Assembly: GCF_004138215.1 (NCBI RefSeq)
Contig: NZ_RYYS01000032.1
Coordinates: 1 to 64,000 of the forward strand
DNA: 64,000 nt
Direction of reading: 5' to 3'
Source of the DNA: Anaerophilus nitritigenes
GTDB taxonomy: Bacteria; Bacillota; Clostridia; Peptostreptococcales; Thermotaleaceae
Shown: positions 1 to 64,000 of the stretch, piece by piece
How the letters are laid out: each line of letters begins with the position of its first letter
Numbering within the stretch: position 1 is the first letter of the stretch
Made by a program: the position numbers and the translations under genes
The notes under the pieces: model-generated
What the model was told of the DNA's origin: nothing
What the model saw: only the letters and a program-made list of their open reading frames with translations
Databases searched by the model: none

Positions 1-24
1 TATTCTATATTTTCACAAATTCTC

Positions 25-105
25 AATAATTGTTCCTTATTTTTATGACTTTGCTAAAATATAGTTTGTCAACAGTCTGAAGCTTCGTGAGAAGCTTTAT
101 TTTTT
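25..105 (+). repeat. Intergenic element, copy 1, ending in a terminator hairpin
   Basis: Positions 25-78 closely match 53638-53691; a central 17-base block (ATGACTTTGCTAAAATA) is identical. Both copies run straight into a Rho-independent terminator. Here it is AAGCTTC, loop GTGA, GAAGCTT (80-97), then a T-rich tract. The stem sequence differs from copy 2 while the upstream block is conserved. It probably marks the 3' end of a transcript that starts left of the window. Confidence 0.6.
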
Positions 106-181
106 TCTATATAATACCACCTTATTTTTTGCAAATTGTTCTATCAAAAGGGAAAGATAATATAGAAAAAGGAGGGCTGAT

Positions 182-469
182 ATGATAAATTCTATTCAAG
201 AAAGAAGAATAAAGATTGAAAATGGATATGAGTTATATCTAGAAATTCCAGAAAAAGAATATTTATTTTCATATGATGAAAATGTTAGTATAGAGAATGC
301 AAAAGATCTTTTAAGCCAATATCTACAGGTTCATCAAGATGATGCTCGGCTAGATCATGTACAAATTAAGCATGACAAAAACAATCATAGTGTAAATATA
401 AAGGCAAATTTGATTTATGAAGGAAACGATCATACAAAAGCTAAATATATACCTGATCATTTAAGCTAG
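182..469 (+). CDS. Small conserved-type hypothetical protein (95 aa)
   Basis: A 95-residue soluble protein that I do not recognise. There is no signal peptide, membrane segment or cysteine; it is rich in charged residues and looks like a small alpha/beta fold. The start is supported by a strong GGAGGG ribosome site 7 bases upstream. The gene stands alone between the terminator of an upstream unit (80-105) and its own strong terminator (479-509), so it is probably monocistronic. It lies before comEC, where Bacillus subtilis has comEA/comEB, but it resembles neither. Function unknown; existence well supported by the ribosome site and clean terminator. Confidence 0.75.
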   Translation: MINSIQERRIKIENGYELYLEIPEKEYLFSYDENVSIENAKDLLSQYLQVHQDDARLDHVQIKHDKNNHSVNIKANLIYEGNDHTKAKYIPDHLS

Positions 470-478
470 AAATAGACT

Positions 479-509
479 GAGACATACTTTTTATCGTATG
501 TCTCTTTTT
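479..509 (+). terminator. Rho-independent terminator
   Basis: Perfect 9-bp stem GAGACATAC / GTATGTCTC with an 8-base loop, followed by TTTTTG. It ends the small gene at 182-469 and separates it from comEC. Confidence 0.85.
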
Positions 510-571
510 GTTATTATAAAAAATATTTTTTAGGATAAAATAGATAAAAATCCATAGAAAGGAAAAAACAT

Positions 572-2863
572 ATGAGAAGGCCTCTGTTTTGGATGAGTAT
601 TTTTTACATTATAGGAATTTTATATGGATATTTATTTTATCCATCTTATATAAGTATATTTTTTTTGTTTTTAATGGGTGCAGTATTTATTGTATATACG
701 AAAAAAATATACTTTTTTATTTTTCTTTTTTGCATTTTAATAGGTATTTTTCTTTTTAAGATGGATTGTGATCAAAAGAGTTTTTATGATTCTTTAGAAA
801 ATGAACATATAAAGATTACAGGAGATGTAATAGATATATATCATAAGAAGTCAACTTCCATTCTATTAAAAACAACTCAAGTGATATACAAAGAAAAAAT
901 ATATAAGGAAAAAGATAAAGTACTTATAAAATACAAAGGAAATAATAAAAAATTTGATAATATAGTGGGAAAGAGAGTTTCTATAGAAGGAAAGGTTATA
1001 AAGCCAAAGGGAAGAAGAAATCCCAATATGTTTGATTATTCTATGTATCTAAAAATGAAAAAAATTTATGGAGTATTGTATACAGATAAGATACAAATAG
1101 TTGGAGATGGAAAAGTTTCTCTTATATGGATTATGTCTAAAAACATAAAAAATAAAGTGATTGATTTGATAGAAAATATTATGCCTAAAGAAGAAGGGGA
1201 TATGCTATTAGGAATTATTCTAGGAAAAAAAGATGGTTTAGATGAACATATATATAAAACCTTTCAACGAGTAGGAGTAGCTCATATTCTTGCAATATCA
1301 GGGATGCATATAGGAATACTTTATTTATTTTTTGATAGATTACTAAAAAGATTTTCTGTGTATATAAGAGCTATTTTTCACTCTATAATTTTATGGATAT
1401 ATGCTTTTATTACTGGAGGAAGTCCTTCAGTTGTAAGAGCTGTTTTAATGATTCATATTTTTTTTATGGCACCTTTGCTCAATAGAAAGTATGATTCTTT
1501 AAGTGGAATTTCAATCATTGCTTTTTTACTTTTGATTATAAATCCTATGTATATTATAGATATTGGATTTGCACTTTCATTTTGTGCTGCTTTTTCCATT
1601 ATTATTTTATATAAGATTATTGATAAAAAATTAGTATGGATTCCAAAGATGGTTAGAAAATATTTAGTAGCTTCTATTGCTGCTCAAATAGGAACTATGC
1701 CTATTGTAGCGTATCACTTTTTTTATATCTCTTTTGGAGCTTTCATTATTAATATTCCTGTTGCTATTTTAATGGGTGTGATTGTACCTATGGGATTTAT
1801 AATGATTATAGTTGGATTTTTAAATACATTTTTAGCTTCAATTGTTGGGAAAATTCTTTCCTCTTTATTAAAGATCATGATCATTTTATGTGATTTTGTA
1901 GATCATATACCTTTTAGTAGTATAGAGGTGGTATCTCCACATTGGACATTTTTTTTATTTTATTATGGAATTATTGTTCTTTGTATTAGTAAAACAAAGT
2001 TTAAAATAAATAAAAATAAAATCATAGGAATGATTACAGGAATTTATATGATAAGCATAGGGATTAATTTTATAGTGCCTACAAAAATGAAAATAAATTT
2101 TGTAGATGTAGGACAAGGAGATTGTATATTGATTCAAACACCTATGCATAAGAATATTTTGATTGATGGGGGAGGAAGTTTAAGAAAAGAGATAGATATA
2201 GGAGAAAATATTGTGGTTCCTTATTTAAGAAGAAATGGAATAGGAAAGATTCATATGATGTTTGTATCTCATGCTCATAAAGATCATATAGATGGACTCA
2301 CTAGGGTGTTTGACCATATGAAAGTAGAAAATATGTTTATAGGAGCCAGGTGCAAAGATTCTATAGAAGAAAAAATACTTAGAGAAAAGTGTATGATTCA
2401 TAAAACAAGAGTGTATGAAATCTTAAGAAATGATACAATAAACATTGAACAAAATCTATCTTTTAAAATTCTTCATCCAAAAGATGATACGACTACATTG
2501 TCTGAAGCAAATGATGATTCATTAGTTATATTCATGAAGTATGAAAGGGTAGGCGTTTTATTTACAGGAGATATAGAAAAAGAAACAGAAGAAACAATTA
2601 TAAAAGAGTATCCTAAGCTTTATGTAGATATACTAAAGGTAGCTCATCATGGAAGTGCAACTTCTAGTACAGATGTTTTTATACAACATATAAAGCCTAA
2701 GGTGGGAGTGATTCAAGTAGGAAATAATAATTTTGGACATCCTAATCAAAGGGTATTAGATGAATTTTATAAAAATAAAGTAAAAGTATTTAGAAATGAT
2801 AAAAATGGTGCAGTAATTGTTATTATTGATAAAAATAAGATAAAAGTAAATACGATGGAATAA
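572..2863 (+). CDS. comEC: ComEC/Rec2 DNA-uptake channel protein
   Basis: Inner-membrane channel that carries single-stranded DNA into the cell during natural transformation. The 763 residues match the usual length. Layout: N-terminal membrane segments with the DUF4131-type soluble insert (about 1-190), the polytopic Competence domain (about 210-480, including GISGMHIG-like motif near 243), then a C-terminal metallo-beta-lactamase-like domain. That domain starts with FVDVGQGD near 509, carries HAHKDH at 567-572 and AHHG at 691-694, so the metal-binding histidines seem intact. An AAAGGA ribosome site precedes the ATG. holA follows after 13 bases, as in many Firmicutes. No comEA or comEB lies just upstream. 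Whether the organism is competent cannot be told from this gene alone. Confidence 0.93.
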   Translation: MRRPLFWMSIFYIIGILYGYLFYPSYISIFFLFLMGAVFIVYTKKIYFFIFLFCILIGIFLFKMDCDQKSFYDSLENEHIKITGDVIDIYHKKSTSILLKTTQVIYKEKIYKEKDKVLIKYKGNNKKFDNIVGKRVSIEGKVIKPKGRRNPNMFDYSMYLKMKKIYGVLYTDKIQIVGDGKVSLIWIMSKNIKNKVIDLIENIMPKEEGDMLLGIILGKKDGLDEHIYKTFQRVGVAHILAISGMHIGILYLFFDRLLKRFSVYIRAIFHSIILWIYAFITGGSPSVVRAVLMIHIFFMAPLLNRKYDSLSGISIIAFLLLIINPMYIIDIGFALSFCAAFSIIILYKIIDKKLVWIPKMVRKYLVASIAAQIGTMPIVAYHFFYISFGAFIINIPVAILMGVIVPMGFIMIIVGFLNTFLASIVGKILSSLLKIMIILCDFVDHIPFSSIEVVSPHWTFFLFYYGIIVLCISKTKFKINKNKIIGMITGIYMISIGINFIVPTKMKINFVDVGQGDCILIQTPMHKNILIDGGGSLRKEIDIGENIVVPYLRRNGIGKIHMMFVSHAHKDHIDGLTRVFDHMKVENMFIGARCKDSIEEKILREKCMIHKTRVYEILRNDTINIEQNLSFKILHPKDDTTTLSEANDDSLVIFMKYERVGVLFTGDIEKETEETIIKEYPKLYVDILKVAHHGSATSSTDVFIQHIKPKVGVIQVGNNNFGHPNQRVLDEFYKNKVKVFRNDKNGAVIVIIDKNKIKVNTME

Positions 2864-2876
2864 TAGGGGGATTTTT

Positions 2877-3929
2877 ATGGAATATAAAGATGTAATAAAG
2901 GATTTGAAAAATAATCAATTGAAAAATTTATATTTATTGTATGGAACAGAACATTATTTGATTGATCATACAATAAATACATTGAAAAAAGAAATTATTG
3001 ATGAAGCTTTTGAACAACTGAATTTTCAAGTGATAGATGGACAAGAAGCAGGTGTAAACACAATTATTAATGCTTGTGAAACTCTTCCTTTTATTGGGAA
3101 ATCAAGAATGATTGTTATAAAAGATTTAGAATGTTTTACGGGAAAAAGAAACAATATTAGTGAAGAAGAGGAGAAAAAACTTCTAGAATACTTAAAAAAC
3201 ATTCCAAATACAACTTATCTATTTTTTGTATCGAAGCAAGATGTAGATCAAAGAAAAAAGATTATAAAAGCTATTAAAAATTATGGAGATATAATAGTCT
3301 GTAGTAAATTAGGAGAAAAAGATATTTACAAATGGACTCAAAAAAGTTTTCATAAATATAATAAAGAAATAAAAGATAGAGAAATTAGGTTGTTAATTGA
3401 AATGATAGGTTACTTAGATAAAAATTCTCAAAAAACATTAGAAGATTTAGATCAAGAAATTCATAAACTGTGTAGTTATGTAGGAGATAGAAAAACAATT
3501 TTAAAAGAGGATATTGAAAATTTAGCACCAAAAACTATAGAAAACAATATATTTACGCTAGTAGAAGCCATTGGGACACAAAATGTAGAAAAAGCTTTGT
3601 ATTTGTTTAATGATATGTTAATAGAAGGAGAAGCAGAGACAAAAATTCTTTACATGATTACAAGACAGTTTAGACATCTATTTCAAATTAAAATAATGGA
3701 AAATCAAGGATATACTCCTATGGCTATAGGACCGAAGTTAGGATTGAAACAATTTGTAGTAAAAAAATACTTAGGCCAGGCTAAAAATTTTAATATTCAA
3801 AATTTAAAACAGTCTTTAAAAGTATGTTTGTCTACAGATGAAGCTATCAAAAAAGGAAGAATCGATGGAAAGATTGGTATGGAAATGTTGATTGTACAAT
3901 TTGCAGCAAAAAGTAAAAAAGCGTACTAG
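2877..3929 (+). CDS. holA: DNA polymerase III subunit delta
   Basis: Clamp-loader subunit that opens the beta sliding clamp ring during replication; the Bacillus equivalent is YqeN. The 350 residues have the usual family length and the typical opening (LKNLYLLYGTEHYLID), where the degenerate Walker A region lies. An AAA+-like N-terminal part is followed by the helical C-terminal collar (QMKIMENQGYTPMAIG-like region, residues about 270-300). A GGGGG ribosome site lies 7 bases before the ATG. It is co-transcribed with comEC (13-base gap). The terminator stem begins in the last codons, and rpsT converges from the other strand. Confidence 0.93.
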   Translation: MEYKDVIKDLKNNQLKNLYLLYGTEHYLIDHTINTLKKEIIDEAFEQLNFQVIDGQEAGVNTIINACETLPFIGKSRMIVIKDLECFTGKRNNISEEEEKKLLEYLKNIPNTTYLFFVSKQDVDQRKKIIKAIKNYGDIIVCSKLGEKDIYKWTQKSFHKYNKEIKDREIRLLIEMIGYLDKNSQKTLEDLDQEIHKLCSYVGDRKTILKEDIENLAPKTIENNIFTLVEAIGTQNVEKALYLFNDMLIEGEAETKILYMITRQFRHLFQIKIMENQGYTPMAIGPKLGLKQFVVKKYLGQAKNFNIQNLKQSLKVCLSTDEAIKKGRIDGKIGMEMLIVQFAAKSKKAY

Positions 3930-3946
3930 GTAGGTACGCTTTTGCA
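3917..3946. terminator. Bidirectional terminator between holA and rpsT
   Basis: Stem AAAAGCGTAC / GTACGCTTTT (10 bp) with loop TAGGTAG. T residues follow on the plus strand and an A run precedes on the left, so it can end both convergent transcripts. It overlaps the holA stop codon. Confidence 0.85.
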
Positions 3947-3975
3947 TATTCTATGGGGAATACATGACGGTTGTA

Positions 3976-4239
3976 TTACATAGCTTTGTTTAATTTATTT
4001 GCTAATTTAGCAACTTTTCTAGAAGCGGCATTTTTGTGAAGAGTACCTTTTGCAGCAGCTTGCATAATTTTCTTTTCAGCGAAAGAGAATTTTGCTTTTG
4101 CTTCTTCTACATTGCCAGCTGATAATGATTCTTCAAATCTTCTGATCGCTGTTTTAACGATAGATTTGATTTTTCTATTTCTAGCAGTTTTAACATCGAT
4201 TACTTTAATTCTTTTCTTAGCAGACTTAATATTTGCCAA
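3976..4239 (-). CDS. rpsT: 30S ribosomal protein S20
   Basis: Primary 16S rRNA-binding protein of the small subunit. From the TTG codon at 4239-4237 the product is 87 residues starting (M)ANIKSAKKRIKV, the classic S20 N-terminus, and it is lysine/arginine/alanine rich throughout. An upstream ATG gives a 22-residue extension without family support. The TTG is preceded by an AAGGGGGTG ribosome site with normal spacing, which decides the start. It is the only minus-strand gene in the first 42 kb, convergent with holA and divergent from gpr, the same arrangement as in Bacillus subtilis. Confidence 0.95.
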   Translation of the reverse strand: MANIKSAKKRIKVIDVKTARNRKIKSIVKTAIRRFEESLSAGNVEEAKAKFSFAEKKIMQAAAKGTLHKNAASRKVAKLANKLNKAM

Positions 4240-4426
4240 CCTGTTCACCCCCTTATTACCCAATTCAACAAAAGCTATTTTATCATGATTGTTGCAAAAA
4301 AGCAAGGGAAAAACTACTATTTGTTTTATATCCTTTAAAGTAAGTTTTTATACATGGTTTATCAGTAAAATGCGTACAATAAGAAAATATCTAAGAATAT
4401 TACGAGCAACTAAGGAGGATAAAAAC

Positions 4427-5401
4427 ATGTTTCAAATTAGAACTGATTTAGCTGTAGAATCAAGAGAAATGTATAGAGAAAATACAAAGACAGAAATTCC
4501 AGGAGTAGAAGTTCATCAAAGAGAAGAAAAGTTAGCTACGATTACTCATGTAGAGGTTTTAAATGATGAGGGAAGCAAAATAATGGGAAAACCTCAAGGC
4601 AGTTATATTACTATAGAGTCTTCAGGGCTTAAAAATCCAGATGCAGATTTAAAAGATGATGTAAGTAAAATTTTAGCAAAAGAGTTAGTAAGTTTGATAC
4701 CTAAAAAAAACAATTTTAAAACCCTTATAGTTGGACTTGGAAATGGGGATATTACACCAGATGCATTAGGACCTCAAGTTGTATCAAAAATATTTATCAC
4801 AAGGCATTTGTTTGAAACCTATAATAAGACAGATGATCCAAGTGTTAGGCCTGTCAGTGCAATCTCTCCTGGAGTCATGGGCACAACTGGTATTGAAACA
4901 GTAGAGATTATTAAAGGAATAGTAGAAAAAACAAAACCAGATTTAGTCATAGCCATAGATGCTTTGGCTTCAAGAAAAATGCAAAGAGTTCATTCTACCA
5001 TACAAATTTCTACTACGGGAATTCATCCAGGATCTGGAGTGGGAAATAAAAGAAAAGAATTAAGTGAACATACATTAGGAGTGCCCGTATTTGCAATTGG
5101 GGTACCTACAGTTGTAGATGCAGCGACTATGGCAAATGACACTATAGGATTAGTAGTAGAAGCTTTAAGCAATCAATCCTCTAAAGAATCTCAATTTTAT
5201 CAAATTCTCAAAGAAATGAATGAAGAGGATAAATATCATTTGATTAAAGAGGTGTTAGACCCGTATGGAGCCAATGTGATTGTAACTACAAAAGATATTG
5301 ATATGATTATTAGAAATATTTCTCAAATTATTGCAAATGGTATCAATATAGCACTTCATCCAGGGATTGATTTAAAAGATGTAAATAGATATTTGCAGTA
5401 A
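4427..5401 (+). CDS. gpr: GPR endopeptidase (germination protease)
   Basis: Spore protease (family A25) that degrades small acid-soluble spore proteins at germination. It is made as a zymogen in the forespore. The ATG at 4427 follows an AAGGAGGA ribosome site, giving 324 residues; the longer frame from 4289 has an unrelated 46-residue extension. The N-terminus MFQIRTDLAVESREM contains a SASP-like self-cleavage segment typical of the propeptide. Other family blocks seen: VGLGNGDITPDALGPQV, SPGVMGTTGIET, AIDALASRK and HPGSGVGNKRKE. spoIIP follows, as in Bacillus subtilis. No clear sigma-F/G promoter could be fixed in 4306-4426. Confidence 0.95.
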   Translation: MFQIRTDLAVESREMYRENTKTEIPGVEVHQREEKLATITHVEVLNDEGSKIMGKPQGSYITIESSGLKNPDADLKDDVSKILAKELVSLIPKKNNFKTLIVGLGNGDITPDALGPQVVSKIFITRHLFETYNKTDDPSVRPVSAISPGVMGTTGIETVEIIKGIVEKTKPDLVIAIDALASRKMQRVHSTIQISTTGIHPGSGVGNKRKELSEHTLGVPVFAIGVPTVVDAATMANDTIGLVVEALSNQSSKESQFYQILKEMNEEDKYHLIKEVLDPYGANVIVTTKDIDMIIRNISQIIANGINIALHPGIDLKDVNRYLQ

Positions 5402-5427
5402 TATATTTAAAAAGCCTCTCATATAAT
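5398..5427 (+). promoter_or_regulatory. Sigma-E-like promoter for spoIIP
   Basis: GTAATATA (5398-5405), 14-base spacer, CATATAAT (5420-5427). This fits the sigma-E pattern (GTMATATT-N14-CATACAAT) closely. The -35 overlaps the gpr stop codon. SpoIIP is a known sigma-E target in Bacillus subtilis. Confidence 0.65.
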
Positions 5428-5468
5428 TGATAGTACAAACAAAAGAGACAAGAGAGGTGTATGTATTC

Positions 5469-6680
5469 GTGAAAATAAAAGGTATTGACCTAAGAAAAAA
5501 TTATAAATGGATAGGAATTATCATTACTAGTTTAATGCTTGTTTTCTTTTTAAAAGTATTTATTTGGGATGCAAAAGATATCATTGTAAAAGCAAATGGT
5601 ATTTCAAAAGGAAAAGATATTGTACAAGCACAAGAAAAAGGATTTAAAGATGAGTTATTTATTACTATTTTGAATAAAAGCATTCCTGCTTTAGAAGTAA
5701 ATTATAAAAAAGAACATAAAAACTATAAAAGTATAAAAAAATTTTTTGTAGAAAAAATACTTAATTTTGATTATCAGGATCCTAAAACTTTATTTCAAGC
5801 ACAAATTTCTATGCTCAAAGAAGCAGATGATGATTTGGGAGAAGATCTACACGGGTTTTATGAAGAAGAAAATTCTAAAGAAAACAGTACAAAAGATATA
5901 ACTCAACAAGTGATGAAACAGGAAGATTTAGTCATACCTACACAAAATGAAAACTCTCAGTCTAAAGAAGAAACAAAGACTGCAAATAGTATTGTAGAGG
6001 AACCTAAAGAAAATGTAAAAATTATAAGTTCTCCTATTCAAAAACCTGCAAAGCTTACATTAGATAAAAACAATCCTTCTATTTTTATCTACCATACACA
6101 TCCCACAGAATCTTATATGCCTGAGTCTGTAGGAAATTTTCATTCTTTAAATCGGAAATATACAGTAAGAGCAGTAGCTGATGAGTTGACAAAATCTTTG
6201 AAAAATAAAGGATATAAGGTGCTTCATGACGAGACACTACATGATTATCCATCATATCAAAAATCTTATGTAAGATCTTTAGAGACACTTACAAATCATT
6301 TGAATCAATATCCTAGTGTTAAAGTTGTATTTGATGTTCATAGAGATGCTGCACCTAATACGGATACAGCTAGAGAAAATAGTTATATAATAATCAATGG
6401 ACAAAAGGTAGCTAAATTTGCTATTGTTGTCGGAATGCAAAATGAAAATGTAGAAAAACTTTTAGTTCTTGCAAATTATATAAAAGCAAAAAGTGATGAA
6501 AAATATCCAGGATTAGCAAAAAAAATTATTCCAAAGCCTTATAAATTTAATCAATACAATTCAGATTATTATGTATTGTTAGAAATGGGAAATACTGCTA
6601 ATACTATAGATGAAGCAGAAAGAACAGCAAAATATTTAGGAGAAATTTTGAATGAAGTACTAGAAGATATAAAAAATTAG
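5469..6680 (+). CDS. spoIIP: Stage II sporulation protein P
   Basis: Peptidoglycan amidase/endopeptidase that, with SpoIID and SpoIIM, thins the septal wall for engulfment of the forespore. The GTG at 5469 follows AGAGAGGTGT with good spacing and gives 403 residues, starting MKIKGIDLRKNYKW. One membrane anchor lies at about 13-32. A low-complexity Glu/Lys/Asn-rich linker (about 130-200) follows, then the catalytic SpoIIP domain with IYHTHPTESY (first metal His and Glu) and FDVHRDAAP (second His). A longer ORF start at 5427 lies inside the sigma-E-like -10 region and is unlikely. It is preceded by gpr. Confidence 0.93.
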   Translation: MKIKGIDLRKNYKWIGIIITSLMLVFFLKVFIWDAKDIIVKANGISKGKDIVQAQEKGFKDELFITILNKSIPALEVNYKKEHKNYKSIKKFFVEKILNFDYQDPKTLFQAQISMLKEADDDLGEDLHGFYEEENSKENSTKDITQQVMKQEDLVIPTQNENSQSKEETKTANSIVEEPKENVKIISSPIQKPAKLTLDKNNPSIFIYHTHPTESYMPESVGNFHSLNRKYTVRAVADELTKSLKNKGYKVLHDETLHDYPSYQKSYVRSLETLTNHLNQYPSVKVVFDVHRDAAPNTDTARENSYIIINGQKVAKFAIVVGMQNENVEKLLVLANYIKAKSDEKYPGLAKKIIPKPYKFNQYNSDYYVLLEMGNTANTIDEAERTAKYLGEILNEVLEDIKN

Positions 6681-6750
6681 AATAAAAAATTCGTATATTT
6701 CTATAGAATAAAAAATCTTTCTATTGACGAAAATAATATTGGTGATCAAT

Positions 6751-7074
6751 ATGAGTAGAGTAAAGAAGAATGAAACTGAAAAAACAAAAAAAAAACAAGC
6801 AGGAAAAAGATGGCTTATTTTACCTGTGATGATAATTCTATTAATAAGCGGTATTTTACTTGTAGATGATTCTTATCGTTCTATGATGATGATTCATGAA
6901 CCTAAAGCATTGGGAGTATCCAGGCTAAATGAAAATATCTATACTTTTACTTTTTGTGGGAAAAATTATTACCTAAATAAGGAAGAAGCATATGAAGTGT
7001 ACGATTATATTAAAGAAGCGTTCTTAACTTTTGTAGAGAGTGTGAAAAAACAAAAAGAAATTTTATTAAGATAA
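6751..7074 (+). CDS. Single-pass membrane protein of unknown function (107 aa)
   Basis: I do not recognise a named family. A strongly basic N-terminus (Lys-rich, residues 1-24) is followed by one membrane segment (about 25-42, ILPVMIILLISGILLV). An outside domain of about 65 residues carries one cysteine (TFCGKNYYL). The ATG at 6751 follows TTGGTGATC; an upstream ORF start at 6724 lacks a ribosome site. It sits between spoIIP and lepA, separated from lepA by a terminator and promoter. Co-expression with spoIIP would make a sporulation-membrane role possible, but this is inference from position only. Confidence 0.6.
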   Translation: MSRVKKNETEKTKKKQAGKRWLILPVMIILLISGILLVDDSYRSMMMIHEPKALGVSRLNENIYTFTFCGKNYYLNKEEAYEVYDYIKEAFLTFVESVKKQKEILLR

Positions 7075-7084
7075 AAATAAAATT

Positions 7085-7113
7085 GCTGAGCTTTTTGCTC
7101 AGCTCTTTTATTG
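7085..7113 (+). terminator. Rho-independent terminator before lepA
   Basis: Stem GCTGAGC / GCTCAGC with loop TTTTT, then TCTTTTATTG. It closes the spoIIP unit. Confidence 0.85.
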
Positions 7114-7127
7114 TATACTTTTGCTTT

Positions 7128-7166
7128 ATAATTTATCTATGATATATAGATAAATTATGATATAAT
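7128..7166 (+). promoter_or_regulatory. lepA promoter with a 13-bp inverted repeat
   Basis: An extended -10 (TGATATAAT, TATAAT at 7161-7166) lies upstream of lepA. Right before it is a perfect 13-bp inverted repeat, ATAATTTATCTAT (7128-7140), spacer GATAT, ATAGATAAATTAT (7146-7158), which covers the -35 region. No good -35 hexamer is visible, which suits an extended -10 promoter. The repeat could be an operator. Confidence 0.55.
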
Positions 7167-7204
7167 AGTAAAGATTATCAAAGCGTAATAGAGGAGGAGT
7201 AGAA

Positions 7205-9022
7205 ATGAGCAGTAATCGTCAGAAAAAGATTAGAAACTTTTGTATTATTGCCCATATTGACCATGGAAAATCTACCCTTGCTGATAGATTAATAGAAAAG
7301 ACAGGTTTGCTTACTCAAAGAGAAATGAAAGAGCAAATACTAGATAATATGGATTTAGAAAGAGAACGGGGAATTACTATAAAACTTCAAACTACCCGTT
7401 TAGTTTATAAAGATCAAAAGGGTGAAGAATATATATTAAACCTTATTGATACACCAGGACATGTAGACTTTACTTATGAGGTATCAAGAAGTCTTGCAGC
7501 ATGTGAGGGAGCCATATTAGTAGTAGACGCAGCACAAGGAGTTGAAGCTCAAACTCTTGCAAATGTGTATCTTGCTTTAGAGCAAAACTTAGAAATCATA
7601 CCTGTAATTAATAAAATTGATCTTCCAGGGGCTAGGCCAGATGAAATAAAAGATGAAATAGAAGAAATTATAGGGATTGAGGCAACAAATTGCCCTTTAA
7701 TATCTGCAAAAGAAGGACTTAATATTGAAGATGTACTAGAGGCGATTGTACAAAAGTTACCAGCTCCTAGTGGGGATGAAGATGGATCTTTAAAAGCGCT
7801 TATTTTTGATTCTTATTATGATAGCTACAAAGGAGTAGTAGCTGATGTAAGAGTAAAAGAAGGTAGCATAAAAGCAGGAGATAAGGTTTTAATGATGGCT
7901 ACAGGCAAAAAGTTTGAAGTAACTGAGGTAGGAGTATTTACTCCTGGACCTATGCCAATAGACAAGCTTTCAGCAGGTGATGTAGGATATGTTACGGCAA
8001 GTATTAAAAATGTATCTGATACCCAAGTGGGAGATACGATTACAAGTGCACTATCACCTGCAAAAGAACCATTATCAGGTTATAAAAAAGTAATTCCTAT
8101 GGTATACTGCGGAATTTATCCAGCAGAAGGAGAAAAATATGAAAATGTAAGAGATGCTTTAGAAAAGCTACAAGTTAATGATGCTTCATTAGAGTTTGAG
8201 GCAGAAACTTCTAATGCATTAGGTTTTGGATTTAGATGTGGATTTTTAGGACTTCTTCATATGGAAATTATTCAAGAGAGATTGGAAAGAGAATTTGATT
8301 TAGATATTATTACTACATCTCCTAGTGTAATCTATAGAGTAACAAAAACAAATGGAGAGGTTTTGATGATACAAAATCCTACAAATCTTCCTCCTACTCA
8401 AGAAATTAACTTTATGGAAGAGCCTATTGTAGATGCAAAAATTATGCTTCCTAATGAATATGTAGGAAATGTAATGGAATTGTGTCAAGATCGAAGAGGA
8501 ACTATGAACCATATGGAGTATATTGATGAAAGAAGAGTACTACTTCATTATGAGCTTCCTTTAAATGAAGTCATTTATGATTTTTTTGATGCTTTAAAAT
8601 CTAAAACAAGAGGATATGGATCGTTAGATTATGAGCTAAAAGGATATCAAAGATCTACTCTTGTAAAAATGGAGATTTTATTAAACAAAGATATTATAGA
8701 TGCTTTTTCTATGATTGTACATGAAAGCAAAGCAGTAAGTAGAGGAAGAGCTGTATGTGAAAAATTAAGAGAAGTAATTCCAAAGCATATGTTTGCTATT
8801 CCTATACAAGCAGCCGTTGGAACAAAAGTTATTGCAAGAGAGACAATTAGTGCCTTGAGAAAAGATGTACTAGCAAAATGTTATGGTGGAGACATTTCTA
8901 GAAAGAAAAAGCTTCTTGAAAAGCAAAAAGAAGGTAAAAAGAGAATGAGACAATTAGGCTCTGTAGAAGTACCACAAGAAGCTTTCATGGCTGTATTAAA
9001 ATATGATGAAAACAAAAAATAG
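7205..9022 (+). CDS. lepA: Elongation factor 4 (LepA) GTPase
   Basis: Ribosome-bound GTPase that back-translocates or remodels stalled ribosomes and affects initiation. The 605 residues are the usual length. G motifs are all visible: AHIDHGKST (G1, about 17-25), RGITI (G2), DTPGHVDF (G3), NKIDLP (G4) and SAKEG (G5). Domain II, the EF-G-like domains and the LepA-specific C-terminal domain ([20 protein letters not shown]) follow. The ATG has a GAGGAGGAG ribosome site. It is followed by hemW, as in Bacillus subtilis, with an attenuator-like hairpin in the 47-base gap. Confidence 0.97.
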
Positions 9023-9045
9023 TCACCTTTAGGTGGCTATTTTTC
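9019..9045 (+). terminator. Hairpin terminator between lepA and hemW
   Basis: ATAGTCACCT TT AGGTGGCTAT (one T-G wobble) followed by TTTTC. It overlaps the lepA stop codon. hemW has no obvious promoter of its own in the gap, so this is probably a partial terminator that lowers hemW expression. Confidence 0.7.
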
Positions 9046-9069
9046 ACATAATAGGAAAGAAGGAAAAAA

Positions 9070-10206
9070 ATGAAAAATATAGGGTTGTATATTCACATTC
9101 CATTTTGTGTAAAAAAATGCTTCTACTGTGATTTTTGTTCTTATCCAGATACTTACAATATTTCAGCTTATATGAATGCAGTAAAGAAAGAAATAAAATC
9201 ATTTGAAAAAGATTTGAAAGAGTATAAAATAAAATCTATTTTTATAGGAGGAGGAACACCTTCTATTATTCCTATAGATGAAATGGATAAAATTATGAAT
9301 CTATTACATGAGAAATTTCATATGGATGAAAAGATAGAATGGAGTATAGAATCAAATCCAGGAACATTAAATGAAGAAAAAATAAGATTTTATTTAAAAA
9401 GTGGAATCAACAGATTGAGTATAGGGCTTCAAGCTTGGCAGGATCATCATCTGAAAAGATTAGGAAGAATTCATACAAAGGATGAATTTGTAAAAAATTA
9501 TTTATTAGCAAGAAAACTAGGGTTTAAAAATATAAATATAGATTTGATGTTTTCTCTTCCAGATCAAACTTTTTTAGAATGGAAGGAAACTTTATCTCAA
9601 GTGATAAAACTACAACCTGAACATATTTCTTCTTATAGTTTAAAAATAGAAGAAAATACAGTGTTTAATGAGTTGTACGAAAAAGGTTTATTAAATATTC
9701 CTAGCGATGAAGAAGATAGAGAAATGTATCATTTTGCTATGGATTATCTTACTTCATGTGGGTATGAACATTATGAAATATCAAATTTTGCTAAAGAAAA
9801 TAAAGGCAGTATTCATAATCAAATTTATTGGGAAAATAAAGAGTATATAGGATTTGGAGTAGGCGCTCATTCCTATTTTAATAACGACAGATTTTCAAAT
9901 GAAATCAATATAGATGATTATATTTTAAAGATTCAAAATAAAAAAAGCCCTTGTATTACAAAAGAAAAAATATTTAAAGAAGATGAGATGGCAGAAACTA
10001 TGTTTTTAGGACTTCGACTAATAAGAGGGATTGATACAAAAGAGTTTGAAAAAAGATTTAAAATAAGTCCTTTAAAGATTTATAAAAAGTCTATCGATAA
10101 ATTTATACAAGAAGGACTTTTGTGGAATGATGGAAGAAATATTGGACTTACTAAAAGAGGAATAGATGTATCCAATCAAATTTTTGTTGATTTTTTGCCA
10201 GATTAA
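9070..10206 (+). CDS. hemW: Radical SAM heme chaperone HemW
   Basis: HemN-like radical SAM protein that binds heme and hands it to target proteins; older annotations call it oxygen-independent coproporphyrinogen III oxidase. The 378 residues match HemW. The 4Fe-4S motif CVKKCFYCDF lies at about 13-22 (CxxxCxxC), followed by GGGTPS (SAM-binding) and the HemN C-terminal domain. The true HemN oxidase has a longer N-terminus that is absent here, so chaperone is the better call. It follows lepA and precedes hrcA, the Bacillus subtilis order. Confidence 0.93.
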   Translation: MKNIGLYIHIPFCVKKCFYCDFCSYPDTYNISAYMNAVKKEIKSFEKDLKEYKIKSIFIGGGTPSIIPIDEMDKIMNLLHEKFHMDEKIEWSIESNPGTLNEEKIRFYLKSGINRLSIGLQAWQDHHLKRLGRIHTKDEFVKNYLLARKLGFKNINIDLMFSLPDQTFLEWKETLSQVIKLQPEHISSYSLKIEENTVFNELYEKGLLNIPSDEEDREMYHFAMDYLTSCGYEHYEISNFAKENKGSIHNQIYWENKEYIGFGVGAHSYFNNDRFSNEINIDDYILKIQNKKSPCITKEKIFKEDEMAETMFLGLRLIRGIDTKEFEKRFKISPLKIYKKSIDKFIQEGLLWNDGRNIGLTKRGIDVSNQIFVDFLPD

Positions 10207-10222
10207 AAAAACAAAAAAGCTA

Positions 10223-10251
10223 TTGACAAATTCATTTATTAGTGATACCTT
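10223..10251 (+). promoter_or_regulatory. Sigma-A promoter of the hrcA-dnaK operon
   Basis: TTGACA (10223-10228), 17-base spacer, TACCTT (10246-10251). Transcription would start just upstream of the CIRCE operator, the usual layout for HrcA control. Confidence 0.7.
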
Positions 10252-10265
10252 AAAATCATAATAGA

Positions 10266-10292
10266 TTAGCACTCATCAAGAGAGAGTGCTAA
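10266..10292. promoter_or_regulatory. CIRCE operator (HrcA binding site)
   Basis: Perfect match to the CIRCE consensus: TTAGCACTC, 9-base spacer, GAGTGCTAA. It lies in the 5' leader of hrcA. HrcA binds here and represses the chaperone operon until heat shock. Confidence 0.98.
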
Positions 10293-10309
10293 CAAATAGG
10301 AGTGGTATT

Positions 10310-11332
10310 ATGGGGCTAGGAGAAAGAAAGTTAAAAATCCTACAGGCCATAATCAAGGATTTTATTTTGACAGCTGAACCTGTGGGTTCAAGAACACTTA
10401 TGAAAAAATATGACTTAGGGATTAGTGCTGCTACGATAAGAAATGAAATGTCAGATTTAGAGGAAATGGGTTTTTTAAGTCAACCCCATACTTCTGCTGG
10501 TAGAATCCCTTCTGACAAAGGTTATAGACTTTATGTAGATAGTTTAATGATGATGGATCGATTGGCTAAGAATCAGCAAGATGCAATTCAAAAAAGCTTT
10601 CTACAGAGTTTTGGAGAAATAAGGGAGATTATTACAGCAACTTCTAAAGTTTTATCTCATATGACAAAGCTTACCTCTGTTGTATTGTCTCCTCAATTTG
10701 AACAAAGCAAATTAAAGTCTGTACAACTTGTTCCTATTGATGAAAAAAGCTTACTATTGATAGTAGTATCTGAATCTGGCATTGTAAGAAATGCCATTGT
10801 AAGAAATAATGAAGTTTTTAGTAAAGAACATTTAGAGTTAATTACTAAGATACTAAATATCAAGCTTAAGGGGTTAACTATTGGAAAAGTTAATAAAGAT
10901 GTTATTTATGACTTAAAGTGTGATATGAAAAAGTATACATCTTTAGTAGATCTTATTATACCAGTGCTTCTTGCAACTTTAGAAGATATGATTAGTGTTG
11001 AAGTGTACTTGGATGGATTGATGAATATTTTTCAGTTGCCAGAGTATCATAATATAGAAAAAGCAAGAGATTTTTTACAAATGTTAAATCATAAAGAACA
11101 TATTATGGATTTATTACTCAATAGTAAAGATGAACTAGATATTACTATAGGAACAGAGAATAGACATGAAGAAATGAGAAATTGTAGTTTAGTGACTGCT
11201 ACTTACAAAGTAAATGATGTGATTGTAGGAAAAATAGGAGTCATTGGACCTACAAGAATGAATTATGATCATATTGTTTCTGTTGTAGACTATGTAACAA
11301 AAAATTTAACGCAGTTATTAAATGATGAATAA
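10310..11332 (+). CDS. hrcA: Heat-inducible transcription repressor HrcA
   Basis: DNA-binding repressor of class I heat-shock genes, acting on the CIRCE element 17 bases upstream. The ATG at 10310 follows TAGGAGTGG and gives 340 residues, starting MGLGERKLKILQAI. The alternative start at 10286 lies inside the CIRCE element. A winged-helix N-terminus (ISAATIRNEMSDLEEMGFL, HTSAGRIPSDKGYR) is followed by the GAF-like dimerisation domain. It is the first gene of hrcA-grpE-dnaK-dnaJ and is autoregulated. A long hairpin follows before grpE. Confidence 0.97.
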   Translation: MGLGERKLKILQAIIKDFILTAEPVGSRTLMKKYDLGISAATIRNEMSDLEEMGFLSQPHTSAGRIPSDKGYRLYVDSLMMMDRLAKNQQDAIQKSFLQSFGEIREIITATSKVLSHMTKLTSVVLSPQFEQSKLKSVQLVPIDEKSLLLIVVSESGIVRNAIVRNNEVFSKEHLELITKILNIKLKGLTIGKVNKDVIYDLKCDMKKYTSLVDLIIPVLLATLEDMISVEVYLDGLMNIFQLPEYHNIEKARDFLQMLNHKEHIMDLLLNSKDELDITIGTENRHEEMRNCSLVTATYKVNDVIVGKIGVIGPTRMNYDHIVSVVDYVTKNLTQLLNDE

Positions 11333-11340
11333 CGATGTTA

Positions 11341-11370
11341 TATAGTGCAAAATATTTATTTTGCACTATA
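11341..11370 (+). other. Perfect 14-bp hairpin between hrcA and grpE
   Basis: TATAGTGCAAAATA, two-base centre, TATTTTGCACTATA; no T tract follows, so it is not a standard terminator. In Bacillus subtilis the dnaK operon mRNA is processed between hrcA and grpE. A similar processing or stability role is the likely reading. Confidence 0.7.
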
Positions 11371-11435
11371 CATATGTGGAATTTAAATTAGATGCACAAA
11401 TCATAAGGAAATATAATATAGGTAGGTGAGTAGAG

Positions 11436-11990
11436 ATGAAAAAAAATCATTCAGAGGATCTTCAACAGGAGACTGTAAGAGATAATTTAGAAGCTACACA
11501 AGAAGAATTGAAAGAGCAAAATCAAGAATGTACTTGTGAAGATGCAAAAATCAAAAAGCTACAAGAAGAAAAAGAAGAAATCAATAGTCAGTTTTTAAGA
11601 ATGACTGCAGATTTTCAAAATTATAAAAAAAGAGTAGAAAAGGAAAAAAGTGATATATACACTTTTGCAAATGAAAAATTGATTTTAGATATGCTTCCAG
11701 TAGTAGATAATTTACAAAGAGCTATAAAAACTTATAAAGATGAAGGAAAAGATGAATCTTTTACGCAAGGAATAGAAATGATTTTAAAGCAACTTTTAGA
11801 AGTGTTTGAGAAAAATGGAGTAAAAGAAATAGAAACAATAGGAAAAGAATTTGATCCTAATTTTCATCATGCTGTAATGCAAGAGGAATGTGATGGATAT
11901 GAAAGCAATATAATTATAGATGTGTTCCAAAAGGGATATACATTAAATGAAAAAGTAATTAGACCAAGTATGGTAAAAGTAGCAAATTAA
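11436..11990 (+). CDS. grpE: Nucleotide exchange factor GrpE
   Basis: Cochaperone that releases ADP from DnaK. The 184 residues have an acidic, Glu/Gln-rich N-terminus (1-50), a long dimerising coiled coil (about 45-105, ending in the conserved [12 protein letters not shown] block), and the beta-sheet head. The head carries family blocks [18 protein letters not shown] and the C-terminal [17 protein letters not shown]. It lies between hrcA and dnaK, which starts 38 bases downstream. The N-terminal tail has a cysteine pair region (ECTCED) not typical of the family, but this is a minor variation. Confidence 0.97.
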
Positions 11991-12028
11991 AAAAATTTTA
12001 TATAGGATATGAAGGAGGAAATTGTACA

Positions 12029-13858
12029 ATGGGAAAAATTATTGGTATTGACTTAGGGACAACTAACTCATGTGTTTCAGTATTAGAAGGTGGAGAACCT
12101 GTAGTAATTTCAAATGCAGAAGGAAATAGAACTACTCCGTCTGTTGTGGCTTTTACAAAGGCAGGAGAACGTCTTGTAGGAGAAACAGCAAAAAGACAAG
12201 CTATTACAAATCCTGATAAGACAATTAGTTCTATAAAAAGACATATGGGAACTGATTATAAAGTATCTATAGATGGAAAAGATTATACACCACAAGATAT
12301 TTCAGCTATGATTTTAATGAAGTTAAAAGCAGATGCTGAAAGTTACTTAGGAGAAGCAGTAACAGAAGCTGTTATTACTGTTCCTGCATATTTTTCAGAT
12401 AGCCAAAGACAGGCTACCAAAGATGCTGGAAAAATAGCAGGACTTGAAGTAAAAAGAATCATCAATGAACCTACTGCTGCATCATTAGCTTATGGACTTG
12501 ATAAAGAAAATGAACATCAAAAAATTATGGTATTTGACTTAGGAGGAGGTACTTTTGACGTTTCAATTCTAGAATTAGGAGATGGAGTGTTCGAAGTATT
12601 AGCAACTCATGGAGACAATCACCTTGGTGGAGATGATTTTGATGATGCAGTGATGAATTTCTTAGCAGAATCTTTCCAAAAAGAACATGGGGTAGATTTA
12701 AGAAAAGATAAGATGTCTCTACAAAGATTAAAAGAAGCAGCAGAAAAAGCCAAAAAAGAATTATCTAGTACCCAAACAGCAAATATAAATCTTCCATTTA
12801 TTACTGCAACTGCTGAAGGACCACTTCATTTAAATATGGATTTAACAAGAGCAAAATTTAATCAGCTTACAGAACAGTTAGTAAAAAGAAGTATGGAACC
12901 TGTAGAAAAAGCTTTAAGAGATTCAGGGTTAACTGCTTCTCAAGTAGATAAAGTAATTTTAGTAGGAGGTTCTACGAGAATTCCTGCCGTACAAGAAGCT
13001 GTAAAAAATCTTACAGGAAAAGATCCTCATAAAGGAATCAATCCAGATGAATGTGTAGCTATAGGAGCTGCTATTCAAGCAGGAGTATTGACAGGAGAAG
13101 TAAAAGATGTATTATTACTAGATGTAACACCGCTATCTTTAGGAATTGAAACTTTAGGAGGAGTATCTACAAAGTTAATTGAAAGAAATACTACAATTCC
13201 TACAAGAAAAAGCCAAGTTTTCTCTACTGCAGCAGATAACCAAACAGCTGTTGATATCCATGTTCTTCAAGGAGAAAGAGAAATGGCAGCAGATAATATT
13301 ACATTAGGTAGATTCCAACTTAGTGGTATTATGCCAGCTCCAAGAGGAATTCCTCAAATTGAAGTAACATTTGATATTGATGCAAATGGTATTGTAAATG
13401 TAAGTGCAAAAGATAAAGGAACAGGAAAAGAACAAAAGATTACAATTACTGCTTCTACTAATTTAAGCGATGATGAAATCGAAAAGAAAGTAAAAGAAGC
13501 AGAAAAATTTGCAGAAGAAGATAAAAAGAAAAAAGAAGCTATTGAATCAAGAAATAAAGCAGATACAATGGTTTATGAAACAGAAAAAGCTCTAAAAGAA
13601 GTAGGAGATAAAGTAAGTGCTGAGGAGAAGAAAAATATTGAAGATAAATTAGCAGCTCTTAAAAAAGCATTAGAAGGAGATAACGCAGAGGAGATCACAA
13701 AAGCAACAGAAGAATTAACAAGTGCTTTCCATGTATTATCACAAAAAATGTATGAACAAGCAGGCGCACAAAACCAAGAAGGTCAAGCAACAGGTAATGA
13801 ACCAAAAGATGATAATGTAGTGGATGCAGACTATGAAGTAGTAGATGATGATAAATAA
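12029..13858 (+). CDS. dnaK: Molecular chaperone DnaK (Hsp70)
   Basis: ATP-dependent Hsp70 chaperone of the cytosol, working with DnaJ and GrpE. The 609 residues are typical for Firmicutes (shorter lid loop than in Enterobacteria). Signatures: [10 protein letters not shown] at 5-14, [25 protein letters not shown] and VGGSTRIP in the ATPase domain, [14 protein letters not shown] in the linker, and a C-terminal lid ending in an acidic tail ([11 protein letters not shown]). It has a strong GAAGGAGGA ribosome site. It is the third gene of the HrcA-controlled operon. Confidence 0.98.
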
Positions 13859-13867
13859 AAAAATATT

Positions 13868-13890
13868 AGGCACCCACTTGGGTGCCTTGT
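13868..13890 (+). terminator. Hairpin between dnaK and dnaJ
   Basis: AGGCACCC ACTT GGGTGCCT, an 8-bp GC-rich stem; the following tract is only TGTAAAT, so termination is likely partial. It would make dnaJ less abundant than dnaK. Confidence 0.65.
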
Positions 13891-13905
13891 AAATGTGAAA
13901 AAAGG

Positions 13906-13934
13906 TTGCGAAATTTTTATATATTGCATATAAT
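13906..13934 (+). promoter_or_regulatory. Possible internal promoter for dnaJ
   Basis: TTGCGA (13906-13911), 17-base spacer, TATAAT (13929-13934), 52 bases before the dnaJ ATG. The match to sigma-A is good. No CIRCE is associated, so dnaJ could be expressed independently of HrcA. Confidence 0.55.
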
Positions 13935-13985
13935 TGTTGTAGTTTGTGTTTCTCACAAAACCTCATAAGAAAGGCGGTGAGAATA

Positions 13986-15110
13986 ATGTCTAAAAGAGAT
14001 TATTATGAAGTTTTAGGAGTAGACAAAGGTTCAGATCAAGATAGTATAAAAAGAGCATATCGTAAAATGGCAATGAAGTATCATCCGGATAGAAATCCTG
14101 GAGATAAACAAGCAGAAGAAAAATTTAAAGAAGCCAATGAAGCTTATGAAGTATTAGGAGATCAAAACAAAAGAGCAAAATATGATCAATTTGGTCATGC
14201 AGGAGTAGATCCAAATGCTCAAGGTGGATTTGGAGGCTTTGGATCAGGAGGTTTTGGAGATATTTTTGAAGACATATTCGATATGTTTGGTGGTGGTTTT
14301 TCAGGAAGAAGATCAGGACCACAAAAGGGTGCTGATTTAAAATATGAACTAGGCATTACATTTAAAGAAGCAGCTTTTGGAGTAAAGAAGGAAATCACAA
14401 TTCAAAGACATGAAAAGTGTGATACTTGTCATGGAACAGGAGCTAAAGAAGGAACAAGTAAAAAAACTTGTTCTAAATGTAATGGTAGTGGAGAAATAAG
14501 ATATGCAACAAGAACTCCTCTTGGTCAATTTGTAAATGTAAAACCATGTGATGTATGTCATGGAGCAGGAAGTATTATCGAGAATCCTTGCTTACAATGT
14601 CATGGAGCAGGAAAAGAATTAAAAAATAAAAAGATACAAATCAATATACCAGCAGGAGTAGATACAGGATCTGTAATTCCTTTAAGAGGAGAAGGAGAGC
14701 CTGGAGAAAAAGGAGGACCTCAGGGAGATTTATATATTGTTTTAAGAATAAAGCCTCATGAAATATTTAAAAGAGATGGAAATGACATAATTTGTGAGAT
14801 TCCTATTACTTTTGTGCAGGCTGCCCTTGGAGATGAATTACAGATACCTACGCTAGAGGGACAAGAAAAATATAAAATACCTGAAGGAACACAAAGTGGA
14901 ACAATATTTAGAATGAAGGGTAAAGGAATTCCCAATGTAAGAGGATATGGAAGAGGAGATCTTTATATCAAAGTAATTGTTGAAGTCCCCAAAAGGTTAA
15001 ATGATAAACAAAAAGAACTTCTTAAGAAATTTGCAGATGTAATGGGAGAAGATGTACATGAACAAAGAAAAACCTTTTTTGATAAGGTAAAAGAGGTTTT
15101 TGGCATATAA
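13986..15110 (+). CDS. dnaJ: Chaperone protein DnaJ (Hsp40)
   Basis: Cochaperone that delivers substrates to DnaK and stimulates its ATPase. The ATG at 13986 follows AAAGGCGGTGAG and gives 374 residues, starting MSKRDYYEVLGV; the longer frame adds 14 unsupported residues. Order: J domain (1-70) with HPD in the YHPDRNPG block, Gly/Phe-rich linker (about 75-115), four zinc-finger repeats (CDTCHGTG, CSKCNGSG, CDVCHGAG, CLQCHGAG), and the C-terminal substrate-binding domain. It is last in the hrcA operon. Confidence 0.98.
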   Translation: MSKRDYYEVLGVDKGSDQDSIKRAYRKMAMKYHPDRNPGDKQAEEKFKEANEAYEVLGDQNKRAKYDQFGHAGVDPNAQGGFGGFGSGGFGDIFEDIFDMFGGGFSGRRSGPQKGADLKYELGITFKEAAFGVKKEITIQRHEKCDTCHGTGAKEGTSKKTCSKCNGSGEIRYATRTPLGQFVNVKPCDVCHGAGSIIENPCLQCHGAGKELKNKKIQINIPAGVDTGSVIPLRGEGEPGEKGGPQGDLYIVLRIKPHEIFKRDGNDIICEIPITFVQAALGDELQIPTLEGQEKYKIPEGTQSGTIFRMKGKGIPNVRGYGRGDLYIKVIVEVPKRLNDKQKELLKKFADVMGEDVHEQRKTFFDKVKEVFGI

Positions 15111-15139
15111 AACACCCGGTAATTACTGGGTGTTTCATT
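15110..15139 (+). terminator. Terminator after dnaJ
   Basis: AAACACCC and GGGTGTTT flank an inner GGTAATTACT, giving a nearly continuous stem with one G-T pair, then CATTTATT. It ends the heat-shock operon. Confidence 0.75.
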
Positions 15140-15168
15140 TATTATAATAATATTTAAAAAAATATTAT

Positions 15169-15197
15169 TTGGTAAAGATGACAGGCAAGGGTATAAT
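15169..15197 (+). promoter_or_regulatory. prmA promoter
   Basis: TTGGTA (15169-15174), 17-base spacer, TATAAT (15192-15197), 36 bases before the prmA ATG. Good sigma-A match directly after the dnaJ terminator. Confidence 0.7.
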
Positions 15198-15232
15198 AAT
15201 GTATAAAGACAAAGCTACGGAGGGGTAAAACA

Positions 15233-16183
15233 ATGAAATGGATAGAAGTAAAGATAAAAACTACTACAGAAGCAGTAGAAGCAGTAGCAAATATTTTATA
15301 TGATGCAGGAGTAGGAGGAGTTGTAATAGAAGATCCTAGTGATCCTATTTACCATCAAAAGGAATCAGAAGATTGGGATTATGTAGATGAATCTATTCTT
15401 CCTACAGATTATGAAGGAGCTATTGTAAAAGGCTATTTATCTGAAAGTGAAGATTTATTAGATAAAATAGAAATGATTAAGCAAAATGTTGAAAAAATTC
15501 CTCAATACAATTTAGATAAAGGATTAGGGGAAGTAACTACAGCTGAAGTTTATGAAGAAGATTGGGCAAATGCATGGAAAAAATACTATAAGCCTAAAAA
15601 AATAGGAAAAAATATTGTTATTAAACCATCTTGGGAAGATTATGATAAAAATCCAGGAGAATTAATTATAGAATTAGATCCTGGAATGGCATTTGGAACA
15701 GGAACCCATGAAACTACTATGATGTGTATAGAAAATATTGAAAAATACGTAAAGGATACATATACTGTTTTTGATATAGGCTGTGGAAGTGGGATTTTAT
15801 CTATTGCAGCAGCAAAATTAGGAGCAAAAAAAGTGATTGGAGTAGATCTAGATCAAGTTGCTGTAGACGCATCAAAGAGAAATGTTTTAGATAATAAAGT
15901 AGAAAATATCGTTGAAATTAGACATGGAAATCTTACAGATGTAATTGATGAAAAAGCAGATATAGTAGTAGCTAATATTATTGCAGATGTGATTATACAT
16001 TTATCTTCATTTATTAAAAAATTTATGAAAGAAGATGGGATATTTATATCTTCTGGAATTATTTTAGATAAAGTAGATGAAGTAGTAGAGGCACTTAAAA
16101 AAAATGAATTTGAAATACAAGAAGTTAGAAAAATGGGAGAATGGGCAGTAATTATGTCTAAAGGAGCCAGAAAAGATGCATAG
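15233..16183 (+). CDS. prmA: Ribosomal protein L11 methyltransferase
   Basis: SAM-dependent enzyme that trimethylates ribosomal protein L11. The 316 residues are the expected length. The N-terminal L11-binding domain (about 1-80, WIEVKIKTTTEAVEAV) is followed by the Rossmann methyltransferase core with the SAM motif FDIGCGSGILSIAA at about 181-194 and the catalytic-region motif VVANIIADV. It has an ACGGAGGGG ribosome site. It overlaps rsmE by 8 bases, forming the conserved prmA-rsmE-mtaB unit downstream of dnaJ. Confidence 0.96.
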   Translation: MKWIEVKIKTTTEAVEAVANILYDAGVGGVVIEDPSDPIYHQKESEDWDYVDESILPTDYEGAIVKGYLSESEDLLDKIEMIKQNVEKIPQYNLDKGLGEVTTAEVYEEDWANAWKKYYKPKKIGKNIVIKPSWEDYDKNPGELIIELDPGMAFGTGTHETTMMCIENIEKYVKDTYTVFDIGCGSGILSIAAAKLGAKKVIGVDLDQVAVDASKRNVLDNKVENIVEIRHGNLTDVIDEKADIVVANIIADVIIHLSSFIKKFMKEDGIFISSGIILDKVDEVVEALKKNEFEIQEVRKMGEWAVIMSKGARKDA

Positions 16184-16931
16184 ATTTTTTGCTGATGAAA
16201 ATAATATTTTAGAAAATGAAAAAATTATTCTTGATGATTCAGAAGATGTAAAGCATATTTTAAAAGTATTAAGGTTAAATGAAGGAGATCAGATAGAAGT
16301 TTGTGATGGAAAAAATCATGATTATATAGGAAAGATTATTTCTTTATCTAAAAAGAAGATTGAGCTAAAAATTATTGAAAAAAAAACATCTCTTACAGAA
16401 TCTAATATAGAAGTTACTCTTTTTCAAGGTATTCCAAAGGGTAGTAAGATGGAGCTTATTATTCAAAAGTGTACAGAACTAGGGATTTTTAGTGTTGTTC
16501 CTGTTATTACAAATAGAACGATTGTTCAGTTGAAGGATCAAAAAAGTGAAGAAAAAAAAGTTGAAAGATGGCAAAAAATTTCAAATGAGGCTGCCAAACA
16601 GTGCAAAAGAGGAGTTATTCCTAAAATTGAAAATCCTATCTTCTTTGAGGAGTTGTTAAAACAGTTATATGAATATGATTTGTGTATTGTTCCTTATGAG
16701 AAAGAAAAACAAGTAGGATTAAAAGAGGTATTTAAAAAATATAAAGATGTGAAAAAAATTGCTATTTTTATTGGACCTGAAGGAGGATTTGAGGAAGAAG
16801 AAATCTATAAGCTTAAAGAAGAAAGTGCAATTTCTATTTCTTTAGGAAAAAGAATTTTAAGAACAGAAACAGCAGGTTTCGTAACACTTGGTATATGTAT
16901 GTATGAGTTAGGAGATTTAGGAGGCAGATAG
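16176..16931 (+). CDS. rsmE: 16S rRNA m3U1498 methyltransferase
   Basis: SPOUT-class enzyme that methylates U1498 of 16S rRNA; the Bacillus equivalent is YqeU. The 251 residues open with MHRFFADENN and a PUA-like domain. The trefoil-knot C-terminus carries FIGPEGGFEEEE and LGKRILRTETA, the SAM-binding signatures. The start codon lies inside the end of prmA (8-base overlap), so the two are translationally coupled. mtaB begins on the next base after its stop. Confidence 0.96.
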   Translation: MHRFFADENNILENEKIILDDSEDVKHILKVLRLNEGDQIEVCDGKNHDYIGKIISLSKKKIELKIIEKKTSLTESNIEVTLFQGIPKGSKMELIIQKCTELGIFSVVPVITNRTIVQLKDQKSEEKKVERWQKISNEAAKQCKRGVIPKIENPIFFEELLKQLYEYDLCIVPYEKEKQVGLKEVFKKYKDVKKIAIFIGPEGGFEEEEIYKLKEESAISISLGKRILRTETAGFVTLGICMYELGDLGGR

Positions 16932-18239
16932 ATGAATAAAGTAGCATTTTATACACTAGGGTGCAAAGTCAATCAGTATGAAACAGAAGCTATGATGGAG
17001 TTGTTTGAAAAAAGTGGATATCATGTTGTAGATCATGAAGATACAGCCGATGTATATGTAATTAATACTTGTACCGTTACAAATTTAGGAGATAGAAAAT
17101 CAAGACAATTTATTAGAAGAGCAAAAAGAAAAAATCCTAAATCTTTAATTGCTGTAGTAGGTTGTTATGCACAAACTGCACCTAAAGAAGTTGAAGCTAT
17201 TGAAGGAGTCAATGTTATTTTAGGGACAAATGATAGAAAAAAAATTGTGGATTATATAGAAAAAGTAAAAGAAGAAGAAGCTATCAATGCAGTTGGAGAT
17301 ATTATGCAGATCAAAGAATTTGAGGAAATGACCATCGGAGAAATTAAAGGAAAAACAAGAGCATATCTTAAAATTCAAGAAGGATGCAATCAATATTGTA
17401 GCTATTGTATTATTCCCTATGCAAGAGGTCCTATAAGAAGCAGAAAAATAGAAGATATTATAAAAGAAGTAAAACGTCTTTCAGAGCACGGATTTAAAGA
17501 AATTATATTAACAGGAATTCATGTAGCATCTTATGGAAAAGATTTAGAAGATCGTAATCTTTTAGAAGTGATAAAAGCAGTCCATGAGGTAGAAGGCATC
17601 AAAAGAATTCGATTAAGTTCTATTGAGCCGACTATTATGTCAGAAGAATTTGTAAAAGAATTATCTAATTTGCCAAAGGTTTGTCCACATTTTCATCTTT
17701 CATTACAAAGTGGTTGTAATGAAACATTAAAGAGAATGAATAGAAAATATACAACAGAAGAATATAAAATCATTGTAGATCGATTAAGAAGATCTATGCC
17801 TGATGTATCTATTACCACAGATATTATGGTAGGTTTTCCCGGAGAAACTGATGAAGAATTTGAAAAAACATTAAATTTTGTAAGAGATATAAATTTTAGT
17901 CAAATTCATGTATTTAAATATTCTAAAAGAAAAGGTACCAAAGCTGCTCAATTTTCTGATCAAGTAGATTCAAAAACAAAAAATCAAAGAAGTGAAAAAT
18001 TGATTGAGCTTGCAAGAAAATGTTCAATAAAATATCATAAAAAATTTGTAGGAACTCAAAGAGAAGTATTATTTGAAACTTTAAGTGTTGAAAGTCCAGG
18101 ATATTATGAAGGCCTTACAGATAATTATATAAGAGTTTTATGTCCATCTAAAACTCCTCTGGAAGAAAAGCTAGTATCTGTATTTATAGAAACAATATCA
18201 GAGGAATTAGTAGTAGGCAGATTAATAGAAATGATATAA
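16932..18239 (+). CDS. mtaB: tRNA t6A37 methylthiotransferase MtaB
   Basis: Radical SAM enzyme that converts t6A37 to ms2t6A37 in tRNAs reading ANN codons; the Bacillus equivalent is YqeV. The 435 residues show the UPF0004 N-terminal cluster domain (GCKVNQYE, NTCTVT, VVGCYAQ give the three cysteines), the radical SAM motif CNQYCSYCIIPYARG at about 154-168, and a C-terminal TRAM domain. It starts immediately after rsmE, with the ribosome site GGAGG inside the rsmE end. Third gene of the prmA unit. Confidence 0.96.
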   Translation: MNKVAFYTLGCKVNQYETEAMMELFEKSGYHVVDHEDTADVYVINTCTVTNLGDRKSRQFIRRAKRKNPKSLIAVVGCYAQTAPKEVEAIEGVNVILGTNDRKKIVDYIEKVKEEEAINAVGDIMQIKEFEEMTIGEIKGKTRAYLKIQEGCNQYCSYCIIPYARGPIRSRKIEDIIKEVKRLSEHGFKEIILTGIHVASYGKDLEDRNLLEVIKAVHEVEGIKRIRLSSIEPTIMSEEFVKELSNLPKVCPHFHLSLQSGCNETLKRMNRKYTTEEYKIIVDRLRRSMPDVSITTDIMVGFPGETDEEFEKTLNFVRDINFSQIHVFKYSKRKGTKAAQFSDQVDSKTKNQRSEKLIELARKCSIKYHKKFVGTQREVLFETLSVESPGYYEGLTDNYIRVLCPSKTPLEEKLVSVFIETISEELVVGRLIEMI

Positions 18240-18316
18240 TAATAAAAGAAGGAATTACAAAACAAATGTTGAATAATAAATGATGGAAGTTTTAAAATAG
18301 TAAGGAGGTGAAGAAA

Positions 18317-18658
18317 ATGGATGATTGCATATTTTGCAAAATTTCTTCTAAACAAGTTCCTTCGAAAATAGTATATGAGGACGATTCTGTAATGGCATTT
18401 TACGATATAGAACCACAAGCACCTGTTCATATAGTAATTATTCCTAAAAAACATATTAAGTCCTTAGATCATATAATAGAGCAAGACAAAAATCTTGTAG
18501 GATATATTTTTCTTTGTGCAAAAAAAATTGCAAGTGAATTAGGGCTAAAAAATGGATATAGGATTGTCAATAATTGTGGAAAGTTAGGGGGACAAACAGT
18601 AGACCATATACATTTTCACCTTCTAGGAGGAAGACAACTTCAATGGCCCCCAGGGTAA
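18317..18658 (+). CDS. HIT family nucleotide hydrolase (HinT-like)
   Basis: Histidine-triad protein, probably a purine nucleoside phosphoramidase. The ATG at 18317 follows TAAGGAGGTGA, so the GTG three codons earlier lies inside the ribosome site and is rejected. It has 113 residues: MDDCIFCKI at the start (with CxxC), [10 protein letters not shown] in the middle and the triad [10 protein letters not shown] near residue 97. The ending (QLQWPPG) matches the usual HinT tail (LxWPPG). It lies between mtaB and rpsU. Confidence 0.95.
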
Positions 18659-18664
18659 AAAGAG

Positions 18665-18693
18665 TTGCATAAATGAAAGATTTCATGTATAAT
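18665..18693 (+). promoter_or_regulatory. rpsU promoter with dyad in the spacer
   Basis: TTGCAT (18665-18670), 17-base spacer, TATAAT (18688-18693). The spacer contains the perfect dyad ATGAAA GA TTTCAT (18673-18686). The promoter itself is strong; an operator role for the dyad is speculative. Confidence 0.7.
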
Positions 18694-18788
18694 AACATAG
18701 TGTCATTTTGGGATTCTAAATGATGGATACATTTGGTTTTTTAAAAAGGACACAGCACAAGTTTGCTAGCGGAGGGAGGGAAAATTAT

Positions 18789-18971
18789 ATGTCAACAGAA
18801 ATTAAAATAGGGGAAAGCGAAACTCTTGAAAGTGCTCTTCGTAGATTCAAGCGTTCATGTGCAAAGTCTGGTGTTTTATCAGAAGTAAGAAAAAGAGAGC
18901 ATTATGAAAAGCCTAGCGTGAAGCGTAAAAAGAAAGCGGAGGCTGCAAAAAGAAATAAGAAAAAATTCTAA
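18789..18971 (+). CDS. rpsU: 30S ribosomal protein S21
   Basis: Small basic ribosomal protein that helps the small subunit engage mRNA. The ATG at 18789 follows GGAGGGAGGG and gives 60 residues, starting [11 protein letters not shown], the family start; a 23-residue upstream extension is unsupported. The [14 protein letters not shown] block and the lysine/arginine-rich tail ([17 protein letters not shown]) identify it. It heads an rpsU-yqeY unit with a strong promoter. Confidence 0.97.
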
Positions 18972-18990
18972 TTTAAAAGAGGTGTGACAT

Positions 18991-19434
18991 ATGCTCCTCA
19001 AAGAGAGATTAATGGCTGATTTGAAAGAAGCCATGAAAGAAAAAAACAAAATGAAAAAATCTGTTGTGACACTGTTAAGATCTGCTATCAAGCAATATGA
19101 AATTGATCATAAAGTAGAACTTGACGACGAAAGTATTTTAGATATTATTTCAAAACAAGTTAAACAAAAAAAAGATGCTATCGATGAATTTACTAAGGGA
19201 GATAGACAAGACTTAGTAGATGAAGCAAAAGCTGAAATAGATATTTTAATGGGTTATTTGCCAGAACAATTGACAAAAGAAGAGCTTTCTCAAATTGTCA
19301 GTCAAGTAATTGATGAAGTTGGAGCAAATAGCATGAAAGATATGGGCAAAATTATGTCAGCCATTATGCCAAAAGTAAAAGGTAGAGCTGATGGAAAAAC
19401 AATTAATCAAATAATAAAGCAGTTTTTGCAATAA
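18991..19434 (+). CDS. yqeY: GatB/YqeY domain protein
   Basis: Stand-alone version of the tRNA-binding C-terminal domain of amidotransferase subunit GatB; its exact role is not settled. The 147 residues are the usual length, with family blocks LMADLKEAMK, VVTLLRSAIKQYE, EIDILMGYLPEQL and MGKIMSAIMPKVKGRADGK. It follows rpsU by 19 bases with an AGAGGTGTG ribosome site, the near-universal rpsU-yqeY pairing in Firmicutes, and is followed by a terminator. Confidence 0.95.
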   Translation: MLLKERLMADLKEAMKEKNKMKKSVVTLLRSAIKQYEIDHKVELDDESILDIISKQVKQKKDAIDEFTKGDRQDLVDEAKAEIDILMGYLPEQLTKEELSQIVSQVIDEVGANSMKDMGKIMSAIMPKVKGRADGKTINQIIKQFLQ

Positions 19435-19463
19435 AAAGGCCTAAGAGTTCTTAGGTCTTTTCT
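19434..19463 (+). terminator. Terminator after yqeY
   Basis: AAAAGGCCTAAG, loop AGTT, CTTAGGTCTTTT (one G-T pair), followed by TCTATTTG. Confidence 0.8.
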
Positions 19464-19479
19464 ATTTGCCTAAAAATGG

Positions 19480-19508
19480 TTTTCAATAAATAAAAATTGT
19501 ATTATAAT
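19480..19508 (+). promoter_or_regulatory. Promoter for the nfeD-floA unit
   Basis: TTTTCA (19480-19485), 17-base spacer, TATAAT (19503-19508). The Bacillus yqeZ-yqfA-yqfB operon is controlled by sigma-W, but no TGAAAC-N16-CGTA element was found here. Confidence 0.5.
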
Positions 19509-19557
19509 ATAGATAATTGTTTGGATGAAAGTATACACTATAAGGGAGGTGATAGAG

Positions 19558-20871
19558 TTGAAAAAATGGATTGTACATATTATTCTTTTGATACTATTTG
19601 TTAGTACTTGTATGGGAAGTGTTTATGGAGAAAATAAAAAGAATGTGTATATCATTCCTATAAAGGGAGAAATCAATCCAGCGGTTACTCAATTTGTAGA
19701 TCAATCTATTCAAGAAGCTGAAGCAGATCCTTCATCAGTAGCTATTATATTTGAGATAGATACCTTAGGAGGAATGATTCAAGAAGCTACAAAAATAAGA
19801 GATTTAATCATGAAAACTTCTCTACATACGATTGCTTTTGTAAATAATAAAGCTGAATCTGCTGGAGTGCTGATTACTATTTCAGGTAAAAACATAGTGA
19901 TGAGTGAAGGTAGTACTATTGGTTCAGCAGAAACCATTCCTTATACAGAAAAAAATATTTCGTATTGGAAGGGAGAACTAAGAGCTACAGCAGAGCAAAG
20001 AGGAAGAGATGCAAAATTAATAGAATCTATGGCAGATAGAAGAATAGAAATAAAAGATATTGATGATCCTAAGAAGTATATTGTAAAAAAAGGAGAGTTA
20101 TTGAATCTGACTACAAAAGAAGCGGAAAAACTAAAATTTACAGATTTAGTATCTCGTGATTATGATGAGATACTTCGTAATTTTAAAATTGAAAATACAG
20201 AAAAAATTTATGTAAAACCAGATTTAAAAGTAAGTATTGCACAATTGGTAAGCAGTTCTGTATTTTTGCCAGTTCTTTTGAGTATAGGATTTATTGGAAT
20301 GATTGTAGAAATATTTACTCCAGGGTTTGGAATAGGTGGAACTATAAGCTTGATTGCTTTTGTGACTTTCTTTGGAGGAAGTGTCCTTGCAGGAAATGCA
20401 GGAATTATGGTTATATTACTTTTTATACTAGGAATCATTCTTTTATTGGTTGAAATGGTTGTACCAGGGTTTGGAGCTCCTGGTATTGGTGGAGTGTTAT
20501 GTATGATTACAAGTATTGTTTTAGCGTCTAATTCTTTGATCCTTGGAATGACTTCTTTAATCATTGCTTTTTTATTAACTATGATTGTAGCTGGAATTCT
20601 TATAAAATATGGACCAAAGAATAAATATTTAGATAAAATTATTTTATCTACTAAATTAGAAAAAGAAAAAGGTTTTGTATCTATAAAGGAAGATTTGAGT
20701 TTGATTGGCAAAGAAGGAATTACAATGACTGACCTTAGACCTTCTGGAATGGTACAAATAGAGCAAAAAAGAATTGATGTAGTAACACAAGGAGAATTTA
20801 TAGAAAAAAATACAATGATTAAAATTATAAAAATAGAAGGCAGAAGAATCATTGTACAAAAAATAATATAG
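19558..20871 (+). CDS. nfeD: NfeD family membrane serine protease
   Basis: Long-form NfeD (YqeZ-like), the partner of flotillins and stomatins in membrane microdomains. The TTG at 19558 follows GGGAGGTGAT and starts a clear signal peptide (MKKWIVHIILLILFVSTCMG); 437 residues in all. A ClpP-class protease domain follows (about 28-215), with DTLGGMI and the catalytic-serine region AESAGVLIT. Then come four or five membrane segments (about 225-360) and a C-terminal OB-fold NfeD domain. floA starts 12 bases downstream. Confidence 0.93.
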   Translation: MKKWIVHIILLILFVSTCMGSVYGENKKNVYIIPIKGEINPAVTQFVDQSIQEAEADPSSVAIIFEIDTLGGMIQEATKIRDLIMKTSLHTIAFVNNKAESAGVLITISGKNIVMSEGSTIGSAETIPYTEKNISYWKGELRATAEQRGRDAKLIESMADRRIEIKDIDDPKKYIVKKGELLNLTTKEAEKLKFTDLVSRDYDEILRNFKIENTEKIYVKPDLKVSIAQLVSSSVFLPVLLSIGFIGMIVEIFTPGFGIGGTISLIAFVTFFGGSVLAGNAGIMVILLFILGIILLLVEMVVPGFGAPGIGGVLCMITSIVLASNSLILGMTSLIIAFLLTMIVAGILIKYGPKNKYLDKIILSTKLEKEKGFVSIKEDLSLIGKEGITMTDLRPSGMVQIEQKRIDVVTQGEFIEKNTMIKIIKIEGRRIIVQKII

Positions 20872-20883
20872 GAGGTTTTTAAT

Positions 20884-21879
20884 ATGGGACCAGTGATTGG
20901 TTTTGGGGTTATTTTGATTGTTGTTTTATTAATTTTAGGATTATTGCTTAGCTTTATTCCGGTAGGACTTTGGATTACTGCATATTTTTCAGGAGTTAGA
21001 ATAGGGATATTTACTTTAATAGGAATGAGATTTAGAAGAGTATCTCCTTCTAGAATTGTAAACCCGTTAATTAAAGCTACTAAAGCAGGGCTTGATTTAA
21101 ATATTGACAAATTAGAAGCTCATTATCTTGCAGGAGGAAATGTAGATAGTGTTGTAGATGCACTTATTGCAGCTCAAAGAGCAGAAATATCCTTAGAATT
21201 TGAAAGAGCAACAGCTATAGAGCTAGCAGGAAGAGAAGTATTGAGTGCTGTACAAGTAAGTGTAAATCCAAAAGTAATAGAAACACCAAAAGTAGCAGCA
21301 GTTGCAAAAGATGGTATTGAGGTAATGGTAAAAGCAAGGGTAACGGTAAGAGCAAATATAGAAAGATTAGTAGGAGGAGCAGGAGAAGAAACAATTATTG
21401 CAAGAGTAGGTGAAGGAATTGTAACTACTGTAGGATCAGCTCAAAGTCACAAAGAAGTATTAGAGAATCCAGATAAAATTTCAAGAACTGTTTTATCAAA
21501 AGGATTAGATGCAGGAACTGCTTTTGAAATATTATCCATTGATGTTGCAGATATAGATGTAGGACGAAATATAGGAGCACAGCTACAAACAGATCAAGCA
21601 GAAGCAGATAAAAGAATTGCACAAGCTAAAGCAGAAGAAAGAAGAGCTATGGCTGTAGCAAAAGAACAAGAGATGGTTGCATCAGTTCAAGAGATGCGCG
21701 CTAAGGTAGTAGAAGCAGAAGCAGAAATACCAAAGGCTATGGCACAAGCATTAAGAGAAGGAAAACTAGGAGTGATGGATTATTATAACATGCAAAATAT
21801 TATGGCAGATACAAGTATGAGAAAGAGTATATCGAATGTAGGACAAGAAAAAGATCAAAATCCTAAAATTAAAAAATAA
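20884..21879 (+). CDS. floA: Flotillin-like protein FloA
   Basis: Scaffold of functional membrane microdomains, formerly UPF0365/YqfA. The 331 residues have an N-terminal membrane anchor (about 4-32), the conserved [18 protein letters not shown] block, an SPFH-like domain, and a C-terminal Ala/Glu-rich coiled coil (about 225-290, with EA repeats). It has a TAGGAGGTT ribosome site. Paired with nfeD just upstream, the standard microdomain operon. Confidence 0.96.
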
Positions 21880-21905
21880 GGATTTGATTTAAAGGATGTG
21901 ATGGT

Positions 21906-22274
21906 ATGGATTTTGATGATTTAATTCCTATTATAGGAATTATTGCTTCTGCTCTAATTGCTTTTTTAAAAAAAGATGAAAAAAAAGAAAAGAAAAAGAA
22001 AAGAAGTTTATCAGTAAATAGATCTCAACCTATGAAAGCTATAAAAGAACAAAAGAAAGATTTAAATGAAGAAAAAGAAATAATAAAAGAACCAATTGAG
22101 GAAGTTCCAGTATCATATGAAGAAGAAATAATACTCAAAGAAGATATAAAAGATGAAATTCAAATGAATGAAATAGGAAGAGAAAATTTTATATGGAGTC
22201 AAAATGATTTAATTAAAGGAGTTATTTTATCAGAAATATTAGATAGGCCAAAAGCTTTAAGAAAAAAGTTATGA
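21906..22274 (+). CDS. Membrane-anchored charged protein (YqfB position)
   Basis: A 122-residue protein not assigned to a family. It has one N-terminal membrane segment (about 5-22, LIPIIGIIASALIAFL) followed by a very lysine-rich stretch and a long Glu/Lys-rich tail. The last 25 residues (NDLIKGVILSEILDRPKALRKK) look conserved. It occupies the position of yqfB after nfeD-floA (26-base gap), so a role with the microdomain proteins is likely but unproven. A strong terminator overlaps its stop codon. Confidence 0.7.
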   Translation: MDFDDLIPIIGIIASALIAFLKKDEKKEKKKKRSLSVNRSQPMKAIKEQKKDLNEEKEIIKEPIEEVPVSYEEEIILKEDIKDEIQMNEIGRENFIWSQNDLIKGVILSEILDRPKALRKKL

Positions 22275-22296
22275 AAAATTTTCATAACTTTTTTTT
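22262..22296 (+). terminator. Terminator ending the nfeD-floA unit
   Basis: AAAAAAGTTATGAAAA / TTTTCATAACTTTTTT with a one-base centre (real loop a few bases wider), running into a T tract. It contains the stop codon of the preceding gene. Confidence 0.85.
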
Positions 22297-22311
22297 GTTG
22301 TTTGAAAGAAA

Positions 22312-22341
22312 GGAATAGTAAAAAAAATGAGTGCATAAACT
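22312..22341 (+). promoter_or_regulatory. Sigma-E-like promoter for yqfC-yqfD
   Basis: GGAATAGT (22312-22319), 14-base spacer, CATAAACT (22334-22341). The -10 fits sigma-E (CATACAAT) and the spacing is right; the -35 is a weaker match. yqfC and yqfD are sigma-E genes in Bacillus subtilis. Confidence 0.5.
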
Positions 22342-22362
22342 GAAAATAAAGGGGGAGTAATC

Positions 22363-22641
22363 ATGAATTTAAAAACAAGTGAAATAAAGGAAAGTATATC
22401 TGAACTTTTAGAACTTCCCAAGGACATTATGCTAGATTTACCTAGGATTACTTTATTAGGAAATTTGCAGATCTATATTGAAAATCATAAAGGGATTATA
22501 GAGTATTCAAAAGTAAGAATAAGAATTAATACAAAAAATGGAATATTATCTATATTGGGAACGAATCTTTCTATCAAAACCATTATTACAGAAGAAATTA
22601 TTATATCAGGTAAGGTTGAAAGTATTGAATTTGTAAAATAG
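22363..22641 (+). CDS. yqfC: Sporulation protein YqfC
   Basis: Small YabP/YqfC-family mother-cell sporulation protein (92 residues). Family features seen: ELLELPKDIMLDLPRITLLGN near residue 17, then alternating beta-strands (HKGIIEYS, LSILGTNLSIKTI) and the end VESIEFVK. It has an AAGGGGGAG ribosome site. It is followed by yqfD after 11 bases; the pair is typical of endospore formers and has a sigma-E-like promoter upstream. Confidence 0.9.
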   Translation: MNLKTSEIKESISELLELPKDIMLDLPRITLLGNLQIYIENHKGIIEYSKVRIRINTKNGILSILGTNLSIKTIITEEIIISGKVESIEFVK

Positions 22642-22652
22642 GAGGGGAGATT

Positions 22653-23861
22653 TTGCTAGCAGTAAAATTATGGAATTTACTGAGGGGATATGTAGTGATT
22701 CGAATCGAAGGATTGTCATTAGAAAAATTTATCAATTATGCCATTGCAAGAGGTATATATCTTTGGGATATTACTAGAATAGACTATACAACCTTAGAAG
22801 CAAAAGTAGGAACAAATGCCTATAAGGAACTTAGACATATAGTGAAAAGAACAGGTTGTAGAATAAAAATAAATCAAAAAATAGGATATCCTTTTTTTAT
22901 GAATAAAATCAAGGGAAGAAAAATGTTTATTACAGGATTTATTTTTTGTATATTTATGATTTTTATGATGACTTCTTTTGTATGGAATATAGAAATCATT
23001 GGGAATGAAAAAACTGAAGAAAAGGATATTATAAATTATTTAGATAAATTAGGGTTATATGAAGGGGCATTAAAATATAAATTGGACTTATCAGATATTG
23101 AAAATAGTATGATGATAAAATTAGATCATTTAACTTGGGTAGGAATTCATATTCAAGGAACGAAGGCAATTGTAGAGATTGTAGAGGGCATAGATCCACC
23201 TAAAATTATTCCTAAAAATATTCCTTGTGATATTGTAGCTACAAAAAAAGGAGTCATTGAAAAAGTAATTGCTAGAAATGGAGATGCTCTTGTACAAAGG
23301 GGAGATATTATAAAGAAAGGCCAAAAATTAATTACGGGACAGATTCAAAGAGAAGAGATAGATACTAGATATGTACATGCATTAGGAGAAATTTTTGCAA
23401 GAACTTATTATGAAAAAGAAGAAGAAATTTCTTTGATTGATATAAAAAAAATAAAAACTGGAAATAAATTCACTAGGAGAATTGCAAAAATTGGAAATAA
23501 TCAAATTGCTTTAAGTTTAGAAGAAATTCCTTATAAAAATGTTATAATTGAGAGAAGAAACAAAAGACTTTTAAACTGGAGGAATATTCAAATCCCTGTC
23601 GAATTTATTACAGAAGAATATTATGAAGTGATTCAAAAAAAAGAGACCATTGATGAAAGTATTGCTAAAGATGCATTAGTGGAGAAAATAACAATAGATT
23701 TAGTGAAAAATATACCTAAAAATGCAAGTATATTAAATCAAGATATAGTATTCTCAAAGAAAGACAATAAAATCAAAGGGAAATTAACTATTGAGGTGTT
23801 AGAGGAAATCGGGGAACAACAAAAGCTTATACCACATATAGAATTTAAGGAGGACTTGTGA
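22653..23861 (+). CDS. yqfD: Sporulation protein YqfD
   Basis: Membrane protein needed at an early engulfment or coat stage; exact role unknown. The TTG start follows AGGAGGGGAG. The 402 residues show the YqfD N-terminal domain (WNLLRGYVVIRIEG, RGIYLWDI), one membrane segment at about 92-110 (FITGFIFCIFMIFMMTSFVW), then the outside part with VWNIEIIGNE and the WVGIHIQGTKAIVEIVE block. A ribosome site for phoH (AAGGAGGACTTG) lies in its last codons, so the two are coupled. Confidence 0.92.
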   Translation: MLAVKLWNLLRGYVVIRIEGLSLEKFINYAIARGIYLWDITRIDYTTLEAKVGTNAYKELRHIVKRTGCRIKINQKIGYPFFMNKIKGRKMFITGFIFCIFMIFMMTSFVWNIEIIGNEKTEEKDIINYLDKLGLYEGALKYKLDLSDIENSMMIKLDHLTWVGIHIQGTKAIVEIVEGIDPPKIIPKNIPCDIVATKKGVIEKVIARNGDALVQRGDIIKKGQKLITGQIQREEIDTRYVHALGEIFARTYYEKEEEISLIDIKKIKTGNKFTRRIAKIGNNQIALSLEEIPYKNVIIERRNKRLLNWRNIQIPVEFITEEYYEVIQKKETIDESIAKDALVEKITIDLVKNIPKNASILNQDIVFSKKDNKIKGKLTIEVLEEIGEQQKLIPHIEFKEDL

Positions 23862-24851
23862 TTGGAAAAAAAAGTAATAGAAAAAAGAATAAATATGGGG
23901 GATTTCGATTATACAAAAGAGATTTTTGGAAATTTTGATGAACATATAAAAATGATAGAAGATAGTTTTGATGTAAATATTGTATCTAGAGATGGAGAAA
24001 TTATAATTTTTGGAGAAATTCAAAAAGTAGATAAGACACAAAGATTAATATCTAATTTAATAGAAATAATTAATAAAGGCGAGAAGTTAGATCAGCAAAA
24101 AATTAATTATTCTATAACTCTTTTGAACAAAGGCGAAGAGGTACAAATCCAAGAATTAGATGATATAGTTTGTGTAAGTGCAAAAGGTAAACAAATCAAA
24201 CCTAAAACAATAGGTCAAAAACAATATGTAAAAAGTATTAACAAGAATGATGTAGTTTTTGGAATAGGTCCTGCAGGTACAGGAAAAACATATTTAGCTA
24301 TGGCAATGGCAGTTTCTGCATTTAAAAATAAAGAAGTAAGTAGAATTATTTTGACAAGACCAGCAGTAGAAGCAGGTGAGAGCTTAGGATTTTTACCAGG
24401 AGATTTACAAGATAAAGTAGATCCATATTTAAGACCGTTATATGATGCATTGTATGATATATTAGGAGGAGAAACATTTTTAAAGTATAAAGAAAGGGGT
24501 ATGATAGAAGTAGCACCCCTAGCTTATATGAGAGGAAGAACATTAAATGATTCTTTTATTATATTAGATGAAGCACAAAATACAACAAAAGAACAGATGA
24601 AAATGTTTCTTACAAGACTAGGTATAGGCTCTAAAGCTATTGTAACAGGAGATATTACTCAAATTGATTTGCCTAGAGGAAAAGCATCAGGGCTAAAGGA
24701 AGCAGTACAAATTTTATCAGAGGTAGAAGGAATAGGATTTATATTTTTAAATGAGAACGATGTAGTAAGACATTCATTAGTTCAAAGAATTATAAAAGCT
24801 TATGATAAATTTGAAAAACAAAAAGATACGAAGGATAAAAAAATAGGATAA
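23862..24851 (+). CDS. phoH: PhoH family P-loop ATPase
   Basis: PhoH-like cytosolic ATPase, linked by context to RNA metabolism with YbeY. The TTG start directly abuts the yqfD stop and has an AAGGAGGACTTG ribosome site. In 329 residues the Walker A motif GPAGTGKT is at 136-143, followed by LTRPAVEAGESLGFLPGDL, the Walker B/DEAQ-like FIILDEAQN and VTGDITQIDLPRG. The N-terminal 100 residues carry the KH-like region of the family. It is followed by pgpH and ybeY. Confidence 0.95.
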   Translation: MEKKVIEKRINMGDFDYTKEIFGNFDEHIKMIEDSFDVNIVSRDGEIIIFGEIQKVDKTQRLISNLIEIINKGEKLDQQKINYSITLLNKGEEVQIQELDDIVCVSAKGKQIKPKTIGQKQYVKSINKNDVVFGIGPAGTGKTYLAMAMAVSAFKNKEVSRIILTRPAVEAGESLGFLPGDLQDKVDPYLRPLYDALYDILGGETFLKYKERGMIEVAPLAYMRGRTLNDSFIILDEAQNTTKEQMKMFLTRLGIGSKAIVTGDITQIDLPRGKASGLKEAVQILSEVEGIGFIFLNENDVVRHSLVQRIIKAYDKFEKQKDTKDKKIG

Positions 24852-24876
24852 GATAATCCATTAGGAGGAAATAAAT

Positions 24877-26970
24877 GTGCATTTTTTAAAGCATATTCTA
24901 AAGGACATAAATAAAAATATAATAATAAAGTTTTTTAAAAAAAGAAGAATCAATTATATTATGCTCATAATTATTCCTTTTTTTATTTTATTTTTTAGTA
25001 CAGTTGCAACATTAGCTCCTCAGAAATATGAATTAGAAGTAGGGCAAAAGGCACCAGAAGATTTAAAAGCACCTAGAGATATAGAAGATAAAGAAGAGAC
25101 GGATAGACTGATTCAAAAGGCAATAGAGTCTGTTGAACCAAGGGAAAAGATGGATCCTACCATTCAAATAGATAGCAAGAAAAAGGCAGAAAGATTTTTT
25201 AAAGGAATAGATCAGATTCGTCAAATGGAAGAGATGTCAGAAGAAGAAAAATTAATTCTTGTAAAAGATAAAAATGTATTAAAATTAAGTGAAAAAGAGT
25301 TACTTCTTTTACTAACTATTGCTGAAAAAGATTTGAAAAATATAGAAAGTTATACTTATGAAATGATTATGCAGGTTATGTCTACAGGCATAAAGGAAGA
25401 AGAAATAGAAAAAGAAAAGAAAAATATTGAGAGTTATTTTAATGGAATAAAGGAATTTAATGCTTCTATGAGACTTCTAGGAAGCCAGATTGTGAATCAT
25501 TCCATCCAGCCGAATCGATTTTTAGATGAAGAAACAACAGAGCAAAAAAGAAAAGAAGCAGAAGAAAGTGTTGAAAAAGTAATTATCAAAAAAGGAAATA
25601 TCATTGTAAATGAAGGAGAGCGTATTACAAAAGAACAATTGAAGATATTAACAAATGTAGGAATGACAAAACAAGAGGGACAAGATTTATCCTTATATTT
25701 AGGAACTGCTCTTTTGATTATAATGGTACAGTTTTTACTTATTGCTTATTTATATGTATTCAATAGAGAAATATTTGATTCCTTGCCCAAAATGTATTTA
25801 ATATGGATTATATTTTTATCTGTATATCTAGTATCTAAAACTACGTATCAAATATCTAATTATGTAGCTCCTGTAGCTACAGCAGCGATGCTAATTAGTA
25901 TATTATTAGATGCAAAGTTAGCTATGATAGTCAATATAGGAATGAGTGTATTGCTTACTTTAAATAATGGAAACCATATGGGATTTTTTATTACAACGCT
26001 TATAGGAGGAACTATAGGAGCTTTTAGTGGAGCTCATACTCATCAAAGGTCTAATATTTTTTTATCAGGACTTTTGGTAAGTATGAGTAATGTAGTAGGA
26101 ATGATGGGCATATCTTTAATTAATCATTATGAATGGTATAAAATGCTGGTAGATAGTTTTTATGGTTTATTAAATGGTATATTTTGTGCCATACTAACTG
26201 TAGGAAGTTTACCATTTTGGGAATCAGCTTTCCATATTTTAACTCCGTTAAGGCTTTTAGAGTTATCTAATCCAAATCAACCAGTGCTTAAAAAACTTTT
26301 ATTAGAAGCACCAGGGACTTATCATCATAGCATTATTGTTGGAAATTTAAGTGAAGCAGCAGCCGATGCTATAGGTGGAGATGATCTTTTAGCGAGAGTA
26401 AGTGCTTATTATCATGATATTGGAAAGTTAAAAAGACCTTATTTGTTTAAAGAAAATCAACTTACTTGTGAAAATCCACATGACAAGATAGGTCCAAGAC
26501 TTAGTGCGAAAATTATTACTAGTCATGTAAAAGATGGTATAGAAATGGGAAAAAAAGCAAAACTTCCTGAAGAAATTATTGAAATTATTGAACAACATCA
26601 TGGAGATACATTGGTAAAATTCTTTTATCATAAAGCAAAAACAGAAGAAAAAAATGATCAATTAAATGATGATGATTTTAGATACAAAGGTAGAAAACCT
26701 CAAAGTAAGGAAGCTGCTATTGTTATGCTTGCAGATTCTGTCGAAGCTGCTGTAAGAAGTATGCCTGAGCCTACTCCTGAAAAAATGAAAAACTTGATAA
26801 AAAAAATAATAAAAGATAAGGTTGAAGATGAACAATTGTCAGAATGTCCGATTACACTAAAAGATTTAGAAAAAGTTGCTACATCTTTTCAAACTGTGTT
26901 GTCAGGAATTTTTCATGAAAGAATAGAATATCCAGAAATGGATACAAAAAAGATAGAGGTGGCGAAATAA
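24877..26970 (+). CDS. pgpH: Cyclic-di-AMP phosphodiesterase PgpH (7TM-HD)
   Basis: Membrane HD-domain phosphodiesterase (YqfF type) that hydrolyses c-di-AMP to pApA. The GTG at 24877 follows TTAGGAGGAAATAAAT. The 697 residues have an N-terminal membrane segment (about 28-45), a large outside 7TMR-HDED domain (about 50-270), seven membrane segments (about 275-470) and a cytosolic HD domain. HD residues are visible as H483/H484 (TYHHSIIVGNLSEAA) and H513-D514 (YYHDIGKLKRP). The ybeY ATG overlaps the stop by one base. Confidence 0.95.
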   Translation: MHFLKHILKDINKNIIIKFFKKRRINYIMLIIIPFFILFFSTVATLAPQKYELEVGQKAPEDLKAPRDIEDKEETDRLIQKAIESVEPREKMDPTIQIDSKKKAERFFKGIDQIRQMEEMSEEEKLILVKDKNVLKLSEKELLLLLTIAEKDLKNIESYTYEMIMQVMSTGIKEEEIEKEKKNIESYFNGIKEFNASMRLLGSQIVNHSIQPNRFLDEETTEQKRKEAEESVEKVIIKKGNIIVNEGERITKEQLKILTNVGMTKQEGQDLSLYLGTALLIIMVQFLLIAYLYVFNREIFDSLPKMYLIWIIFLSVYLVSKTTYQISNYVAPVATAAMLISILLDAKLAMIVNIGMSVLLTLNNGNHMGFFITTLIGGTIGAFSGAHTHQRSNIFLSGLLVSMSNVVGMMGISLINHYEWYKMLVDSFYGLLNGIFCAILTVGSLPFWESAFHILTPLRLLELSNPNQPVLKKLLLEAPGTYHHSIIVGNLSEAAADAIGGDDLLARVSAYYHDIGKLKRPYLFKENQLTCENPHDKIGPRLSAKIITSHVKDGIEMGKKAKLPEEIIEIIEQHHGDTLVKFFYHKAKTEEKNDQLNDDDFRYKGRKPQSKEAAIVMLADSVEAAVRSMPEPTPEKMKNLIKKIIKDKVEDEQLSECPITLKDLEKVATSFQTVLSGIFHERIEYPEMDTKKIEVAK

Positions 26971-27425
26971 TGGAAGTAATTATTGATAATAGACAAGAAA
27001 TAATAGAATATGATTCAAATATTGAAAAATTAATAGTAGATGCAGTATTTTTAGCATTAGAAAAGGAAGGCGTATCTAATGAAGTAGAGGTAAGTGTATC
27101 TTTTGTAGATAATGAAGAAATTCATAAACTAAATAAAGAATATAGAGGAGTAGATCGACCTACAGATGTACTATCTTTTCCACAATATGAAAATGCAGGG
27201 GATATTGAAAAATTTTCATCTTTAGGAGATATTGTCATTTCTTTAGAAAAAGCAAAAGAGCAAGCAAAAGAATATGAACATTCATTTGAACGAGAGGTAC
27301 TTTTTTTAACTGTCCATAGTATGTTTCATCTTTTTGGCTATGATCATGATACAGAAGAAAATACAAAAAAAATGAGGCAAAAAGAGGAAGAAGTTTTAAA
27401 TAAAATGGGTATATTAAGAAAGTAA
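26970..27425 (+). CDS. ybeY: Endoribonuclease YbeY
   Basis: Single-strand RNA nuclease involved in 16S rRNA maturation and ribosome quality control. The 151 residues carry the zinc motif in the form HSMFHLFGYDHD (consensus HGxLHLxGYDH; Gly to Ser and Leu to Phe are conservative). Other blocks: FVDNEEIHKLNKEYRGVDRPTDVLSFP written in two halves, and LGDIVIS. It overlaps pgpH by one base (TAATG) and precedes the kinase fusion by 5 bases. Confidence 0.95.
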   Translation: MEVIIDNRQEIIEYDSNIEKLIVDAVFLALEKEGVSNEVEVSVSFVDNEEIHKLNKEYRGVDRPTDVLSFPQYENAGDIEKFSSLGDIVISLEKAKEQAKEYEHSFEREVLFLTVHSMFHLFGYDHDTEENTKKMRQKEEEVLNKMGILRK

Positions 27426-27430
27426 GGATT

Positions 27431-28129
27431 ATGAAAGTAAGAAAACTAATAGATAGCTTTAATTATGCTATTGATGGGATTGTATATACTTTAAAAACTC
27501 AACGCAATATGCGTATTCACTTTACTATGGCAGTGAGTGTATTACTTTTAAGTTTATTTTTTAATTTATCTAAGATTGAAGTATTAATTTTATTTTTTAC
27601 AATTGCCCTTGTAATTATTGCTGAGATGGTCAATACTTCTATTGAAGCAACTATAGATTTGATTACTAAGGAATATCATGAGTTAGCTAAAATTGCTAAA
27701 AATGTAGCAGCCGGTGCAGTGCTCATTGCAGCTTTTAATGCTATTATTGTTGCATATCTGATATTTTTTGATGAATTTAGTAATTTTACAGAGATCGTAC
27801 TTCATAAAGTGAAAAAAATGCCTATTCATATTACTTTTATTAGTTTACTTATTGTAATTTTTGTGGTAATCAGTGTGAAAGCATATACAAATACAGGAAC
27901 TCCTTTAAGAGGAGGAATGCCTAGTGGGCATGCAGCTTTAGCCTTTTCTGTTGTAATTGCAGTTGCTTTTTTATCAGAAAATGCACTTGTTATTACTTTG
28001 TGTTTATTCTTAGCCATTTTAGTTGCTCAAAGTAGGATAGAAGGAGGTATTCATAACTTTTTTCAAGTTATGATTGGAGCCATTTTAGGACTAATGATTA
28101 CAGGTTTGATCTTTAAGATGATTTATTAG
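27431..28129 (+). CDS. Undecaprenol/diacylglycerol kinase fused to a PAP2-like domain
   Basis: A membrane fusion protein of 232 residues. Residues 1-115 are a DgkA-type kinase (RNMRIHFTMAV, AEMVNTSIEATIDLI with the catalytic Glu). Residues 130-232 are a PAP2-type phosphatase with PSGH at 164-167 and SRxxxxxH at 201-208. In Gram-positives DgkA acts mainly on undecaprenol, so the fusion could link formation and removal of the lipid-carrier phosphate. The usual Asp four residues after the second His is Gln (Q212), so phosphatase activity is uncertain. It lies between ybeY and a CBS-domain gene; cdd follows further on. Confidence 0.88.
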   Translation: MKVRKLIDSFNYAIDGIVYTLKTQRNMRIHFTMAVSVLLLSLFFNLSKIEVLILFFTIALVIIAEMVNTSIEATIDLITKEYHELAKIAKNVAAGAVLIAAFNAIIVAYLIFFDEFSNFTEIVLHKVKKMPIHITFISLLIVIFVVISVKAYTNTGTPLRGGMPSGHAALAFSVVIAVAFLSENALVITLCLFLAILVAQSRIEGGIHNFFQVMIGAILGLMITGLIFKMIY

Positions 28130-28158
28130 AAGGGAGTAGATCAACTGCTCCCTTTTAT
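28130..28158 (+). terminator. Terminator after the kinase-PAP2 gene
   Basis: AAGGGAGTAG, loop ATCAA, CTGCTCCCTT (one T-G pair), then TTATA. Confidence 0.75.
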
Positions 28159-28182
28159 ATACAATATTTAGGAGGAATGATT

Positions 28183-29454
28183 TTGCTTACATATGAAGAA
28201 TGGATCAAGATTGTCTTACTTATGATATTGCTTGTTCTATCAGCTCTTTTTTCAAGTGCAGAAACTGCTCTTACTTCTATGAATATCATAAAAGTAAAAC
28301 AACTTCAGAATGAAGGGGAAAAAAATGTAGATCTTTTGAAAAAATTAATGCAAAAAACTCCTAAAATATTAGCAACTATATTGATAGGAAATAATATTGT
28401 CAATATTGCTGCTACTGCTATTGCTACAGAACTTACAGTTAAAATTTTTAAAGGAACAAATACTACAGTTTTAGTAACTTTTGTTATGACAATACTTATT
28501 CTTATGTTTGGAGAAATTACTCCAAAGACTTATTCATCTAAGTATCCTGAGAAGGTAGCATTAAGACTTGGAAGACCATTAGAAGTATTATCTATTATTT
28601 TAAATCCTATTTTAAAGATTCTAACTGGAGTTACTAATTTTATTATGAAATTATTTGGAGTAAATACAAAAAAAACAAATGCATTAGTATCAGAAGAAGA
28701 AATTTTAACTCTTATGGATGTAGGAGAGGAAGAGGGAATTCTACAAAGAGATGAGAAAGAGATGATCAGCAGTATTTTTGAAATAGGAGATATTGAAGTA
28801 ACAGAAGTAATGGTGCCAAGAATAGATATGGTTTATCTTGAGCAAGATGCTAGTTTAGGAGAATCACTTGAGACTGTGATTCAATATGGATACTCTAGAA
28901 TTCCAGTAATCAAAGATACTATAGATGATGTAATTGGTATTTTGTATGCAAAAGATTTATTAATTTATTCAAAGGAAGAAGAAAAAAATTATGAATTTGA
29001 TCTTTTGAAATTTATTAGAAGTGCCTATTATGTTCCACAGAGCAAGAAGGTAAGAGATCTTTTAAAAGAAATGCAAAAGGAAAAAATTCATATTGCTATT
29101 GTATTAGATGAATATGGAGGAACTCTAGGCCTTGTGACCATAGAGAATATTTTAGAAGAAATTGTAGGAGATATTATAGATGAATATGATAATGAAATAG
29201 AATATATAGAGGAATTAGGAGAATATTCATTAATTGTCAATGCAAAAGCTTCTATTGAAGAAATCAATGAAATTTTGCATATTCAACTCCCAGAAGAAGA
29301 TTATGATTCTATTGGAGGATTTGTATTTAATGAATTGGGAAGAATTCCATTAAAGGGTGATGAAATAGAAACCAATCAAGTTAAAATTAAGGTTTTAAGT
29401 GTACACAATAGAAGAATCAAACAATTAGAAATTCAAAAGATTATTACAGAATAA
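28183..29454 (+). CDS. CNNM/CorC family CBS-domain membrane protein
   Basis: HlyC/CorC-type protein, probably in Mg2+ or other divalent-cation efflux. The AGGAGG site ends one base before the ATG at 28177, too close, so the TTG at 28183 (7-base spacing) is the better start; 423 residues. Order: DUF21 membrane domain (about 1-190, with SSAETALTSMN and FGEITPKTYSSKYP), two CBS domains (about 205-330, VMVPRIDMV and VLDEYGGTLGLVT), then the C-terminal CorC/HlyC transporter-associated domain. It is the first gene after a terminator. Confidence 0.92.
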   Translation: MLTYEEWIKIVLLMILLVLSALFSSAETALTSMNIIKVKQLQNEGEKNVDLLKKLMQKTPKILATILIGNNIVNIAATAIATELTVKIFKGTNTTVLVTFVMTILILMFGEITPKTYSSKYPEKVALRLGRPLEVLSIILNPILKILTGVTNFIMKLFGVNTKKTNALVSEEEILTLMDVGEEEGILQRDEKEMISSIFEIGDIEVTEVMVPRIDMVYLEQDASLGESLETVIQYGYSRIPVIKDTIDDVIGILYAKDLLIYSKEEEKNYEFDLLKFIRSAYYVPQSKKVRDLLKEMQKEKIHIAIVLDEYGGTLGLVTIENILEEIVGDIIDEYDNEIEYIEELGEYSLIVNAKASIEEINEILHIQLPEEDYDSIGGFVFNELGRIPLKGDEIETNQVKIKVLSVHNRRIKQLEIQKIITE

Positions 29455-29472
29455 TGGAGGCTTTAAGCATTC

Positions 29473-30066
29473 ATGAAAAACATAAGGAAAATGTTTGTAA
29501 CAGGACTTTTGGTATTAATACCAATTGTAGTGACTATATCCTTAATAGGATGGGTATTTAATAAGATCGATTCTATATTTAGGATTCCATTAGAAAAAAT
29601 AATAGGTTTTCCGCTTATAGGTGTAGGAGTTATTTTAAATCTAATTATTATTACTAGCACAGGTTTTTTTGCTACCAATTATTTAGGTAAAAAAATTATT
29701 TACTTTATTGAAAAAACATTAATAAAAATTCCATTGGTAAATACTATATACATATCTGTAAAACAATTGATTCATACTCTTTTTTTAAAGCAAAGAGATG
29801 CGTTTAAGAGTGCCGTTTTGGTACAATATCCATCAAAAGGCATTTATACCATAGGATTTATTACAGCAGATACACCAATAGAAATTTCAAAGAATTTAGA
29901 TAAAGATATGAAAAGCATTTTTATTCCTACCACACCAAATCCTACGTCGGGTATGTTTGTGATGATTCCTAAAAGTGATATTATAGTACTTGATATTTCT
30001 ATTGAAGTGGCTTTAAAGCTTGTAGTATCTGGAGGAATTTTGATGCCTGATCAAAGAAAAAAATAA
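29473..30066 (+). CDS. DUF502 family membrane protein
   Basis: A 197-residue membrane protein of the DUF502 family, function unknown. Two membrane segments are visible (about 9-28, TGLLVLIPIVVTISLIGWVF; about 48-70). Family features include PLVNTIYISVKQL, KQRDAFKSAVLVQYPSKG and the C-terminal TPNPTSGMFVMIPKSDI block followed by SGGILMP. The GGAGG site is 12 bases from the ATG, a little far. It is followed by cdd after 14 bases. Confidence 0.88.
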   Translation: MKNIRKMFVTGLLVLIPIVVTISLIGWVFNKIDSIFRIPLEKIIGFPLIGVGVILNLIIITSTGFFATNYLGKKIIYFIEKTLIKIPLVNTIYISVKQLIHTLFLKQRDAFKSAVLVQYPSKGIYTIGFITADTPIEISKNLDKDMKSIFIPTTPNPTSGMFVMIPKSDIIVLDISIEVALKLVVSGGILMPDQRKK

Positions 30067-30080
30067 GAAAGGGGAAAATT

Positions 30081-30470
30081 ATGGATCAAAAACTATTATT
30101 TCAAATGGCTGTAGAGGCAAGAAAAAAGGCATATGTTCCTTACTCTAAATTTAGAGTGGGAGCAGCTCTTTTAACTCATAATGGTAGAATATACACAGGT
30201 TGTAATATAGAATGTGCATCTTTTGGAGCTACCAATTGTGCAGAAAGAACAGCAATTTTTAAAGCTATATCAGAAGGAAATAAAGATTTTGAAGCGATAG
30301 CAATCGCTAGTGATAATGAGGATTATACATTTCCTTGCGGAATTTGTAGACAAGTTATTTTTGAATTTGGAAAGAACATAAAAATTATTGTTGGTAAATC
30401 AAGTGAAAATTTAAAAGTTATGACCATAGAAGAGTTGTTACCTAATGGATTTTCAAAAGAAGATTTTTAA
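30081..30470 (+). CDS. cdd: Cytidine deaminase
   Basis: Pyrimidine salvage enzyme that deaminates cytidine and deoxycytidine to uridine forms. The 129 residues are the homotetrameric length. The zinc and catalytic motif is NCAERTAIF (Cys-Ala-Glu), with the PCGICRQVI motif giving the other two zinc cysteines; SKFRVGAALLT and GCNIECASFG are also typical. It precedes era by 18 bases, the conserved dgkA-cdd-era order, here with two genes inserted between kinase and cdd. Confidence 0.97.
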   Translation: MDQKLLFQMAVEARKKAYVPYSKFRVGAALLTHNGRIYTGCNIECASFGATNCAERTAIFKAISEGNKDFEAIAIASDNEDYTFPCGICRQVIFEFGKNIKIIVGKSSENLKVMTIEELLPNGFSKEDF

Positions 30471-30488
30471 ATAGGAGGAGCAAAATAT

Positions 30489-31379
30489 ATGAAATTTAAA
30501 TCAGGGTTTGTAACAATTATAGGAAGACCAAACGTAGGAAAATCTACATTAATGAATCAAATGATAGGAGAAAAAATAGCCATTATGTCTGATAAACCTC
30601 AGACTACTAGAAATAGAATTCAAACTATTTATACAGAAGATCATTTTCAAATTATATTTTTAGATACTCCAGGTATGCATAAACCTAAGAACAAATTAGG
30701 AGAGTATATGCAAAAAACAGCACAACAAACACTCAATGAGGTAGATATTATCTTATTAGTCATTGATGATACAGCGGATATGGGGCCTGGAGATCAATAC
30801 ATATTAGAAATGTTAAAAACTGTAAAAACACCTATTTTTCTTGTAGTGAATAAGATGGATCAAATTCCTCCAGAAAAATTTGAAAAGATATACCAAATGT
30901 ATACAAAAGAAAATATATTTCGTGAACTTGTAGCTATATCTGCATTAGAGAGTAAAAATGTTGAAAAATTAGTTGGAAAAATAGTAGAATTTTTACCAGA
31001 AGGTCCACAATATTTTCCAAAAGATATGATTACGGATCAACCTGAAAAAGTAATTGTTAGCGAAATCATAAGAGAAAAACTACTTCATTATCTTCAGGAA
31101 GAAGTACCTCATGGAGTAGCAGTAGAAGTAATGAGTATGAAAAATAGACAAGATAAAGATATTGTAGATATTAGTGCTACCATTTATTGTGAAAAAAAAT
31201 CCCACAAAGGAATTATAATTGGTAAGGGTGGAAGAAAATTAAAAGGAATAGGAAAAAGTGCAAGAGAAGATATTGAAAGGCTTTTAGGATCTAAAGTGTT
31301 TTTAGAGCTTTGGGTGAAAATAAAAGAAGACTGGAGAGATCAGGAAAATATTTTAAATACTTTAGGATACAAATTGTAA
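30489..31379 (+). CDS. era: GTPase Era
   Basis: Essential GTPase that binds the 3' end of 16S rRNA and assists 30S assembly. The 296 residues have G1 GRPNVGKST at about 13-21, G2 region KPQTTRNRI, G3 DTPGMH, G4 NKMDQI and G5 SALES. The C-terminal KH domain follows (HKGIIIGKGGRKLKGIG). AATAGGAGGAG precedes the ATG. It is followed by yqzL and recO. Confidence 0.98.
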   Translation: MKFKSGFVTIIGRPNVGKSTLMNQMIGEKIAIMSDKPQTTRNRIQTIYTEDHFQIIFLDTPGMHKPKNKLGEYMQKTAQQTLNEVDIILLVIDDTADMGPGDQYILEMLKTVKTPIFLVVNKMDQIPPEKFEKIYQMYTKENIFRELVAISALESKNVEKLVGKIVEFLPEGPQYFPKDMITDQPEKVIVSEIIREKLLHYLQEEVPHGVAVEVMSMKNRQDKDIVDISATIYCEKKSHKGIIIGKGGRKLKGIGKSAREDIERLLGSKVFLELWVKIKEDWRDQENILNTLGYKL

Positions 31380-31464
31380 CCTAGCAAAATTTACAATGTA
31401 TACTAACACCTATAAGGAAAAACAATAAAAATGAGTTTTATTATATACAAAAGAGGTGAGTTGG

Positions 31465-31593
31465 GTGTTAGAAAAAATGTTGTGGAATCTGTTTTTAGTT
31501 ACAGGGGATGTAGATATTTACTTAGATTATAAGGAGTTAGAGGAACAAAAAGAACAAAGAGAAAATAAAGATATAAAAGATGTATGCTTTTGA
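31465..31593 (+). CDS. yqzL: YqzL family small protein (42 aa)
   Basis: A short gene between era and recO. The GTG at 31465 follows AAGAGGTGAG and encodes 42 residues starting MLEKMLWNLFLVTGDVDIYL, continuing with DYKELEEQKEQREN. The opening LWNLFxxTGDxDxYLxYKE is the YqzL family pattern, and the position between era and recO is where yqzL lies in Bacillus subtilis. Function unknown. recO starts 9 bases after its stop. Confidence 0.85.
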   Translation: MLEKMLWNLFLVTGDVDIYLDYKELEEQKEQRENKDIKDVCF

Positions 31594-31602
31594 GGTGATG
31601 AA

Positions 31603-32346
31603 GTGCTCATAAAGACAGATGCAGTAATATTAAAGCAAACAAAATTTGGTGAAGGAGATGCCATTGTAACTTTATTTGCCAAAAAGATAGGAAAAGTGCA
31701 AGCAGTAGCTAAGGGCGTAAAAAGATCTAAAGGAAAATATGCTGTAGGAACACAACCTTTTTGTTATGGAGAATATGTATTATACAAAGGAAAAGATTTG
31801 TATCAAATTTCTCAAATAGATCTAAAGGATTCTTTTTATAAACTTCGAGAAGATGTGCTTACATTGGCTTATGCTTCATATATATTAGAATTGACAGAAA
31901 ATATTTTAACAGAGGGTCAAACTAATCATAGACTTTTTTATACTTTACTAAAATGGATACATATTTTTTCGTTACAAAAAGGAAATCATGAAACTTTAGT
32001 AAAAGCTTATGAAATGAAGTTAATATGTTTTTCAGGATATGAGCCTCAAATTAAAAATTGTGTGAGTTGTGGAAAAACAGCAGAGAAAGTAAAATTTAGT
32101 TCAAGAGAGGGAGGTATTTTATGTAGTGAATGCTCTTCTCAAGATCCTTATGCTATGAAAATTTCAAAAGTAACAATAAATGTTATGACTTATTTGATAG
32201 AGGCAGATTTAGAAAAAATTTGTAGGCTTAAAATAAAACCTGACGCATTAAAGGAATTAAACAAAATTATAAAGCATTATATCTCTACACATATAGGAAA
32301 AGATAAATTTAAATCTATGGCTTTTTTACAAGCCATACAACCATAA
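31603..32346 (+). CDS. recO: DNA repair protein RecO
   Basis: Recombination mediator that loads RecA on SSB-coated single-stranded DNA with RecR. The GTG start follows TGAGGTGATGA. The 247 residues show an N-terminal OB fold (KTDAVILKQTKFGEGDAIV), a helical region and a C-terminal zinc site (CVSCGK and CSEC, about residues 152-177). It is downstream of era and yqzL, the conserved order. Confidence 0.95.
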   Translation: MLIKTDAVILKQTKFGEGDAIVTLFAKKIGKVQAVAKGVKRSKGKYAVGTQPFCYGEYVLYKGKDLYQISQIDLKDSFYKLREDVLTLAYASYILELTENILTEGQTNHRLFYTLLKWIHIFSLQKGNHETLVKAYEMKLICFSGYEPQIKNCVSCGKTAEKVKFSSREGGILCSECSSQDPYAMKISKVTINVMTYLIEADLEKICRLKIKPDALKELNKIIKHYISTHIGKDKFKSMAFLQAIQP

Positions 32347-32366
32347 AAAAAAGGGTGGTGTTATAT

Positions 32367-32903
32367 ATGGAAATTACATTAGAACAAATTGATCAAGTAA
32401 GAGACAGAACAGGTGCAAGCTATAAAGAAGCACGCGAGGCTTTAGAGGTAGCAGGGGGAAATGTAATAGATGCAATTATACTCATTGAGGAAAAGCAAAA
32501 TAAAAGCTTCAAGGGAAACATTTCTGAAGTAGGAAATGATGTAGTAGAAAAGTTAAAAGAGCTTGTGAAAATGGGAAATATAACCAAGATTGTATTTAAG
32601 AAAGATGAAGAGGTAATGATGAATATTCCTGTAACAGCAGGAGCAGTAGGAGCTTTTTTAGCTCCTCAAATTGCCATGGTTGGAACTTTAGCAGCACTAG
32701 CTACAAAATGTAGGATTGAGATTGTAAAAACAGATGGAGAAGTAGTAGATTTGAATGAAATGGCAGAAGAAACGCTAGATAATATGAAAAACACAGCAGA
32801 AGATACTTTTGAGCAAATCAAGTCTAAAATGAGTGTAAATAAAAATAAAGTAGATATTAAAAAAGATGAAGTAGTTGATATAGAAAAAAAGGAAGAAGAA
32901 TAA
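32367..32903 (+). CDS. DUF4342 protein with N-terminal UBA-like domain
   Basis: A 178-residue protein. Residues 1-42 form a UBA/TS-N-like domain (EQIDQVRDRTGASYKEAREA, then LEVAGGNVIDAI), like that of elongation factor Ts. Residues about 60-130 match DUF4342, with a hydrophobic glycine/alanine-rich patch (TAGAVGAFLAPQIAMVG). The tail is charged. The ATG at 32367 follows AAGGGTGGTG. It is inserted between recO and the glyS T-box. Function unknown; the UBA part suggests protein binding. Confidence 0.85.
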   Translation: MEITLEQIDQVRDRTGASYKEAREALEVAGGNVIDAIILIEEKQNKSFKGNISEVGNDVVEKLKELVKMGNITKIVFKKDEEVMMNIPVTAGAVGAFLAPQIAMVGTLAALATKCRIEIVKTDGEVVDLNEMAEETLDNMKNTAEDTFEQIKSKMSVNKNKVDIKKDEVVDIEKKEEE

Positions 32904-32907
32904 ACTC

Positions 32908-32936
32908 TTTACAGAAAGAAGTTAATATGGTAAAAT
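32908..32936 (+). promoter_or_regulatory. Promoter of the T-box leader and glyS
   Basis: TTTACA (32908-32913), 17-base spacer, TAAAAT (32931-32936), right after the DUF4342 gene and before the T-box leader. Confidence 0.7.
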
Positions 32937-32941
32937 CTTAG

Positions 32942-33145
32942 ACAAATCAAATAATCATGATGACAGAGAGAAGTAATCAAAAGTAAAATCACAGAGAATC
33001 GGTGGGGCTGAGAATCCGATAGGAACCTTTGATGAAGGGCACTCTAGAGTGAATATAAGAAAGTGGATACTTTAGTATCAACTAGGGTGGAACCGCGGAA
33101 GCAAAACCTTTCGTCCCTTGATAGGGATGAAGGTTTTTTTTATTT
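32942..33145 (+). promoter_or_regulatory. Glycine T-box riboswitch
   Basis: tRNA-sensing leader of about 200 bases. Stem I has the AGTAA motif (near 32974) and a specifier loop in which GGC (33038-33040) is followed by a purine, so it reads tRNA-Gly(GCC). The T-box sequence AGGGTGGAACCGCGG lies at 33084-33098. A terminator follows (33103-33141; AAAACCTTTCGTCCCT pairs with AGGGATGAAGGTTTT, then T run). Uncharged tRNA-Gly would pair with the T-box and allow glyS transcription. Confidence 0.93.
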
Positions 33146-33167
33146 TGAAAGAAACAGGAGGATAAAA

Positions 33168-34556
33168 ATGAACACACAAAAAACAATGGAAAAAATAGTA
33201 TCATTGGCAAAAGGAAGAGGATTTGTATTTCCAGGATCAGAAATATATGGAGGTCTTTCAAATACATGGGATTATGGACCTTTAGGAGTAGAATTAAAAA
33301 ACAATGTAAAAAAAGCTTGGTGGAGAAAATTTATTCAAGAATCTCCATACAATGTAGGTCTTGATGCAGCAATTCTCATGAATCCTCAAACATGGGTGGC
33401 ATCAGGTCATATAGGAGGATTTAATGATCCATTATTAGACTGCAAAAGCTGTAAATCGCGTTTTAGAGCAGATAAATTAATAGAAGATTATCTAATAACA
33501 CAAAGTGAAGAAATGAATGTAGATGGTTGGCCAAATGAAAAAATGGAAAATTTCATAAAAGAAAAAGATATCAAATGTCCTGAATGTGGAGAATTAAATT
33601 ACACAAACATTAGACAATTTAATTTAATGTTTAAAACATATCAAGGGGTAACTGAAGATTCAAAATCAGAAATATATTTAAGACCTGAGACTGCTCAAGG
33701 GATCTTTGTAAATTTCAAAAATGTTGCAAGATCTTCTAGAAAAAAAATGCCTTTTGGAATAGGACAAATAGGAAAATCTTTTAGAAATGAAATTACTCCT
33801 GGAAATTTTACATTTAGAACTCGTGAATTTGAACAAATGGAGCTTGAATTTTTCTGTAAACCTGGAGAAGATTTAGAATGGTTTCATTATTGGAAAGAAT
33901 TTTGTGAAAAATGGTTATTATCATTAAATATAAATAAAGAAAATATTCGTCTAAGAGACCATGATAAGGAAGAATTATCACACTATAGCAATGCTACAAC
34001 AGATATAGAATATTTATTTCCATTTGGTTGGGGAGAACTTTGGGGAATTGCAGATCGAACAGATTTTGACTTAAAGCAACACAAAGAACATTCAGGAGTA
34101 GATTTAAGCTACCAAGACCCTGTTACAAATGAAAAGTATATTCCATATTGTATAGAACCATCTTTAGGAGCAGACAGAGTAACCTTAGCATTTTTAGTAG
34201 ATGCATATGAAGAGGAAGAACTAGAGGATAATACTACAAGAACAGTATTAAAGCTTCATCCAGCCCTTGCTCCATATAAAGTTTGTATTTTGCCACTTAC
34301 TAAAAAATTAAGTGAAGGTGCAGAAGAGCTATATGCAAAATTATCTAAAAAGTTTATGGTAGATTATGATGTATCAGGAAGTATTGGAAAAAGATACAGA
34401 AGACAAGATGAAATTGGAACCCCATTTTGTGTTACTTATGATTTTGATACATTAGAAGATCATTCCGTTACTGTAAGAGATAGAGATACTATGACACAAG
34501 AAAGAGTAAAAATAGAAGATTTAGAAAAATATATAGAATCAAAACTAGAATTTTAA
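33168..34556 (+). CDS. glyS: Glycine--tRNA ligase (single-chain, dimeric type)
   Basis: Class II synthetase that charges tRNA-Gly. It is the eukaryote/archaeal-like single-chain form (462 residues), not the alpha/beta form of Bacillus subtilis. The ATG at 33168 follows ACAGGAGGATAA; an earlier frame start lies inside the T-box. Signatures: [23 protein letters not shown], the Gly-specific RPETAQGIF, motif 3-type EPSLGADR, and the anticodon-binding domain at the end. A zinc-type cysteine group is seen (CKSC near 93, CPEC near 137). It is controlled by the T-box directly upstream. Confidence 0.97.
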
Positions 34557-34572
34557 TAATATGGGAAAAATA

Positions 34573-34607
34573 AAAGGAGATGAAATGTCTCCTTTGTTTT
34601 TTATTTA
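34573..34607 (+). terminator. Terminator after glyS
   Basis: AAAGGAGA, loop TGAAATG, TCTCCTTT, then TGTTTTTTATTT. Confidence 0.85.
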
Positions 34608-34678
34608 AAAAATAATTTTTAAAAAACAAAAAAATATGTAGAAATAATCGTAAATATTTGTTACAATCTATATATAAT

Positions 34679-34714
34679 ATAACATATAAACATAAATAGT
34701 ATAACATATTACAT
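34679..34714 (+). promoter_or_regulatory. Two direct repeats upstream of ccpN
   Basis: ATAACATATAAACAT (34679-34693) and ATAACATATTACAT (34701-34714) begin exactly 22 bases apart, about two helical turns. They lie 20-50 bases before ccpN, next to a TATAAT at 34673-34678. They could be regulator sites, for example for CcpN itself; this is inference. Confidence 0.4.
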
Positions 34715-34731
34715 AAAACCTAGATAAAGAG

Positions 34732-35370
34732 GTGAGGATCATAGAGTTTACAGAGCGACAAAAGAAAATTATTGAAATAGTCAAAGAAAATGAGCCTATT
34801 ACTAGTGAACAGATTGCAAATTTGTTAAAAGTGACAAGAGCTACATTAAGACCAGATTTAGCTGTCCTTACGATGACTGGAATGTTAGATGCAAGACCTA
34901 AAGTAGGCTATTTGTATTCAGGAAATAAACCTATTAATTTGATTTCAGAAGAAATTCATCGTATCAAAGTAAGTGACATTAAATCTATGCCTATTGTAGT
35001 GGAAGAACAGACAAATCTTTATGATGCAATTGTCACTTTGTTTTTAGAAGATGTAGGCACTATTTTTGTAACAGCTAATAATTATCTTGTAGGTGCTGTA
35101 TCTAGAAAAGATTTTTTAAGAACAATCATGGGTGGAACGGATGTAAATAAAGTACCTGTAGGCTTAATTATGACTAGAATGCCTAATATTGTAATGACTT
35201 ATCCTGATGAAACAGCTCTAGAAGCTGCTATTAAAATTATAGATCACCAAGTAGATAGTCTTCCAGTAGTAGAGAAAACTTTAGTAGATGGAAGGGAATT
35301 TTTTAAAGTAGTTGGAAAAGTTTCTAAAACAAATATGACTAGATTATTTGTAGAGCTTGGAAAGCAGTAA
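34732..35370 (+). CDS. ccpN: CcpN-type HTH-CBS transcription repressor
   Basis: Regulator of gluconeogenic genes. Residues about 1-60 form a winged helix (EQIANLLKVTRATLRPDLAV), followed by two CBS domains (about 75-210, IKSMPIVVEEQ, LIMTRMPNIVMTYPDETALE). The start is unclear. The GTG at 34732 lies inside the apparent ribosome site AGAGGTGAGG. The family start (M-E-F-T-E-R-Q pattern) would fall on an ATA codon at 34741, correctly spaced from that site. With the GTG the protein has 212 residues. It is followed by ppsR and ppdK, whose PEP-pyruvate function suits this regulator. Confidence 0.9.
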   Translation: MRIIEFTERQKKIIEIVKENEPITSEQIANLLKVTRATLRPDLAVLTMTGMLDARPKVGYLYSGNKPINLISEEIHRIKVSDIKSMPIVVEEQTNLYDAIVTLFLEDVGTIFVTANNYLVGAVSRKDFLRTIMGGTDVNKVPVGLIMTRMPNIVMTYPDETALEAAIKIIDHQVDSLPVVEKTLVDGREFFKVVGKVSKTNMTRLFVELGKQ

Positions 35371-35389
35371 TAAAAAAGGAGGAATGCGT

Positions 35390-36199
35390 ATGGATCGCAG
35401 ATTAGTAGTGTATATTATTTCTGATTCTATAGGAGAAACAGGAGAACAAGTTGTAAAAGCAGCAACAAGTCAATTCTTATGCAAAAATTGTGAATTTAGG
35501 AGATTTCCATATATATCAGATGAAGATCAAATTATTGAAATTATGAATGAAGCAAGTCGTGAAAATTCTTTTATTGTTTTTACTATGGTTATTCCTTCTT
35601 TAAGACAAATCTTAATAGAAAAGGCAAAAGAAAAAAATATTATAGCTGTTGATATTATGACTCCTATTACAGAAGCTTTAGAAAAAACTTTAAGACAGTC
35701 TCCTAAAAATGAACCAGGGCTTATTAGAAAATTAGATGAAAAGTATTTTAAAAAAATAGAAGCTATAGAATTTGCTGTAAAATATGACGATGGAAAAGAT
35801 CCAAGAGGTCTTAAAAAAGCAGATGCAGTTTTAATAGGAATTTCAAGAACATCTAAGACTCCTCTTAGTATGTATTTGGCTCACAAAAATATAAAAGTTG
35901 CAAATGTCCCATTAGTTCCAGAAGTACCAGTTCCAAAAGAATTATTTGATGTTCCTAATAAAAAAATTATAGGACTTACTACAAATCCTATTAAATTAAA
36001 TGAAATAAGACAAGAAAGACTAAAAGCATTAGGGCTTAAGAATGAAGCAAATTATGCAAGTATGGAAAGAATTTTGATGGAACTTGATTATGCAGAAGGT
36101 ATTATGAAAAGAGTAGGATGTCCTATTATTGATGTATCTTCTAAAGCGATTGAAGAAAGTGCAAATATCATTTTAGAAATATTAAGAGAAAATTGTTAA
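35390..36199 (+). CDS. ppsR: PPDK regulatory protein (kinase/pyrophosphorylase)
   Basis: DUF299 protein (YqfL type) that inactivates pyruvate phosphate dikinase by ADP-dependent phosphorylation of an active-site Thr and reverses this with phosphate. The AGGAGG site lies one base before an ATG at 35384 and 7 bases before that at 35390, so the second is chosen (269 residues). The P-loop-like motif GISRTSKTPLSMYLA lies at about 147-161; the N-terminus VVYIISDSIGETGEQ is typical. It is directly upstream of its target ppdK. Confidence 0.96.
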   Translation: MDRRLVVYIISDSIGETGEQVVKAATSQFLCKNCEFRRFPYISDEDQIIEIMNEASRENSFIVFTMVIPSLRQILIEKAKEKNIIAVDIMTPITEALEKTLRQSPKNEPGLIRKLDEKYFKKIEAIEFAVKYDDGKDPRGLKKADAVLIGISRTSKTPLSMYLAHKNIKVANVPLVPEVPVPKELFDVPNKKIIGLTTNPIKLNEIRQERLKALGLKNEANYASMERILMELDYAEGIMKRVGCPIIDVSSKAIEESANIILEILRENC

Positions 36200-36220
36200 T
36201 TGATGAAAGGGGTTTAGAAT

Positions 36221-38842
36221 ATGACAAAATATGTATACGCATTTTATGAAGGTAATAAGGAAATGAAAACTTTACTAGGAGGAAAAGGTGCAAACTTAGC
36301 AGAAATGACAAAAATAGGACTTCCTGTACCTCCAGGATTTACAGTGACTACACAAGCTTGTAACCAATATTATGAAGATGGAAAACAAATTCATGAAAGT
36401 ATTATAAAAGAAATTTTTGAAAATCTAAAAAATTTAGAAGAAAAAATAGCAAAGAAATTTGGAGATGAAAAAAATCCTCTTTTAGTATCTGTAAGATCAG
36501 GAGCAGTTTTTTCTATGCCAGGTATGATGGATACAATTTTAAACTTAGGACTGAATGATCAAACAGTAATAGGTATGGCAAAAGCAACAGAAAATGAAAG
36601 ATTTGCTTATGATAGCTATAGAAGATTTATTCAAATGTTTGGAGATGTAGTACTTGAGATTCCAAAATATAAATTTGATCATATATTAGAAAAAGAAAAA
36701 CAAATCAACCATGCAGAGTTAGATACAGAGTTAACAACACAAAATCTTAAAAATATTATTGAAGAATATAAAAAGCTTGTGAAAAAAGAATCTAGAAAAG
36801 ATTTTCCACAAGATCCAAAAGAACAATTATTGATGGCTATTCAAGCAGTATTTAGTTCTTGGAATAATCCTAGAGCTATTGTATATAGAGAATTAAACGA
36901 TATTCCAAATCATCTTGGAACGGCTGTGAATGTACAATCTATGGTATTTGGAAATATGGGAGATACTTCAGGAACAGGAGTTGCATTTACTAGAAACCCT
37001 GCTACGGGAGAGAAAAAATTATTTGGAGAATTTTTAATGAATGCTCAAGGCGAAGACGTTGTAGCAGGAATTAGAACCCCTCAGCCTATTGCACAACTTG
37101 AAAATACTATGCCTAAAGTATACAAGCAATTTGCGGATGTTGCAAATTTATTAGAAAATCATTATAAAGATATGCAAGATATTGAATTTACAATAGAAAA
37201 AGGAAAACTTTTCATGCTTCAAACAAGAAATGGAAAAAGAACAGCGACAGCAGCAATTAATGTAGCAGTAGATATGGTAAATGAAAAAATTATTGATAAA
37301 GAAACAGCTATTTTAAGAATTGAACCAAATCAATTAGATCAACTTCTTCATCCTACTTTTGAAGAGAAAGCTATGAAAGAAGCAACAAAAATTACAAAGG
37401 GATTACCAGCATCTCCTGGAGCTGCTACAGGAAAAATTTATTTTAATGCACAAGATGTAGTAAATGCAGCTAACGAGGGAGAAAAAGTAATTTTAGTAAG
37501 ACTTGAAACTTCTCCTGAAGATATAGAAGGAATGGTAGCAGCACAAGGAATTTTAACAGCAAGAGGAGGAATGACTTCTCATGCAGCAGTAGTAGCAAGA
37601 GGAATGGGAAAATGTTGTGTAGCAGGATGCGGAGAATTAAGAGTAGATGAAACAAAAAAAGTATTTAAAGTAGGAGATAAGATTTTCAAAGAAGGAGATT
37701 ATATTTCTCTTGATGGAAATACAGGAAACGTATATGAAGGAAGTATTCAAACACAAGATCCAGAGTTATCAGGAAATTTTGGTACTTTAATGAATTGGGC
37801 AGATGAAATGAGAAAACTAAAAATAAGAACAAATGCAGATACACCAAAAGATGCAGCTGTAGCTGTAAAATTTGGAGCAGAAGGAATTGGGCTTTGTAGA
37901 ACAGAGCATATGTTCTTTGAGGAAGAAAGAATTCCGGCTGTAAGAAAAATGATTCTTTCTAAAACAGTAGAAGAAAGAGTAGCTGCACTAGATAAATTGT
38001 TACCTTTCCAAAAAAACGATTTTGCAGGAATTTTTAAAGAAATGGGAGAAAGATCAGTAACGATTAGACTTCTTGATCCACCACTACATGAATTTTTACC
38101 ACATCATGATGAAGATATAAAAGCACTTTCAAAACAAATAGAAATTTCTTATGAACAATTAAAAGAAACAGTAGAAGAATTAAAAGAACTAAATCCAATG
38201 TTAGGTCATAGAGGATGTAGATTATCTATTACTTATCCAGAAATATGTGAAATGCAAACAAAAGCTATTATAATGGCAGCTATAGAAGTGAAAAAAGAAA
38301 AAAATATAGATATTGAACCGGAGATTATGGTTCCACTTATAGGAAGTGAAAAAGAATTAGAAATTATTAAAGATTTAATTATAAAGACTGCAAATGAAGT
38401 AATGGATGAGATGGATGAGAAATTAAAGTTTAAAGTAGGTACTATGATTGAAGTTCCAAGAGCTGCTGTAACTGCTGATGAAATTGCAAAACATGCTGAG
38501 TTTTTCTCCTTTGGAACAAATGATTTGACTCAAATGACTTATGGATTTTCAAGAGATGATGCTGGTAAATTTATTCCTGAATATAGAAAAAAAGAAATAT
38601 TTGAAAAAGATCCATTCCAAAGATTAGATCAAGTAGGGGTTGGAAAACTTATGAAAATGGCCGTAGAGCTAGGAAAATCACAAAGAGAAGATATTAAACT
38701 TGGAATATGTGGAGAACATGGAGGAGATCCAGATTCTATTGAATTTTGTCATAAAATAGGACTACACTATGTTTCATGCTCTCCATATAGAGTACCTATA
38801 GCAAGACTAGCAGCAGCACGTGCAGCAGTACAAAATAAATAA
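36221..38842 (+). CDS. ppdK: Pyruvate, phosphate dikinase
   Basis: Interconverts pyruvate, ATP and Pi with PEP, AMP and PPi; in anaerobes it often serves glycolysis or gluconeogenesis. The 873 residues are full length. Order: ATP-grasp N-terminal domain (GGKGANLAEM, residues about 20-29), the swivelling phosphohistidine domain (GGMTSHAAVVARGMGKCCVA, His and the neighbouring regulatory Thr present), and the PEP-binding barrel (GLCRTEHMFF, MIEVPRAAVTADEIA, GICGEHGGDP). It follows ppsR, its regulator, by 21 bases and ends at a strong terminator. Confidence 0.98.
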   Translation: MTKYVYAFYEGNKEMKTLLGGKGANLAEMTKIGLPVPPGFTVTTQACNQYYEDGKQIHESIIKEIFENLKNLEEKIAKKFGDEKNPLLVSVRSGAVFSMPGMMDTILNLGLNDQTVIGMAKATENERFAYDSYRRFIQMFGDVVLEIPKYKFDHILEKEKQINHAELDTELTTQNLKNIIEEYKKLVKKESRKDFPQDPKEQLLMAIQAVFSSWNNPRAIVYRELNDIPNHLGTAVNVQSMVFGNMGDTSGTGVAFTRNPATGEKKLFGEFLMNAQGEDVVAGIRTPQPIAQLENTMPKVYKQFADVANLLENHYKDMQDIEFTIEKGKLFMLQTRNGKRTATAAINVAVDMVNEKIIDKETAILRIEPNQLDQLLHPTFEEKAMKEATKITKGLPASPGAATGKIYFNAQDVVNAANEGEKVILVRLETSPEDIEGMVAAQGILTARGGMTSHAAVVARGMGKCCVAGCGELRVDETKKVFKVGDKIFKEGDYISLDGNTGNVYEGSIQTQDPELSGNFGTLMNWADEMRKLKIRTNADTPKDAAVAVKFGAEGIGLCRTEHMFFEEERIPAVRKMILSKTVEERVAALDKLLPFQKNDFAGIFKEMGERSVTIRLLDPPLHEFLPHHDEDIKALSKQIEISYEQLKETVEELKELNPMLGHRGCRLSITYPEICEMQTKAIIMAAIEVKKEKNIDIEPEIMVPLIGSEKELEIIKDLIIKTANEVMDEMDEKLKFKVGTMIEVPRAAVTADEIAKHAEFFSFGTNDLTQMTYGFSRDDAGKFIPEYRKKEIFEKDPFQRLDQVGVGKLMKMAVELGKSQREDIKLGICGEHGGDPDSIEFCHKIGLHYVSCSPYRVPIARLAAARAAVQNK

Positions 38843-38844
38843 AT

Positions 38845-38880
38845 AAAAAGACATGGAAATTTTTCCATGTCTTTTTATTT
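38845..38880 (+). terminator. Terminator after ppdK
   Basis: AAAAAGACATGGAAA / TTTCCATGTCTTTTT, a 15-bp stem, followed by ATTT. Confidence 0.88.
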
Positions 38881-38895
38881 ACTATAGGAGGAATA

Positions 38896-38922
38896 ATGAA
38901 TATGTTGTGGTATATATATTAA
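38896..38922 (+). other. Eight-codon ORF with a perfect ribosome site
   Basis: AGGAGG (38886-38891) precedes ATG at 38896 and an 8-residue frame, MNMLWYIY, then TAA. It lies just after the ppdK terminator in the 195-base gap before yaiI. It could be a leader peptide or a relic of a lost gene. No other evidence for translation. Confidence 0.25.
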
Positions 38923-39075
38923 TACAAAAGTAGTAAAAGATGAATAATTTGTTAAATTTAGAGAAATGACAGACAATTTTGTATTTTATTTTCACTGTAA
39001 ATAAAAAAGGATTAAAGATAGTTATGTCGAATATTGAGAAATATAAAGAAAAAAATGAGGTGAGTATATATATAT

Positions 39076-39531
39076 ATGACAATATATGTAGATGGTGATG
39101 CCTGTTGTGTGAAAGAATACATTATTGATCACTCTAAGAAATATCCTATAAAGGTAGTTATAGTTATTAGTATTTGCCATGTTTCGAATCATCAAAAAGA
39201 TGTAGAGTATATTATTGTAGATAATGAGAATCAATCAGTAGATATGATGATTATGAATAAAGTACAAAGAAATGATGTGGTAATTACAGATGATTATGGA
39301 TTGGCATCCCTTTTATTGGGCAAACAAGTCCTTTGTTTATCAACTAGAGGATTCATATATACACAAGAGAATATAGAAGATCTCCTCATAAGAAGATATA
39401 TAAATATGAAAAGGATGAGAGGTGGAAATAAAGTTAAGGGACCCTCTAAGCGAAGTAAGGAAGATGATATAACCTTTATTAATAATTTTAACAAAATTCT
39501 ACAAAAATCCCTATATAGTTCTAATATTTAG
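39076..39531 (+). CDS. YaiI/YqxD family protein (DUF188)
   Basis: UPF0178 family, PIN/NYN-like putative nuclease fold, function unknown. The 151 residues carry the typical YVDGDACCVKEYI opening, VVITDDYGLASLLLGK, and the RGGNKVKGPSKRSKEDD tail motif. The ATG lies after GAGGTGAG and a run of TA repeats. A weak promoter candidate (TTGTTA 38949-38954, N17, GACAAT) lies upstream. It precedes dnaG-rpoD, exactly as yqxD does in Bacillus subtilis. Confidence 0.93.
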   Translation: MTIYVDGDACCVKEYIIDHSKKYPIKVVIVISICHVSNHQKDVEYIIVDNENQSVDMMIMNKVQRNDVVITDDYGLASLLLGKQVLCLSTRGFIYTQENIEDLLIRRYINMKRMRGGNKVKGPSKRSKEDDITFINNFNKILQKSLYSSNI

Positions 39532-39597
39532 AGATTAAACTTTATGAAAGAAGGAAATTTCATATATATGGAGAAAAGGATAATATAGGTGATGAAA

Positions 39598-41439
39598 ATG
39601 AGTAATTATTTTGATGAAGAATTAATTGAAGAAATAAAAGAAAGAAATCATATTATAGATGTAGTATCTAGATATGTCCCCCTTAAAAAAAGTGGATCTA
39701 CATACAAAGGATTATGTCCTTTTCATCATGAAAAGACACCATCTTTTGTAGTATCTGAAGAAAAACAATTTTATCATTGTTTTGGTTGTGGTCAATCAGG
39801 AGATGCTATTCATTTTGTGATGCAGATGGAGCATATAGATTTTATAGATGCTATACATATGTTAGGAGATTGGGCAGGGATCTCTATAGAAGAGTACACG
39901 ACATCTGATCGTGAAAAAGAAGAAATTCATATTAAAAATCAATTATATGAAATCAATAGAGAAGCTGCATTATTTTATTATAAAAATCTTTTTCAAACAA
40001 GAAATGATGGATTAAAGTATTTCTATGAAAGAGGATTAAATAGTCAGACCATCAAAAAATTTGGGTTAGGATATGCAAAAGATCAGTGGGAGCTGCTGAA
40101 TAGATATCTTTTAACTAAAGGATATGATCAAAATCTTATTTATAAAGCAGGATTAGTGATCAAAAGAAAAACAAAAGATGGTTATTACGATAGATTTAGA
40201 AATAGAGTGATATTTCCGATTATTAATGTGGCAGGCAAAGTGATAGGATTTGGAGGCAGAATCATTGATAAAGGTGAGCCTAAATATTTAAATTCTCCTG
40301 AAACTCCTGTGTTTAATAAAGGAAATCATTTATATGGATTAAATTTGTCAAAAGATGTAATTAGAAAGAAAAAACAAATTGTAGTAGTAGAAGGATATAT
40401 GGATGTGATAGGTCTTTATGAAGGCGGGATCTATAATGTTGTTGCATCACTAGGAACAGCGCTTACAAAGAGTCAAGGGTATTTGTTAAAAAGATATGCA
40501 GATGAAGTAATCATAGCTTATGATGGAGATACAGCAGGAAAAGCAGCAACATTAAGAGGACTAGATGTTTTAAAAGATGTAGGATGTAGTATAAAGGTAA
40601 TAGAGCTTGCTGATGGAGTTGATCCAGATGAATATGTTAGGAAAAAAGGAAAAGATGCTTTTTTAGAAAAAATAAAAAAAGCTTTACCTTTAGTAGACTA
40701 TAAAATTAAATTAGCTCATAATGAAAATGATCTTACGACTACAGAGGGGAAAATAAAATTTGTACAGTCCATCACTTACATATTAAAGACATTAAAAAGT
40801 CCTATAGAATTAGATGCGTATATACAAAAGATAGCTTTAGCTGCACATATTTCACCAGAAGCTATAAAATCAGAAATCTATGGAAATAATAAAGGAAATT
40901 ATCAAAAAGATAGTGCATCTTATAAGAATAAGTATAGAAGTAAAAACGATAGGTATACTAATAAATATGATATAAAACCTATCAAGCCTATACAAAAGAT
41001 GGGTTATATAGAAGCAGAGAAAAGTTTATTAAAATTAATGATGGATGATAAACGGTTATTTGATAAAATAAAAGCCATTATGACTTGTGAAGACTTTATA
41101 GATGAGATTCATATAAAAATAGCAAAAGTGATGGATGATTTATATGAAACAAATGAGTTTATTTCTATAGAAATGATTTTAGAGAAGTTGAAGCAAGAAG
41201 AAATTCCTATACTTCATGACATTTACAAAAAAGTTGTTCCAATAGAAAACGTAAACAAGGCTTTCATAGACTATATGGATGTTATAAAGAAACATAAATT
41301 GATAACAAGAAAAATAGAAATAGAAAATGAATTGAAAAGAATAGAAAAAATGGAAGATAAAACACCAAATGAGATAGTGAGGATCAGGGAGTTATGTATA
41401 GATTACGAGAAGTTATTAAAAGAACTAAAGAAACAATAG
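39598..41439 (+). CDS. dnaG: DNA primase
   Basis: Synthesises RNA primers for replication. The start ATG at 39598 follows TAGGTGATG; the earlier GTG and ATG codons lie inside this site. The 613 residues show the zinc domain (C40, H43, C61, C64; CPFHHEKTPSF and CFGCGQSGD), the TOPRIM catalytic core (VVVEGYMDVI, IIAYDGDTAGKAA) and a C-terminal DnaB-binding helical domain (from about 470). It forms the macromolecular synthesis unit with rpoD, which begins 24 bases downstream. Confidence 0.98.
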   Translation: MSNYFDEELIEEIKERNHIIDVVSRYVPLKKSGSTYKGLCPFHHEKTPSFVVSEEKQFYHCFGCGQSGDAIHFVMQMEHIDFIDAIHMLGDWAGISIEEYTTSDREKEEIHIKNQLYEINREAALFYYKNLFQTRNDGLKYFYERGLNSQTIKKFGLGYAKDQWELLNRYLLTKGYDQNLIYKAGLVIKRKTKDGYYDRFRNRVIFPIINVAGKVIGFGGRIIDKGEPKYLNSPETPVFNKGNHLYGLNLSKDVIRKKKQIVVVEGYMDVIGLYEGGIYNVVASLGTALTKSQGYLLKRYADEVIIAYDGDTAGKAATLRGLDVLKDVGCSIKVIELADGVDPDEYVRKKGKDAFLEKIKKALPLVDYKIKLAHNENDLTTTEGKIKFVQSITYILKTLKSPIELDAYIQKIALAAHISPEAIKSEIYGNNKGNYQKDSASYKNKYRSKNDRYTNKYDIKPIKPIQKMGYIEAEKSLLKLMMDDKRLFDKIKAIMTCEDFIDEIHIKIAKVMDDLYETNEFISIEMILEKLKQEEIPILHDIYKKVVPIENVNKAFIDYMDVIKKHKLITRKIEIENELKRIEKMEDKTPNEIVRIRELCIDYEKLLKELKKQ

Positions 41440-41463
41440 TAGTTTTAGAAAGGAGGGAATGTG

Positions 41464-42564
41464 ATGGCCAAAAAACAGCAAAATAAAGAAAAAAAAGTTC
41501 AGTCTGTAAAGACTTTAATTGAAAAAGGCAAAAAAAGAGGCATGCTCACTTATACTGAGATTATGGATACCTTAGAGGAAATAGACTTAGATAAAGAGCA
41601 AGTAGAAGAAGTATATGATCATTTAGCTGCAATGGGTATAGATATTGTAGGAGACAAAGATGAAGACATAGAGGACATACCTGAGACGGAAGAAGAAGAA
41701 GTTGTGGAGTTAGATCTTTCTATTCCAAAAGGGATCAATATAGATGATCCTGTTAGAATGTATTTAAAAGAAATTGGAAAAGTACCACTACTTTCTGCTG
41801 TAGAAGAAATAGAATTAGCAAAAAAAATGGAACAAGGAGACGAAGAAGCAAAGAAAAGACTTTGTGAAGCGAATCTACGGTTAGTTGTAAGTATTGCTAA
41901 GAGATATGTAGGAAGAGGAATGCTTTTTTTAGACTTAATACAAGAAGGAAATTTAGGACTTATTAAAGCTGTTGAAAAATTTGACTGGAGAAAAGGGTAT
42001 AAATTTAGTACTTATGCAACATGGTGGATCAGACAGGCAATTACAAGAGCCATTGCAGACCAAGCAAGAACTATTAGAATTCCTGTTCATATGGTAGAGA
42101 CGATTAATAAACTCATTAGAGTATCAAGACAACTTTTGCAAGAATTAGGTAGAGAACCAAAGCCGGAAGAGATTGCAAAGGAAATGGATTTGCCTGAAGA
42201 TAAAGTAAGAGATATATTAAAAATAGCACAAGAACCAGTTTCTTTGGAAACGCCTATAGGAGAAGAGGAAGATAGCCATTTAGGAGATTTTATTCCAGAT
42301 GATGATGCACCGGCACCAGCAGAAGCAGCTGCGTTTTCTATGTTAAAAGAGCAATTAGTAGAAGTATTAGATACACTTACCCCAAGAGAACAAAAAGTTT
42401 TAAGATTAAGATTTGGATTAGATGATGGACGTGCAAGAACATTAGAAGAAGTAGGAAAGAAATTTGATGTAACAAGAGAAAGAATTAGACAAATAGAAGC
42501 TAAGGCTTTAAGAAAGTTAAGACATCCTAGTAGAAGCAAAAAATTAAAAGATTATTTAGAATAA
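41464..42564 (+). CDS. rpoD: RNA polymerase primary sigma factor (RpoD/SigA)
   Basis: Housekeeping sigma factor. The ATG at 41464 follows AAAGGAGGG with better spacing than the adjacent GTG; 366 residues. Regions: 1.1 (about 10-75, with acidic stretch), 1.2 ([16 protein letters not shown]), 2 ([38 protein letters not shown]), 3, and 4.2 ([18 protein letters not shown]). The ending [13 protein letters not shown] is the usual one. It follows dnaG and ends at a bidirectional terminator. Confidence 0.98.
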
Positions 42565-42593
42565 AGATTCGCAGATTTTGCGAATCTTTATTG
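42560..42593. terminator. Bidirectional terminator between rpoD and the convergent small gene
   Basis: AATAAAGATTCGCA / TGCGAATCTTTATT (14 bp) with a five-base loop. It overlaps the rpoD stop and could serve both directions. Confidence 0.8.
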
Positions 42594-42594
42594 T

Positions 42595-42777
42595 CTACCA
42601 ATATTGTTTTTGAGTACCATAAGCAATCTTTTTTTCTTTTTCTTCTTTAGATTCTTCATCTTCATGATCTATATAGTCAACTAGATTTTTTGCTTCATAT
42701 TCCCACTCGGGAGTAGTTCCTCCCCATTTAAAATGAGGCAAAGATTCTTTAGGTTTATTACGATTATTTTTCATCAT
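42595..42777 (-). CDS. Small acidic hypothetical protein (60 aa)
   Basis: A 60-residue minus-strand gene between rpoD and trmK. It starts MMKNNRNKPKES, has a PHFKWGGTTPEWEYEAKNLV core rich in aromatic residues, then an acidic Glu/Asp/Lys tail. The ribosome site AAAGGAGGCACA before the ATG is strong, and a shared terminator lies at its end, so it is probably real. I do not recognise the family. No membrane segment or cysteine. Confidence 0.65.
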   Translation of the reverse strand: MMKNNRNKPKESLPHFKWGGTTPEWEYEAKNLVDYIDHEDEESKEEKEKKIAYGTQKQYW

Positions 42778-42897
42778 TGTGCCTCCTTTTATTTAGTGTT
42801 GTACATAAAGATGAAAAAAATGTGATTGAATAATTTCCTATGGATTATAAAAAAGGAATTTTTAAAAAATTATAGAATATTTAAGAGAGGAATGTAT

Positions 42898-43593
42898 ATG
42901 AAACTTACCAATCGATTATTGGCTATTACAAAATTTGTGAAAAAAGGATCTGTTGTTGCAGATATAGGAACAGATCATGGATATATTCCTGTGTATTTAG
43001 TTACAAATAATATATCTAAAAAAGTTTTTGCTACAGATGTAAATGAAGGGCCTTTAAACAGTGCAAAAGAAACCATCAAAGAGCATTGTTTAGAAAAATA
43101 TATAGAAACTAGATTAGGAACCGGACTCATCCCTATAAAGCCTTATGAGGTAGATACAGTAATTATTGCGGGAATGGGAGGTTTACTCATAAGAGATATA
43201 TTAAAAAATGATTTAGATTTGACAAAATCCATAAAAAAATTTATACTTCAACCAATGGTAGCTCAAGAAGATCTAAGAAAGTGGCTTATTCAAAATCATT
43301 TTAAAATCATAGATGAAAAATTAGAAAAAGAAGATCACAGAATCTATGAGATCATGGTTGTAGAAAATGGAGAACAAATTGTAGAAGATGGAATTTATTA
43401 TAAAATTGGAAAAAAACTAATTGAGAATAAAGATCCTTTATTAGAAGTTTTTATCCAAAAACATATTCAAAAACAAAAAAATATTTTTGAAAATTTAGAG
43501 GGACAAACAAGTGATAAGGCAAATCAAAAAAGAAATGAATGTATAGAAGAATTAAGAAAATTAGAGGAGGTGCTATCGTGGGTGAGACAATAA
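42898..43593 (+). CDS. trmK: tRNA (adenine22-N1)-methyltransferase
   Basis: SAM-dependent enzyme (YqfN type) that makes m1A22 in tRNA. The GAGAGG site is one base from the ATG at 42892 and 7 from that at 42898; the latter gives 231 residues starting MKLTNRLLAITKFV. The SAM motif VADIGTDHGYIPVYL lies at about 19-33, followed by GMGGLLI and ILQPM, the catalytic-region NPPF-like variant. The last 16 bases overlap yqfO. Confidence 0.95.
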   Translation: MKLTNRLLAITKFVKKGSVVADIGTDHGYIPVYLVTNNISKKVFATDVNEGPLNSAKETIKEHCLEKYIETRLGTGLIPIKPYEVDTVIIAGMGGLLIRDILKNDLDLTKSIKKFILQPMVAQEDLRKWLIQNHFKIIDEKLEKEDHRIYEIMVVENGEQIVEDGIYYKIGKKLIENKDPLLEVFIQKHIQKQKNIFENLEGQTSDKANQKRNECIEELRKLEEVLSWVRQ

Positions 43594-44696
43594 AAAATAT
43601 TACTCGTATTATGGAAGAAATAGCACCTTCTTATTTAGCAGAAAGCTGGGACAATGTAGGACTTCAAATAGGAGCGTTTGAAGAGGAAGTAAATAAAATA
43701 TTAGTATGTCTTGAAGTAACTCAAAATATTATAGATGAAGCCATACATAAGAAGATAGATATAATTATTTGTCATCATCCTTTGATTTTTAAACCAGTAA
43801 CAAAAATCAAAAGAGATGATCCTATCCAAAATATGATCTATAGACTTATTAAACATGATATTTCTCTTTATTGTGCCCATACAAATTTAGATGTGGCAAA
43901 GGGAGGAACAAGTGATGTTTTAGCACAAATGCTAGATTTAGTAGGGGTAACTCCTCTTGTAAAAACTTATCAAGAAAAATATCTAAAATTAGTAGTATAT
44001 GTACCAAAGGACTATGTGGATAAAGTAAGAGAAGTGATTTGTATTCATGGAGCAGGTCATATAGGAAATTATAGTCAGTGTACTTTTAGAAGTGAAGGAA
44101 TCGGAACTTTTATGCCCTTAGAAGGAACAAATCCTTTTATAGGAAGTCAAAGAAAATTAGAAAAAGTATGTGAATATAGATTAGAAAGTATTATAGCAAA
44201 AAAAGATTTACATAAAATAATTGAAAATATGATGCAAGCACATCCTTATGAAGAAGTAGCATATGATATTATTCCACTAGATAATGAAATTGATTATGAA
44301 GGATTAGGAAGAGTGGGACAATTAGAAGAAAATATGACTTTGTCTATGTTTTGTGAAAAAATAAAAGAAAAATTAAATATGAAAACAATTAAGTTTATAG
44401 GAAATCCACAAAAAGAAATTAAAAAAGTAGGACTTTGTACAGGCAGTGGAGCAGAATTTATTGATCATGCACATAAAATGGGATGTGATTGCTATATTAC
44501 AGGAGATGTAAAATATCATGATGCCCAATATGCCAATGCTTTAGGTATGGCGGTGATTGATGCAGGTCATTTTGAAACAGAAAATATTATTTGTAGACCA
44601 TTATTTGAGATGTTACAAAATAAGATAAAAATGAATCAATACAATCTAGAAGTATTATTAAGTGATGAGGAGATCAATCCATTTAAAACCATATAA
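43578..44696 (+). CDS. yqfO: Nif3-like dinuclear metal protein (GTP cyclohydrolase I type 2)
   Basis: NIF3/YqfO family, a widely conserved dinuclear metal protein of unsettled function. The GTG at 43578 follows GAGGAGGTG inside trmK (16-base overlap), giving 372 residues starting MGETIKNITRIME. Metal ligands appear in CHHPLIFKP and later in DVKYHDAQ and DAGHFETE. A PII-like insert occupies the middle (about 130-230, KLVVYVPKDYVDKVREVI). Coupled with trmK as in Bacillus subtilis. Its end forms part of a 20-bp terminator stem. Confidence 0.93.
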   Translation: MGETIKNITRIMEEIAPSYLAESWDNVGLQIGAFEEEVNKILVCLEVTQNIIDEAIHKKIDIIICHHPLIFKPVTKIKRDDPIQNMIYRLIKHDISLYCAHTNLDVAKGGTSDVLAQMLDLVGVTPLVKTYQEKYLKLVVYVPKDYVDKVREVICIHGAGHIGNYSQCTFRSEGIGTFMPLEGTNPFIGSQRKLEKVCEYRLESIIAKKDLHKIIENMMQAHPYEEVAYDIIPLDNEIDYEGLGRVGQLEENMTLSMFCEKIKEKLNMKTIKFIGNPQKEIKKVGLCTGSGAEFIDHAHKMGCDCYITGDVKYHDAQYANALGMAVIDAGHFETENIICRPLFEMLQNKIKMNQYNLEVLLSDEEINPFKTI

Positions 44697-44733
44697 GAAT
44701 AGGCTATAGCCTATTCTTATATGGTTTTTCTTT
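44685..44733 (+). terminator. Terminator with a 20-bp perfect stem after yqfO
   Basis: Positions 44685-44704 pair perfectly with 44709-44728 (outer AAAACC / GGTTTT, inner AATAGGC / GCCTATT), loop TATA, then CTTTTG. It includes the yqfO stop codon. Confidence 0.85.
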
Positions 44734-44795
44734 TGAAGAAGTGCTAGATTATGTGTTTGATAAAATTAAAGATAATTTTAGAAAGGGTGAATGGT

Positions 44796-45515
44796 ATGAG
44801 TCAAAAAAAATATTTATGGAAATTACAAGAAGCAGAAGACAAAATCAAAAAAAATAAAAAGGAATTAGATAGCATTGGAAAAGATGATGATTTACATAAA
44901 AAAGTAAGTGAATACAAGAATTTAAAAGAGTTTTATGAAAATAAAAAAAATGAAAAAGAAAAAGTTGAAAATATGTTATATAAAGAAGAAAAAAAAGTAA
45001 AAGAAATTTCTTATGAAGAAAAAGAAATAAAAGAAAAATTGTATGGAGGTAGTATTAAGGATACAAAACAATTAGAAGCTTTATATGAAGAAGAAGAAAA
45101 AATGAAAGAGATGATTAATAAAATAGATCAAGTTATATTAACTTATATGGAAAATTTATACAAAATAGAAGAAGAAATAAAACAGATGAGTATAAAAGGA
45201 AAGAGTTTAGGAATTGAAATTAAAGAACAAATTAATAAAAATAAGATAGAAATAGAGAAAATGAAAAAGGAAATAGAAGAAGAAATAAAAGAAAAAAAAG
45301 AGCTTTTACAAAAAATAAATGAGAATTATTTAAAACTATATACAGAGGTAAAGAGCAAAAAAAATCATCCTATTGCATTGTTGATAGATGAAAATATTTG
45401 TACGGGATGCCATATGGATGTATCTATTATGACTTTGCAAAATTTAAAAAAAGATAAACTAACTTTGTGTGAGAACTGCGGAAGAATATTATTTTCAACT
45501 CGTGATTTACAATAA
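44796..45515 (+). CDS. Coiled-coil protein with C4 zinc ribbon
   Basis: A 239-residue protein of the C4-type zinc-ribbon family often found next to Nif3 genes. Residues about 5-195 are a long Glu/Lys-rich coiled coil. The C-terminus carries CTGCHMDVS and CENCGRILF (about 205-232), the four zinc cysteines. The ATG at 44796 follows GAAAGGGTGA. It may bind nucleic acid, but its function is unknown. It is followed by the RNase P RNA gene with its own promoter. Confidence 0.9.
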   Translation: MSQKKYLWKLQEAEDKIKKNKKELDSIGKDDDLHKKVSEYKNLKEFYENKKNEKEKVENMLYKEEKKVKEISYEEKEIKEKLYGGSIKDTKQLEALYEEEEKMKEMINKIDQVILTYMENLYKIEEEIKQMSIKGKSLGIEIKEQINKNKIEIEKMKKEIEEEIKEKKELLQKINENYLKLYTEVKSKKNHPIALLIDENICTGCHMDVSIMTLQNLKKDKLTLCENCGRILFSTRDLQ

Positions 45516-45522
45516 CTGGATT

Positions 45523-45551
45523 TTGACAAACTATATAATTTATGATAATAT
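45523..45551 (+). promoter_or_regulatory. rnpB promoter
   Basis: TTGACA (45523-45528), 17-base spacer, TAATAT (45546-45551) with an extended TG at -15. It ends 27 bases before the RNase P RNA. Confidence 0.75.
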
Positions 45552-45578
45552 ATTACTTGTCACTAAAAATAAATATTT

Positions 45579-45918
45579 CGAGTAAGTCAGATGATCGCGG
45601 CTCATGCTATGCATGGACGAGGAAAGTCCGAGCTCCGTAGGGCAAGGGTGCTGGGTAATACCCAGTGGAGGTGACTCTAAGGAAAGTGCAACAGAAAGAA
45701 ACCGCCAATCTTTGTTGGTAAGGATGGAAAGGTGAGGTAAGAGCTCACCAGAGGCTAGGCGACTAGTCTGCTATGTAAACCCCACCCGGAGCAAGACCAA
45801 GTAGGGACAAAAAAGCGGCTGCCCGTCGCGTCCCGTGGTAGGTCGCTTGAGTCTACTGGCAACAGTAGACCTAGATAGATGATCATTTAATACAGAACTC
45901 GGCTTATAGACTTGCTCG
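45579..45918 (+). ncRNA. rnpB: RNase P RNA component
   Basis: Catalytic RNA that cuts the 5' leader from tRNA precursors. The ends pair: CGAGTAAGTC (45579-45588) with GACTTGCTCG (45909-45918), the P1 helix. Conserved core blocks are visible: GAGGAAAGTCC, ACAGAAA, GTAAACCCCACC, and ACAGAACTCGGCTTATA near the 3' end. About 340 nt. The exact ends are set from P1 and may differ by a few bases. A terminator follows at 45931. Confidence 0.97.
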
Positions 45919-45930
45919 ATTTTAAATGAT

Positions 45931-45962
45931 AAAAACACTCACTAAAAGTGAGTGTTTTTTTA
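45931..45962 (+). terminator. Terminator after rnpB
   Basis: AAAAACACTCACT, loop AAA, AGTGAGTGTTTTT, then more T. Confidence 0.88.
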
Positions 45963-46050
45963 TATAATTAAAAAAAGAGACCCTGTAATATTAGTAGGGC
46001 AACGGCAAAGAGTTTGCAACAGTATGTTATATAATTATTGATTTTAGATT

Positions 46051-46176
46051 GAATTAATAAAGGGATATGATGAATTTTATACTAGTGGAGACTTTTATAA
46101 TACAGAAGAAGAGCAAAGAAAATTACTAAATGTACTAGGACAAAATACTAATACATGTATAGATTGTTTGTATTGA
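46051..46176 (+). pseudogene. Probable gene remnant in the rnpB-GNAT gap
   Basis: In the 423-base gap 45919-46341 one frame reads 41 residues with protein-like composition: ELIKGYDEFYTSGDFYNTEE, then EQRKLLNVLGQNTNTCIDCL and a Tyr before TGA. There is no in-frame start codon or ribosome site, and a TAG lies two codons upstream. It looks like the decayed piece of a longer gene. I could not assign the parent family. The rest of the gap holds the rnpB terminator and the promoter of the next gene. Confidence 0.4.
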
Positions 46177-46238
46177 AGGATAGATTTATTTAGAACTGTT
46201 TAAATTTTATAAAAATTATAAAAAATGATATAACTATA

Positions 46239-46268
46239 TTGATTAATACAAGTTGTATGGGGTATAAT
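46239..46268 (+). promoter_or_regulatory. Promoter of the GNAT gene
   Basis: TTGATT (46239-46244), 18-base spacer, TATAAT (46263-46268), 73 bases before the ATG at 46342. Confidence 0.6.
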
Positions 46269-46341
46269 AAAAGAAACAACTCGTTAGATCGAATTAAGTA
46301 GTTAGATGATATTAGTTAAAATGCAAGAAGGAGGTATAGGT

Positions 46342-47064
46342 ATGGAATTGAAAAGAGGAATATTGAATAAACGTAATGGGGAGAATATGGTAAAGGATTC
46401 TTATATTATGAGATTGATTCATATAGAAGAATTAAAAGAAGTTGTTTTACTTCAAAATTTTGTGTATGAGAATCTTAGTAACAAGCAAATTTTATATACG
46501 GATTCATATGATGAAATGAGAACGGATATGGAATTAGGTGCTAAAGTTATTGGGATTTTTAATAGCAATAATCAGTTGATTGGCTATAGGTACATTGCTT
46601 TTCCTGGATTATCAAATAGAAACTTAGGAAATGATATTCATTTACCAGAAAGTGAGTTTGAAAAAGTAGTTCATTTAGAAACTACAGTAGTTCATCCTGA
46701 CTATAGAGGAAACAACTTACAAAGTATGACATTACAAGAGGTGATACGCTTAACAAAAAATCTAGGGTATAAGCATTTAATGTGTACAGTTTCTCCGTTT
46801 AATTTATTTAGTCTTTTTAATAATATGAAAAATGGTCTTAAGATTAAAGCGTTAAAAGAAAAATATCAAACGGGAAAAGATATAAATGATGGTTTATATA
46901 GATTTATTCTGCATAGAGAATTAGAACCAATAAAGACTATACAACCTATCCAAAGTTTTTCAGTATCATTAGATGATTTCAAAGCTCAAGAGTATTTAAT
47001 CAACGAGGGATTTATTGGGTTTTCATTATTTAAAGAAAATAAATTGCTTAATTATATAAGATAA
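46342..47064 (+). CDS. GNAT family N-acetyltransferase-like protein
   Basis: A 240-residue protein. The ATG at 46342 follows AAGGAGGTATAGG; 12 upstream codons of the frame are not needed. The central part shows a GNAT-like core: FNSNNQLIGYRYIAFP (strand before motif A), LETTVVHPDYRGNNLQSMTL with the V-x-P-x-Y-R-G-N-x-L acetyl-CoA motif (consensus R/Q-x-x-G-x-G/A, here R-G-N-N-L-Q), and MCTVSPFN. The substrate cannot be inferred. It stands alone with its own promoter in an accessory-like region. Confidence 0.8.
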   Translation: MELKRGILNKRNGENMVKDSYIMRLIHIEELKEVVLLQNFVYENLSNKQILYTDSYDEMRTDMELGAKVIGIFNSNNQLIGYRYIAFPGLSNRNLGNDIHLPESEFEKVVHLETTVVHPDYRGNNLQSMTLQEVIRLTKNLGYKHLMCTVSPFNLFSLFNNMKNGLKIKALKEKYQTGKDINDGLYRFILHRELEPIKTIQPIQSFSVSLDDFKAQEYLINEGFIGFSLFKENKLLNYIR

Positions 47065-47089
47065 ACAAAAAAATCTAGCGATGAGTAAA

Positions 47090-47130
47090 GATAAAAAACT
47101 AAAAAATAAAAATGTTTTTTTATTTTTATC
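47090..47130 (+). terminator. A/T hairpin after the GNAT gene
   Basis: GATAAAAA and TTTTTATC flank further A-run/T-run pairing (AAAAATAAAAA with TTTTTATTTTT). It is purely A/T, so it is a weak but plausible terminator. Confidence 0.5.
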
Positions 47131-47182
47131 TAGGGTATAAAAATAATATCAATTAAATACAAATTTCTAAAATAATAAGTAA

Positions 47183-47335
47183 TTGGGTTTGAAGGGGAGA
47201 ATATTTCTCTTTAAAACAAATCCAAGTATTTTAACTGTTAATAAAAAACAGTATTTGATTGATAAAGAAGGGAGGCAGATTCCAATAAATTACTGGAAAT
47301 TTGTCAAAAAAACAAAGAGAGTTAAAGGATTTTAA
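47183..47335 (+). CDS. Small unrecognised ORF (up to 50 aa) ending in a large hairpin
   Basis: In the 446-base gap 47065-47510 one frame is open from a TTG at 47183 to TAA at 47335. It reads protein-like: GRIFLFKTNPSILTVNKKQY, LIDKEGRQIPINYWKFVKKT, KRVKGF. The basic tail, aromatic content and D-K-E-G-R-Q-I-P phrase are unlike random A/T-rich translation. No ribosome site precedes the TTG; an AAGGGGAG lies just after it. It may be a small gene with an unusual start or the 3' end of a decayed one. Its last codons form one arm of the nested hairpin at 47314-47389. Confidence 0.4.
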   Translation: MGLKGRIFLFKTNPSILTVNKKQYLIDKEGRQIPINYWKFVKKTKRVKGF

Positions 47336-47391
47336 GGTTAGCAGATCATAATGACTGTAAAACCATTTTAAAATTCAATAACTCTCTTTTT
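47314..47391 (+). terminator. Large nested hairpin with T tract
   Basis: AAAGAGAGTTA (47314-47324) pairs with TAACTCTCTTT (47379-47389). Inside, GGATTTTAA pairs with TTAAAATTC (one mismatch), GGTT with AACC, CAG with CTG and TCAT with ATGA at the tip. A T run follows. The whole 76 bases fold as one branchless structure and probably terminate the small ORF. Confidence 0.6.
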
Positions 47392-47424
47392 ATATGATCA
47401 AAATATGAGTTTGTTTGACATGAA

Positions 47425-47453
47425 TTTACAATTTGGTTTTGAATATGTAAAGT
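47425..47453 (+). promoter_or_regulatory. Possible promoter of the FUSC-like gene
   Basis: TTTACA (47425-47430), 17-base spacer, TAAAGT (47448-47453) preceded by TG. Moderate match. Confidence 0.4.
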
Positions 47454-47510
47454 AGTTGTGATAAAATAACAGTATCTATAGGACGATCAATAGAAAGGCT
47501 GAAAAATTTC

Positions 47511-48002
47511 ATGGTAAAAATAGGTCTTCGCAATATAAAAACAGCAATTTCAGTGTATGTTTGCATTAGTATATTTCAAATATTAGGTAGACCCTATCCA
47601 TTTTATGCATGTATTGCAGCAGTAATCTGTACAAAATCATCTATTCATAATTCTTTTATAATAGGGGAAAATAGGATGATTGGAACGATCTTAGGAGGAG
47701 GGATAGGACTTTGTTTTTCCATGATCACAGACTCCACTCCTTTAATTTGTGGATTAGGGATTGTCTTGGTAATTTATTTATGTAATATATGTAAACAAAA
47801 TGATTCTGTAGGGATTGCATGTATAGTATTTTTAGCTATAATGACCAATTTAAAAGGTGTTCCATCTCAAGTGTATGCAATTAATAGGATTATAGATACT
47901 TTAATAGGAATTATAGTTGCTATTGCTATAAATAGTTGTTTGAAACTAGAAAAATTTGATAAAAATTACATAAGCATGAATAAAAAAAGATTATCTAAAT
48001 AA
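47511..48002 (+). CDS. Aromatic acid exporter (FUSC/ArAE) family membrane protein
   Basis: A 163-residue membrane protein similar to the N-terminal membrane half of FUSC/DUF939 transporters. It begins RNIKTAISVYVCISIFQILG, has YACIAAVICTKSSIHNSF, the typical RMIGTILGGGIGL block, and four to five membrane segments (about 8-25, 30-45, 57-72, 78-95, 100-145). The ending NRIIDTLIGIIVAIAIN is also typical of the family. The C-terminal soluble domain of longer members is absent. The ribosome site (GAAAGG) is 12 bases away and weak. Confidence 0.78.
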   Translation: MVKIGLRNIKTAISVYVCISIFQILGRPYPFYACIAAVICTKSSIHNSFIIGENRMIGTILGGGIGLCFSMITDSTPLICGLGIVLVIYLCNICKQNDSVGIACIVFLAIMTNLKGVPSQVYAINRIIDTLIGIIVAIAINSCLKLEKFDKNYISMNKKRLSK

Positions 48003-48011
48003 TAGTTATGT

Positions 48012-48040
48012 AAATCCAAGGTAGAATACCTTGGATTTTA
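48012..48040. terminator. Bidirectional terminator between convergent genes
   Basis: AAATCCAAGGTA, loop GAA, TACCTTGGATTT (12 bp). It lies between the plus-strand FUSC-like gene and the minus-strand Cys-rich gene. Confidence 0.75.
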
Positions 48041-48044
48041 TGCA

Positions 48045-49025
48045 TTAATCTTCACAATAGTTGTCTTCAGAAGCTTGCACTTGAGTTTCTTCTACTTGTT
48101 CTGCTGCATCTTGTCTGCATGGCTTTCTTTTATCATCGATTTGATTTGGGAATAATTGAGGGAATGTTGTACATATTGGAGATGTGTCTGCTTCAAGTAC
48201 AGGGAATCCTGTAGATAATACACAAAGTTGTACAGGAACAATAATTTTCTTTTCGCAAGTTACACATAAAGCGATAATTAAGTTTACACAAACTGCTCCA
48301 GTATTCGGATCTATACTAAAATCTCTTAAGATGCTATTGGTTGCAAGTCTAGTTTCGCAATCAATATTACAAAATTCAGTAAATCTTGGTAAAAATGCTG
48401 TATCAAATACAGATGGCATACATAATTCAAAGAAGTTTGTGAGTATAAGAGGAGAGCCATCTCTAGCAATAGGAACATTAGCTGTAAGTGTAATTGGACA
48501 TTGTTTATCACAGTTATCTGTATAGATTATATCAATTTCAATAACTACATTTCCAGTAATCTCTACATTTTGTGTTCCAAAAATAGGAGTTCCTTTAAAT
48601 TCATTATCACATGATTCTGTATTTGTATAAAGAATTTTTTCTGATTTTGTACCATCTGGGCCGATTACTTGTATAGGCTTTCCACATCCATCTTCAACAA
48701 AATCTGCTCCAGAAACAGTTGTAATAGGTTTTACCTTTAAATTTCTTTCATCATTTATATTTGCAGGATTAAAGAACTTTCTGCATCGAATATCTAATAC
48801 TCTTGTGATTCTTGAATTACTACCTAAATTAGGTTGAAGAGGTTGGCAAGAGATTGTTCTTAATCCTTGTAAATTAAATAGTGCAGCATCATAAACCTTT
48901 TGAACATATACAGGTTCAGCCACTACATTTCTAAGTGACCCATCAAAATGACATCCAGTAGTTGCAGTACAGCATTTATCACTAATAGCAAGACTTGCAG
49001 GTCTTGTATTACTATTACATCCCAT
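48045..49025 (-). CDS. Cysteine-rich protein, probable spore-surface component
   Basis: A 326-residue protein with 20 cysteines and no signal peptide or membrane segment. It opens MGCNSNTRPASLAISDKCC, has beta-strand-rich stretches such as VEITGNVVIEIDIIYTD and VNLIIALCVTCEKKIIVPVQ, and ends in an acidic tail. Many cysteines in a leaderless protein fit disulfide-crosslinked coat or exosporium proteins. A strong AAGGAGGTC site precedes the ATG. A sigma-K-like element lies upstream. Family not recognised; distant similarity to the strand pattern of SPOCS/DUF3794 domains is possible but unproven. Confidence 0.72.
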   Translation of the reverse strand: MGCNSNTRPASLAISDKCCTATTGCHFDGSLRNVVAEPVYVQKVYDAALFNLQGLRTISCQPLQPNLGSNSRITRVLDIRCRKFFNPANINDERNLKVKPITTVSGADFVEDGCGKPIQVIGPDGTKSEKILYTNTESCDNEFKGTPIFGTQNVEITGNVVIEIDIIYTDNCDKQCPITLTANVPIARDGSPLILTNFFELCMPSVFDTAFLPRFTEFCNIDCETRLATNSILRDFSIDPNTGAVCVNLIIALCVTCEKKIIVPVQLCVLSTGFPVLEADTSPICTTFPQLFPNQIDDKRKPCRQDAAEQVEETQVQASEDNYCED

Positions 49026-49070
49026 AGTTTTGACCTCCTTTTATATTTAGAGATTATCTTCTCTCAATGC

Positions 49071-49099
49071 TAGTATATTCATGACAAAAAAATTGTGTG
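49071..49099 (-). promoter_or_regulatory. Possible sigma-K-like promoter of the Cys-rich gene
   Basis: On the minus strand, CACA (49099-49096), 16-base spacer, AATATACTA (49079-49071), against the sigma-K pattern AC-N16/17-CATANNNTA (one mismatch in the -10). It would fit late mother-cell expression. Short motifs, so the call is tentative. Confidence 0.35.
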
Positions 49100-49200
49100 C
49101 CATTTCATGAAATAGATTTTGTCATATATTTCTTGTTTGTTAAATATGATAATAAAAGAAAAGTTGAAACTTATGAAATTTGTAATTAGGTGGTGAGAAT

Positions 49201-50262
49201 ATGCCATTTTCAAATCAAAAAAATATTTTAATGCATGATGGAGTGGGCAATTTATACAGTTTTCAAGAAGAAAAAGGAAAAATAATCTATACATATTTTG
49301 ATAAAAAAATAGGTGAATATAAAAAAGAAGTACTAATAGAAGATAGTAGTAAAGAATTTGATGCAGCTATGGATGAAAATGATTTATATGTGGTCTATCA
49401 AAATACAAAAGGTCATATTATACTTATGACTTTTAAAAAAGGAGTATGGTATGAAAATTCTTTAGGAGGAGATTTGAGTCTAAAAGTTTTGAATTTAAAC
49501 ATTGTACGATATAAAGGAAAAGTTCATATTTTTTATTGCGTCAAAGCAAGGGAAAATTCTATGTATTATAGAATTTATCATCATTATTATGATGATAAAG
49601 AATGGAGAAGCTTTATAGTAGAAGATATTGAAATTACAAAAATTTTAAATCCATTTCAATTCATAAGTCATGAAAATAAATTATTGATTGGTTTTTATCA
49701 GTCTATAAAAGGATATGACCAAATATTTATAAAAGAATTTGATATGCAAAAACAAGAGTGGAAACCTTCAATACAATTAACATGGTCTAGTTATGAAAAA
49801 TTATATTTAAATTTACTTATGATCCATAAAGATTTAATTCATATAACTTATTCAGCTTATATAGATGGAAACTTGATGATAAAGTATGAAAAATATAGAC
49901 TAGAACAAGATAAGGCTATTAAAAAGATTGAACATATTTTATCAAATCCTGCAAATTGTACTTATCCATTATTTGTAAAAGAAAAAGAAAAACTTTGGAC
50001 CGTTTGGACTGAATATGATCAAGTGGTTAGTAGTTTTTCTATAGATGAAGGAATTACATGGAGTGACCCTTATTTGTGGAAAGAGTCAAAGGGAATATTA
50101 TTTTTCCAATATAAATATTATACAAATTATAAAAAAATAAAAGATAATTATCAACTTTGTTATGCTTTTGGTAAAGCATATCCTGAATTTTCATTTATGG
50201 GATTTGGTCCTTTAAAAGAAGTTCAAAAAATTCCTGTAAAAAAAAAGAGGAGGTATCTGTGA
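49201..50262 (+). CDS. Beta-propeller-like protein of unknown function
   Basis: A 353-residue leaderless protein. About six repeats of roughly 45-55 residues recur, each with a hydrophobic strand then Y-x-x-Y or F-Y/W-x-E patterns: DLYVVYQNTKGHIILMTF, KVHIFYCVKARENSMYYRIY, KLLIGFYQSIKGYDQIFIKE, LIHITYSAYIDGNLMIKYEK and LWTVWTEYDQVVSSFSIDEG. The last contains an Asp-box (S-x-D-x-G-x-T-W, about 279-286), a sialidase-type propeller mark. The AGGTGGTGAG site supports the ATG. It is divergent from the Cys-rich gene and coupled to the coiled-coil gene downstream. No enzyme residues could be assigned. Confidence 0.75.
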   Translation: MPFSNQKNILMHDGVGNLYSFQEEKGKIIYTYFDKKIGEYKKEVLIEDSSKEFDAAMDENDLYVVYQNTKGHIILMTFKKGVWYENSLGGDLSLKVLNLNIVRYKGKVHIFYCVKARENSMYYRIYHHYYDDKEWRSFIVEDIEITKILNPFQFISHENKLLIGFYQSIKGYDQIFIKEFDMQKQEWKPSIQLTWSSYEKLYLNLLMIHKDLIHITYSAYIDGNLMIKYEKYRLEQDKAIKKIEHILSNPANCTYPLFVKEKEKLWTVWTEYDQVVSSFSIDEGITWSDPYLWKESKGILFFQYKYYTNYKKIKDNYQLCYAFGKAYPEFSFMGFGPLKEVQKIPVKKKRRYL

Positions 50263-50480
50263 TGGAATCTGAAGAAAAAATAAAAATAGAAGAAAAAGTA
50301 GAAAAAAAAGAAAAACAAAAGATAGAAGATGTATTCATAAAAGAAAATGAATTTAAAAAACTAAATGAAGAAATAAAAATACTTTCAGAAGAAATGAAAA
50401 AATTAGAAGAACTTCATGAAAGAGTTCATCATATCGAAGAATATTTAAGTAGAAGAAGAGGATTATTTGGAAGAAGATAA
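50262..50480 (+). CDS. Small coiled-coil protein
   Basis: A 72-residue, highly charged protein (MESEEKIKIEEKVEKKEKQK at the start), predicted as a continuous helix with heptads in 30-60 (LNEEIKILSEEMKKLEELHE). It ends in a basic RRRGLFGRR. The ATG overlaps the stop of the propeller gene by one base (TGATG), with GAGGAGGT upstream, so the two are translationally coupled and probably work together. Function unknown. A strong terminator follows. Confidence 0.7.
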   Translation: MESEEKIKIEEKVEKKEKQKIEDVFIKENEFKKLNEEIKILSEEMKKLEELHERVHHIEEYLSRRRGLFGRR

Positions 50481-50481
50481 T

Positions 50482-50517
50482 AGAAAAAACCTAGGTTTGA
50501 TAACCTAGGTTTTTTCT
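50482..50517. terminator. Bidirectional terminator shared with tRNA-Leu
   Basis: AGAAAAAACCTAGGTT, loop TGAT, AACCTAGGTTTTTTCT (16 bp, perfect). It ends the coiled-coil gene on the plus strand and the tRNA-Leu transcript on the minus strand. Confidence 0.9.
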
Positions 50518-50520
50518 AAT

Positions 50521-50607
50521 TGGTGCCGAAGGCGGGGGTCGAACCCGCACGATGTTGCCATCACTGGATTTTGAGTCCAGCGCGTCTGCCAATTCCACCA
50601 CTTCGGC
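50521..50607 (-). tRNA. tRNA-Leu (anticodon CAA)
   Basis: The minus strand reads GCCGAAGTGGTGGAATTGGC at the 5' end, a long variable arm, the T-arm GGGTTCGACCC, and acceptor CTTCGGC before A and the encoded CCA. The anticodon loop CTCAAAA gives CAA (50573-50571). It is 87 nt with CCA. A promoter lies at 50650-50622. Confidence 0.97.
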
Positions 50608-50621
50608 TTGTAACAAGAATT

Positions 50622-50650
50622 ATAATACCATATATATGTACAAAGTGCAA
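50622..50650 (-). promoter_or_regulatory. Promoter of tRNA-Leu(CAA)
   Basis: Minus strand: TTGCAC (50650-50645), 17-base spacer, TATTAT (50627-50622), 15 bases before the tRNA 5' end. Confidence 0.6.
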
Positions 50651-50798
50651 TAGAAAATCTTAAAAAATATTTTTAATAATAAAATCTTCCTTGAAGATAT
50701 AAAAGGATTATGGTAAACTAAATTGGTGATTAAGTTATATAAAATTGAAAAAAATATTATCATATATAGAAATTAACTATAAAAAGGATGGTGAAAAA

Positions 50799-51749
50799 AT
50801 GGATCCACTTACACATGGAGTAATTGGACTTGCAATATCTGCATTTAGCGGAGATCCTGTAAGTCTTACACATCCTATATCATTAGGATGTGCTATTGGA
50901 GCTATGTCTCCGGATATTGATATTATTGCGAAAGTAAAAGGTGATTATACCTACTTAAAACATCATAGAGGTATTTCTCATTCTTTACCATCTTTAATAG
51001 GACTTTCAATAATTATTACAATAGGATTATCTTTTTTCTTTCAATTTCAATTTTTACAAGTATTATTTTGGACATTTTTAGGGTGTTTATCTCATACAGT
51101 ATTTGATATTTTAAACTCTTATGGAGCAAAATTATTTATGCCTTTTACAAAGAAAAAATCTATGATAGGAATTTTGATGCTTTATGATCCTGTGATTACT
51201 TTATTATGTATATTGCTAATTTTTGTAAGAGAAAAGTCATTTGTTTTTTATAGCTTGATTGGAATTACTTTCTTCTTATATTTAGGATTTAGATATTGTA
51301 TGAAGATATATGCAAAAAAAATTGTAGAAAAATATTATCACAATGGATATAAGATTGTCGATATTAATATTTTGCCAGCACTTATGGCTTTTCACAAATG
51401 GGATTTCATTGTAAGTACTACTACCTATCATTTAGTAGGTCAAGTAAATTTTATCAATGGAAAGGTTTCAGAAAGAAAAAAATTTAAAAAACCTCAAGAT
51501 GAAGTAGTAAAAATGTTTCAACAAACAAATGTAGGGAAATATTTCAAAGAATTTACTCCTATTTATCATGTGATACAATTAGAAAAACAAGATAATATTA
51601 TATTAAAATCTATTGATTTAAGATATTATTTTAGAAATAATTTTATGCATCATGCTACTGTTATATATGATGATGAAAAAAATATAGTTGAATCTTTTTT
51701 TCATCCTTATCATCTTACAAAAAATATTCCAGTATTGGAAACAAGATAG
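50799..51749 (+). CDS. YdjM/DUF457 family membrane metal-dependent hydrolase
   Basis: Inner-membrane protein of the metal-dependent hydrolase (LexA-binding-associated) family. The ATG at 50799 follows AAAAGGATGGTG and gives 316 residues, starting MDPLTHGVIGLAIS. Conserved histidine and aspartate motifs: DPLTH near the start, SPDIDI at about 40-45, KHHRGISHSL, and LSHTVFDILNSYG. Four membrane segments lie in about 70-190. The C-terminal 120 residues form a soluble domain not seen in the shortest members. Substrate unknown. Confidence 0.88.
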   Translation: MDPLTHGVIGLAISAFSGDPVSLTHPISLGCAIGAMSPDIDIIAKVKGDYTYLKHHRGISHSLPSLIGLSIIITIGLSFFFQFQFLQVLFWTFLGCLSHTVFDILNSYGAKLFMPFTKKKSMIGILMLYDPVITLLCILLIFVREKSFVFYSLIGITFFLYLGFRYCMKIYAKKIVEKYYHNGYKIVDINILPALMAFHKWDFIVSTTTYHLVGQVNFINGKVSERKKFKKPQDEVVKMFQQTNVGKYFKEFTPIYHVIQLEKQDNIILKSIDLRYYFRNNFMHHATVIYDDEKNIVESFFHPYHLTKNIPVLETR

Positions 51750-51781
51750 AATCTACTGTGTAAGTAGGTTCTTTATTTTTT
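51748..51781 (+). terminator. Terminator after the YdjM-like gene
   Basis: AGAATCTACT, loop GTGTA, AGTAGGTTCT (one T-G pair), then TTATTTTTT. Confidence 0.8.
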
Positions 51782-51802
51782 AAAAAATAATCTGATAAAA
51801 CA

Positions 51803-51828
51803 TGAAACTTTTTATAAAAAGTTTCGTC
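51803..51828 (+). promoter_or_regulatory. ECF-type promoter of the sigma factor gene
   Basis: TGAAAC (51803-51808), exactly 16 bases, CGTC (51825-51828). This matches the ECF/sigma-W pattern TGAAAC-N16-CGTA/C. It lies 40 bases before the GTG start of the sigma gene, so the factor probably drives its own operon. The region is also a dyad (GAAACTTTTTA / TAAAAAGTTTC). Confidence 0.75.
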
Positions 51829-51867
51829 TTAAATATAGGGATTTTTATGAGGAAAGGAGGGAGCTTT

Positions 51868-52458
51868 GTGCAGGAGAAAAGCCTCATACATAAAAGTCAG
51901 CAAGGACATATAGAAAGCTTTGAAAACTTAATTAAAAATTACCAAAAACTTGCTTTTAATATTGCTTATAGAATGCTTGGAAATATAGAAGATGCAAAGG
52001 ATGCTACACAAGATGCTTTTTTAAAAGCATATAAAAATATTGATCAGTTTAAGGAGGAAAGTACTTTTTCTACTTGGCTTTATAAAATTGTTACAAATAC
52101 TTGTTTAGATGTATTAAGAAAGAAAAAGAAAATTAAAATTTATTCTTATGATCAGAATATAGAAACGGAAAAAGGGAAGGTTTTAAGAGAAATAGCAGAT
52201 GAAGAAAATACTCCAGAAAAAATCGTTGAAAAAAATGAAATTCAAAAACATATGCAACAAGCAATTGATTCTTTATCAGAGCATCATAGATCGGTAATCA
52301 TACTAAGAGATATTCAAGGGTTTTCATATGAAGAAATTGCAAAAATATTGAATTGTTCTAAAGGGACGGTTAAATCAAGGATCAATAGAGCAAGACAAGC
52401 TTTAAAGAAGATTATAAAGTCAGGGGAACTTTTTGATAAAGACTACGTCAAAATATAG
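51868..52458 (+). CDS. ECF-family RNA polymerase sigma factor
   Basis: Extracytoplasmic-function sigma factor similar to SigW/RpoE. The GTG at 51868 follows AAAGGAGGGAG and gives 196 residues, starting MQEKSLIHKSQQGH. Region 2 has FNIAYRMLGNIEDAKDATQD and FSTWLYKIVTNTCLDVLRKK; region 4 has HRSVIILRDIQGFSYEEIAK and GTVKSRINRARQALK. The cognate anti-sigma gene follows after 14 bases, and a sigma-W-like promoter lies upstream. It probably responds to envelope stress. Confidence 0.95.
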   Translation: MQEKSLIHKSQQGHIESFENLIKNYQKLAFNIAYRMLGNIEDAKDATQDAFLKAYKNIDQFKEESTFSTWLYKIVTNTCLDVLRKKKKIKIYSYDQNIETEKGKVLREIADEENTPEKIVEKNEIQKHMQQAIDSLSEHHRSVIILRDIQGFSYEEIAKILNCSKGTVKSRINRARQALKKIIKSGELFDKDYVKI

Positions 52459-52472
52459 GAAGGAGGGGTCAT

Positions 52473-53606
52473 ATGAATTGTACCAAAATACAAGAGTGGA
52501 TTTCTTTATATATAGATGAGCAAGTAGATGAAGTTACAAAGGAAGAAGTAAAAAAACATTTAATAGAATGTGAAAAATGCAAAGCAGAATATGAAATGAT
52601 GTTAGAGGCTATTTCTTTATGTAAGGAATTGCCTATGATAGATTTGCCAGAGGAGTTTGAAGAAAGTTTACATGAAAAATTAGTAGATGTTCAGAAAAGT
52701 AAATACAAAAAAAGTATAAAGAATATGAATTGGAAAGCATTTACTTCTATTGCTGCTATGTTGGTAATAGGTATTACATCTATGTCTTTATTCAACTTTA
52801 CAAAAGATATCCCAAAAGAAGAAATAGCTTCTATGAATATAGATTATTCTAAACAAAAACAATTAGATACAGAAAAGAATGTAGAGAATGAAGAAATTCC
52901 AGAAAAAAAATCAGAAGAAAATAAAAAAGATACAAAAGATCTAAATACAGATGTGAAAAAATATTTATTACAAAAGAACAATGATAATCCAAAAGATTCT
53001 GTTACTAGTAAAGATATATTGGAGGAGGAATCTACAAATCCTACGCAAGAGCAGCTTTCAAAAATCGATTTTTATGCAGCATCTGAAGAAACACTTCCAG
53101 TGAAAAATTATAGAATGCAACAGGCCAATCAACATATAAGATATAAGGGGTTTATGACTATTAATATATCAAGCCATGAATTAATTCAAATAGTACAAAA
53201 TATTGGTGGAAACTTAGAAACTTCTAAAGATTATAATATGGAGGATATAAAAACAAAAATGAACTTTTCTCCTACGGAGGAGATGGTTGTCTATATTCCT
53301 AAAGAAAAACTATCAGAGTTTGAAAAAAAGGCAAGAGAATTAGGAGAAGTCAAAAAATATTTTATAGAGAATGAAGATATTACAAGAAATTATGAAAATA
53401 TTTTACAAGAAATTAAGAATTTGCAAAATCAAAAAATAAAATTAAAAGAAGAAATGAACAATCATAATGATTCAGAACAAATAAAGAAAATTCAAGAAGA
53501 AATAAAAAAAGTAAATGAGAATATAGATGAATTAAAAGAAGAAGTGAAAAATTTAAATGAAGAAATACAATTTTGCACGATTTGTGTATCTTTATATGAT
53601 GAGTAA
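52473..53606 (+). CDS. Anti-sigma factor with zinc finger and DUF4349 domain
   Basis: Membrane anti-sigma factor of 377 residues for the ECF sigma encoded just upstream. The N-terminal zinc-binding ZAS motif is H29-C33-C36 plus C3. One membrane segment lies at about 90-108 (FTSIAAMLVIGITSMSLFNF). An outside Lys/Glu/Asn-rich linker follows, then a DUF4349 domain (about 215-375). That domain contains MTINISSHELIQIVQNIGGN and a long coiled coil (about 300-365). The DUF4349 part presumably senses the envelope signal. The ribosome site is AGGAGGGG. A conserved intergenic element follows it. Confidence 0.92.
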   Translation: MNCTKIQEWISLYIDEQVDEVTKEEVKKHLIECEKCKAEYEMMLEAISLCKELPMIDLPEEFEESLHEKLVDVQKSKYKKSIKNMNWKAFTSIAAMLVIGITSMSLFNFTKDIPKEEIASMNIDYSKQKQLDTEKNVENEEIPEKKSEENKKDTKDLNTDVKKYLLQKNNDNPKDSVTSKDILEEESTNPTQEQLSKIDFYAASEETLPVKNYRMQQANQHIRYKGFMTINISSHELIQIVQNIGGNLETSKDYNMEDIKTKMNFSPTEEMVVYIPKEKLSEFEKKARELGEVKKYFIENEDITRNYENILQEIKNLQNQKIKLKEEMNNHNDSEQIKKIQEEIKKVNENIDELKEEVKNLNEEIQFCTICVSLYDE

Positions 53607-53637
53607 ACAAAGTCATAAAAAATGTTACTAAATTTTT

Positions 53638-53719
53638 AATAATTGTTGCTTACTTTGATGACTTTGCTAAAATACAATTTGTATTCAGTCTTAACAAGCC
53701 TTTTTAAGAAGGCTTGTTT
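53638..53719 (+). repeat. Intergenic element, copy 2, ending in a terminator hairpin
   Basis: Second copy of the element at 25-105. It begins 31 bases after the anti-sigma stop. The shared block is followed by hairpin AACAAGCCTT, loop TTTAAG, AAGGCTTGTT (53693-53718) and T residues. The stem differs from copy 1 but pairs just as well. Inside this copy AATACAA/TTGTATT forms an extra small palindrome (53681-53695 region). Confidence 0.6.
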
Positions 53720-53903
53720 TTATATATAGACAATGTATAATAAAATGAATACATGAAGATGATTTTATGAGGGATGAAGATCGCTAGATAGGATTTTTAA
53801 GGAGGAATTTACAAATCAATTGAGAATATAGTTAAAGACTACAATATATTTTTTGGGGAAATATATAGTTAAACTTAAAGAGATTTGCAAGGAGAGGATT
53901 TTA

Positions 53904-56564
53904 TTGAAAGAAAAAATCATTGTAATAGATGGAAATAGTCTAATTAATAGAACTTTTTATGCTATTCCTGAACTCACTACAAAAGAAGGAGTGCATACAA
54001 ATGCTGTATATGGATTTGTCAGTATGTTATATAAAATATTTGAAGATTATGATCCAGAGTACATTACAGTAGCTTTTGATAGAAAATCACCTACTTTTAG
54101 ACATAAAGCTTTTGATGAATACAAAGCAGGAAGAAAAAAAATGCCTCCTGAGTTAGCAGAACAATTTCCTGTTTTAAAGGAAATTTTAGATGCTTTTCAT
54201 ATTCATAGAGTAGAGATAGATGGCTTTGAAGCAGATGATTTAATTGGGACCATTGTAAATTATAGTGAGACACAAAATATTCATCCAATTGTGATTACTG
54301 GAGATAAAGATGCACTACAATTGATTTCTGAAAAAACAAAAGTCTTTATTACTAAAAAAGGAGTAAGCAACCTAGATGAATATGATCAAAAAACATTTAT
54401 AGATCAGTATGAGGTTACTCCTATACAGTTTATAGATGTAAAAGGGCTTATGGGAGATAAATCAGATAATATTCCTGGAGTTCCAGGTATTGGAGAAAAG
54501 ACTGCAATAAAGCTTATTAAGGAGTTTGGTAGTATAGAAAATTTATTAGAAAATATAGAGCAAGTATCAAGTCCCAAAATGAGAGAAAAATTAGAGGAAT
54601 ATGCACAACAAGCTGTTTTAAGTAAAAGATTAGCTACGATTATGCTAAATGTTCCAGTAGAAATGTCTGTAGATGAGTTTAGAAGAACAAAGCCTGATAC
54701 AAAAAAATTAACAGAGATTTTTTACAAATTAGAGTTTAAAAAGTTTTTAGATAAGTTAAAAGATCAAGAGCCTATACCACAACAAAATGAGCATATAGAA
54801 ATTATTAAAATTGACAACAAAGAAACATTAGATCAATTAAAAGATAAAATTAAAGAAAAAAAAGAAATGTATGTCAAAATATTTGCTAGTGAAAAAAATA
54901 TTGTAAAAGATGTAATTTTAGGAATTTATATTCAAATAGATGATTTGAATTATTTTGTTGATATAAAAAATAATAATGAATTTTTTATAGAATTAAAAGA
55001 TATTTTTGAAGATATAGATATTAAAAAATATGGATTTGAAATGAAAAAAGATATATTATCTTTATTTGGATATGATATGAATTTTGAAGGAATAGATTTT
55101 GATTTATCTATTGCATTATATTTAATAGATCCTACAAGAAAATCTTATGCCATAGAAGATATTGCCTATGAATATTTGAGTGAAAATATTATAGGAGAAG
55201 AGGAGCTTTTAGGAAAAGGAAAAAAGAGAATGGATTATGATCAAGTAGATGAAGAAAAATTAATTCAATATGGTTATGGAATTTGTAATACTGTAAGAAA
55301 AACGAAAGAAAATATGATAAAAAAGATAAAAGAGGATAATCTTGATCACTTATATTATGATATTGAAATTCCTCTTATGAAAGTATTAGCAGCTATGGAG
55401 TTTGAGGGATTTTATGTAGATCAAATAAGACTTGAGGAGATAGGAAAAGAATTAGATAAAAAAATCAATACTTTGACACAAGAAATTTATGAGTATTCAG
55501 AAGGTATATTTAATATTAACTCTACAAAGCAATTAGGAGAAATTTTATTTGATAAACTAAAATTGCCACCTATGAAAAAAACAAAAACAGGTTATTCTAC
55601 AAATATTGAAGTATTAGAAAAACTTTACGATAAGCATCCTATTATTTCTAAAATTATAGAATATAGGCAACTTGTGAAATTAAAAACTACATATATAGAT
55701 GGACTTATAGGAGTTATTAATCCTAATACACATAAAATTCATTCTAGTTTTCATCAAACAGTAACATCTACAGGAAGAATTAGTAGTACAGAACCAAATC
55801 TTCAAAATATCCCTATCAAGCTAGAAGCAGGGAGAAAAATAAGAAAAGTATTTGTTCCTACTAATGAAGATTATGTTTTATTAGATGCAGATTATTCTCA
55901 AATTGAATTAAGAATACTAGCTCACATTTCAGAAGATGAAAATTTAATAGAGGCTTTTCATGAAGAACAAGATATTCATGCCTCTACAGCCTCCAAAGTA
56001 TTTCATATTCCTATAGAAGAAGTAAGTTCTCTACAAAGAAGTAGAGCAAAGGCAGTAAATTTTGGAATTGTCTATGGAATTAGTGACTATGGTTTGTCTG
56101 AAAACTTACATATTACTAAAAAAGAGGCTCAAAGATATATAGATGAATATTTTAATAAATATCAAGGTGTAAAAAATTATATGGATCAGATTATAAAAGA
56201 AGGAAAAGAAAAAGGATATGTAACAACGATTTTAAATAGGAGAAGATATATTCCTGAATTAAAATCCAAAAATTTTAATATACGTTCTTTTGGAGAAAGA
56301 ACTGCGATGAATACACCTATCCAAGGAAGTGCGGCAGATATTATAAAAATTGCTATGATTCGAGTATATGAAAAATTAAAGAGTCAAAAATTAAAATCCA
56401 AATTAATCCTACAAGTTCATGATGAACTCATAGTAGAAACTCATAAAGATGAAATACAAGAAGTAAAAAAACTTGTAAAAGAAGAAATGGAAAATGCTAT
56501 AAGTTTACAAGTTTCATTGAATGTAGATATGAATATAGGGGATAGCTGGTATGATACAAAGTGA
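53904..56564 (+). CDS. polA: DNA polymerase I
   Basis: Repair and Okazaki-fragment processing polymerase. The TTG at 53904 follows AAGGAGAGG and gives 886 residues starting MKEKIIVIDGNSLINRTF; the ATG-like frame start at 53853 has no ribosome site. Order: 5'-3' exonuclease (1-290, YKAGRKKMPPEL, TGDKDALQLI, GDKSDNIPGVPGIGEKTA); a degenerate 3'-5' exonuclease-like domain (the DTE of E. coli is replaced near FASEKN), so no proofreading; and the polymerase (DYSQIELRILAH, RAKAVNFGIVYGISDYGL, QVHDELIVE). coaE follows 16 bases later. Confidence 0.97.
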   Translation: MKEKIIVIDGNSLINRTFYAIPELTTKEGVHTNAVYGFVSMLYKIFEDYDPEYITVAFDRKSPTFRHKAFDEYKAGRKKMPPELAEQFPVLKEILDAFHIHRVEIDGFEADDLIGTIVNYSETQNIHPIVITGDKDALQLISEKTKVFITKKGVSNLDEYDQKTFIDQYEVTPIQFIDVKGLMGDKSDNIPGVPGIGEKTAIKLIKEFGSIENLLENIEQVSSPKMREKLEEYAQQAVLSKRLATIMLNVPVEMSVDEFRRTKPDTKKLTEIFYKLEFKKFLDKLKDQEPIPQQNEHIEIIKIDNKETLDQLKDKIKEKKEMYVKIFASEKNIVKDVILGIYIQIDDLNYFVDIKNNNEFFIELKDIFEDIDIKKYGFEMKKDILSLFGYDMNFEGIDFDLSIALYLIDPTRKSYAIEDIAYEYLSENIIGEEELLGKGKKRMDYDQVDEEKLIQYGYGICNTVRKTKENMIKKIKEDNLDHLYYDIEIPLMKVLAAMEFEGFYVDQIRLEEIGKELDKKINTLTQEIYEYSEGIFNINSTKQLGEILFDKLKLPPMKKTKTGYSTNIEVLEKLYDKHPIISKIIEYRQLVKLKTTYIDGLIGVINPNTHKIHSSFHQTVTSTGRISSTEPNLQNIPIKLEAGRKIRKVFVPTNEDYVLLDADYSQIELRILAHISEDENLIEAFHEEQDIHASTASKVFHIPIEEVSSLQRSRAKAVNFGIVYGISDYGLSENLHITKKEAQRYIDEYFNKYQGVKNYMDQIIKEGKEKGYVTTILNRRRYIPELKSKNFNIRSFGERTAMNTPIQGSAADIIKIAMIRVYEKLKSQKLKSKLILQVHDELIVETHKDEIQEVKKLVKEEMENAISLQVSLNVDMNIGDSWYDTK

Positions 56565-56580
56565 TGAAAGGAAGTAAAAT

Positions 56581-57180
56581 ATGAAAGTCATTGGTCTTAC
56601 AGGAGGAATTGCTACAGGAAAAAGTACAGCTTCTTCAATTATAAAAAATTTAGGGATTCCAGTAATTGATGCAGATTTGGTAGCAAGAGCAATTGTTAAG
56701 CCGAAACAAGAAGCTTTTTTTGAAATTGTAGAATATTTTGGAGAAGAGATTGTTCAACAAGATGGTACTTTAGATAGAAAAAAATTAGGGAATATTGTAT
56801 TTTCTAATGAAGACAAACTAAAAAAATTAAATGAGATTACCCATAAAAGAATAATAGATGAAATTACTAATAAAATAAATATGTATAGAAAATTGTCTAC
56901 AGATCCTGTTATAATTATAGATGCAGCTTTATTAATTGAAATGAATATAGGTTATTTGGTAAATGAAATTTGGCTTGTGATAGCAGATGAGAAAATACAG
57001 ATACATAGAATTATGGATAGAGATGGATTTTCTTTTGAAGATGCAAAAAAAAGAATAGATGCTCAAATGTCTACAGAGGAAAAAAAGAAATATGCTCATG
57101 TTGTTTTGGATAATAGTGGTAGTATAGAGGATTTGACAAATAAAATACAAAAGGAGTTAAAAAGGGTGAGTGAATATTGA
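56581..57180 (+). CDS. coaE: Dephospho-CoA kinase
   Basis: Last step of coenzyme A synthesis, phosphorylating the 3'-OH of dephospho-CoA. The 199 residues are typical. The P-loop GLTGGIATGKST is at 5-16, followed by VIDADLVAR, the LGNIVFSNEDKLKKLNEITH region and IIDAALLIE. It follows polA in the common polA-coaE order (mutM is absent) and precedes a lytic transglycosylase by 13 bases, as in many Clostridia. Confidence 0.96.
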   Translation: MKVIGLTGGIATGKSTASSIIKNLGIPVIDADLVARAIVKPKQEAFFEIVEYFGEEIVQQDGTLDRKKLGNIVFSNEDKLKKLNEITHKRIIDEITNKINMYRKLSTDPVIIIDAALLIEMNIGYLVNEIWLVIADEKIQIHRIMDRDGFSFEDAKKRIDAQMSTEEKKKYAHVVLDNSGSIEDLTNKIQKELKRVSEY

Positions 57181-57193
57181 TGGAGGGATCCAT

Positions 57194-57766
57194 TTGCTTT
57201 TGATAGATATAAGTAAATATAAAAAGATATTAAAATTAATAGTTATTATACTAGTACTAGTAATAGGATTTTATAGTATACATGCTATATTTAAAATAAT
57301 ATATCCTATTTACTATGAAGATCTTATTTTAAGATATGCAAAAAAATATGATTTAGATCCCTATTTAATTACAGCAATTATTCGAACAGAAAGTAAATTT
57401 GACGAAAAAGCAAAATCACATAGAGAAGCCAAGGGTCTTATGCAAATTGCTCCAATAACTGGAAACTGGGCCTCAAAAGAATTGAAAATTGATAAATATG
57501 ATGAAACATTTTTATTTATACCAGAGATAAATATTATGATGGGTTGTTGGTATTTAAATCGATTAAGAAGTGAATTTGATGGAAATTTAGAATTGATGCT
57601 TGCAGCTTATAATGGAGGAAGTGGAAATGTGAATAAATGGTTAAAAGATATTCGTTATAGTAAAGATGGCGAAACTTTAGAAGATATTCCATTTCCGGAA
57701 ACAAAGAATTATGTAAAAAAAGTAAAGAGAAGTTATAAAATATATAAAATACTATATACAAAATAA
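57194..57766 (+). CDS. Membrane-anchored lytic transglycosylase (Slt type)
   Basis: Cleaves peptidoglycan glycan strands to 1,6-anhydro products. The TTG at 57194 follows GGAGGG with 6-base spacing; the GTG at 57170 lies within coaE and has no site. It has 190 residues: one N-terminal membrane anchor (about 12-35) and an SLT domain. The catalytic Glu is E66 in IRTESKFDEKAKS, followed by KGLMQIAP, NIMMGCWYLNRL and LAAYNGGSGNV. It is co-transcribed with polA-coaE. Confidence 0.92.
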   Translation: MLLIDISKYKKILKLIVIILVLVIGFYSIHAIFKIIYPIYYEDLILRYAKKYDLDPYLITAIIRTESKFDEKAKSHREAKGLMQIAPITGNWASKELKIDKYDETFLFIPEINIMMGCWYLNRLRSEFDGNLELMLAAYNGGSGNVNKWLKDIRYSKDGETLEDIPFPETKNYVKKVKRSYKIYKILYTK

Positions 57767-57809
57767 AAATTATATTATTTATATATTTAGTACATCCATA
57801 AGGATATTA

Positions 57810-57838
57810 TTGAATAAAGTAGATAAGTCATTTATAAT
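57810..57838 (+). promoter_or_regulatory. Promoter of the DUF441-NAPRTase unit
   Basis: TTGAAT (57810-57815), 17-base spacer, TATAAT (57833-57838). Very good sigma-A match, 88 bases before the DUF441 ATG. Confidence 0.75.
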
Positions 57839-57926
57839 AATTAGGGGAAATATAATCCTATATAATATTAAGAACGATAAGGTTTCATACGAAGGTTATG
57901 ACTAAAAAATATATAGGAGTTAGATT

Positions 57927-58424
57927 ATGAATCAAGAATATTTAGGTGGTATTACTTTATTAGTTTTATTGATTTTGGCTATGATTGGCAAAAATAATGC
58001 TTTAGCTTTAGCTGCAAGTGGTTTGATTTTTTTGATGTTTCTTGGTCAAATGGGAGGAGAAATTCAAAGTTTTTCTAATACTATTCTTGTTTTTTTAGAT
58101 CAATATGGATTCGATATAGGTCTTATTTTATTGATGATAGGAACATTGACACCTTTTGCACTAGGAGAATTAGATGTAGTATCTATGCTTATGACTTTTA
58201 AAACGTATAAAGGATTTATAGGTATTTTAGCAGGATTATTAGTAGCTATCTTTGGAGCAAAAGGAGGATACCTTCTAGAAATAGAACCTTCTACAGTAAC
58301 CTCTGTTGTTGTGGGTACCATAATAGGGATGTTAGCATTTAAAGGATATCCTGTAGGACCTTTGATTGGTTCTGGAATTGCATATTGCATGATTTACATA
58401 GTAGAAATATTTATGAAAAAATAG
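57927..58424 (+). CDS. DUF441/UPF0756 family membrane protein
   Basis: A 165-residue polytopic membrane protein of the YtwI family, function unknown. Four to five membrane segments are visible (about 7-24, 28-40, 55-75, 90-115, 120-155). Family motifs: LILAMIGKNNALALAAS, FALGELDVVSMLMTFK and IGMLAFKGYPVGPLIGSGIA. A TAGGAG site precedes the ATG. It is followed by a nicotinate phosphoribosyltransferase gene 15 bases on, so a link to vitamin or NAD metabolism is possible. Confidence 0.9.
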   Translation: MNQEYLGGITLLVLLILAMIGKNNALALAASGLIFLMFLGQMGGEIQSFSNTILVFLDQYGFDIGLILLMIGTLTPFALGELDVVSMLMTFKTYKGFIGILAGLLVAIFGAKGGYLLEIEPSTVTSVVVGTIIGMLAFKGYPVGPLIGSGIAYCMIYIVEIFMKK

Positions 58425-58439
58425 AAAGGAATGTGATTT

Positions 58440-59474
58440 ATGAAACATATGACAAGCCTTGAGGACATGAAGAAGATAGAAATCAGCAAGGAGAGGTGCA
58501 TGCACTCAAGCAATCACGATGAAATATTAACAGGGCTTACAACAGATGTTTATTTTTTAAGGACTTTAGATATTTTAAGGCATATGAATTTAGATCAAGA
58601 GACGGTAACTGCGGAGATCTTTGCAAGAAGACCTGGAGTATTTGTGGGAATTGAAGAATTAAAAAGTATGTTAAAAGACAAAAATATAGAAGTGTGGGCA
58701 TTAGAAGAAGGCGAAGAATTTGATGCAAAAGAAACTCTAGTAAGAATAAAAGGGCCATATAGCGAGTTTGGAGTTTTTGAAACAGCTATGCTTGGAAGCT
58801 TAGCTAGTGGAAGTGGTTGGGCTACAGCTTCAAAACAAGTAAGGGAAGCTTGTGGAGAAAAACCATTTCTATGTTTTGGAGCAAGACATGTACATCCTTC
58901 TGTAGCTCCAGTGATGGAAAGAGCAGCTGTGATTGGAGGGGCAAATGGAGCAAGTTGTGTGTTGGCTGCAAAATTATTAAATATGGAAGCTTCAGGAACA
59001 TTGCCTCATGCAGCTATGTTGATTGCTGGAGATACACTAGAGGTTGCAAAAGTTTATAATAAGGCAACACCAAAGTCTCATAAAAGAATTGTATTGGTAG
59101 ATACTTTTAAAGACGAAGTAGAAGAGAGTTTAAGAATTGCAAAAGAGTTAGGAGATGACTTGTTTGGAATTCGTCTAGATACTCCTAGTGAAAGAGGAGG
59201 AGTTACTCCGAATCTTGTAAGAGAGCTTCGTGCAAAATTAGATATCAATGGTTATAATCATGTAAAGATCTTTGTATCTGGAGGACTGACTCCTGAAAAA
59301 ATAAGATTATTATCTGATGCAGGGGCAGATTCTTTTGGAGTGGGAAGTTATATTTCAGGAGCTGCTGCGATTGATATGACTATGGATATCAAAGAAGTAG
59401 GAGGAAGACCTGTGGCAAAGAGAGGTAGAATTCCTGGAATTATAGAAAATGATAAATTAAAAAGAATTTTTTAA
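58440..59474 (+). CDS. Nicotinate phosphoribosyltransferase
   Basis: NAD salvage enzyme joining nicotinate and PRPP. It is the shorter archaeal/clostridial type (344 residues) with a quinolinate-phosphoribosyltransferase-like barrel. Seen: TTDVYFLRTLDILRHM near the start (substrate loop), FCFGARHVHPSVAP-like segment (LCFGARHVHPSVAPVMERAA), GTLPHAAMLIAGD, GIRLDTPSERGG, FVSGGLTPEKI and FGVGSYIS. It follows the DUF441 gene with a strong AAAGGAATG site. A peptide-binding lipoprotein gene follows. Confidence 0.93.
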   Translation: MKHMTSLEDMKKIEISKERCMHSSNHDEILTGLTTDVYFLRTLDILRHMNLDQETVTAEIFARRPGVFVGIEELKSMLKDKNIEVWALEEGEEFDAKETLVRIKGPYSEFGVFETAMLGSLASGSGWATASKQVREACGEKPFLCFGARHVHPSVAPVMERAAVIGGANGASCVLAAKLLNMEASGTLPHAAMLIAGDTLEVAKVYNKATPKSHKRIVLVDTFKDEVEESLRIAKELGDDLFGIRLDTPSERGGVTPNLVRELRAKLDINGYNHVKIFVSGGLTPEKIRLLSDAGADSFGVGSYISGAAAIDMTMDIKEVGGRPVAKRGRIPGIIENDKLKRIF

Positions 59475-59496
59475 TGGTAGTAATGGAGGTAATTGA

Positions 59497-61104
59497 GTGA
59501 AGTATATTAAAATTTTTTTTTGTTGCTTTCTTTTAATTTGTATTGTGATGTTATCTGCATGTGCAAAGAAAAGTGACGATCAACCATTTGGTGAAGAAGA
59601 AATTATAAAAAGTAGCGAGCCAGTAGCAGGAGGACAATTAAGAATTCCTGCTATCGGGTTTTCTACTTTAAATCCTATTATAAATGATAATGAGAGTATA
59701 TACCATCTTAGTAATTTAATTTACGAGGGGCTTGTTACATTAGATCAAAATGGAAGACCCCAACCTGCATTGGCTAAAAACTGGTATGTGTCAGATGGAA
59801 CTACTTTGATATTTGAATTAAGAGATGATGTAGTTTGGCATGATGGAGAAGCCTTTTCTGCAGAAGATGTAAAATTTACTATAGATACACTAAAATTAGC
59901 AGGAGGACTATCTATCTATAAAGTTTATACAAATCACATACAGAACGTTCAGATATTAGATAATTATAGAGTAAGTATTAATTTTGATGATCCTACTTAT
60001 GCTGCTATTGAAGATTTTATTTTTCCTATTATTCCAAAGCATCAGTTTAAAGATTCTAAAAATGTATATGAATTCAAAAACATAACCCCTATTGGAACAG
60101 GTTCTTATAAGATACAAAAGTATAATGAATATAAAGATATAGAATTAGTTATCAATGACTATTATTGGGGTAAAAAGCCTTATATATCATCTGTTTTAGT
60201 AAAAAAATTACCTGATAATGAAGCAGCACTAACTACGGTAGAGGTAAATAAAGTAGATGTAGCAAGTGCTATGGATTTTGACTGGGAAAAATATAGTGAA
60301 AATAAAGATTTAAAGATTTATGAGTATGTTACTCAAGAATATGAATTTTTAGGATTTAATTTTAGAAATACTCTTCTTTCTGATGCAAAAATGAGAAAAG
60401 TTTTTGCGTATACAATTGATAGACATAATTTGATAGATGAAGTATATCTAGGACATGCAACTTTGGTAGATGTACCAATTTCTCCTTCTTCATATTTGTA
60501 TCAAGAAGAACAAAAAAGATATGGAAAAGATCTTGTAAAAGCAAAAAAACTATTAAAAGAATTAGGATGGATCAAAAAGGATAATGATCCGTATTTAGAA
60601 AATGAATCTGGACAAAAAATAAAAATTTCGCTACTGGTAAATGAAGAAAATGCACAAAGAGTAAAATCAGCAGAATCGATAGCATCTGATTTAAAGGAGG
60701 TAGGTATAGAGGTTTCTATTCATATGGTGAACTTTAAAGAATATGAAAGAAGAATTTATACTGGCCAATTTGATTTATTATTAGGAGGATGGAAACTTAT
60801 AGAAAATGAAGATTTAAGCTTTCTATTTCATTCAAAGTATATAAAAAGTACAAATTTCATACAATATGCAAATCCTAATATGGATCAAATTTTAAATGAA
60901 ATGACAGGGATACAAGATGAAGCTTTAAGACGAAAAAAATATGAGAAGTTTCAAAAATTATTTATAGAAGAAATACCTTATTTGAGTTTGTATTTTAAAA
61001 ATAGTTCTATTATTGTACGAGGTGGAGTAAAAGGAGATATTTTACCAACAAATTCAAATATTTATAATAATATTGAAAATTGGTATATTCCTCAAAATAA
61101 ATAA
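59497..61104 (+). CDS. ABC transporter peptide-binding lipoprotein
   Basis: Extracellular solute-binding protein family 5 (OppA/DppA type), 535 residues. The GTG follows ATGGAGGTAATTGA. The signal peptide MKYIKIFFCCFLLICIVMLS ends in the lipobox LSAC, so Cys22 would be lipidated. The SBP5 pattern is clear: YEGLVTLDQNGRPQPALAK, FELRDDVVWHDGEAFSAEDV, GTGSYKI, and IDRHNLIDEVYLGHA. Permease and ATPase genes are not adjacent, so this is an orphan binding protein here. Confidence 0.94.
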   Translation: MKYIKIFFCCFLLICIVMLSACAKKSDDQPFGEEEIIKSSEPVAGGQLRIPAIGFSTLNPIINDNESIYHLSNLIYEGLVTLDQNGRPQPALAKNWYVSDGTTLIFELRDDVVWHDGEAFSAEDVKFTIDTLKLAGGLSIYKVYTNHIQNVQILDNYRVSINFDDPTYAAIEDFIFPIIPKHQFKDSKNVYEFKNITPIGTGSYKIQKYNEYKDIELVINDYYWGKKPYISSVLVKKLPDNEAALTTVEVNKVDVASAMDFDWEKYSENKDLKIYEYVTQEYEFLGFNFRNTLLSDAKMRKVFAYTIDRHNLIDEVYLGHATLVDVPISPSSYLYQEEQKRYGKDLVKAKKLLKELGWIKKDNDPYLENESGQKIKISLLVNEENAQRVKSAESIASDLKEVGIEVSIHMVNFKEYERRIYTGQFDLLLGGWKLIENEDLSFLFHSKYIKSTNFIQYANPNMDQILNEMTGIQDEALRRKKYEKFQKLFIEEIPYLSLYFKNSSIIVRGGVKGDILPTNSNIYNNIENWYIPQNK

Positions 61105-61164
61105 AGAAGTTTGTTAGTCTTATGATTAGTGCTTATAGGAACATAGAGACTTTGTTAAAAAATA

Positions 61165-61193
61165 TTGACAATCTGTAAAAATTTGATTATACT
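61165..61193 (+). promoter_or_regulatory. Promoter of tRNA-Leu(GAG)
   Basis: TTGACA (61165-61170), 17-base spacer, TATACT (61188-61193), 25 bases before the tRNA. Near-consensus sigma-A. Confidence 0.85.
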
Positions 61194-61218
61194 ATCTAAG
61201 TAACATTATTATAAAAAG

Positions 61219-61303
61219 GCGAGAGTGCTGGAATCGGCAGACAGGCACGTTTGAGGGGCGTGTGTCTTATGGCGTACGGGTTCAAGTCCCGTCTCTCGCA
61301 CCA
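61219..61303 (+). tRNA. tRNA-Leu (anticodon GAG)
   Basis: Acceptor GCGAGAG pairs with CTCTCGC, followed by A and the encoded CCA. The anticodon stem CACGT/GCGTG encloses loop TTGAGGG, giving GAG (61253-61255). A long variable arm and T-arm (GGGTTCAAGTCCC) are present. It is 85 nt and has its own promoter and terminator. Confidence 0.97.
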
Positions 61304-61313
61304 ATAAGTATAC

Positions 61314-61341
61314 AACTACTCCAAAAGAGTAGTTTTTTTGC
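61314..61341 (+). terminator. Terminator after tRNA-Leu(GAG)
   Basis: AACTACTC, loop CAAAA, GAGTAGTT, then TTTTTTG. Confidence 0.88.
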
Positions 61342-61433
61342 GTGTTTTTTTAAAAAAAAGAAGGATTTTTATATAATATGTAGAATGTAATAAAAGTAAA
61401 ATGTATAGACAATAAATAATAGGGGGGCGAAAA

Positions 61434-62303
61434 ATGAAAAAATGGATAAAACCTGTAGCTGTTAGTATGATGATTGGGGCTTTTACCTTTGGAATGGGAT
61501 CTTTTTCTTATGGACAGGCAGTGGGAACAGTTACAGCAACATCTGTTAATGTGAGACAAAAACCCAGTGCAGATGCATATAAGATTACTAGTTTAAATAA
61601 TGGAGATAATGTTCAGATTATTGAGGATAAAGAAGATTGGTATCAAATCTCTTTTGATGATCAAGAGGGTTGGATTCATAAAGATTATGTAAAAAAAGAT
61701 ACTTCTAAAATGCAAATAACAGGAAATGGTGTAAATTTAAGAGTAGCACCTTCTACTGATTGTGAGGTATTAGAATCTTTAAGTGTAGGAACTATTGTAG
61801 AAGTAAAAAGTGTAGAAAAAGATTGGTATGCAGTACAAACAGAAGATCGACAAGTTGGATGGGTCCATAGTAAATATGTAGGAGAAATAAAAAATGAACA
61901 TGTAGTATCAAGAGGAAGTAAAAATGCTCAAGTAGACAATCTTCTTAAAACAGCTATGGGTTTAAGAGGAACACCATATTCTTATGGATCAAATGGACCA
62001 AATTCATTTGACTGTTCAGGATTTACATCTTATGTATATAGACAAATAGGAGTTCCAATAAATAGAGATTCAAGAAGTCAATCTATTCAAGGAACAAAGG
62101 TATCAAAAGATGAGCTTAAAAAAGGAGATTTAGTATTTTTTGATACATCAGATAATGGTAGTATCAATCATGTAGGAATCTATATAGGAAATGGAAATTT
62201 CATCCATTCATCATCTGGAAAAGCAGGATCTGTAACTATATCTGCTTTAAATGAAGCCTTTTATAAAAATAGATACATAACAGCTAGAAGAATTTTAGAC
62301 TAA
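61434..62303 (+). CDS. Secreted SH3-NlpC/P60 peptidoglycan endopeptidase
   Basis: Wall hydrolase that cuts stem peptides. The 289 residues begin with a signal peptide (MKKWIKPVAVSMMIGAFTFG, about 28 residues). Two SH3-type domains follow (about 31-90 with VTATSVNVRQKPSADAYKI; about 95-155 with MQITGNGVNLRVAPSTDCEV). An NlpC/P60 domain (about 170-289) has C194 in DCSGFTSYVY, H246 in NHVGIYIGNG and H258, the expected catalytic set. It has a strong GGGGGGCG site. A terminator follows directly. Confidence 0.95.
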   Translation: MKKWIKPVAVSMMIGAFTFGMGSFSYGQAVGTVTATSVNVRQKPSADAYKITSLNNGDNVQIIEDKEDWYQISFDDQEGWIHKDYVKKDTSKMQITGNGVNLRVAPSTDCEVLESLSVGTIVEVKSVEKDWYAVQTEDRQVGWVHSKYVGEIKNEHVVSRGSKNAQVDNLLKTAMGLRGTPYSYGSNGPNSFDCSGFTSYVYRQIGVPINRDSRSQSIQGTKVSKDELKKGDLVFFDTSDNGSINHVGIYIGNGNFIHSSSGKAGSVTISALNEAFYKNRYITARRILD

Positions 62304-62304
62304 A

Positions 62305-62336
62305 AAAAATCCTACTTATTTAAGTAGGATTTTTTA
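62305..62336. terminator. Terminator between convergent wall genes
   Basis: AAAAATCCTACTT, loop ATTT, AAGTAGGATTTTT (13 bp). Strong on the plus strand; A-rich left flank lets it act on the minus strand too. Confidence 0.85.
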
Positions 62337-62362
62337 TTAGTTTATATAAACTTCTAATTCGT

Positions 62363-62917
62363 TTATTTGTATATATTTTTAAGACTTAAAACTTTTTTGA
62401 CGTAATTTTGTGTCTCGTTAAATGGTGGGATACCATTATATTTTTCTACATTAGAAGGACCAGCATTGTATGCAGCTAAAGCAAGCGTTGTATTTCCATT
62501 ATATCTATCTAAAAGATTCTTAAGATATTTAGCTCCTCCATGTATATTTTGTACAGGATCCCACGGATTAGAAACGCCAAGTCCTTTTGCAGTATCAGGC
62601 ATAAGTTGCATAAGTCCTTGTGCACCTGCATGGGATTTAGCATATGGATTAAAAGATGATTCAGCATGAATAACTGCTTTGATTAAACTAGAATCTATAT
62701 TATATTTTTTTGCTACTGTGTCTATAATTGTTTCGTATTTTTCGTGATCGATTTTTGAACTTTCTTTTTCTATTTCTTGATTGAATAGGATATCAAAATC
62801 ATTAAAAGAATGATTCTGAGTAATATGATTACGGCTTAAAGTAACACCAGATGGCAATCGACTTTGTACCTCACTCAATTTTTGATTCCATATAGATTGT
62901 ACAGAATTAATTTTCAT
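62363..62917 (-). CDS. Lytic transglycosylase domain protein without signal peptide
   Basis: A 184-residue protein. The ATG at 62917 follows AAAGGAGTC; an earlier ATG at 62938 lacks support. Residues 1-60 are polar and lack any signal or membrane segment. Residues about 65-184 form an SLT domain with catalytic E86 in [20 protein letters not shown], then [27 protein letters not shown] and [16 protein letters not shown]. Leaderless SLT proteins are often linked to flagella or other secretion machines; that is inference. Convergent with the NlpC gene, divergent from the SPOR gene. Confidence 0.9.
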
Positions 62918-63032
62918 GATAAAGACTCCTTTTAACACGACTATGATTTCTTTATATTATATATCGGATATTTTGTAAAATATATTTAGAAAAAGATGAA
63001 AAAATTATAGATTAATATAAAAAGGATAAGAA

Positions 63033-63062
63033 TTGTTTTTATATACAAAAGGAAAATACAAT
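63033..63062 (+). promoter_or_regulatory. Possible promoter of the SPOR-domain gene
   Basis: TTGTTT (63033-63038), 18-base spacer, TACAAT (63057-63062). Moderate match. Confidence 0.4.
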
Positions 63063-63111
63063 AGATATGTAGAAAATAGAATGCATAAGATTGTTAAAAG
63101 GGGAGTGGGAA

Positions 63112-63960
63112 ATGAGATTAAAAAGAAATAGAATAAGAAAAGAAAGTGAAGGAAAAAAAATAGGGATTATTTTTTTGTTAGGGATATTAATTTTTTTATC
63201 TGTTGGATGTGGTTTTTTATTAACTCAACATATTATCATACCTTCTTTTTTAAATCATCAGATAGAACAAAAAAATATAGTTAAACAAGAAGAACGAAAA
63301 AAAACACAAGAAAAAAAAGAAAATGAACAATCTCGTATAGATACTAAAAACACATTAAGCTTAAATGGGTTGGATATGTTTAGTATTCAAATAGGGAGTT
63401 TTTCTACAAGTGAAAATGCACAAAATATGGTAGATAACTTATATGAAAGAAAAATACCTGCATTCATAGTGGACGAAAATGGATACAAAGTAATTACAGC
63501 AGTAATGCTAGATCGAAATAGTGCAGATGTTTTTATGAAAACGATCAAATCAGAGTATGAAGAAGCTTTTGTATTGAGTAAAAGGATACCTGATAAAATG
63601 ATTCAGTATCATAATGAAGATGAAAAATATATACATATTTTTAAAGATGAAAATAAAAAATTTATAGAAATATTAAAAACAATTGGAAAAAAAATACAAC
63701 AAGAAAAAAATCTAGGGAATATACAATCTTTTCAAGTAGATATAGATGCTTTAAATGAAATAGAAAAGAAAGTAAACCAACATCAAACTTCTCAAGATTT
63801 AAAAACTGTTCAAAATGAATGGATAAACATTTTAAAAGATTTTTCAAAAGAGTTAACAACAGCGTTGAAAAATCAAGAAAATCCATTATTTGAGATAGAA
63901 AATATTTTCATAAAGAAAGTATACCAATATTCAAAGTTTATGACGAACAATGAGCATTAA
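63112..63960 (+). CDS. SPOR-domain membrane protein
   Basis: A 282-residue single-pass membrane protein. The ATG at 63112 follows AAAGGGGAGTGG; the frame opens seven codons earlier without a site. A basic N-terminus (RLKRNRIRKESEGKK) precedes one membrane segment (about 17-38), then a Lys/Glu/Gln-rich linker. A SPOR domain follows (about 85-155, MFSIQIGSFSTSENAQNMVD, YKVITAVMLDRNSADVFM), which binds denuded septal glycan. The last 110 residues are helical and not assigned. Probably acts at division or spore septa. Confidence 0.85.
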   Translation: MRLKRNRIRKESEGKKIGIIFLLGILIFLSVGCGFLLTQHIIIPSFLNHQIEQKNIVKQEERKKTQEKKENEQSRIDTKNTLSLNGLDMFSIQIGSFSTSENAQNMVDNLYERKIPAFIVDENGYKVITAVMLDRNSADVFMKTIKSEYEEAFVLSKRIPDKMIQYHNEDEKYIHIFKDENKKFIEILKTIGKKIQQEKNLGNIQSFQVDIDALNEIEKKVNQHQTSQDLKTVQNEWINILKDFSKELTTALKNQENPLFEIENIFIKKVYQYSKFMTNNEH

Positions 63961-64000
63961 AATAAATTGTAAGCAAAAATATTTCAAAAGAACAATAGAA

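Follow-up and report, generated by a model that had tools for sequence, protein, structure and literature searches.

This locus raises the question of what role a cysteine-rich protein and a divergently oriented propeller and coiled-coil pair, in none of which the original prediction recognised a family, may play in a clostridial genome. The window, that is, the whole stretch of 64,000 nucleotides analysed (G000:C40:1-64000), belongs to a 3.06-Mb genome in 112 contigs, and its ORF list holds the three genes where they had been placed: A on the minus strand (48045-49025, 326 aa), and B (49201-50262, 353 aa) and C (50259-50480) on the plus strand. The region is flanked by a class A RNase P RNA (45579-45922, plus strand) on one side and a tRNA-Leu (CAA) (50521-50607, minus strand) on the other. 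A profile search bore out the absence of a recognised family: A and B matched nothing in Pfam or NCBIfam at E <= 1, the BNR/Asp-box families PF02012 and PF13088 included in the case of B, and C, a K/E-rich 73-aa ORF ending SRRRGLFGRR, gave only weak coiled-coil-type matches below the curated cut-offs. Both A and B are present in 16 of 16 family genomes and stand head to head in all 16, and 12 of the 20 cysteines of A are conserved in 41 or all 42 of the aligned proteins; the A/B pair is therefore more than a chance arrangement. We propose that A and B probably help to build the outer layers of the spore.

The translation of A contains the expected 20 cysteines in 326 residues, with a pI of 4.65, and the total among its aligned relatives ranges from 12 to 32. 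Its N-terminus (MGCNSNTRPASLAISDKCC) is devoid of a hydrophobic leader, which, judged from the sequence itself, agrees with the predicted lack of an export signal. The structural model of A (mean pLDDT 78.6) is good in the core only, a predicted long-stranded beta region spanning residues 30-272 approximately, and is low for residues 1-25 and 275-326, the ends being predicted as disordered. Foldseek returned no PDB match to this model at E <= 0.001, which is not proof of a new fold, and a second structural comparison reached a best Z of 3.2 with no convincing solved structure; searching PDB sequences with A alone, B alone and the A5 and A4 profiles likewise produced no meaningful match. As a clostridial sporulation protein rich in beta strands, A could in principle be a SipL-like protein whose SPOCS domain (PF12673) has diverged too far for Pfam detection, but we hold this to be very improbable: the 42 members gave chance-level Pfam matches only, none of them to SPOCS, and hhalign comparison with the SPOCS domains of relatives returned profile-profile probabilities of 0.2% and 0.5%.

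B had been described as a propeller with one Asp-box, and both elements of that description stand. A single exact Asp-box (SIDEGITW) is found at residue 280, and the predicted model (pLDDT 90.3, pTM 0.89) folds as a propeller in which seven blades can be counted from the strand list. Weak BNR matches appear in 4 of 23 relatives of B (best E 0.0088), and the relative in L222 scores 13.9 and 14.8 bits against BNR/Asp-box cut-offs of 27 and 31.4, hence below them. The closest structure to the B model is the lectin PLL3 (Z 23.0, rmsd 3.5, 295 residues aligned), within a group formed by PLL3, PLL4, PLL, PLL2 and PHL (Z 22-23, with an rmsd of about 3.5 over about 300 aligned residues and about 10% identity) and followed by glycoside hydrolases and lyases at Z of about 20-22; the best Foldseek TM-score among the matches listed is 0.62, for PHL. 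A profile search of PDB sequences for a relation of B to a solved lectin gave no match at E <= 1. We thus regard B as a lectin-like propeller, for which sugar binding is suggested by a predicted fold at about 10% identity. Elsewhere in these genomes lie paralogues of the B propeller (G000:C51:53628-54182 and loci L036-L042); their C-terminal parts are coiled-coil-like and carry short aromatic-basic tails.

The sigma-K-like promoter that the original prediction placed before A is present at 49071-49099 on the minus strand and is conserved across relatives; a Shine-Dalgarno sequence (AGGAGG, 49034-49039, minus strand) lies between it and the gene. The sigma-K consensus reads mACm, 16-17 nt, CATANNNTA, and the window promoter, CAC-N17-AATATACTA, is one base off this consensus, at the first base of the -10 element. 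Alignment of the A-B intergenic regions of 15 family loci (G014 was left out, its A being cut by the contig end) revealed two conserved blocks. On the A strand, GAATATA is invariant in 15/15, and a relaxed pattern chosen after viewing this alignment, [AC]AC-N16/17-[CA]ATANNNTA, occurs in 12/15, against a mean of 0.58 and a maximum of 4 in shuffles; 10 of the 15 carry it at the conserved place, the matches in L010 and L011 lying elsewhere, 190-193 nt from the start. Where the named loci reach far enough upstream, the textbook motif precedes A in 19 of 76 relatives and 4 of 485 control genes, and the relaxed motif in 51/76 and 11/481, respectively. All 19 textbook hits fall among the 50 loci in which no full-length B was found and none among the 26 in which B is adjacent; the relaxed motif occurs in 20 of these 26, where the first -10 base is A and not C. 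The other block, CATATATT (49123-49130, plus strand), lies upstream of B and is conserved in most of the 15 loci. It fits no complete sporulation promoter and is possibly a mother-cell-type -10 with no recognised -35. The relaxed sigma-K motif was found upstream of B in 0 of 27 loci, and a sigma-E promoter for B was rejected, the two-part motif being found in 0/26.

The distribution of the two genes follows that of sporulation. A profile search of genome contigs retrieved 109 relatives of A, 80 of which were kept as loci. Full-length B was found by tblastn in 26 of these 80, always head to head and in 25 cases within 250 nt (a 137-aa hit in L090 was dropped before counting, and some loci end so close to A that the absence of B is not always shown). 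In a sample of 297 genomes of the order, A is present in 90, B in 81 (the B profile also catches paralogous propellers, so that some B counts are paralogs) and the SpoIVA ATPase domain (PF09547) in 135. A and SpoIVA occur together in 87 genomes, A alone in 3, SpoIVA alone in 48 and neither in 159; B accompanies SpoIVA in 80 genomes and occurs without it in one. The corresponding Fisher values are about 1e-35 for A and 2e-34 for B, phylogeny being ignored. In family f11, all 37 SpoIVA-positive genomes carry A, as does one further genome with no SpoIVA. The co-occurrence with spore formers anticipated by the original prediction was thus observed and, with the head-to-head pairing and the promoter motif, lends the spore reading strong though indirect support. 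No clear homologue in a non-sporulating bacterium, which would have counted against it, emerged in the order: the three A-bearing genomes that lack SpoIVA are 76%, 86% and 96% complete, and the latter two carry sigma-K above the curated cut-off. When both genes are present the arrangement is head to head in 44 of 48 order genomes; A is found without B in 42 and B without A in 33, many families having only one of the two.

The original prediction had spoken of possible spore-surface components in this lineage, but the locus is not peculiar to it, and comparable pairs are found in further clostridial families. A class-wide profile (A5, 21 rows) detected A-like proteins in 85 of 391 class genomes, many by their C-terminal part only. 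SpoIVA was found in 74 of the 80 carriers tested (from 81 that had not been tested in the order sample), the remaining 6 being 61-94% complete. It was also found in 55 of 80 class genomes with no A-like hit, namely those with handles G297-G400 not listed as positive, from 306 that gave no match. Since 48 of the 135 SpoIVA-positive order genomes lack A and these 55 A-like-negative class genomes carry SpoIVA, the pair is not a general spore component. In 20 regions hand-picked from the A5 rows (15 genomes, 14 outside the order), an A-like gene faces a B-like propeller head to head in 13, from 9 genomes and 8 family-level groups, and no such pair occurs in 7; these counts are not fully independent, the B profile used here including three propellers that neighbour A-like genes. 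A SpoIVA gene adjoins A in L062, and SpoVS is encoded near the A-like gene in L253.

Several observations made in the course of this survey deserve mention in their own right. A gene for a small protein stands beside the A-like genes in L253 (6188-6448), L255, L256 and L267, the L253 copy matching a putative Se/S carrier family (PF11823), and in two further families of the order the neighbourhood of the A/B pair includes genes for Cys-rich DUF4489 (PF14879) proteins (L206:9011-9649 and L208:974-2518). Small genomes with sporulation genes are unusual, and six genomes of family f16 (G392, G415, G460, G555, G569 and G585; 0.9-1.2 Mb, 98-100% complete) encode SpoIVA and an A-like protein. In the genome of the window itself, about 5 kb separate the two parts of the sigma-K-like gene (L272, G000:C51:85500-93500, at about 960-6730); the intervening DNA, which encodes two large serine recombinases and a cell-wall hydrolase, looks like a skin-type element.

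The relationship between B and C is more complicated. The stop codon of B overlaps the start of C, which is either GTG at 50259 (73 aa) or ATG at 50262 within TGATG (72 aa), and a Shine-Dalgarno-like GAGGAGG (50247-50253) just upstream could serve an independent or a coupled start of this coiled-coil-like protein, which ends IEEYLSRRRGLFGRR. The translational coupling announced by the original prediction fits the overlap and the GAGGAGG, but C does not hold up as an independent partner: B and C form a single ORF of 413-458 aa in 14 of 16 family genomes, in which a propeller is followed by a charged coiled coil and a tail such as RRRRGLFR. The two genomes with a separate C are those of the window and of its one congener. 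More widely, the 26 named loci with full-length B comprise 15 fusions, 6 in which a C-like ORF directly follows B as a gene of its own and 5 in which none was found, and three loci of family f3 have a coupled coiled-coil-like ORF of 139-182 aa instead of C. In a tree of 40 propellers, the genus of the window is nested in a group with strong support (98/96) whose other members are fused forms; the split state requires three changes on this tree. The fusion in most relatives and this placement suggest that B and C act together and that the split in the window is derived.

The point at which the split occurred may still be visible. In the window and its congener, the same run of nine A residues (50238-50246 in the window, plus strand) is found at the junction, followed by GAGGAGG, and a -1 slip on this run would give a continuous B-C fusion (426 or 427 aa) that is similar to the fused relatives around its join. 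Over both strands, 230,820 bases of the contig that carries the window contain 15 runs of at least nine As, 4 of which lie well inside long ORFs, and the B/C junction is the only such run near an ORF end with a long open shifted frame. A single such junction is still found with runs of at least eight, and two with runs of at least seven. The additional one is an A7 run at window position 30063, where another ORF stops and the -1 frame stays open for a long stretch, so that the uniqueness of the B/C junction is limited to runs of at least eight. The ancestral B-C gene may thus have been split at the A9 run in the genus of the window, the fused protein still being made by slippage there and C alone by coupled initiation. 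The chances are about even, however, that no slippage is involved, the split being an assembly error, and hence not real, or a plain recent frameshift after which C is made only by coupled re-initiation. A-runs are hotspots for error and mutation alike, TGATG in the window and TAATG in the congener, each with GAGGAGG, are good coupled starts, and real B/C splits occur in other lineages. A search for a stimulatory RNA hairpin at the junction detected no structure beyond shuffles (z -0.52), on which ground we rejected hairpin-stimulated ribosomal -1 frameshifting. Against an error or a plain frameshift, the same A9 junction is found in two separate assemblies, with C intact and the -1 frame open in both. 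Slippage, coupled re-initiation or both are possible at this junction.

Taken as a whole, the locus is likely to encode a spore-envelope module in which the mother cell supplies A as a component of the coat or exosporium, linked by disulphides, and B-C is a propeller of lectin-like shape anchored by a coiled coil and a basic tail. A would be made late in the mother cell from its sigma-K-type promoter, a timing suggested by the conserved motif, and its 12 conserved cysteines could serve to cross-link it into a layer of the coat or exosporium. B, shaped in its predicted model like bacterial sugar-binding lectins, would be held in or on the layer of A by C, that is, by a C-terminal coiled coil and a basic-aromatic tail acting as a tether, and would probably bind a spore-surface glycan or A itself. 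Expression of both genes in the mother cell would explain the strict head-to-head arrangement. Of the scaffold and anchor that the original prediction saw in B and C, the anchor fits this proposal, and the scaffold gives way to the lectin-like propeller suggested by the model.

We infer that A and B are placed on the spore surface rather than having another late role in the mother cell. The promoter motif and the co-occurrence with SpoIVA bear on timing and lineage only, and the fold of B is common to enzymes too; both would suit late mother-cell sporulation proteins that work off the surface as assembly factors, or as cross-linking or glycan-handling helpers, and are lost at lysis. We consider such a role unlikely: the conserved Cys-rich make-up of A and its lack of a leader resemble those of coat and exosporium proteins such as CsxA (PMC4942563). 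CsxA itself suggests another reading, in which A would belong to the CsxA family as a distant relative and B would be the "highly conserved ORF" divergent from csxA. CsxA of Clostridium sporogenes is described as a protein of 299 residues with 25 Cys (PMC4942563); it forms the exosporium lattice by self-assembly, and a highly conserved ORF lies divergent to its gene (PMC7333573). Size and Cys content are similar in A, and divergent A-like/B-like pairs recur outside the order. However, the window pair lies outside the zapA to U32-peptidase cluster that houses csxA, although distant homologues are not always located there according to the same paper (PMC7333573), and we find direct kinship improbable.

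The spore-envelope module remains our preferred interpretation, and the similar layout prompts the conjecture that the csxA locus might belong with the A/B pair. Should this be so, one might tentatively envisage a spore-surface system spread over the whole clostridial class: a new Cys-rich beta family would form the layer and a dedicated head-to-head propeller lectin would decorate or cross-link it through spore glycans, the csxA pair being one branch and the ratio of free to anchored propeller being set by A9 slippage in the genus of the window.

To our knowledge, the outer layers of spores are barely described in most Clostridia beyond C. difficile and C. sporogenes. A pair that is conserved over many families and has no Pfam or NCBIfam name provides a direct list of genes to test, and its paired layout with conserved partners offers a route to unknown spore components in uncultured species by sequence alone. 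If the propeller does bind sugars, as its predicted model suggests, a lectin would be an integral part of these spores, with a bearing on adhesion and on how the layers assemble. A search of the open-access literature (subscription journals were outside its scope) found no description of the A/B pair in the parts available, including those of PMC11952670 and PMC13339974.

How, then, does the locus compare with known systems? The comparison with CsxA is by description: both proteins are Cys-rich, of about 300 residues, and encoded opposite a divergent conserved ORF. They differ in gene neighbourhood, in that a lattice is known for CsxA whereas A is known from its gene alone, and in that the role proposed for B is not described for the csxA locus in the available parts of the papers. 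ExsY and CotY of the Bacillus cereus group and CdeC of Clostridioides difficile are likewise described as Cys-rich proteins of the spore surface that the mother cell produces (PMC7333573, PMC4942563); A shares this Cys-rich make-up, a likeness again by description only, but falls in no Pfam or NCBIfam family. B has one Asp-box in common with the sialidase-like BNR/Asp-box propellers, although the window protein gives no match to these families and the relative in L222 falls short of their curated cut-offs. Its predicted model is closest in fold to the Photorhabdus PLL/PHL lectins, from which B is set apart by its low identity and lack of a profile match and by the coiled coil and basic tail that extend its propeller.
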